From IMG/VR virus record IMGVR_UViG_3300045115_000060, positions 1 through 23,821 of that record: a stretch of DNA of 23,821 nt; one strand, written 5' to 3'. The DNA is from a virus. A program made the position numbers and the translations under genes. The notes under the pieces are model-generated. The model was not told the DNA's origin. It searched no databases and was given only the letters and a program-made list of their open reading frames with translations. This document shows, in pieces, positions 1 to 23,821 of the stretch (its first letter is position 1; every line of letters begins with the position of its first letter).

Positions 1-44
1 AATCTACTTCTCCCAATGGGTTGATTTACTGGTGTTATATTCCT

Positions 45-66
45 AAGGGAGGGTGGATCTCCCTTT
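45..66 (+). terminator. possible terminator hairpin of an upstream gene
   Basis: A perfect 7-bp inverted repeat (AAGGGAG at 45-51, CTCCCTT at 59-65) with a 7-base loop is followed by an AT-rich stretch but only three consecutive T. It may end a gene lying left of the window. No gene is visible before it, so this is tentative. Confidence 0.25.
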
Positions 67-170
67 CAATTAACTTTTAAAATTAGATTTTCACATTATG
101 CATCATCTTGTTCCCTGTTTATTTATGCTAAGTAGTACCCATAACTTGATATCGGTGACAACAATAACAA

Positions 171-197
171 ACTTCCGCTTCTGGCACGGAACGGACT
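171..197. repeat. degenerate copy of an enterobacterial intergenic palindrome
   Basis: The stretch carries the core CCGCTTCTGGCAC followed by GGAACGGAC and closely matches a second copy at 823-848. Here the inverted arms are imperfect. Short palindromes with this CTGGCAC core are, from memory, frequent between genes in enterobacterial chromosomes. That would favour host rather than phage origin for this flank, but this is inference. Confidence 0.5.
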
Positions 198-293
198 GGC
201 TAACTGGGCAGGGGCCCACTGTGAGAGAGGAGATGACACCCTGTTTCAAAAAAAGTAGTATTGTTCTACAAGCAGCTTTCACAATGAGGTTTT

Positions 294-761
294 ATGAAAA
301 TAAGAAGGTTCCGTAATGGGGATGAAATCTCATTATTTAACGTGTTTTATTCTTCTGTACATACCATCGCATCACACTACTACACACATGAACAAATTGA
401 TGCTTGGGCCCCGGCAGAAATCGACCAGGAACAATGGGCCAATCACATGAGGGAACTATGCCCTTTTGTTGTAGAGCTTGATGGTGAAATAGCTGGATAT
501 GCAGATCTCCAACCAAATGGGTACATTGACCATTTTTATGTCTCAGGAACCTATTCAGGACAGGGGGTAGGGACATTACTAATGAATTGCATTCATGAGG
601 AAGCGAGGCAACATGGAACTAGTGAGCTTACTTCAAATGTAAGTAAGGCTGCGGAAGCGTTCTTTCTACGACACGGCTTTCATGTAATGGAGAGAGGTTT
701 TCCTATTTGCCGTGGAATTACATTAGAAAATGCTCTGATGCGAAAACATTTGGCAAAATAA
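294..761 (+). CDS. YafP-like GNAT family N-acetyltransferase
   Basis: A protein of 155 residues with the single-domain GNAT fold: a first strand MKIRRFRNGDE, a central core, and the acetyl-CoA pyrophosphate loop GQGVGTLL near residues 89-96. It ends with the usual C-terminal FFLRHGF segment. The middle part (HYYTHEQIDAWAP, then YIDHFYV) resembles E. coli YafP, a cytoplasmic acetyltransferase encoded in the SOS-induced dinB-yafNOP operon. The substrate is unknown. The ATG at 294 is preceded by GAGG at 286-289, a well-placed ribosome site, which decides the start. The gene is AT-rich compared with the phage genes and converges with umuC, 104 bases away. Family membership is secure; the YafP assignment is by remembered similarity and less certain. 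Confidence 0.85.
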   Translation: MKIRRFRNGDEISLFNVFYSSVHTIASHYYTHEQIDAWAPAEIDQEQWANHMRELCPFVVELDGEIAGYADLQPNGYIDHFYVSGTYSGQGVGTLLMNCIHEEARQHGTSELTSNVSKAAEAFFLRHGFHVMERGFPICRGITLENALMRKHLAK

Positions 762-822
762 TAAATAAGCTGCAACAGGCAGCATTGTTTGCCTAGTTGA
801 GCTCAACAAACCAGTACAATGA

Positions 823-848
823 ATGTCCGCTCCTGGCACAAAGCGGAC
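823..848. repeat. enterobacterial intergenic palindrome
   Basis: GTCCGCT and AGCGGAC form a perfect 7-bp inverted repeat around CCTGGCACAA. It sits between the convergent acetyltransferase and umuC genes and could act as a bidirectional hairpin, although there is no T-tract. It is the better preserved partner of the copy at 171-197; the two flank the acetyltransferase gene. Confidence 0.55.
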
Positions 849-865
849 CAAGACATCAGGAATAC

Positions 866-2134
866 TTATCGGACTCTTAGCAGATCTGAGTATCTCGTCG
901 TATATCGAGGTGACAGCATTTCTCGCTTCATTTGCCACTGTTGCTGAATGCCCTGCCCTGCAAAGTAGAGCGTTCCTCTGCCGTCTCTGGCATTGAGTTG
1001 ATCCAGAACCTCCATCAGTTTATCACTACCGGGCCGCGGCGCGTTTTCATCGAACAAGTTAAGCTGGGCTACCCCCTGACTGAAGAAATCACCCAGCATA
1101 ATGCCGGCTTTCTGGTACCTGTGGCCATCCTTCCAGATTTTGTCCAGGCACTTTACCGCGGCGTTAATGATGTCGCGTGAATCCTGAGTGGGGGTAAGAA
1201 GCTTCATGGACGCACTGTTATCATAATACGGCTCGTTAAGCGCAAAGGGAGAGGTTTTCACGAACGCAGAGATAAAGCGGCAGTATTGATGCTCACCCCG
1301 AAGTTTTTCAGCACCACGGGCGGCATAGCTGCAGATGGCCTGCCTCATTTGTTCGTAATCAGTGACGCGTTCGCCGAATGACCGGCTGCAGACGATTTCC
1401 TGCTTTGCCGGCGCAAACTCCTCCAGCTCTAAACATGGCTCGCCTCGCAACTCCCGGACGGTTCGCTCCAGCACGACATTAAAGTGTTTGCGAATAATCC
1501 AGGTGCTTTGCTCAGAGAGATCAAGTGCCGTTTTGATGCCCATCGCGTTTAGCTTTTTGCTGATGCGCCTACCTACGCCCCACACGTCCTCTACCGGCAC
1601 GATAGCCATTAACCGCCGCTGACGGTCGACGTTAGACAGGTCCACAACGCCGCCCGTCTGCCGCTGCCATTTTTTTGCTGCGTGGTTAGCGAGTTTAGCG
1701 AGTGTTTTTGTCTGGGCAATGCCAACACCAACTGTAAGGTGCGTACGCTTCAGCACGTTAGCGCGGATCTCTTTGCCGAACTCGGTCAGATCCCGGCAGT
1801 TTCGCACCCCAGTAAGATCACAAAAGGCCTCGTCAATGCTGTAAATTTCGACGCGAGGACTCATTTCCTCAAGCGTGGTCATCACTCGGTTCGACATATC
1901 TGCGTAGAGCTCGTAATTGCTGCTGAAGCAAACAACCCCAGCGCGCCGGAAAAGCTCCTTTTGCTTGAAGAATGGCTCCCCCATAGTGATTCCGACCGCT
2001 TTTGCTTCTGCGCTGCGTGCGATTACACAGCCATCGTTATTTGAGAGAACGACAACAGGCCGCCATCTTAGGTCCGGCCTGAATACAGTCTCGCATGATG
2101 CGTAGAACGAATTCACATCACAGAGGGCAAACAT
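866..2134 (-). CDS. umuC: DNA polymerase V catalytic subunit UmuC
   Basis: A full-length Y-family translesion polymerase of 422 residues, the usual size. The metal-binding acidic residues are in place: Asp6 in [14 protein letters not shown], and Asp101-Glu102 in YSIDEAF. The fingers segment [10 protein letters not shown] and the C-terminal [13 protein letters not shown] and [18 protein letters not shown] blocks are typical of UmuC. With UmuD' it forms polymerase V, which copies past DNA lesions at the price of mutations. The ATG lies 2 bases after the umuD stop, so the two are translated from one LexA-controlled mRNA. The gene looks intact. Whether this copy belongs to the prophage or to the host flank is not decided by the sequence. 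Confidence 0.97.
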
Positions 2135-2136
2135 AC

Positions 2137-2556
2137 TCAGCTCGCCGATTTAACGATAAAAGTCACGACACCGAACACATCAAGTGTGTCCTCGGTGCCA
2201 ACAATAATCGGCGAATAAGCGCTGTTCATCGGTAGGAGCTGCACTGTGGGACGTAGCTGCAGTCGTTTTACTGTGAATTCCCCTTCCACCGCAGCGATGA
2301 CAATGTCACCATGCTCAGCAGTGCGGGAACTATCCACCACCAGCAGATCGCCGTCGCTGATCCCGGCCTCAATCATCGAGTCGCCTGCAGCCTTGACGAA
2401 ATATGTCGAGCTGGGATGAGCAACAAGAAGCTCATTGAGATCAATGCGTTGTTCGACATAATCAGCTGCCGGGCTGGGGAAACCACACTGGACTAAGTCG
2501 CTGAAAAGCGGAAGCGCGATAATTTCTCGCAGTTCTGCAGGTCTGATAAATTCCAT
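2137..2556 (-). CDS. umuD: SOS protein UmuD, self-cleaving polymerase V subunit
   Basis: A LexA/UmuD family serine protease of 139 residues. The self-cleavage site Cys24-Gly25 (QCGFPSPA), the nucleophile Ser60 (GDSM) and the general base Lys97 (FTVKRL) sit at the same numbers as in E. coli UmuD. RecA filaments stimulate cleavage to UmuD', which joins UmuC as polymerase V. The ATG at 2556 has GAGG about 8 bases upstream on the minus strand. A LexA box lies 15 bases before the start. It is the first gene of the umuDC operon, and all functional residues are present. Confidence 0.97.
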
Positions 2557-2571
2557 TACGCATACCTCACA

Positions 2572-2591
2572 TACTGTTTTTATATACAGTA
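2572..2591 (-). promoter_or_regulatory. LexA (SOS) box of umuDC
   Basis: Read on the minus strand this is TACTGTATATAAAAACAGTA, a CTG-N10-CAG box identical to the E. coli umuDC operator as I remember it. A possible -35 element TTGCGA (2609-2614, read on the minus strand) lies 17 bases before TACTGT, so LexA would cover the -10 region. Expected effect: tight repression until DNA damage. Confidence 0.93.
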
Positions 2592-2669
2592 GTTTTCTTT
2601 TTGAGGGTTCGCAATACGCCAGATCCCCTATGACTGTCTAAATATTCGCCGCTTCGTTTCTAAGTTTCT

Positions 2670-2852
2670 GTGACGGTTCGAATTATTGATTTTGTAAATT
2701 ATTCAATGGTAGATTCAAGAGAACAAAATTACGCCGACGTTGCATGTTACAGGAATGAACCGCATAGCACGCGAGTTAACATTAGTCAGAAACAACAGCC
2801 CGCTATTGCACATGCCGTGGCTGCTCAGTTAGGATTGAGCGAAGTAAACTAG
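2670..2852 (+). CDS. small hypothetical ORF, doubtful
   Basis: An open frame of 60 codons starting at a GTG with no ribosome site visible before it. The C-terminal part (PAIAHAVAAQLGLSEVN) is plausible protein sequence, but I recognise no family. It lies between the divergent umuD promoter and the acyltransferase gene, and a perfect 6-bp inverted repeat (2848-2865) overlaps its stop codon. It may be a remnant of a longer gene, or not coding at all. No function is assigned. Confidence 0.25.
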   Translation: MTVRIIDFVNYSMVDSREQNYADVACYRNEPHSTRVNISQKQQPAIAHAVAAQLGLSEVN

Positions 2853-2865
2853 CGAAGTGGCTAGT
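2848..2865. repeat. short inverted repeat before the acyltransferase gene
   Basis: ACTAGC and GCTAGT form a 6-bp stem with a 6-base loop (GAAGTG). There is no T-tract after it, so it is not a standard terminator. It lies about 30 bases upstream of the chosen acyltransferase start and could influence its leader. Confidence 0.3.
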
Positions 2866-2896
2866 GATAATACTAGAGATAGGTGCAAATTTTAGG

Positions 2897-3469
2897 ATGA
2901 ATAAAAAAGAGTTAAAACGCCACTTGCATGAATGTTTACAAGCGGAAGTAATGAAAAGTAAAAAACCATTTACTTGGACTCGCGCTGTTCATAAAGCTTT
3001 TAAATGTCCTGAAAGACGTTTTAACTTTTGGTGGCGAATTTCATCTTATCTTTATAAAGCTAATATTTGTAAAAACTTCGCACGCAAAATCAATAGAAGG
3101 TTGACCATTAAATACGGTTGCGAAATTCAACTCGGAGCCTCAATCGGCCCAGGATTGATTATCAGTCACTTTAATGGAATTGTTATTAACGGGAGCAGTT
3201 GTATAGGCTCTAATTTTAGAATTAGACAAAACTCCACAATTGGAATCGGTGGTGGGAAAATGCCTGACTCCGGAAAGCCAAGCATTTTGATAGGTGACAA
3301 CGTAAGTGTGGGGGCTGGTAGTTGTATTATTGCAAACTCTATAGTGATAGGTAGCAATGTTGACATCGGCGCGATGAGCTTTATCAACAAAGACATACCG
3401 AGTAATTGTATCGTTTACACCAAAAAAACAAATGAAATCCATTTCAAAAAACATGATTTATCAGCCTGA
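2897..3469 (+). CDS. hexapeptide-repeat acyltransferase, serine acetyltransferase-like
   Basis: A left-handed beta-helix acetyltransferase of 190 residues from the ATG at 2897. A basic helical N-terminus (residues 1-70) is followed by hexapeptide turns. These include GPGLIISHFNGIVI, with the expected catalytic His at about 91, then IGSNFRIRQNSTIG, ILIGDNVSVGAGS and IGSNVDIGA. This layout matches CysE-like and polysaccharide O-acetyltransferases of the WcaB type, which move acetyl from acetyl-CoA to a hydroxyl. The gene is much more AT-rich than the late genes and points against them, converging with the fibre-assembly gene 16 bases away. I infer a lysogenic-conversion cargo gene, perhaps modifying surface polysaccharide. 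A GTG at 2864 in the same frame is an alternative start; neither start has an ideal ribosome site. Confidence 0.8.
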   Translation: MNKKELKRHLHECLQAEVMKSKKPFTWTRAVHKAFKCPERRFNFWWRISSYLYKANICKNFARKINRRLTIKYGCEIQLGASIGPGLIISHFNGIVINGSSCIGSNFRIRQNSTIGIGGGKMPDSGKPSILIGDNVSVGAGSCIIANSIVIGSNVDIGAMSFINKDIPSNCIVYTKKTNEIHFKKHDLSA

Positions 3470-3485
3470 GGGTTTTCCAAGCATC

Positions 3486-3995
3486 TTAAAGTTTCGCTGG
3501 TTCCTCAGGCCAATTATCCCCAAAGTTCAGCCGCATCAATTTAACTCGATACTCTTTCCATTGCACCAATGAATCAATTTCTTTTTGCGTTGCGATATTT
3601 AGCTCTACAGCATCATTAAGAGGATCAATTACTGATGAAGTATCTAAAAGCAGTTTACTTCTTTTGGAGTTAAAAATTTCTTTTAACTCGTTCTCGGTAT
3701 ACGTCCTCGGAACGATTTTGCCGTCTATGAACTGCCAGTTCCCAGCCCCATCCAGCCCAGACGGCACCTCATCTACTGATACCTCTACTACAGATAATCC
3801 GTCAGGCCATAGAAGTTGTGCATCTTGCCCGAACATTCTTATGACCCCCTGGTCATCGAAGCAAATTTTAAAACTATCATCCTGAAAGCGAGTTCTATGA
3901 TAATACCAATCAAGTCCATCTTCCGACTGGAGGTAAATGGCATCAAATAATATGTAATCCGGTGAGTAAATAGAGAATTTTTTGAAAGTTACCAT
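3486..3995 (-). CDS. tail fibre assembly chaperone (Tfa family)
   Basis: A protein of 169 residues with the Tfa pattern. A variable N-terminal half (YILFDAIYL, then GLDWYYHR) precedes the conserved C-terminal block, where INDAV-like PLNDAVELNIAT and WKEYRVKLMRLN are typical of fibre chaperones. Such proteins help trimerise or attach the receptor-binding end of the fibre. The ATG shares one base with the fibre stop codon (TAATG at 3993-3997), which fixes the start. The frame stays open 40 codons further upstream, but that part lies antisense-free within the fibre gene in another frame and is not needed. Base composition is lower in GC than in the baseplate genes, as is usual for exchanged host-range cassettes. 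Confidence 0.9.
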   Translation of the reverse strand: MVTFKKFSIYSPDYILFDAIYLQSEDGLDWYYHRTRFQDDSFKICFDDQGVIRMFGQDAQLLWPDGLSVVEVSVDEVPSGLDGAGNWQFIDGKIVPRTYTENELKEIFNSKRSKLLLDTSSVIDPLNDAVELNIATQKEIDSLVQWKEYRVKLMRLNFGDNWPEEPAKL

Positions 3996-5728
3996 TATGC
4001 TATGTTCCCACATCCAACCCAACCAACGGAAGGTATGTATTTCATCAACTGACGATAAAATATTGTATCTCCACCAGGGGTATTCCCTTCTGTGTACCAA
4101 CCTGTCATTACGCACCCGTTAGGTACTACAAAGGTACCTCCGCCGGGGAGAACGCCTGACCCCTGCGCACCTAAACCTGTTTCTGTAATAAAATTAGACG
4201 AAGTCCATGTTTGCGTTGCAAAATTACCATTTACCCAGTCTCTCTGCGCAAGATAAACAATCGCTCCAGTATATTCTTGTCGCATATATGGAGCAGTAGG
4301 GTTATTAGCTTCAAGCCCTACGAATGTAATAGCGTCTCTTTTTGCATAAAGGCTTAAATCCTGTTGTGGCGGTGGGTTATTGGGCGAGTACACCCGTACT
4401 CCTGGCGTGTCGTACAGGCCCTTCCCCGCCTGAATCAGCCCCACACTGCTGATGTTTCGCCCTGAATGGATATCATCCTTTGCCTCAAGATAGTTAGGCG
4501 CAATCACGTTTCCGTTTGATTGAACATCTACTGAAGGTCCCTGCGCTGCGCGAAGATGAAGCACTTTATCATCTGAGGCATAAACGAGCCCCATTTCTGC
4601 ACCGGAAGCATCAAAAAACCAGAGGTGTTTATTACCTGAACCACGGATATTTATCGCATTTTGTGAAAGCTCTGCACCGCCATTGACAGCCTTAAGCGCC
4701 CCAGGGATGGTAACAGTATTATTATCAGTATCGTATTGCACCGCCCTGAAATACCGCCAGCCGATATTGTTGCCATCATCCTCACGAATGGCGAGGATCA
4801 ACTTCGAATTCGTGTAACTCACGAACTGGACTAACGGCCGGTTTACCCTTCCACCTTGAGCAGGGCCGGTAGCACATACGACTTCGATATAGTAAAAATC
4901 CTGCGTCAGGAATGGCGGGGTGTTGGTACACCCACGCGTATCAATAAACAATGATTCACCGACGACAAAGGGGTAAGTCGCAAAATCAATCGCACCATGA
5001 TTCGAGTCGGAACTAAAGTTCCCTTTATAACCAACCGGCACGAGCGCACCCGCTGCATTGTCAGCAACATCCCTGACAGCCGCCGCCCTGAGTTCTAAAT
5101 GTTCTCTGGCTAATGCCTTATCCTGAACATCAGAAAGATTATTTTCTTTCTGCAGGGCATTAACGATACGATGGTCATCCCCGGCGGCGACTGTATTCGC
5201 CGTTGTGCCAACATCCAGTACAGCGGCCCCTTTCAGCCCAATATTTTTCCGGGATTCGCTGGCATCCTTCACATCGCGCAGGTTCGCATCCTGGCGAAGG
5301 AACAGCCCATCACCTGTTGCCACCTTCAGTTCGATATCCGCCGTTTCTGACACGGCGAGGCGAAACTGGAGCGTTACACTGATACCACTTACCGGCTTCT
5401 CAATTGCTGCACAGTTCGCCACGGCATACAGTTCGCCGGCATCGGTTAACAGCCCGACCTCACGAACAACAAAGCCCCCCACATCGGGAGGCAGTACCAA
5501 CTGCGCAATAAACTGATTCGCCTGATCCGGCGAGACCTGCAACGCTGAAATTCCCGAACGATACACCTCATGGATCAGGGCAGTGAATGCCGGATCAGGT
5601 GTTACGGGCTGGCCGTTACCGTCACCCACCACAAAGTCCTTAATAATGACGGGCTTACCGGTCGCAGAAGACTGCGCCTCCAGCTCTTTACCTCTGTTGG
5701 TCAGAATACTGTAATATTTCTCAGCCAT
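3995..5728 (-). CDS. tail fibre protein, P2 H-like N-terminus
   Basis: A fibre of 577 residues. Residues 1-140 (starting MAEKYYSILTNRGKE) are the conserved baseplate-attachment domain found in P2-type fibres. Two related segments follow at about 149-175 and 197-223 (NLRDVKDASESR, then NLSDVQDKALAR), the tandem shaft repeats common in fibres. The remainder is a variable shaft and receptor-binding tip ending KYIPSVGWVGCGNIA. The start has AGGAG about 8 bases upstream, inside the end of gene I. The 3' part is more AT-rich than the 5' part, which suggests an exchanged tip together with its chaperone gene. The protein recognises the host surface; the receptor is unknown. Confidence 0.92.
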   Translation of the reverse strand: MAEKYYSILTNRGKELEAQSSATGKPVIIKDFVVGDGNGQPVTPDPAFTALIHEVYRSGISALQVSPDQANQFIAQLVLPPDVGGFVVREVGLLTDAGELYAVANCAAIEKPVSGISVTLQFRLAVSETADIELKVATGDGLFLRQDANLRDVKDASESRKNIGLKGAAVLDVGTTANTVAAGDDHRIVNALQKENNLSDVQDKALAREHLELRAAAVRDVADNAAGALVPVGYKGNFSSDSNHGAIDFATYPFVVGESLFIDTRGCTNTPPFLTQDFYYIEVVCATGPAQGGRVNRPLVQFVSYTNSKLILAIREDDGNNIGWRYFRAVQYDTDNNTVTIPGALKAVNGGAELSQNAINIRGSGNKHLWFFDASGAEMGLVYASDDKVLHLRAAQGPSVDVQSNGNVIAPNYLEAKDDIHSGRNISSVGLIQAGKGLYDTPGVRVYSPNNPPPQQDLSLYAKRDAITFVGLEANNPTAPYMRQEYTGAIVYLAQRDWVNGNFATQTWTSSNFITETGLGAQGSGVLPGGGTFVVPNGCVMTGWYTEGNTPGGDTIFYRQLMKYIPSVGWVGCGNIA

Positions 5729-5730
5729 GG

Positions 5731-6282
5731 CTAAACTCCTGCCTCAATATCGACATCAATCCAGGCGGTAACAGCACCGCCGGTATAATAAGTTCCCTTT
5801 GCGCCCAGGTCGGCAATCACGTCAATGGAGGTCAACAGACTCCTCAGGTTTTTCGCTTTATCGACTTGCCGCCGGATACGCTGATACAGAGCGTCATCAA
5901 CTTCCTGAAGGCTGTAAACCTCAACGCGGAAGGTGTAGGGAGCCTTACGCGGCTGATCCTCCCACCACTCCACCACTGTCGTCGGGAGACTGACAGCGCT
6001 CAGTGACCGCCTGACAGCGCCGGCAGTACCGCGATGCTGATGGACATAGGCGGCATCTTTTAACACTTGCCGCTTTTCAGCCTCTGTCCAGGCGTCTTCC
6101 CAGGAATCAACCGCAAACTCCCATGCGAGCCAGGGCAGCAAGTGCGCCGGGCAGGTATCGGGGTCTTTTACCTTACGCACCATGCCCGTATCCAGTGCGG
6201 TGATCTGCTCCGAGCTGGCCTGCTCCTGCGCCCGCTCAGGCTGAATGGCGGAGGGCGGTAGCAGGGAACGAAATTTATCCAA
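5731..6282 (-). CDS. baseplate protein I (P2 gpI-like, tail protein I family)
   Basis: A protein of 183 residues with the features of phage tail protein I. It has an N-terminal LLPPSAIQPERAQEQ segment, the conserved HLLPWLAWEFAVDSW block near 47-61, and QHRGTAGAVRRSL near 82-94. In P2, gpI joins the baseplate wedge to the fibre H, which is the next gene here. The likely start is TTG at 6280-6282, because a strong AAAGGAGG lies 5-7 bases before it inside the end of gene J. No ATG is placed so well. It overlaps J by 8 bases. Confidence 0.92.
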   Translation of the reverse strand: MDKFRSLLPPSAIQPERAQEQASSEQITALDTGMVRKVKDPDTCPAHLLPWLAWEFAVDSWEDAWTEAEKRQVLKDAAYVHQHRGTAGAVRRSLSAVSLPTTVVEWWEDQPRKAPYTFRVEVYSLQEVDDALYQRIRRQVDKAKNLRSLLTSIDVIADLGAKGTYYTGGAVTAWIDVDIEAGV

Positions 6283-7189
6283 CGGAGCCTCCTTTGCGGG
6301 TGACGTTTATCGCACTACACCAGGGAGCCTGCCCAGCGGCCGCTTCAAGATCTGCGACCGGACTTATCAGCCTGACTCTGGAAACACCGGGCTGCTGGAG
6401 TGCAGCGTAAATCGCGGAAAGCGGCACAAGGCCGTTTATGCGATGTGAAAGCAGGGTATAGCTGGTCAGCGTGCTGATGGCATGCTCCAGCACCGTCTGC
6501 GCATCCGGTCCGTCGGGTATGTCCAGTTCAGCTGTTACCGCATAACTGACAATGGTGGCGCTTTTGACGCTGACATAATCAGTCAGAGGCCTGACCTCAT
6601 CGGCGCTTAGTTCGTTCATCACCTTTTCCGTCAGGCCGGGGCTGGCCTCACCATTATCGGTTCGCGACAGGACATAGACATCCACTTCACCCGGGCGGTT
6701 GTGCGTTTCCGGGCCATAGGCATCCGCATCCAGCACATCGTTATCCGCGGATTTGGCATGAAAGCGGTATGCGTTGCGCGCACCTGCCGTATTCAGCTGC
6801 GCCCACGAAAGCTGGATACGCTCACGGAAAGCGTCATCGTCTTCATAGACAGGATCGACGGGTGGCACGGCATCCGGATCGCCGGGATTTATCACCAGGC
6901 GGGAAACATTAAAACCCGCACCTATCTGGTCAAGATCGGCTCCTCTGGCGCTGGCAAGGAAAACAGCGCGTACCGCATCATTGACACGCTGAAACGCCAG
7001 GGTGAGCTGGTAGGCGTTGATTTCCCCCTGTTTATACGCCGGATCAGATTCGACCAGCGCGTCGAATTCCGGATCCAGTTCGCGCAGGCGCGCCAGCCAG
7101 CGGGTAAAAATATCGGCGGCATCCGGTACCACAATCGCATCCGGTACCGCCAGCGCAGACAGGTTAATTAAGTCATAACTACTTGCCAT
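6275..7189 (-). CDS. baseplate assembly protein J (P2 gpJ-like)
   Basis: A baseplate wedge protein of 304 residues. The N-terminus DLINLSALAVPDAIV, the repeated RLRELDPEFDALVESDPAYK region and the ASARGADLDQIGAGFNVSRL block are hallmarks of the J family. This family spans P2, Mu gp47 and T4 gp6-like proteins. It polymerises into the ring around the tail hub. The ATG at 7189 overlaps the end of W by 11 bases, with GGAGG about 12 bases upstream. The frame is open for 27 more codons upstream, but they lie wholly inside W. Confidence 0.94.
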   Translation of the reverse strand: MASSYDLINLSALAVPDAIVVPDAADIFTRWLARLRELDPEFDALVESDPAYKQGEINAYQLTLAFQRVNDAVRAVFLASARGADLDQIGAGFNVSRLVINPGDPDAVPPVDPVYEDDDAFRERIQLSWAQLNTAGARNAYRFHAKSADNDVLDADAYGPETHNRPGEVDVYVLSRTDNGEASPGLTEKVMNELSADEVRPLTDYVSVKSATIVSYAVTAELDIPDGPDAQTVLEHAISTLTSYTLLSHRINGLVPLSAIYAALQQPGVSRVRLISPVADLEAAAGQAPWCSAINVTRKGGSVG

Positions 7190-7526
7190 AAATCTGTATG
7201 CCTCCGGTGCTGACGGGAAGATTATTCTCTTTATTGATCCCCTCGATATCGACGACACACCCTGCTTCATCTGCCGGGAAAGTGACCATTACACGCGTGA
7301 CCCGCAACCGGGGCTCCCAGCGCGCCAGCGCTGAGGCCGTGGCCGCGATAATCCGCAGTCGGGTAAGATCGTCGCGAGGGTTGTCCACCAGCGAAAACAG
7401 GTCACTGCCGTAATCACGAACCAGCACGCGGCTGCCGACGGGGGTGGAGAGGATGTCGCTGACGGACTGGCGCAAATGATCGCTGCCGGACAGGCGTTTA
7501 CCGGTCCGGCTGTTTACACCGTTCAT
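7179..7526 (-). CDS. baseplate protein W (P2 gpW / T4 gp25 family)
   Basis: A protein of 115 residues of the gp25-like family, related to lysozyme-like baseplate wedge parts. Visible marks are SVSDILSTPVGSRVLVRDYGSDLFSLVD split over residues 22-48, and the C-terminal GGIQIYGK. It initiates sheath polymerisation at the baseplate in P2-type tails. The ATG at 7526 is preceded by AGGGAAA. A 38-base gap, relatively large for this operon, separates it from the hub gene D and holds no obvious hairpin. Confidence 0.94.
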   Translation of the reverse strand: MNGVNSRTGKRLSGSDHLRQSVSDILSTPVGSRVLVRDYGSDLFSLVDNPRDDLTRLRIIAATASALARWEPRLRVTRVMVTFPADEAGCVVDIEGINKENNLPVSTGGIQIYGK

Positions 7527-7564
7527 AATGTTTTTCCCTATGAGGATCGCCAGGAGGCGGAAAG

Positions 7565-8683
7565 TTAACCGAAGTAATCCGGGCCGGTTTTATCCTTGCT
7601 GCCGGATTTTTTAGAGGATTTAGCAGGCTTGCGAATATCAACCACCAGGTTGTACGTGTAGCTGAACCCGGCGGCCGTCAGGGAAAAGGCGAGAGATTCA
7701 ACCACCCAGGCGCGATCTTCACGCTCGCCAAAGCCGGACGTGGACACGCCGGATTCTGCCGTGAGGGGAACATGTTTCGATCGGCACGGGCCGGTAACCG
7801 TCATCTTCTGCTCATTGCGGCGGGCCTGCGTCTTTCTGGATTTGGCCTGCTGGTCGGCGGTGGCCTTTGCCGGCTGGGTATACGGATTCGCCATCGAGGG
7901 GCCGTCATGGTCAACAGTGGTGGTTTTGGTCTTCCCGTCCGCTTCATCGTAATAGCGCACACCGATTTTTCCCGATGACTTACCGCTGCTGCCGGTGGCT
8001 TTCCCCGTCGAACTCCCCCGCTCGCCCTCACTGTATGACCAGTTTGAGACTTCCTCCGGGGTGATAACCAGCTCCCCGGTCTGCTCACCTGAGGCGTTAG
8101 CCGTTGCGCCCTGCCGGAGAAAAAGCCAGTAACCGCCGGAAGGTTTGCTGACCGCATTCCAGGTCCTGGCAAGCCGGGTCAGCAGGTTCGCATCCGATTC
8201 TGCCACCTGGTCAACATGGTCAATATGGATATCGGCGAGCTCCGCGGCTACTTTTGACTTCAGCCCGTTTTCCGTGGCGATGGTCCTGACCAGATCCGCC
8301 AGACGAATGTTATCCCAGCTGCGTGTTTTCTGGCTGAGCACATCACCGGGCTGTTTTTGCGCGTTCATGGGCGCGGCGGTGGCATAAATCTCGATACGCC
8401 GCGGCGGACCGCTGCTGCCGACGCCGGACACCACAAACCAGCCCTTATCCACCAGCTGGTCATTAAACCCCAGCGCCACACGCAGTCGTGCCCCTTTTGT
8501 CGGCAAAGGGAGCGTTTCCGACAGCAGCGTGATTTTCAGCTCATCCGCCTTTGTCGTGGCACCGCCATAATCGGTCAGCGTCAGCTCTGCCAGACTTTGC
8601 TGCAGCGCGCGGGTGATATCTTTCCCCTCGGCGCTGACGCTGAAAGCGGGAGCATATTCCGGTTTAACTATCTGTTCAGTCAT
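7565..8683 (-). CDS. tail hub protein D (phage late control D family)
   Basis: A protein of 372 residues from the ATG at 8683, one base after the stop of gene X. The N-terminus (PEYAPAFSVSAEGKDIT) and the body with GWFVVSGVGSSGPPR, LADLVRTIATENGLKS and HVDQVAESDANLLTRLAR are typical of P2 gpD / Mu gp44. This is the gp27-like trimeric hub at the tip of the tube on which spike V sits. The C-terminus ends in a Lys/Ser-rich stretch (KPAKSSKKSGSKDK). Thirty-nine further open codons upstream belong to the X coding region and were excluded. Confidence 0.94.
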   Translation of the reverse strand: MTEQIVKPEYAPAFSVSAEGKDITRALQQSLAELTLTDYGGATTKADELKITLLSETLPLPTKGARLRVALGFNDQLVDKGWFVVSGVGSSGPPRRIEIYATAAPMNAQKQPGDVLSQKTRSWDNIRLADLVRTIATENGLKSKVAAELADIHIDHVDQVAESDANLLTRLARTWNAVSKPSGGYWLFLRQGATANASGEQTGELVITPEEVSNWSYSEGERGSSTGKATGSSGKSSGKIGVRYYDEADGKTKTTTVDHDGPSMANPYTQPAKATADQQAKSRKTQARRNEQKMTVTGPCRSKHVPLTAESGVSTSGFGEREDRAWVVESLAFSLTAAGFSYTYNLVVDIRKPAKSSKKSGSKDKTGPDYFG

Positions 8684-8684
8684 A

Positions 8685-8900
8685 TTAATCCCACAGGCTG
8701 AAAGCAGAATCCTGAACCGGCGGAGCCAGATCCGGCAGGGTAATAAAGAGACCTGACGGGTAAACCGCACCGATATCAGCCAGCCCCGGATTCGCTTCAA
8801 GTACCTGCGTCACGATAAAAGACAGGTTTTCCGTGCCGTAATGCGTTGCGCAGACTGCATCAAGCACATCACCGTCACGGGTTTGATATGTCATCGGCAT
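8685..8900 (-). CDS. tail protein X (P2 gpX-like, LysM-type)
   Basis: A small protein of 71 residues with the gpX pattern: GDVLDAVCATHYG, then VLEANPGLADIGAVYPSGLFITLPDL, ending SLWD. In P2-type tails this LysM-like protein belongs to the tail tip and baseplate assembly. The ATG at 8900 lies inside gene U (26-base overlap). A second ATG two codons later (8894) is equally possible and would match P2 gpX better at the N-terminus. Confidence 0.93.
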   Translation of the reverse strand: MPMTYQTRDGDVLDAVCATHYGTENLSFIVTQVLEANPGLADIGAVYPSGLFITLPDLAPPVQDSAFSLWD

Positions 8901-9345
8901 AATGTTTCAGCGTCATCGTCCAGTTTTTATTTCGGTGGCCACCACCGGGCAGGAAACGGTTTGTCGTGTCGGAGAAGTCGATCACCACCCACCAGCCCAG
9001 CACATCCCCTTCACCGCTGACCAGCTGCTGTGGCTTGTTCTGGTCGGCGAGATCGTAGAGATCGTTAACGGCATCCACCCCCTTACGAAAGAAGGCATGC
9101 GATTCTCCCTCAAGCCGGACGGTTCGCCCGGGCTTGCCGGTGTACTGCAGCAGGTCCTGTTTGCCGATGCGCTCCTGCTCGCTCCATCGCCAGCTGGCCT
9201 CACGGGTCAGCTGGTTATACGCCGTGGTATCGATGGAAAAGGCGAAATCGCCCAGCATCATCATCACCCGGGCGGCCTGGGCACCACGCGCCGCGCTGGC
9301 ACCGGCCTGCCCGAAGTCTTCAAAGACAGGAATAATTTCACTCAC
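8875..9345 (-). CDS. tail protein U (P2 gpU-like)
   Basis: A protein of 156 residues of the gpU family. Marks are MMLGDFAFSIDTTAYNQLTR near residues 29-48, SWRWSEQERIG, GWWVVIDFSDTT and the C-terminal NWTMTLKHY. P2 gpU is a baseplate/tail component encoded next to the tape measure and hub, as here. The start overlaps the end of the tape measure gene by 4 bases, so the two are translationally coupled. Confidence 0.92.
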   Translation of the reverse strand: MSEIIPVFEDFGQAGASAARGAQAARVMMMLGDFAFSIDTTAYNQLTREASWRWSEQERIGKQDLLQYTGKPGRTVRLEGESHAFFRKGVDAVNDLYDLADQNKPQQLVSGEGDVLGWWVVIDFSDTTNRFLPGGGHRNKNWTMTLKHYADDISNP

Positions 9346-11150
9346 CAGATTTGCCCTCCGTCCAGCATGCTGTTATTACCATTAAAAGCAGGGCTGCTTT
9401 TCGTCATACCCTCGACCTCATCAGCAATCGCCCGCTCGTCCTGCCCGGGTGCACCATGAATTTCAAACCGGTATTCAAAGCGGCGATTGTCTGTCAGCTG
9501 TCGGGGTGCGACGGGAGTATCTGCTGAATCCAGCTTCTGCAGCAACATATCCCAGCGACCTTCAGCCTCAGTGCTGGTAGCCTGCTGGAGTGAATCCTGC
9601 TCCGTAATGTCCGGTACCACCTGCGGCGATGTTTCTGGCGGTAACGGCGACAGCAGGGTCCGGGGATAATGATCCCATGCCGTAGGGCCGGTACCGGGCG
9701 TGACAGACTGTGGCTGTGCCGGCTTCATTAACCCGTCCGTCCCGAACAGTGCGCCACTGTTCTCCGGGGTGAGATATTTATCAAGGGTGGTGTTAAATGT
9801 CTCCTCGTCATCACGGAAAAAGCCCCGCGTATCCCGGTAGGATTTTTTCACATCGTCCGGCAGATCCGGTTTTTCTTTAAGCTGCTGTTCGAACCACTCT
9901 CCCTGGCCGTTGCGCTGCGCCGTCATGCGGGCGATATCGACCGAGCCGGTCATGGCCAGCGATTTGAGCACGTCCCGCTGATCGCTTCGCTCATCCGGCA
10001 GCAGCCAGGACAGTTTTTTCGCCAGCGCGTACGCCACTTTTCCGACGAAAAAGATCCCCTGCCCGAACGTCAGCACGCCGGGGTAGAGGTCATTACGCAG
10101 AAAACTGACGATGCGCTTGATCCCCCCGCCTTTAAACCACTCCGCCATATCGTCCGTCAGACGGCGCACATCCGGCGCCAGTTCGTTACCGAGCTGACCG
10201 GAGATTTCCGCCAGCGCAGAAGAGAAGACGGTCTGCAGGTTGGTAATAGCGCGGTTGCCCTCCATCGCACCTTCAGCCCCCTCTTTCGTGACGAGGTTAT
10301 ACCGGCGCTGCTCGTCCATCAGGTCGCGGTAACTCTTCCCGGACTGCTTCAGCAGCATCAGGAGCTTGCTGGCCTCGCCGCCAAACAGCGAATCCAGCGC
10401 AAATGAAGCTTTCGACTCATCCTGCAGGCTGAGCGCGCGCTCAACGATTTTTTCAAACTGTGCCATATCGCTGAGCCCGGCCAAATCCCCCGCCTTAAAC
10501 CCGAGCGTCTCAAACGCGTCCTGCAGCGAGCCCTGCTTACCGTTCTGCTTGTATTCCCCTGCCTTGTGCAGATACTCCTCAAACAGATCGCCGATATTCT
10601 CGCCGTTCATGTCGTACTGTTTTGCGAGGGTGTCCCAGGCATCAAACGTCGGGATGTCCACGCCATAACTTTTCGCCACGCCCGCACGTCGGGCCGTCTC
10701 CGCATTGGTAGCCGCCGGTGCTATCAGGGTGCCCAGCGCGGTAGCCACCACCCCACCGCCGCCGATCGCCAGCCCCGGTGCCACCATGCTGCCCAGTTGT
10801 CCGGCGATACCCAGACCGCGGCGAAACAGGCCTTTACCGGCCCCTTTAAATGACGCCAGCCGCTGCGCCTTCTGCATCTGCTGGTTCAGCTTCTGCTGTT
10901 CGAACTCCGTTTTACGGATTTCACGCGACACATCGCTGTAACGCCGTTTCAGATCGCCAAGGCTCTGCCCGGCAAGCTTTGCTTTTTTAATCTCCGCCGC
11001 CAGCTTCGCCTGGTCTTTGGTCAGTTTTTCTGACTGCTTCCCGACGTCCTTCAGGCTCTTTTGCAGGCCGTTCGCTGAACGATTCCATGAGCTGTCGATA
11101 TTGCCGCCAAACGTAATGACGGCCTTAAGATTCTGGCTTAGTCCGGCCAC
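9342..11150 (-). CDS. tail tape measure protein
   Basis: A protein of 602 residues, short for a tape measure, which suggests a modest tail length. A coiled-coil N-terminus (about residues 25-100, rich in Lys, Gln and Glu) is followed by a Gly/Ala-rich hydrophobic segment at about 115-150 (GSMVAPGLAIGGGGVVATAL). Long helical stretches follow, with a Pro-rich region near 485-525. It sits between the E/E' chaperone and U, as in P2 where T holds this place. The start is GTG at 11150; the E' frame overlaps it by 26 bases. It sets the tail length and is ejected or displaced during infection. Confidence 0.92.
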   Translation of the reverse strand: MAGLSQNLKAVITFGGNIDSSWNRSANGLQKSLKDVGKQSEKLTKDQAKLAAEIKKAKLAGQSLGDLKRRYSDVSREIRKTEFEQQKLNQQMQKAQRLASFKGAGKGLFRRGLGIAGQLGSMVAPGLAIGGGGVVATALGTLIAPAATNAETARRAGVAKSYGVDIPTFDAWDTLAKQYDMNGENIGDLFEEYLHKAGEYKQNGKQGSLQDAFETLGFKAGDLAGLSDMAQFEKIVERALSLQDESKASFALDSLFGGEASKLLMLLKQSGKSYRDLMDEQRRYNLVTKEGAEGAMEGNRAITNLQTVFSSALAEISGQLGNELAPDVRRLTDDMAEWFKGGGIKRIVSFLRNDLYPGVLTFGQGIFFVGKVAYALAKKLSWLLPDERSDQRDVLKSLAMTGSVDIARMTAQRNGQGEWFEQQLKEKPDLPDDVKKSYRDTRGFFRDDEETFNTTLDKYLTPENSGALFGTDGLMKPAQPQSVTPGTGPTAWDHYPRTLLSPLPPETSPQVVPDITEQDSLQQATSTEAEGRWDMLLQKLDSADTPVAPRQLTDNRRFEYRFEIHGAPGQDERAIADEVEGMTKSSPAFNGNNSMLDGGQIW

Positions 11151-11307
11151 GATTTACCGCCTCCACTTCGTCGGTGAGAAAATCAGAAAACACGCTGAAC
11201 GGCATATCCAGGTATTCCGTCATGGGAAAATGCAGGCGCCGCCCGAGAAAGCGTATCGCCCGGATCAGGCTTCTTTCGGTCGCTCCCCGGGCGGGAGCAT
11301 AAAAACA
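11125..11307 (-). CDS. E' frameshift extension of the tail assembly chaperone
   Basis: A stop-free stretch in the -1 frame relative to gene E, running from just after a TAA (11308-11310) to a TAA at 11125-11127. It has no convincing start of its own. Its translation contains LGRRLHFPMTEYLDMPFSVF, a pattern like the E' / GpE part of P2- and Mu-type tail chaperones. It overlaps the end of E and the first 26 bases of the tape measure gene. I infer that a fraction of ribosomes shift -1 between 11307 and 11265 to give an E-E' fusion, as known for this family. The slip site is uncertain: a GTTTTTA run at 11300-11306 (minus strand) and CCGAAAG just before the E stop are candidates, and neither is a canonical heptamer. 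Confidence 0.75.
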   Translation of the reverse strand, partial: CFYAPARGATERSLIRAIRFLGRRLHFPMTEYLDMPFSVFSDFLTDEVEAVNRGRTKPES

Positions 11308-11552
11308 TTAAATGCGTCCAGCAGCTGCGCATAATCAGCCGCTGTCAGCTGCCAGATATCCTGCTCACTGAGATTGCACAGCAGCGCAATCATGCGTGCC
11401 TCTTTTTCTTCTTCGCTGCCCCGATCCTTGGAAAAAGCAATGCGATCGCGCACCAGCGGCTCGCGCAGCGTCACCTGTTCGAGCAGGCCACCGTTCTCAA
11501 AGGAAACAGGGGAATACAGTTTGATAACGCGGGTTTCACCAGGAAAACTCAT
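11265..11552 (-). CDS. tail assembly chaperone E (P2 gpE / Mu gp41-like)
   Basis: A protein of 95 residues lying between tube and tape measure genes, the diagnostic place of the tail assembly chaperone. Its N-terminus (TRVIKLYSPVSFENG, then VTLREPLVRDRIAF) and the helical LCNLSEQDIWQLTAADYAQLLDAF follow the P2 E / Mu gp41 pattern. Such proteins coat the tape measure while the tube grows and are absent from the virion. The ATG at 11552 has GGAG about 7 bases before it. A strong terminator hairpin precedes it, so its expression relative to the tube gene is probably reduced. Confidence 0.9.
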   Translation of the reverse strand: MSFPGETRVIKLYSPVSFENGGLLEQVTLREPLVRDRIAFSKDRGSEEEKEARMIALLCNLSEQDIWQLTAADYAQLLDAFNVFMLPPGERPKEA

Positions 11553-11572
11553 AACACTCTCCGTAAAGTAAA

Positions 11573-11590
11573 AACGGCCCGAAGGCCGTT
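11573..11590 (-). terminator. intrinsic terminator after the tube gene
   Basis: On the minus strand AACGGCC and GGCCGTT form a 7-bp stem closed by a UUCG tetraloop, followed by five T. It lies 18 bases after the tube stop codon and before the ribosome site of gene E. This is a textbook intrinsic terminator within a late operon. Confidence 0.9.
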
Positions 11591-11607
11591 ACAGGATAAA
11601 GACAGGC

Positions 11608-12114
11608 TCAGAGACGGACTTTCGCCGCCAGGCCGGACAACACATCCACGCCATTCACCCGGCGCGAGAAGCGCTCCGTATCAATTTCAAAGAGCTCGCG
11701 GCCGTCTTTGGTCTGGCGGTAATAGCTCACGGCGATGTCCACTGTGACGGCATTTTCGGACAGGCTGTCTTTGCCCCGCGCATCCGGGGTGACGGTCTGC
11801 ACAAAGCCCTCGATCTCCTCGATGGTGCCCAGCGCGGTGCCGTTCGCCAGATAGCCCTGATAGGCCGTAAAACGCGGGCGACTGCCACTGACAAAACCAA
11901 AGGCAGTCAGCATGTCCGTGTCCACCCCGTAAAACTTCAACTGGCAGGTCAGCGCCTCCATGCCGTCATCCACGGGAGAGGGGGCGTCCTGTGCGCCGGT
12001 GCGCAAATCGGTTTTGACAATGGACAATGCCGGCGGCGTAAATTCATGTGCGCCCTGAATACGGATCCCCTGCCGGAAGAAGGTCCAGACGCGTAACGTG
12101 TTTTTTTCGCTCAT
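11608..12114 (-). CDS. major tail tube protein (P2 FII-like)
   Basis: A protein of 168 residues, the usual tube length. The body contains FTPPALSIVKTDLRTGAQDAP split around residues 25-46, VDDGMEALTCQLKFYG, and a C-terminal DTERFSRRVNGVDVLSGL block; all are typical of P2 FII family tubes. It stacks as hexameric rings to form the inner tube. The ATG overlaps the sheath stop (ATGA), so sheath and tube are coupled. A strong terminator follows the gene. Confidence 0.94.
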   Translation of the reverse strand: MSEKNTLRVWTFFRQGIRIQGAHEFTPPALSIVKTDLRTGAQDAPSPVDDGMEALTCQLKFYGVDTDMLTAFGFVSGSRPRFTAYQGYLANGTALGTIEEIEGFVQTVTPDARGKDSLSENAVTVDIAVSYYRQTKDGRELFEIDTERFSRRVNGVDVLSGLAAKVRL

Positions 12115-13580
12115 GCTGCCAGCATCTCCTCAAGCGCATAGTTGTTATTCACCCGGACGCGCAGGCTGATAAGTTCAGTCGGCGATTTCGGACCAAAGTC
12201 ATAGTTGATGTACAGCACGCCCGCCGCCATGCTCTCAGCGGTATTAAGCTCCTCATCCAGCCAGGCACGACCGCCGAAAATGGCACCGAGGCCGATCAGC
12301 TGACGCATATAGGCGTTGATGGTGCCGATGATGTCGTCGGCGTTTTCCCGGTCGAGTGGGCGGTCAACGTATTCCAGCATCGTCTCCTGAATGCTGTCCT
12401 CGATGACGTCTGCAGTGCGGCGAACCGATTCAAAGCGCCACTGGGGATTGGTTCCGCACAGGCGGTTACCCCAGTGCTTAAACCCGGCACGGCGGATAAT
12501 AGTGGACACGTTCTGCATGTTGAGCAGGTTCGCATCGCAGTTTTCATCGCCGAGAATGAACTCGTCGACCTGCTCCACGCCGAGGATATTGTTGATGTCC
12601 TGGTTGGATTTGCTCCACCACCAGCCCTTCTCAAAGTCGATACGGGCGCGCAGTCCCGCCGCAAACGCTGAATACGGGCGGTAGACCAGCTGGCCGTCGG
12701 CATTGCTGACCTGAACGCGCGGGCGCAGCAGTTCAGTGCGCATGCCATAGGACTGACGTCGCTGGACCACTTCCTGCAGCGTGGCACCGGATTCACAGTC
12801 TACATACGCCACTGCGCGTAGTTTGCCGGCAACGGTTTCCAGTGCCTTGCCCACGGCGTCATCCTCACTGAACCCCGGCGCAATGACGATTCGGGGCTGG
12901 TACGTCGTCACCGATTTTGAAGATGACAGCGAGCCGATCCCGGTAAGCACCGCTGCACGCTGTTTCGCTTCGTCGGTTTCTTCCGACACACGAACCACCA
13001 CCGTCAGGGCATTTCGCTGATCGTTGATTTCGGTAAGTGCCGGCTTCAGCGAGCCCTTCTCACCCAGGCGGGAGAGCATCGTGGTACCGACAATTGCCAC
13101 CGGCGTATTCAGAGGGAACGGCTCATCCTCGCCACCGGACAGCTGCAGGCTGAACGGCGTGACAATGCCGCTGCCGGTACCCTTCACGGTCACTTTCACA
13201 TCCGCCACCGCGCTCACGGCCGTGACCACCTCTGCTGGCGTTGCCGTCAGCTTGCCGGATTCATCACAGCCCAGCGTGATGGTCAGCGTTAAAGCCGTTG
13301 CGTCCCAGACAGCCGTCGTCTCCACCGCGGCGGGATTTTCTGCATCAGGCACCCCGGCTACCGCCTCAGCCAGCAGGACATTGCCCGCCCTGCCGGCCTT
13401 CGTCGCGGTAAATTCGACAACGTTATCCAGAATAGGCGTCCCGACGGTACCCGCTGCCGGCGTTCCGGCTGAGGCATCCGGCGCGGTACCCACCAGACCG
13501 ATAATAGCCGTCTGGATCGTCGTGACCGCGACCGTACCGGATGTCAGTTCGATCGTTTCCACACCATGTAAATTCGCCAT
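12111..13580 (-). CDS. tail sheath protein (P2 FI-like) with an inserted domain
   Basis: A contractile sheath protein of 489 residues from the ATG at 13580, which has GGAG 8 bases upstream. The N-terminal strand IIGLVGTAPDA (27-37) and the continuation FPLNTPVAIVGT (from about 155) are normally adjacent in the family. Here about 115 residues, rich in Ala, Thr and Val and ending LSGGEDE, lie between them. The rest is conserved: YQPRIVIAPGFS, GWWWSKSNQDINNILGV, NLLNMQNVSTIIRRAGF and LYINYDFGPKSP. On contraction the sheath drives the tube through the envelope. The insertion probably forms an outward-facing domain; its role is unknown. Codons upstream of 13580 overlap the preceding terminator and were excluded. 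Confidence 0.95.
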   Translation of the reverse strand: MANLHGVETIELTSGTVAVTTIQTAIIGLVGTAPDASAGTPAAGTVGTPILDNVVEFTATKAGRAGNVLLAEAVAGVPDAENPAAVETTAVWDATALTLTITLGCDESGKLTATPAEVVTAVSAVADVKVTVKGTGSGIVTPFSLQLSGGEDEPFPLNTPVAIVGTTMLSRLGEKGSLKPALTEINDQRNALTVVVRVSEETDEAKQRAAVLTGIGSLSSSKSVTTYQPRIVIAPGFSEDDAVGKALETVAGKLRAVAYVDCESGATLQEVVQRRQSYGMRTELLRPRVQVSNADGQLVYRPYSAFAAGLRARIDFEKGWWWSKSNQDINNILGVEQVDEFILGDENCDANLLNMQNVSTIIRRAGFKHWGNRLCGTNPQWRFESVRRTADVIEDSIQETMLEYVDRPLDRENADDIIGTINAYMRQLIGLGAIFGGRAWLDEELNTAESMAAGVLYINYDFGPKSPTELISLRVRVNNNYALEEMLAA

Positions 13581-13600
13581 TAATTTTCTCCAGGCATAAA

Positions 13601-13619
13601 AAAACCTGCCGCGGCAGGT
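13601..13619 (-). terminator. intrinsic terminator between spike V and sheath genes
   Basis: The perfect 16-base palindrome ACCTGCCGCGGCAGGT (13604-13619) is followed on the minus strand by seven T. Its first base overlaps the stop codon of the V gene, and the sheath ribosome site comes right after the T-tract. Confidence 0.85.
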
Positions 13620-14242
13620 CACATTTTTTGATTGGGGGGATTCGTGGTACCGCCGCCGTCACCATTTTCTTCATGGTCATGGCCATTGTAAGTTTCGCGG
13701 ATCGCGCTCATTTTCCCGGTACCGTCCGAAATCTCCTGAGTTGCACCAATATTTCCGGCCACGTTCGCGTCGGCATTGAATTGCGACACGCCCTGCACCG
13801 TGAGGGTTTCAGTAATTTCCACCGGACCGTCCAGCGTACCTTTCCCGATGATTTTGTAGGTGCCGCCCTCCGTCAGGGTAATGGTCAGGGCATGCGCGGC
13901 ACGGTCATAGCGGATCTCGGTACCGTCGCCGTATCGGGTGATATGCTCGCTGTCGCTGCCCTCCGGTACCGGCAGCGCGCCGGTATTCCAGCCGGGAAAC
14001 ACCCGGCCATTATTCAGCTCGCCCGCCTCCGACAGTACCGTGACCGCATCCCCGACCGCATACGGATTGGAGTCAGCCCGGTTAACACCCGAAAAGCCCT
14101 GGCAGAGCGGTAGCCAGGTGGTGGTGATGTCGCCCAGGTCCACCCGGCATTTCGGTATGCCGTCATGCTTTACGGAATGAATAACCCCGCGCCTGACAAT
14201 ATTTGCCAGACGGCGCTGTAAATCGCCCTCGATATCACTCAT
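13619..14242 (-). CDS. baseplate spike protein V (P2 gpV / Mu gp45-like)
   Basis: A protein of 207 residues. The N-terminal part has the OB-fold pattern (KCRVDLGDITTTWLPLC near 31-47, then VGDAVTVLSEAGELNNGRVFPG). A beta-helical stem follows, and the C-terminus carries HDHEENGDGGGTTNPP. The His-x-His near the tip matches the iron-binding apex of P2-type central spikes. The trimer sits under the hub D and is the first part to touch and pierce the membrane. The ATG overlaps the previous gene by 8 bases. In P2 this gene starts the V-W-J-I cluster; here it stands apart, upstream of the sheath. Confidence 0.94.
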   Translation of the reverse strand: MSDIEGDLQRRLANIVRRGVIHSVKHDGIPKCRVDLGDITTTWLPLCQGFSGVNRADSNPYAVGDAVTVLSEAGELNNGRVFPGWNTGALPVPEGSDSEHITRYGDGTEIRYDRAAHALTITLTEGGTYKIIGKGTLDGPVEITETLTVQGVSQFNADANVAGNIGATQEISDGTGKMSAIRETYNGHDHEENGDGGGTTNPPNQKM

Positions 14243-14789
14243 CGGGTTTTGCCTCGTAAATCAGCTGATAGTCATCCACATGTGTCCGACCGATATCCGG
14301 TGCCTTGCCCAGCCAGGCCGCTTTCAGCGGGACATTCAGCTGTGCAAACGGATCCGCACCAAAGGCGGCTGACTGTGTGAAGGAGATTCGCCAGACCAGG
14401 TAATCATCCATGCGCGGATCAAACTCATCGCGTGCTGCATCGATAAAGATGGCTGGCTCCAGATGGGTCAGGCCGAACTGCTGGCCGTCAATCCACTGCG
14501 TGATATCTGCGGCCGCCGTGCGCAGGAAAATTTCCGGGCGACTGACACCTGCCCCGGCTGCATCCACCACCACGAACAAATCGCAGGACAGATTAACGTT
14601 GAGCTGCCCCTCGTTGCCCCCGCCCTGTTCCCAGCCGTTAATGGAGAAATAGACCGCCGGGGTGGTCAGCCCGGTAAATCGGGGGACATTTTTTTCCGGA
14701 TAGGCATCGGCGTCGCGCACCCAGTCAATTTTGTTCAGCGCGCCGGTGACAGCATCGTGATACTGCCCCAGCAGCAATGGCTCAGCCAT
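14235..14789 (-). CDS. probable tail terminator / tail completion protein
   Basis: A protein of 184 residues. It begins MAEPLLLGQYHDAVTGALN and has alternating strands and helices (TPAVYFSINGWEQGG, NLSCDLFVVVDAAG, TAAADITQWIDGQQFG, YLVWRISFTQS). I do not recognise a named family with certainty. Its size, the strand-rich pattern with a PAVYFSINGWE block, and its place between the Z-like gene and the baseplate/sheath genes fit the tail terminator that caps the tube before head joining. GAGGT lies 6 bases before the ATG. Treat the role as inference. Confidence 0.55.
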   Translation of the reverse strand: MAEPLLLGQYHDAVTGALNKIDWVRDADAYPEKNVPRFTGLTTPAVYFSINGWEQGGGNEGQLNVNLSCDLFVVVDAAGAGVSRPEIFLRTAAADITQWIDGQQFGLTHLEPAIFIDAARDEFDPRMDDYLVWRISFTQSAAFGADPFAQLNVPLKAAWLGKAPDIGRTHVDDYQLIYEAKPDE

Positions 14790-14797
14790 GGTTTACC

Positions 14798-15460
14798 TCA
14801 GACAGATATACGGGCTTTCACACGCCCGCGCAGATCGGTTTCAAAGTGATGCATGAAAATCTCAATCGCCTCCGCAAAGGCGTTATCCTCGATGTAGTTC
14901 AGCATCGGCTCATAAATATCCACTTCCGCCTCGCGGGTACGACGGGTATCCGGATCGCGAATAACCACCGTCCGCCGGTTTTCACGGCGGGAGCGCGCCA
15001 CCTCACCGTTTTCAAACGTGCGCGGGGAAAGCAGGCTGCCCTTTGGGGTAAAGCGCGCGTTTTCTGCCTGGCGTCGCGCCTTTATATACCGCCCGGTGGA
15101 TTTATCCCGCCGGGTATGGTGAGGCCTGACCCGCCCGTTAATCCGGCCTTTCAGGTCTTTTACCTTAATGGCATTGAGACCAAACCAGAGACGAAAATTA
15201 TCCAGTTGTGACTGAGAGGCGCGATCAAGACGAAAGGAAAGCAGACGCCGGCGCACCAGATCCAGGCTGCGTGGCGCCAGCCCGTCTTTTAGGTCTGCCA
15301 TCGCTTTTTTACGCAAGGTGGCGGCGGTACGTTTCAGGGCGCGAGAGTACGCCGCCCGAAACTGTTTATGGGTGGCACCGATGTGCTCCGCTATCCGCCA
15401 GATGGCATCCACATCGATATCGACAGGCAAATCCCGTCGCAGTCTGGACTCACGCGCCAT
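14798..15460 (-). CDS. tail completion protein, lambda gpZ-like
   Basis: A very basic protein of 220 residues from the ATG at 15460, one base after the stop of the preceding gene, with GGAG 7 bases upstream. The N-terminal half carries AAYSRALKRTAATLRKKAMADLKDG in two runs, followed by an LVRRRLLSFRLDR block. Later come KGRINGRVRPHH, RRENRRTVVIRD and the C-terminal EIFMHHFETDLRGRV. This resembles minor tail protein Z, which prepares the tail for head attachment. Eighty-one bases of open frame upstream overlap the preceding gene and lack a ribosome site. Confidence 0.65.
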   Translation of the reverse strand: MARESRLRRDLPVDIDVDAIWRIAEHIGATHKQFRAAYSRALKRTAATLRKKAMADLKDGLAPRSLDLVRRRLLSFRLDRASQSQLDNFRLWFGLNAIKVKDLKGRINGRVRPHHTRRDKSTGRYIKARRQAENARFTPKGSLLSPRTFENGEVARSRRENRRTVVIRDPDTRRTREAEVDIYEPMLNYIEDNAFAEAIEIFMHHFETDLRGRVKARISV

Positions 15461-15461
15461 G

Positions 15462-15818
15462 TCAGCTCCACTTATTGATATCCGGCTGCAACTTACCCGG
15501 TGCGCCATACGCAAGCGTGACGCGGGTGCGGCCATCTTCATCAGCCCCGACGTGCGTCACACGATAAGCCGTGCCGTTGATCTCAACGCCGTGATGCTTC
15601 TCAATCCCCGCGATATCGGCGGTCATCGCGCTGAATGCCGGAGAGCGATCCTGAATTTGCCCCCCGCCGGGCACATCAACCGCGGCATCAGGCGTCTCGA
15701 AAATCACGGTAACAGGACGCAACTCAGCGTCGATAGACAGGACGGCAGGCACCTCTTCGGCAAATGCCCGGGAAATCCGGGCATCCGCTTTTAACAGGCG
15801 TTGACGAAAGCGGTTCAT
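15462..15818 (-). CDS. head-tail joining protein, lambda FII-like
   Basis: A protein of 118 residues resembling the FII attachment family. A short helical N-terminus (NRFRQRLLKADARISRAF) leads to a beta-barrel-like body (TVIFETPDAAVDVPGGGQIQ, then GVEINGTAYRVTHVGADEDGRT). In lambda, FII sits at the head neck and receives the tail. The ATG shares a base with the stop of the cement protein gene (TGATG at 15816-15820). Its position after the capsid and cement genes supports the call. Confidence 0.65.
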   Translation of the reverse strand: MNRFRQRLLKADARISRAFAEEVPAVLSIDAELRPVTVIFETPDAAVDVPGGGQIQDRSPAFSAMTADIAGIEKHHGVEINGTAYRVTHVGADEDGRTRVTLAYGAPGKLQPDINKWS

Positions 15819-16153
15819 CAGTAGCCAAGCCGGACCGGAACAGTTCCGACATCAGCCGCCGAGTCTGCCCAGGCCGTGCCCGCCAGAGGGTTCGGTGCTG
15901 CCGCCTCCCCCGCTTCTGCTGTCAGCTTACCGTCAGCCAGATACAGCTTCTGGCCGAGAGTGACCGCTTCCGCTGCCTTTGGCAGAACGAACACGCCCGT
16001 GGTGTGCAGCACGCCCCACAGCCCTGCCGGGATGTCATCGTGAGCGACGCCAACCAGCGCCCCTGAAAGCACGGCGTCACCCGAATGAATATCGGTTGCA
16101 CCGGTATTCTGAAAATCAAGGGTGCTGCCGTCCTGCTGATAATTTTTCGCCAT
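15818..16153 (-). CDS. DUF2190 family capsid cement/decoration protein
   Basis: A protein of 111 residues from the ATG at 16153, which has GGAGAG 5-6 bases before it. The pattern MAKNYQQDGSTLDFQNTGA, then SGDAVLSGALVGVAHDDI and GLWGVLHTTGVFVLPKA, is characteristic of DUF2190 proteins. These are small beta-rich products found right after the capsid gene in many phages and thought to stabilise the shell, like lambda gpD. Two terminator-like hairpins separate it from the capsid gene. Ten earlier codons of the same frame run through one of these hairpins and are unlikely to be translated. Confidence 0.85.
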   Translation of the reverse strand: MAKNYQQDGSTLDFQNTGATDIHSGDAVLSGALVGVAHDDIPAGLWGVLHTTGVFVLPKAAEAVTLGQKLYLADGKLTAEAGEAAAPNPLAGTAWADSAADVGTVPVRLGY

Positions 16154-16167
16154 TTTTCTCTCCAGAC

Positions 16168-16193
16168 AAAAAAGGAGCAGCACGCGCCGCTCC
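16168..16193 (-). terminator. second of two tandem terminators after the capsid gene
   Basis: GGAGC-a-GC, loop ACGC, GC-c-GCTCC forms a 7-bp stem with one mismatch (16174-16193), followed on the minus strand by six T. It lies just before the ribosome site of the cement gene. Confidence 0.7.
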
Positions 16194-16198
16194 GTAAT

Positions 16199-16219
16199 AA
16201 AAAACCGTCAGATGACGGT
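16199..16219 (-). terminator. first of two tandem terminators after the capsid gene
   Basis: ACCGTC and GACGGT form a 6-bp stem with a 4-base loop (16204-16219), followed on the minus strand by about six T. It begins 3 bases after the capsid stop codon. Confidence 0.8.
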
Positions 16220-16221
16220 CG

Positions 16222-18342
16222 TTATTTTTTGGTGACTTTAACCATGCCGCGCCAGTCAAGCGGTGCCACACCTGCATCGATACGCACCTTGAACGCAGCA
16301 CCGTCAACGGTGAAGCCCTGTTGCTGCTCCAGATACGGGGTGTCGATGCCGTCGAGATAGGCCACTTCGATAGTGTCGCGTCCCTGTGCAGCGGTCAGGT
16401 AGTAATCCGTCGGGCTGCTGTCGTCCAGGCGGGCCTCAGAAGCCACCGTCACAAAGTTCTGGATCGGGTTCACGATACCGCTGTTCGCATCTGCGCCTGG
16501 TACGCTTGCAGACTTGATCAGCTGGTTAGCCCGGGACTCGATAGCCACTGGCGTCAGCATGTAGGCCGGGCGAATATTCAGACGGCGATCGCCCGATTTT
16601 TGCAGCAGCATCGCCTTACGCGCCGTATCCAGGCCTTCGATACTCAGTTCGGCGGAGACCAGGTTGCCGTGGTCAGCGTGGAACAGCGGCTTACCGTCCG
16701 ACATTTTCGGGTTGCTGGTCAAAACAGCCCATACCAGATCGCCCACGGTGGCACGCGCAGCAAGCCCCATTGCCTGCGGGATACGGGTCAGCATGTCCAG
16801 GTCATCGTTGATGATGGTATGGCGGTCAATGCTGAAAAGTTCGCCGTAGGTCGCCAGGGCAATTGGCTCACCGCGATCCTTGATGGTGACATATTTATAT
16901 TCCGCCCCGGCGCGGACCTTGCGAAGCGATGCCAGTGATTCCAGGCCGACGCGGTGCGCGGTTTTGAAATCGGTCAGCGTGCCCTTGCGGGTCCACTGTT
17001 CGAACGACTCTGTAGCCTCATCCCAGCCCATCAGCGCCGCCTTGTGCGCCACATCCATCAGGATATTGCCGAAATCGCTGCTGCTGTGGGTGAACGCCAG
17101 CCCGACCATCGCCTGTGCCGTGCCAGCGCCGGAGATACCGATGCCGCGATCGACCAGGGAGGCGCGCGCCAGTTCGCGCAGGGTGTAACCGTTGTAAGCG
17201 TTATCCTTCTCGGCCTGCGCATAGCCCGCGCGGGTCATTACCGCAGAGCGAATGGAATCACCGACCAGATTGCCGTTACCGGCATAAAGGTGAATGGCCC
17301 CCGGACCGGCGCTCGGGGTGGTACCCGCCGCTAGCGCCTGCAGCAGTTTGTCGCGGGCCTTTTCGGCGTTGCAGGTGAAGTCGGCAAGACATTCCGCCTT
17401 CAGCGTCGCGAAAGCCGGGAACGCCTCAAACACGGCTGAGACGGAATTCACGCGCTCCGCGTTCGCCGTCTGCATCTGCTGCTGCAGCTGCTGGGCCAGC
17501 GCGGTGATATCGATGTTTGTCATCTGCGGCGCGGGCTGTTGTGGTGCTGGCGGGTTAAGGTTTGCCTGTACCGGCGAGGGCTGCTGTACCGGCGCAGGTT
17601 GCTGTGGCTGATTCACAGGGGCTTCGGCACGCGGCGCAAAAAGGGATTTAATCTGTTCTGGCATGTTCTGGTAATCCTTCAGTTTATTTTCATTCACACA
17701 GGCCGCGGCCTGCAGTTCAGGTTCAAGCGTGTCGGCGAAACCTTTTTCCACCGCCTCGGCACCGTTAAGCCAGGTCTCCGCTTTCAGCATCGCTTCCAGC
17801 TCTTCCTGCCCCAGTCCGGTTTTGTTCATGTAAGCGCTGAGCATCAGGGCTTCGTTACGATCAAGCCAGGCGGCGTAATCGCGCATGTCGTCAGAATCCC
17901 CGGCGATACCGCCCCACGGTTTGTGGACCATAATCCAGGCGTTTTCCGGCATGTGCACCGTGGCGCCGGGCAGGCAGACAATCATCGAGGCCATGCTGGC
18001 CGCCACGCCGTCCACCCAGATATCTACCTTCGCTTTCAGCCGCGACAGGGTGTTGTAGATGGCAAAACCCTGCATGACATCGCCGCCGGGGCTGTGGATA
18101 TGCAAATCCACCGCGCTGGCCTCAAACACCCCCGCCTCTTTACAGTCGGCGACGAACTGCTGGGCAGTGATACCCCAGCCGCCGATCACGTCATAAAGGA
18201 AAATTTCGACCCGTCCGGCATCCAGCGCGCGGATTTCGTACCAGCACTGGCCGTTTGCCGCATCGACACCCGCCAGGCTGGCGCTGGGGTTAATCATCAT
18301 CGTCCGGCTCACGCCGTTTATCGTCTGGTTTTGCCGTTGCAT
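16222..18342 (-). CDS. ClpP-type prohead protease fused to major capsid protein
   Basis: A fusion of 706 residues. Residues 35-205 are a ClpP-like serine protease: HSPGGDV (83-89), the nucleophile Ser116 in GVAASMAS, His140 in IMVHKP, and a WLNGAEAVEKGFAD end. A Pro/Gln-rich linker lies at about 231-263. The C-terminal 370 residues are a capsid domain of the Mu gpT/HK97-like type (YTLRELARASLVDRGI, LFHADHGNLVSAELS, RPAYMLTP). The protease probably trims and releases the capsid part during prohead maturation. The start at 18342 was chosen for AAAGGAG 9 bases upstream; it overlaps the portal gene by 53 bases. The frame is open 65 codons further, but only within the portal. An in-frame ATG at 18363 is less well placed. 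Confidence 0.9.
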   Translation of the reverse strand: MQRQNQTINGVSRTMMINPSASLAGVDAANGQCWYEIRALDAGRVEIFLYDVIGGWGITAQQFVADCKEAGVFEASAVDLHIHSPGGDVMQGFAIYNTLSRLKAKVDIWVDGVAASMASMIVCLPGATVHMPENAWIMVHKPWGGIAGDSDDMRDYAAWLDRNEALMLSAYMNKTGLGQEELEAMLKAETWLNGAEAVEKGFADTLEPELQAAACVNENKLKDYQNMPEQIKSLFAPRAEAPVNQPQQPAPVQQPSPVQANLNPPAPQQPAPQMTNIDITALAQQLQQQMQTANAERVNSVSAVFEAFPAFATLKAECLADFTCNAEKARDKLLQALAAGTTPSAGPGAIHLYAGNGNLVGDSIRSAVMTRAGYAQAEKDNAYNGYTLRELARASLVDRGIGISGAGTAQAMVGLAFTHSSSDFGNILMDVAHKAALMGWDEATESFEQWTRKGTLTDFKTAHRVGLESLASLRKVRAGAEYKYVTIKDRGEPIALATYGELFSIDRHTIINDDLDMLTRIPQAMGLAARATVGDLVWAVLTSNPKMSDGKPLFHADHGNLVSAELSIEGLDTARKAMLLQKSGDRRLNIRPAYMLTPVAIESRANQLIKSASVPGADANSGIVNPIQNFVTVASEARLDDSSPTDYYLTAAQGRDTIEVAYLDGIDTPYLEQQQGFTVDGAAFKVRIDAGVAPLDWRGMVKVTKK

Positions 18343-19810
18343 CTGGCATCGCTCCTTTGTCATTGGCGGCGTCGGAATCAAACACCAGCCCGTGTTGACG
18401 GTTAAATTCAGTTTCACGCAGTCGCTGGCGCTTAACCTCCTGAGGATTTTTCCCCCTGGCCCGCGCCCATTCCGCTTCAGTACCGGCACCGCCACGCACA
18501 ATGGCTTTCCAGGCGTTCGCCTCCTTGCCCGGATCAATCCACGGCATCACCGGCCCGAGATAAAGCGCGTTATAGAGAGAATTCGGATCCACATCCGGCG
18601 GGACTTCAACGCCGCTCAGCAACGCCATCGCCAGCCATGCACGGTAAACAGGCCGGCTGTGCTGGCCGACAAACCACTGTTGCAGGACGTTGTACCCTTC
18701 GAAGCTCTCCACCAGCTCCTGACGCTGGGAGCTGTAGGTACCGTTATAGTCCCGGGCAATGCTGGAATAGCTGCCGCGCGTACCGGCGGCCACAGCTCGC
18801 ATCTGCCCGTTCCGGAATTCGTAGAGATGAACATTCGGGCGGTTTGACTCCACCATGCCCAGGTCTTCGCCGGGCCGGAGTTCGTCGTAAATCATGCCCG
18901 GCGCGATATCGTAGTGACGCTGACCACCGGGCGCTGAAAACTCACTTTCATCGCCAAGGGACTGCGCATCGCCACGCTTGATATAGAACCCAAGCGCAGC
19001 GGCAATACGGGCGGCCACGCGCTCGCTCTCTTCATAATCCTTAATGTCTGACAGACGGGTAATGACCCCGTGGATCAGGCTGATACCCCGCAACTGGTGC
19101 AGTCGCTTGCGTTGCGCCAGGTGAAGCATGTTGTCAGCTGAGACGGTTTTGAGTTCGGCGCTGAACCGCGTCATGTTCGCCGGGTGGTATTTGTAAACCC
19201 GGTACCCGACAGGGCGGCCCCAGTCGTTCACGATGATGCCCTGGCGAACCTGCTGGCCGGCGGTGCTGTTCAGGTTGAACGGCACAAAATCCGCCTCCAG
19301 CATTTCCAGAGAAAACGGTACCGACGTGGCATGCTGCAGACCCGGCACATTCCCCCTTACCAGCTGCGTGAAGACTTCCCCGTCGCGCAGCGCAGAACGC
19401 AACAGCAGACGTTCAGCCTCCGGGCGGGTAAACATGCCGGTGACCTCAGGACGCACAGACCATTCAGCCCAAAGCGACGAGAGCTGCCCGGCGAAATCGG
19501 AATGGAGGTTTCCCTCCAGATCGAGGGGCTGGGGCTCAACATGGATACCGTGGGCACCGATAACCCGGTCTTCCATTTTGTCGAATAGGCCGATCACCAG
19601 GTCGTGGTTTTCATCAAGCCACCGGGCCTGCTCCCGCAGGGACTGACCCGCTGCAAATACTGAGGTGTCCGCTGACTGGCTTTGTTTTTTCGCTTTGTGC
19701 AGGCGGGACGCGCTTGCCGCTTCATACGCATTGAGCCGGAGACGATCCCGCGCGCGTGCCGCCGCCCACCCTGGCGCCAGCGCACCCAGTGTTTTTTCAA
19801 GAATGCCCAT
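18290..19810 (-). CDS. portal protein, lambda gpB family
   Basis: A portal of 506 residues, the normal length for this family. Conserved stretches are NAYEAASASRLHKA (27-40), QARWLDENHDLVIGLFDKME, RSALRDGEVFTQLVRG, FVPFNLN and the MRAVAAGTRGSYSSIARDYNGTYSS block, which is typical of lambda gpB. The C-terminus ends in an acidic tail (PDDKRREPDDDD). Twelve copies form the ring through which DNA enters and leaves. The ATG lies 8 bases after the W-like gene stop, with AAGG overlapping that stop. Its end overlaps the start of the protease-capsid gene. Confidence 0.95.
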   Translation of the reverse strand: MGILEKTLGALAPGWAAARARDRLRLNAYEAASASRLHKAKKQSQSADTSVFAAGQSLREQARWLDENHDLVIGLFDKMEDRVIGAHGIHVEPQPLDLEGNLHSDFAGQLSSLWAEWSVRPEVTGMFTRPEAERLLLRSALRDGEVFTQLVRGNVPGLQHATSVPFSLEMLEADFVPFNLNSTAGQQVRQGIIVNDWGRPVGYRVYKYHPANMTRFSAELKTVSADNMLHLAQRKRLHQLRGISLIHGVITRLSDIKDYEESERVAARIAAALGFYIKRGDAQSLGDESEFSAPGGQRHYDIAPGMIYDELRPGEDLGMVESNRPNVHLYEFRNGQMRAVAAGTRGSYSSIARDYNGTYSSQRQELVESFEGYNVLQQWFVGQHSRPVYRAWLAMALLSGVEVPPDVDPNSLYNALYLGPVMPWIDPGKEANAWKAIVRGGAGTEAEWARARGKNPQEVKRQRLRETEFNRQHGLVFDSDAANDKGAMPDATAKPDDKRREPDDDD

Positions 19811-19818
19811 AGAACGCC

Positions 19819-20034
19819 TTACAGAAAGTTAGCGAGTTTGTACGAACCGCCGCGGCAGTTGACCGCCCGCCAGCGTCGCTCCCAGTAATCAAGCTCTTCG
19901 CGAAGTGCTTTTGGATCATGGTTGGTAATGGCCCGACCGTTCACGCCGGTGAAAGAAATACTCTTTCCGTCCAGTGAATCCTGGTAGGCCTGGCGCACCA
20001 TCAGCAATGTTTTCCAGATATCGTCTTTCGTCAC
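19819..20034 (-). CDS. head-tail joining protein, lambda gpW-like
   Basis: A small protein of 71 residues between terminase and portal genes, the place of lambda W. The pattern helix (TLLMVRQAYQDSLDGK), two short strands (SISFTGVNGRAITNH) and a second helix (ALREELDYWERRWRAV) follows the gpW fold. In lambda, gpW plugs the portal after packaging. The start is GTG overlapping the terminase stop (GTGA), with GGGAGG about 8 bases upstream; no ATG is available at this position. Confidence 0.85.
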   Translation of the reverse strand: MTKDDIWKTLLMVRQAYQDSLDGKSISFTGVNGRAITNHDPKALREELDYWERRWRAVNCRGGSYKLANFL

Positions 20035-22148
20035 AACCAGCCTCCCTTACCGGAAGAGCCCAGCCAGCTGCCGGAGAGAGCGGTGTCCTTTTCAGGTTCA
20101 GCCTGGACAGGCGACTGAACAGGTTTTGTTTTTTTCACAGTTATCTCCCGGGGGCGTTCCCCTTCATGAATATTTGGGTTGAGATCCTGCGGCTCAGCCC
20201 ATGCAGGAGGTTTTTCCCAGTCGCGAATTTTTTCGTAGCCGCGCAGAACCGCGACGGCGTGGGCATAGCAGAACAGGTCAAAGGCTTCGTTGGCGCCCTT
20301 GCCTGGCTTACGCCATTTGCCATCCACGCCGCGCTCTTCGTAGGTCAGTTCCTCGTAGAACCACTCCCCCAGCCAGTCGGGAAAATGGATATAGCCTGCT
20401 CCGGGAGTCTCACGATCAAGGTTATTGCTGAGCTGATCCTTGAGCAGGTCGGTCTGCAGCAGATACACCGGCACCTCACCGCGCGCATCGGCGCGACGGT
20501 CGCTGCGTTCGGTATTATTTGGATGGGTTTTAGTGATGATTTTCTGGCGCTTTGTGCTGTCGCCCTTGACCAGGTAAACACGTTTACCCAGGCCATCGCG
20601 GCGGCAAAGTCGCCAGAATTTATAGGCGTTGTCGGTTACGCCCTCTTCACCGCCGCTGTCGACGGCCATGGCCAACACCGGCATACGGCGCGTCGGGTCA
20701 GACTGAAGTGCATACGTTTTTTCCAGCACATCAGAAACCAGCAGCTGCCAGTCCTCCGGATACGCGCCGGGATGGATCGGCTCCGCCTCACCATGCTCAT
20801 TGCAGCGCAGAGACTGACGGATGTTGTAGCGGTCCACCAGCCAGCGCTCACCGTTTTCGCCATATCCGATAATCTGCACGACGAAACGGCGTTTTTTTCC
20901 GCCCTGGACGTCAACGGCCGCCAGCAGGAAACGCACCTTAGGCGGGACCAGGCGTTTACCGTAATCCTCCGCACGCAGCATCAGCGCATCGGCGCGTCGC
21001 TGTTCGCTGGCCGATCGCGGCAGATACGGTAGCCCCCAGTCGGTGTTGATCACCGCCTTGAGGGTTTCTTCGCTGCCGGTGGCCTCATACTCCTGCTCAG
21101 CTGTCAGCAGCTTGTACACCAGCTGCGCCCAGGTCTGATACGCGGCTGCGGGTCCTTCCATCCAGAACGAGGCAATGCGCGAACGGCGTGGCTCACCGGA
21201 AATATTGCCGTCACGGTCAATAGTCTGACCTTCACGCAACCAGACGCCCACCCCGTTAAGCTCGCGCTTTTTATCTGCAGAGATAACGCTGCTGCAGTGC
21301 GGGCAAAGCAGATGAGCCGACTCACTGGCTTTTACCGGATCCGGTTCATCGCGATAGCCGGTCATCGCCACCATCGCGGGCTGGAAATACTCACCACAGT
21401 GCGGGCACGGCCAGTACCACCGACGGCGATCACCACGGTTGTACAGGGAAAGCGCACCTGTCGTTGGTGGCGCTTCATGCGGAGACTTTCGGCGCCATTT
21501 GCTGTCGCGAATGTCCCGGCCTGGCGAACACTCCACCAGGGTCATCCCGGCGGACATAAACGTCGTGGTTCGCTTGGAAGCCAGGGTAAAACCGTCACCC
21601 TCGCCATCAATGTCCTCAGGGAAGCGGTCATAATCCGTGAGCGCCACACATTTGAAATCTGACGAGGACATAATGTTGATGGAAGGCCAGCCAATCTTGA
21701 GGTAGTTCCCCGCCAGAAAAGTACGATCATGCACGTTGTTATCGTTTCGCAACGGGCTCAGGCGTTTCGCCACTTCAGGACTGACTCGGAAGGTTCGGGC
21801 CAGTCGCTTTTTTGAATGCTCGCGGGCTTTCTCTTCGGTCATCTGAACGACGAGCATATCGGACGGGTCGCAGACAATGTTGTATACAACCCAGCCATCC
21901 ACCAGACCGATCGTTTTCCCCGTTCGTGCCGGACCAACAAACACCACCGCATCGTATTCACGCATAGCGAGGCAGTTCATCGGCTCGATCACATAGGGAG
22001 CGACAGCAGGGTCCCACGGTACCGAGTTACCGGCTCCCATAGGTACGCGCATAAATTTTTGAACCGCCTCAGCCACAGGCATACGGCGCGGGGCTTTGAG
22101 AATGGCGGAAGCGTTACGCCTGACTTCCGCTGCCGTGGCCTGTCGCAT
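20031..22148 (-). CDS. terminase large subunit, lambda GpA family
   Basis: A protein of 705 residues. The ATPase P-loop is VGPARTGKT (71-79). A putative acidic Walker B region is VALTDYDRFPED, which resembles GpA. A zinc-binding pair CPHC...CPHC lies near 250-285. The C-terminal nuclease half carries FLLAAVDVQGGKKRR and AVDSGGEEG, with aspartates suitable for metal binding. The enzyme cuts concatemers at cos and pumps DNA into the prohead. The ATG lies 3 bases after the small subunit stop, and the last codons of that gene (GAAGAGGAG) supply the ribosome site. Confidence 0.95.
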   Translation of the reverse strand: MRQATAAEVRRNASAILKAPRRMPVAEAVQKFMRVPMGAGNSVPWDPAVAPYVIEPMNCLAMREYDAVVFVGPARTGKTIGLVDGWVVYNIVCDPSDMLVVQMTEEKAREHSKKRLARTFRVSPEVAKRLSPLRNDNNVHDRTFLAGNYLKIGWPSINIMSSSDFKCVALTDYDRFPEDIDGEGDGFTLASKRTTTFMSAGMTLVECSPGRDIRDSKWRRKSPHEAPPTTGALSLYNRGDRRRWYWPCPHCGEYFQPAMVAMTGYRDEPDPVKASESAHLLCPHCSSVISADKKRELNGVGVWLREGQTIDRDGNISGEPRRSRIASFWMEGPAAAYQTWAQLVYKLLTAEQEYEATGSEETLKAVINTDWGLPYLPRSASEQRRADALMLRAEDYGKRLVPPKVRFLLAAVDVQGGKKRRFVVQIIGYGENGERWLVDRYNIRQSLRCNEHGEAEPIHPGAYPEDWQLLVSDVLEKTYALQSDPTRRMPVLAMAVDSGGEEGVTDNAYKFWRLCRRDGLGKRVYLVKGDSTKRQKIITKTHPNNTERSDRRADARGEVPVYLLQTDLLKDQLSNNLDRETPGAGYIHFPDWLGEWFYEELTYEERGVDGKWRKPGKGANEAFDLFCYAHAVAVLRGYEKIRDWEKPPAWAEPQDLNPNIHEGERPREITVKKTKPVQSPVQAEPEKDTALSGSWLGSSGKGGWL

Positions 22149-22151
22149 GAT

Positions 22152-22655
22152 TTACTCCTCTTCTGGCATATCCTCCTGTTCCGGTGAGTCGGCCTGCTCA
22201 ACTTTGAGGGCTATCTGGTCGCGCAGATCGTCAATAACCTGCTGCACCCTGACAACTGCGGAAGGGGTCATAGCGCAGTCTCGTTCAAGAATGTCGGGTA
22301 ACGTCTCCAGCACCTGAACCATTGCTTTTGCCATGGAGGAAAATTCTCTGGTGACTTCTGACGCCGGGATCAGCTCCCCAGTTTCCTGCTGAAACTTGAG
22401 CCTTTCACGCTCCGACTGAAACCAGGCTTTACGATCGGGGGGAAGCATTTTGTCGACGTCCACCAGCTCCGACGGTGTGGTACTCGTCAACAACTCCCTG
22501 AGGATATCGGTGATGGCATAAAGCTTAAGTTTCGGATTGCTGCCCGGTGCAGGCTGAACATTCGCAAGCTTGCTAGCGACCGTCTGGCGGTGCAGATCGG
22601 TAATGGCTGCCAACTGCGTGATATTCAGCCGGAAATTTTTCAGTTCGTTATCCAT
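22152..22655 (-). CDS. terminase small subunit (DUF1441 type)
   Basis: A protein of 167 residues from the ATG at 22655. Residues 8-35 (LNITQLAAITDLHRQTVASK) form a winged helix-turn-helix-like DNA-binding domain, followed by NVQPAPGSNPKLKLYAITDIL, a pattern I associate with DUF1441. The remainder is helical and acidic and should contact the large subunit. By position it corresponds to lambda Nu1, which recognises cosB. The frame also allows a TTG start four codons upstream (22667); no ribosome site is clear for either. The putative cos and IHF site lie directly upstream. Confidence 0.88.
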   Translation of the reverse strand: MDNELKNFRLNITQLAAITDLHRQTVASKLANVQPAPGSNPKLKLYAITDILRELLTSTTPSELVDVDKMLPPDRKAWFQSERERLKFQQETGELIPASEVTREFSSMAKAMVQVLETLPDILERDCAMTPSAVVRVQQVIDDLRDQIALKVEQADSPEQEDMPEEE

Positions 22656-22709
22656 GATGGTGAACAAAAAATAGTCATTTCGACATCCTGCAAATGCTCA
22701 GGACTGAAA

Positions 22710-22722
22710 TATCAATAGGTTA
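22710..22722. promoter_or_regulatory. IHF binding site in the putative cosB
   Basis: TATCAATAGGTTA matches the IHF consensus WATCAANNNNTTR at every position. It lies between the small terminase gene and the putative cosN. In lambda, an IHF site bends cosB to help terminase assembly. The sequence match is direct; binding is inferred. Confidence 0.7.
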
Positions 22723-22755
22723 AACGGATGATGATGAAACCCATAAAATGCAAAA

Positions 22756-22792
22756 AACTAGCGGTTTTCCGCGTGTCCGCGCCCCCTCGGTG
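22756..22792 (-). other. putative cos site (cosN region)
   Basis: Read on the minus strand this is a GC-rich block beginning GAGGGGGCGCGGACACGCGG and continuing AAAACCGCTAG. It resembles the lambda left end (GGGCGGCGACCTCGCGGG, then TTTTCGCTA) in composition, order and the small GCGG-N4-CCGC element. It lies about 110 bases before the small terminase gene, in the orientation and place of lambda cos, and is the only such GC-rich island in an AT-rich non-coding stretch. Exact cut positions are not deduced. Confidence 0.6.
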
Positions 22793-22905
22793 TTCAGAAT
22801 CGCCAGGAGTACCTTTTATAAATGATAATATTCAGAATTTAATGGTTGGGCATGTTCCGCAAAAAAGCCTTGCGTAAGCGAAAAAAACGATTTACTGGTC
22901 GGATA

Positions 22906-22932
22906 TGTTTAATTTTGTGTTCTGTGTAAAGA
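22906..22932 (+). promoter_or_regulatory. possible PhoP-type promoter of bor
   Basis: TGTTTA (22906-22911) is a perfect PhoP half-site. A weak second half (GTGTTC) follows at the expected 11-base period, and a -10-like GTAAAG lies at about 22926-22931. The E. coli borD gene is known to respond to PhoPQ, which prompted the search. The second half matches only about three of six positions. Confidence 0.3.
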
Positions 22933-22965
22933 TTTTGAAGATTTAAAACCACAACAAGGTCATTT

Positions 22966-23256
22966 ATGAAAAAGTTAATCTTGGTAGCACTGGTTGCTAC
23001 GGCTGTTTCTGGCTGCGCTCAACAATCGTTTTCAGTAAACAAAGGCATAACGACTACGCCACAGCAAGTTACGACACATCATTTCTTCGTTAGCGGGATT
23101 GGTCAATCCAAGCAAATTGATGCAGCTCAGGTTTGCGGTGGTGCTGATAAAGTTGTTCGTACTGAAGTTCAACAGACTTTTGTGAATGGGCTGCTAGGAT
23201 TTGTCACCTTCGGCATCTATACCCCTCGTGAAGCACGCGTCTATTGCGCGAAGTAA
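22966..23256 (+). CDS. bor: Bor lipoprotein (lambda Bor / Iss family)
   Basis: A protein of 96 residues, the family's length. A lipoprotein signal (MKKLILVALVATAVSGC) ends in a lipobox with Cys17 as the lipidated residue. The mature part carries the Bor signature THHFFVSGIGQ, AAQVCGGADKVV and QQTFVNGLLGFVTFGIYTP. Bor is expressed from the prophage, goes to the outer membrane and, in E. coli, raises serum (complement) resistance. The gene is read against the late genes and lies between the lysis side and cos, as in lambda. AAGG lies about 7 bases before the ATG. It is followed by its own terminator. It is an intact lysogenic-conversion gene. Confidence 0.96.
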   Translation: MKKLILVALVATAVSGCAQQSFSVNKGITTTPQQVTTHHFFVSGIGQSKQIDAAQVCGGADKVVRTEVQQTFVNGLLGFVTFGIYTPREARVYCAK

Positions 23257-23288
23257 TATTCCATAGCAATTGAAGCTGATAATCCTCT

Positions 23289-23311
23289 AGCCCTCTAACG
23301 GGGGCTTTTTT
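23289..23311 (+). terminator. terminator of bor
   Basis: AGCCC and GGGCT form the stem, extendable by a T-G and a C-G pair, followed by six T. It lies 33 bases after the bor stop codon. Confidence 0.85.
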
Positions 23312-23750
23312 ACATCTGGTTGGTAAAACAATTATCAAACCCACCAGCAACTGGGCTTTGTAAAGGCTGCCACTATCCGAAGTGGCCACGCTCATGCCCT
23401 TGAGGTGCTGTCGCTTCATCGCCGCTTATAACCGGTGCGCATTTGGGGTTTGCGCTTCTTTACCGGAGCATGTTCCCTTATTTACCCTCACATCGGTCTG
23501 CTATACGTACTCACCATTACGCGACTCGGGGCAGCATCATGACTGCTGCATTGCCTTTAGGCTGCGGTCAACCCGTTTTACTGCTTCATTGTCTCTAGTC
23601 ACCAATTCACTGTATAAATCTAAGGAAATTCTTCATTCCCCACGCTTACGCTTGTTATTATCTGCCTGGCTGCCAGGCTACACATGACTCTGATGCGGAG
23701 AATGCCAACTCCGGGGAACATCAATAAAAAGAGCAACGAAACTGAGACTT
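23312..23750. other. hairpin-rich non-coding region, possible structured RNA
   Basis: No gene is convincing in this 440-base stretch. It holds at least six clean inverted repeats: 23344-23354, 23369-23386 (GCCACT/AGTGGC), a nested pair at 23432-23466 (CCGGT/ACCGG enclosing GCGCA/TGCGC), 23531-23549 (GCAGCA/TGCTGC), 23664-23678 (GCCTGGC/GCCAGGC) and 23696-23713 (CGGAG/CTCCG). A rightward terminator follows at 23755. A 101-codon frame on the plus strand starts at a GTG without a ribosome site and has an unlikely composition; minus-strand frames are short. It could be a structured RNA or a decayed lysis-region gene. I do not recognise it. Confidence 0.35.
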
Positions 23751-23754
23751 CTGT

Positions 23755-23780
23755 AGCCCTCCCAGAGAGGGCTTTTTTTT
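23755..23780 (+). terminator. rightward intrinsic terminator
   Basis: AGCCCTC and GAGGGCT form a perfect 7-bp stem with a 5-base loop, followed by eight T. It would end any rightward transcript of the structured region, or read-through from bor. Confidence 0.88.
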
Positions 23781-23782
23781 AC

Positions 23783-23812
23783 AAAAAAAAGCCAGCTCGG
23801 ACAGAACTGGCT
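23783..23812 (-). terminator. leftward intrinsic terminator, back to back with the previous one
   Basis: AGCCAG and CTGGCT form a stem that can be extended past one mismatch by a TC/GA pair, followed on the minus strand by eight T (complement of A at 23783-23790). It would stop leftward transcription entering from the right edge unless that transcription is antiterminated. Confidence 0.8.
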
Positions 23813-23821
23813 GGGTCTAGC

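Follow-up and report, generated by a model that had tools for sequence, protein, structure and literature searches.

What occupies the seemingly hairpin-rich and gene-free 440 bases beside bor in this phage genome, and on which strand does it act? The window, by which we mean the whole 23.8-kb virus record analyzed here, carries a lambda-type portal, a GpA-family terminase, a DUF1441-type terminase small subunit, a contractile-tail sheath and bor, with the phage structural genes on the minus strand. At the tail side of the phage the window also holds a UmuC-type polymerase with DUF4113 (866-2556, minus strand), adjoined by a short UmuD-like ORF. An ORF at 2864-3469 (plus strand), which runs counter to the tail genes, is a possible acyltransferase by a sub-threshold hexapeptide-repeat match.

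An earlier note, made from this single sequence, took the region for one self-contained transcription unit for a structured RNA, starting right after the bor terminator and ending in back-to-back opposed terminators. Its borders were read correctly: the bor terminator is found where expected, and at the far end a rightward terminator (23755-23773 plus a T-tract) meets a leftward one (23812-23790). Within these borders, however, lie two conserved non-coding elements, here called A and B, which are on opposite strands and have different sets of homologues (Table 1). The structured RNA beside the lysis and terminase genes, which has no Rfam match, is borne out by covarying pairs among homologues, whereas the single self-contained unit is not, as the covarying RNA runs on the minus strand, in operon sense, with relatives that lie inside predicted operon transcripts and often have a terminator just upstream and little room for a promoter. 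Two outcomes that the note named as refuting its view, a conserved reading frame and an absence of covarying pairs, were not observed.

Table 1. Features of the region and its left flank, with coordinates in the window.
Feature	Coordinates	Strand	Evidence or remark
bor	22966-23256	+	
bor terminator	23289-23306	+	precedes the region
Hairpin with poor T-tract 3' of element A, possibly a weak terminator	23337-23358	-	
Element A, structured RNA (about 220 nt) and proposed leader	23366-23591	-	homologues, alignment, pair counts, G-U versus A-C
3'-terminal hairpin of element A	23369-23386	-	pair counts
Hairpin with nearly invariant CTCAAGGGCATGAGCG	23388-23414	-	alignment, pair counts
Long hairpin with internal loop	23432-23466	-	most conserved domain of element A
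H-type pseudoknot (23505-23509 with 23493-23497; 23500-23502 with 23467-23469)	23467-23509	-	
Long-range helix CCC/GAG (23528-23530 with 23487-23489)	23487-23530	-	closes the pseudoknot domain
Hairpin GCAGCA/TGCTGC	23531-23549	-	best covarying local helix; changes on both sides in 5 of 6 pairs
Region of the first hairpin arm (CGG next to the mini-ORF, then CCGC)	23564-23576	-	pair counts; fixed distance from start codon
Mini-ORF ATG AAG CAG TAA at the 5' edge of element A	23578-23589	-	weak Shine-Dalgarno in the window copy
Element B, conserved non-coding, candidate small RNA	23608-23783	+	homologues, conservation
Rightward intrinsic terminator in which element B ends	23755-23780	+	stem and T-tract conserved
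Leftward intrinsic terminator upstream of element A	23783-23812	-	

The view that the region holds no believable gene is upheld by comparison. In each of the 68 homologues compared, stops interrupt all three sense frames of element A. The antisense frame behind the 101-aa ORF stays open in just 17 of these 68, and no long frame is kept across the set; with no reading frame conserved, a protein-coding gene is rejected for element A. Hairpin richness above chance, on the other hand, is not borne out when single-sequence folding energies are compared with shuffles: the plus strand of the region folds no better than chance (z = -0.50), nor do the two strands of element A alone (z = +0.10 and -0.21) or element B alone (z = -0.82), and only the whole minus strand with both terminators included does better than its shuffles (z = -2.75). 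Conservation, covariation and a start-stop mini-ORF on the minus strand are features that a reading of one sequence could not see.

Similarity searches found relatives of element A in the phages mEp213, yong1, RothC, PSTCR7lys and vB_EcoS-733R5, on enterobacterial plasmids, and in 115 of 5426 complete E. coli genomes. Pattern scans and a profile search yielded about 150 homologues, reduced to 71 at 93% identity; the many pattern-scan matches outside Enterobacterales were due to chance and were removed by profile score. A covariance model of the 3' half (R1) added four distant members (L263-L266) with further compensatory changes, giving 75 non-redundant copies. The same 3'-half model matched 6 of 296 genomes sampled from the order to which the Ewingella genome belongs, and, the Ewingella reference genome itself excepted, none of 320 sampled across its class, so that by these samples element A looks restricted to Enterobacterales and their mobile elements. 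It lacks annotation in nearly all records seen. No Rfam family reaches its gathering score in element A (4227 families), a permissive search gave chance-level matches only, and no reverse transcriptase occurs among the annotated neighbors of the copies shown. Element A is apparently undescribed: we found no published account of it in a literature search that stopped short of a 2011 article by King in J Bacteriol, which reportedly deals with new antiterminator RNAs.

The fold of element A, drawn with 12 helices including the pseudoknot, was tested on 57 aligned sequences against shuffles and shifted pairing partners. Its 50 pairs are formed in 96.7% of the cells of this alignment, and changes on both sides occur in 24 pairs, against 8.3±1.9 in shuffled alignments and 6-9 with shifted partners, although kinship among the sequences inflates counts of this kind. 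G-U pairs outnumber A-C mismatches on the minus strand (157 versus 58), which sets the strand of the RNA. A tree-based covariation test had too wide a null and low power; two pairs passed, one of them an alignment artefact. Because of the breadth of the changes and the behavior of the slid controls, we consider this predicted fold very likely to be real. In the long-range helix that closes the pseudoknot domain, one pair alternates between C-G (29 sequences) and U-A (23 sequences), and in a divergent subtype (n = 11) both pseudoknot helices are 100% paired, the second being compensated at three of four pairs; the first of these helices is imperfect in the window copy. One distant member (L263:1501-1645) is a natural deletion that lacks the whole pseudoknot domain and keeps the mini-ORF and the 3' half, and should be useful for mapping function. 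Pairing with ribosomal RNA was also considered for the motif CTCAAGGGCA, which 60 of 68 sequences share. It can base-pair with positions 837-846 of the E. coli 16S, and the match outdid those of 40 shuffles. We treat this match as chance: the Ewingella 16S (L319) has lost the target while its element (L177) keeps the motif, and some members alter the motif in ways that preserve the hairpin, which also counts against it.

Directly 5' of the fold, 63 of 71 homologues have a start codon followed by at most two sense codons and a stop, whereas among all ATGs at the same loci only 13.6% run into a stop before a fourth sense codon. In 66 of 68 cases this mini-ORF has a Shine-Dalgarno-like match in front of it, frequently GGAGG or AGGAGG, and the start codon lies 13 or 14 nt from the first helix arm in 62 of 67 measured, approximately the distance to the leading edge of a ribosome sitting at a start codon. 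The coding content varies among homologues (ATG TGA; ATG AAG TAG; ATG CAC CAG TAA; ATG GTG CAC TAA), including the distant members (ATG TAA, ATG AAG TAA, ATG GTT TAG and ATG CAG AAG TAA), and with no more than two sense codons of varying sequence the peptide or its codons are unlikely to be the signal. Element A can be described, from its aligned homologues, as a conserved RNA with a predicted pseudoknot that starts with a putative site of ribosome initiation, from which the frame reaches a stop within 0-2 codons.

To place element A in its genomic settings, we classified the neighbors of the 75 copies by homology. Twenty-seven stand before lysis genes, with a Q gene upstream in 22 of them; 21, including the window copy, lie between lysis genes and terminase or before terminase; 17 occupy the early-left leader, with the repressor gene on one side and N-like genes on the other; three precede the pil genes of MPF_I-type plasmids; and seven remain without class. 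None of the Q, lysis, terminase or N genes identified around these copies is on the opposite strand; wherever neighbors can be identified, element A runs in the direction of the operon. (An earlier, coarse ORF survey had returned many opposite-strand ORFs, which were probably spurious, and is superseded by this classification.) Placement is mosaic, at the module borders of lambdoid genomes. The neighbors include Q-like and N-like antiterminators, and the Pectobacterium plasmid carries a gene for a NusG paralogue roughly 1 kb upstream of its copy.

Terminators accompany the element on both sides. At about 14 loci, the majority of them late leaders, element A is followed after 27-29 nt by a strong intrinsic terminator, and these terminators differ in sequence; early-left, terminase-side and plasmid copies mostly lack a strong terminator next to them. 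In many copies other terminators end about 20 nt before the mini-ORF. Of the 17 early-left leaders, 8 have a boxA upstream of the element; the copies of the other assigned classes have none. In three early-left leaders (L109, L204 and L041; also in L263 and L265) a TGCTCTTTA-type boxA follows a small hairpin upstream of element A, with the form GCTCTTTAACA in L041, L109 and L204; we take these motifs to match the boxA of ribosomal RNA. Some early-left loci also carry, between element A and the N-like gene, a long hairpin of the TTGGCTTTG...CAAAGCCAA type (L003:3880-3990, L263:1450-1500, L265:330-380), which resembles the RNase III site before lambda N. In two loci the N position is taken by small related ORFs without Pfam or PHROG match (L263:1161-1412 and L265:62-316, both minus strand), possibly unrecognized N-type antiterminators.

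How might such an element act? Its sense placement at the head of long operons, many of them controlled by N, Q or NusG-type factors, argues for a function in cis in transcript elongation, and the fixed distance of the mini-ORF suggests ribosome occupancy as an input. A switch is offered by the CCGC at 23564-23567, which can pair either with the nearby CGG arm, the part that a ribosome would cover, or with a distal GCGG (23422-23425). Taken together, placement, spacing and switch lead us to propose, tentatively and at somewhat less than even chances, that element A is a cis-acting leader RNA that enables RNA polymerase to read through long operons once licensed by a ribosome at the mini-ORF. 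The proposal also draws on the covarying, pseudoknotted fold, on the mini-ORF kept by the distant members, on the Q-like, N-like and NusG-type neighbors, on the strong terminators past the element at about 14 loci and on the boxA upstream of some early-left copies. A ribosome would load at the mini-ORF as the element leaves RNA polymerase and would cover the first helix arm; the freed CCGC would then close the domain by pairing with the distal GCGG, and the folded element would influence either the polymerase or how accessible the transcript is, allowing transcription to pass downstream intrinsic or Rho-dependent terminators. Element A would in this way resemble a processive antiterminator RNA, with the difference that it is licensed by translation. 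The wider claim, that it defines a class of translation-licensed processive antiterminators serving early and late operons of temperate phages as well as conjugative plasmids of Enterobacterales, is rather doubtful on the present comparisons.

Several observations sit uneasily with read-through. Many of the host operons already have N/nut or Q antitermination, and a second system could be redundant; the terminators directly upstream of some copies are unexplained by an antiterminator acting downstream. Both pairings of the CCGC are too conserved for covariation to decide between them, the distant member L266 breaks the pairing with the distal GCGG, and the window copy combines a weak Shine-Dalgarno with the imperfect pseudoknot helix.

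The same spacing of the mini-ORF from the first arm, the two competing partners of the CCGC and the terminators 27-29 nt downstream in late leaders could also belong to an attenuator, in which the leader gauges initiation at the mini-ORF and toggles the adjacent terminator with no processive antitermination. We regard this as unlikely, since a strong adjacent terminator is absent from most early-left, terminase-side and plasmid copies and the terminator stem has no visible overlap with an alternative helix. A role in mRNA protection or processing, with a ribosome parked at the mini-ORF and the compact fold blocking ribonucleases or setting a processed 5' end, is suggested by the strong Shine-Dalgarno and start-stop pair, by the position of the fold at the head of operons and by the long hairpins after some early-left copies; this we judge slightly less likely still, as the elaborate conserved pseudoknot would seem to exceed the needs of a protective hairpin and the element has no known processing site. 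In several late leaders element A lies between two intrinsic terminators, so that a separate RNA of some 240 nt might arise and act in trans as a small RNA, either freed from the operon mRNA or transcribed from a promoter of its own. Such a role is improbable given the strictly operon-sense placement, the terminator that ends shortly before the mini-ORF in many copies, the lack of a conserved promoter, and a start-stop site that would be unusual in a small RNA. Finally, the mosaic placement at module borders might indicate an element that works as DNA, such as a site of packaging, recombination or insertion, which is very improbable because the G-U excess, the mini-ORF with its Shine-Dalgarno, the strict operon orientation and the pseudoknot pairing would not be expected in one.

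Element B, the other occupant of the region, comes closer to the unit first described. Its relatives occur in phage PHB10, on two Enterobacter IncF plasmids near ardA and in about 50 viral contigs, and identity averages 84% over 25 sequences, up to the terminator with its conserved T-tract. There is little covariation. Element B is usually antisense to neighboring phage genes, and at several terminase-side loci it is divergent to element A. The IncF copies from the ardA region (L014:4001-4205 and L018:4001-4202) are about 90% alike and have both back-to-back terminators. It is possible, from this conservation, that element B is a self-contained small-RNA gene, and we regard it as a candidate RNA or DNA site.

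Should the read-through role of element A hold, it would constitute a third RNA-level route, besides nut and put, to the expression of long operons in enterobacterial mobile DNA, and one that recurs across unrelated operons of phages and conjugative plasmids. It also offers a testable case of a ribosome that makes at most a tripeptide communicating directly with a nascent RNA fold, and we know of no earlier RNA-level read-through system tied to a start-stop ribosome site.

Among known systems, very short ORFs at a fixed distance from an RNA structure are familiar from attenuator leaders of the tnaC, trpL and erm type, in which a short upstream ORF is in control; the ORF of element A differs in having only 0-2 sense codons of varying sequence. 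Phage ORFs of a couple of codons are likewise known from the lambda bar minigenes, which are as tiny but come without an attached structured RNA of this kind. Lambda nut and ribosomal boxA, acting with N and Nus factors, share the early-left leaders with element A and a boxA stands upstream of some copies; boxA lies outside the element and, in the late, terminase-side and plasmid copies examined, is absent. The put RNAs of HK022 (putL and putR) have the role proposed here for element A, and are similarly cis-acting structured RNAs in lambdoid operon leaders; they counter intrinsic and Rho-dependent termination in cis and need no phage protein to do so. HK022 was not among the similarity matches of element A, and its positions 24000-40751 gave no match to the 3'-half model. 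The put RNA is about 70 nt long, forms two consecutive stem-loops and has no mini-ORF described (PMC9378689), whereas element A is about 220 nt, pseudoknotted by prediction and begins with a start-stop ORF and, unlike put, occurs also in late operons and on plasmids.
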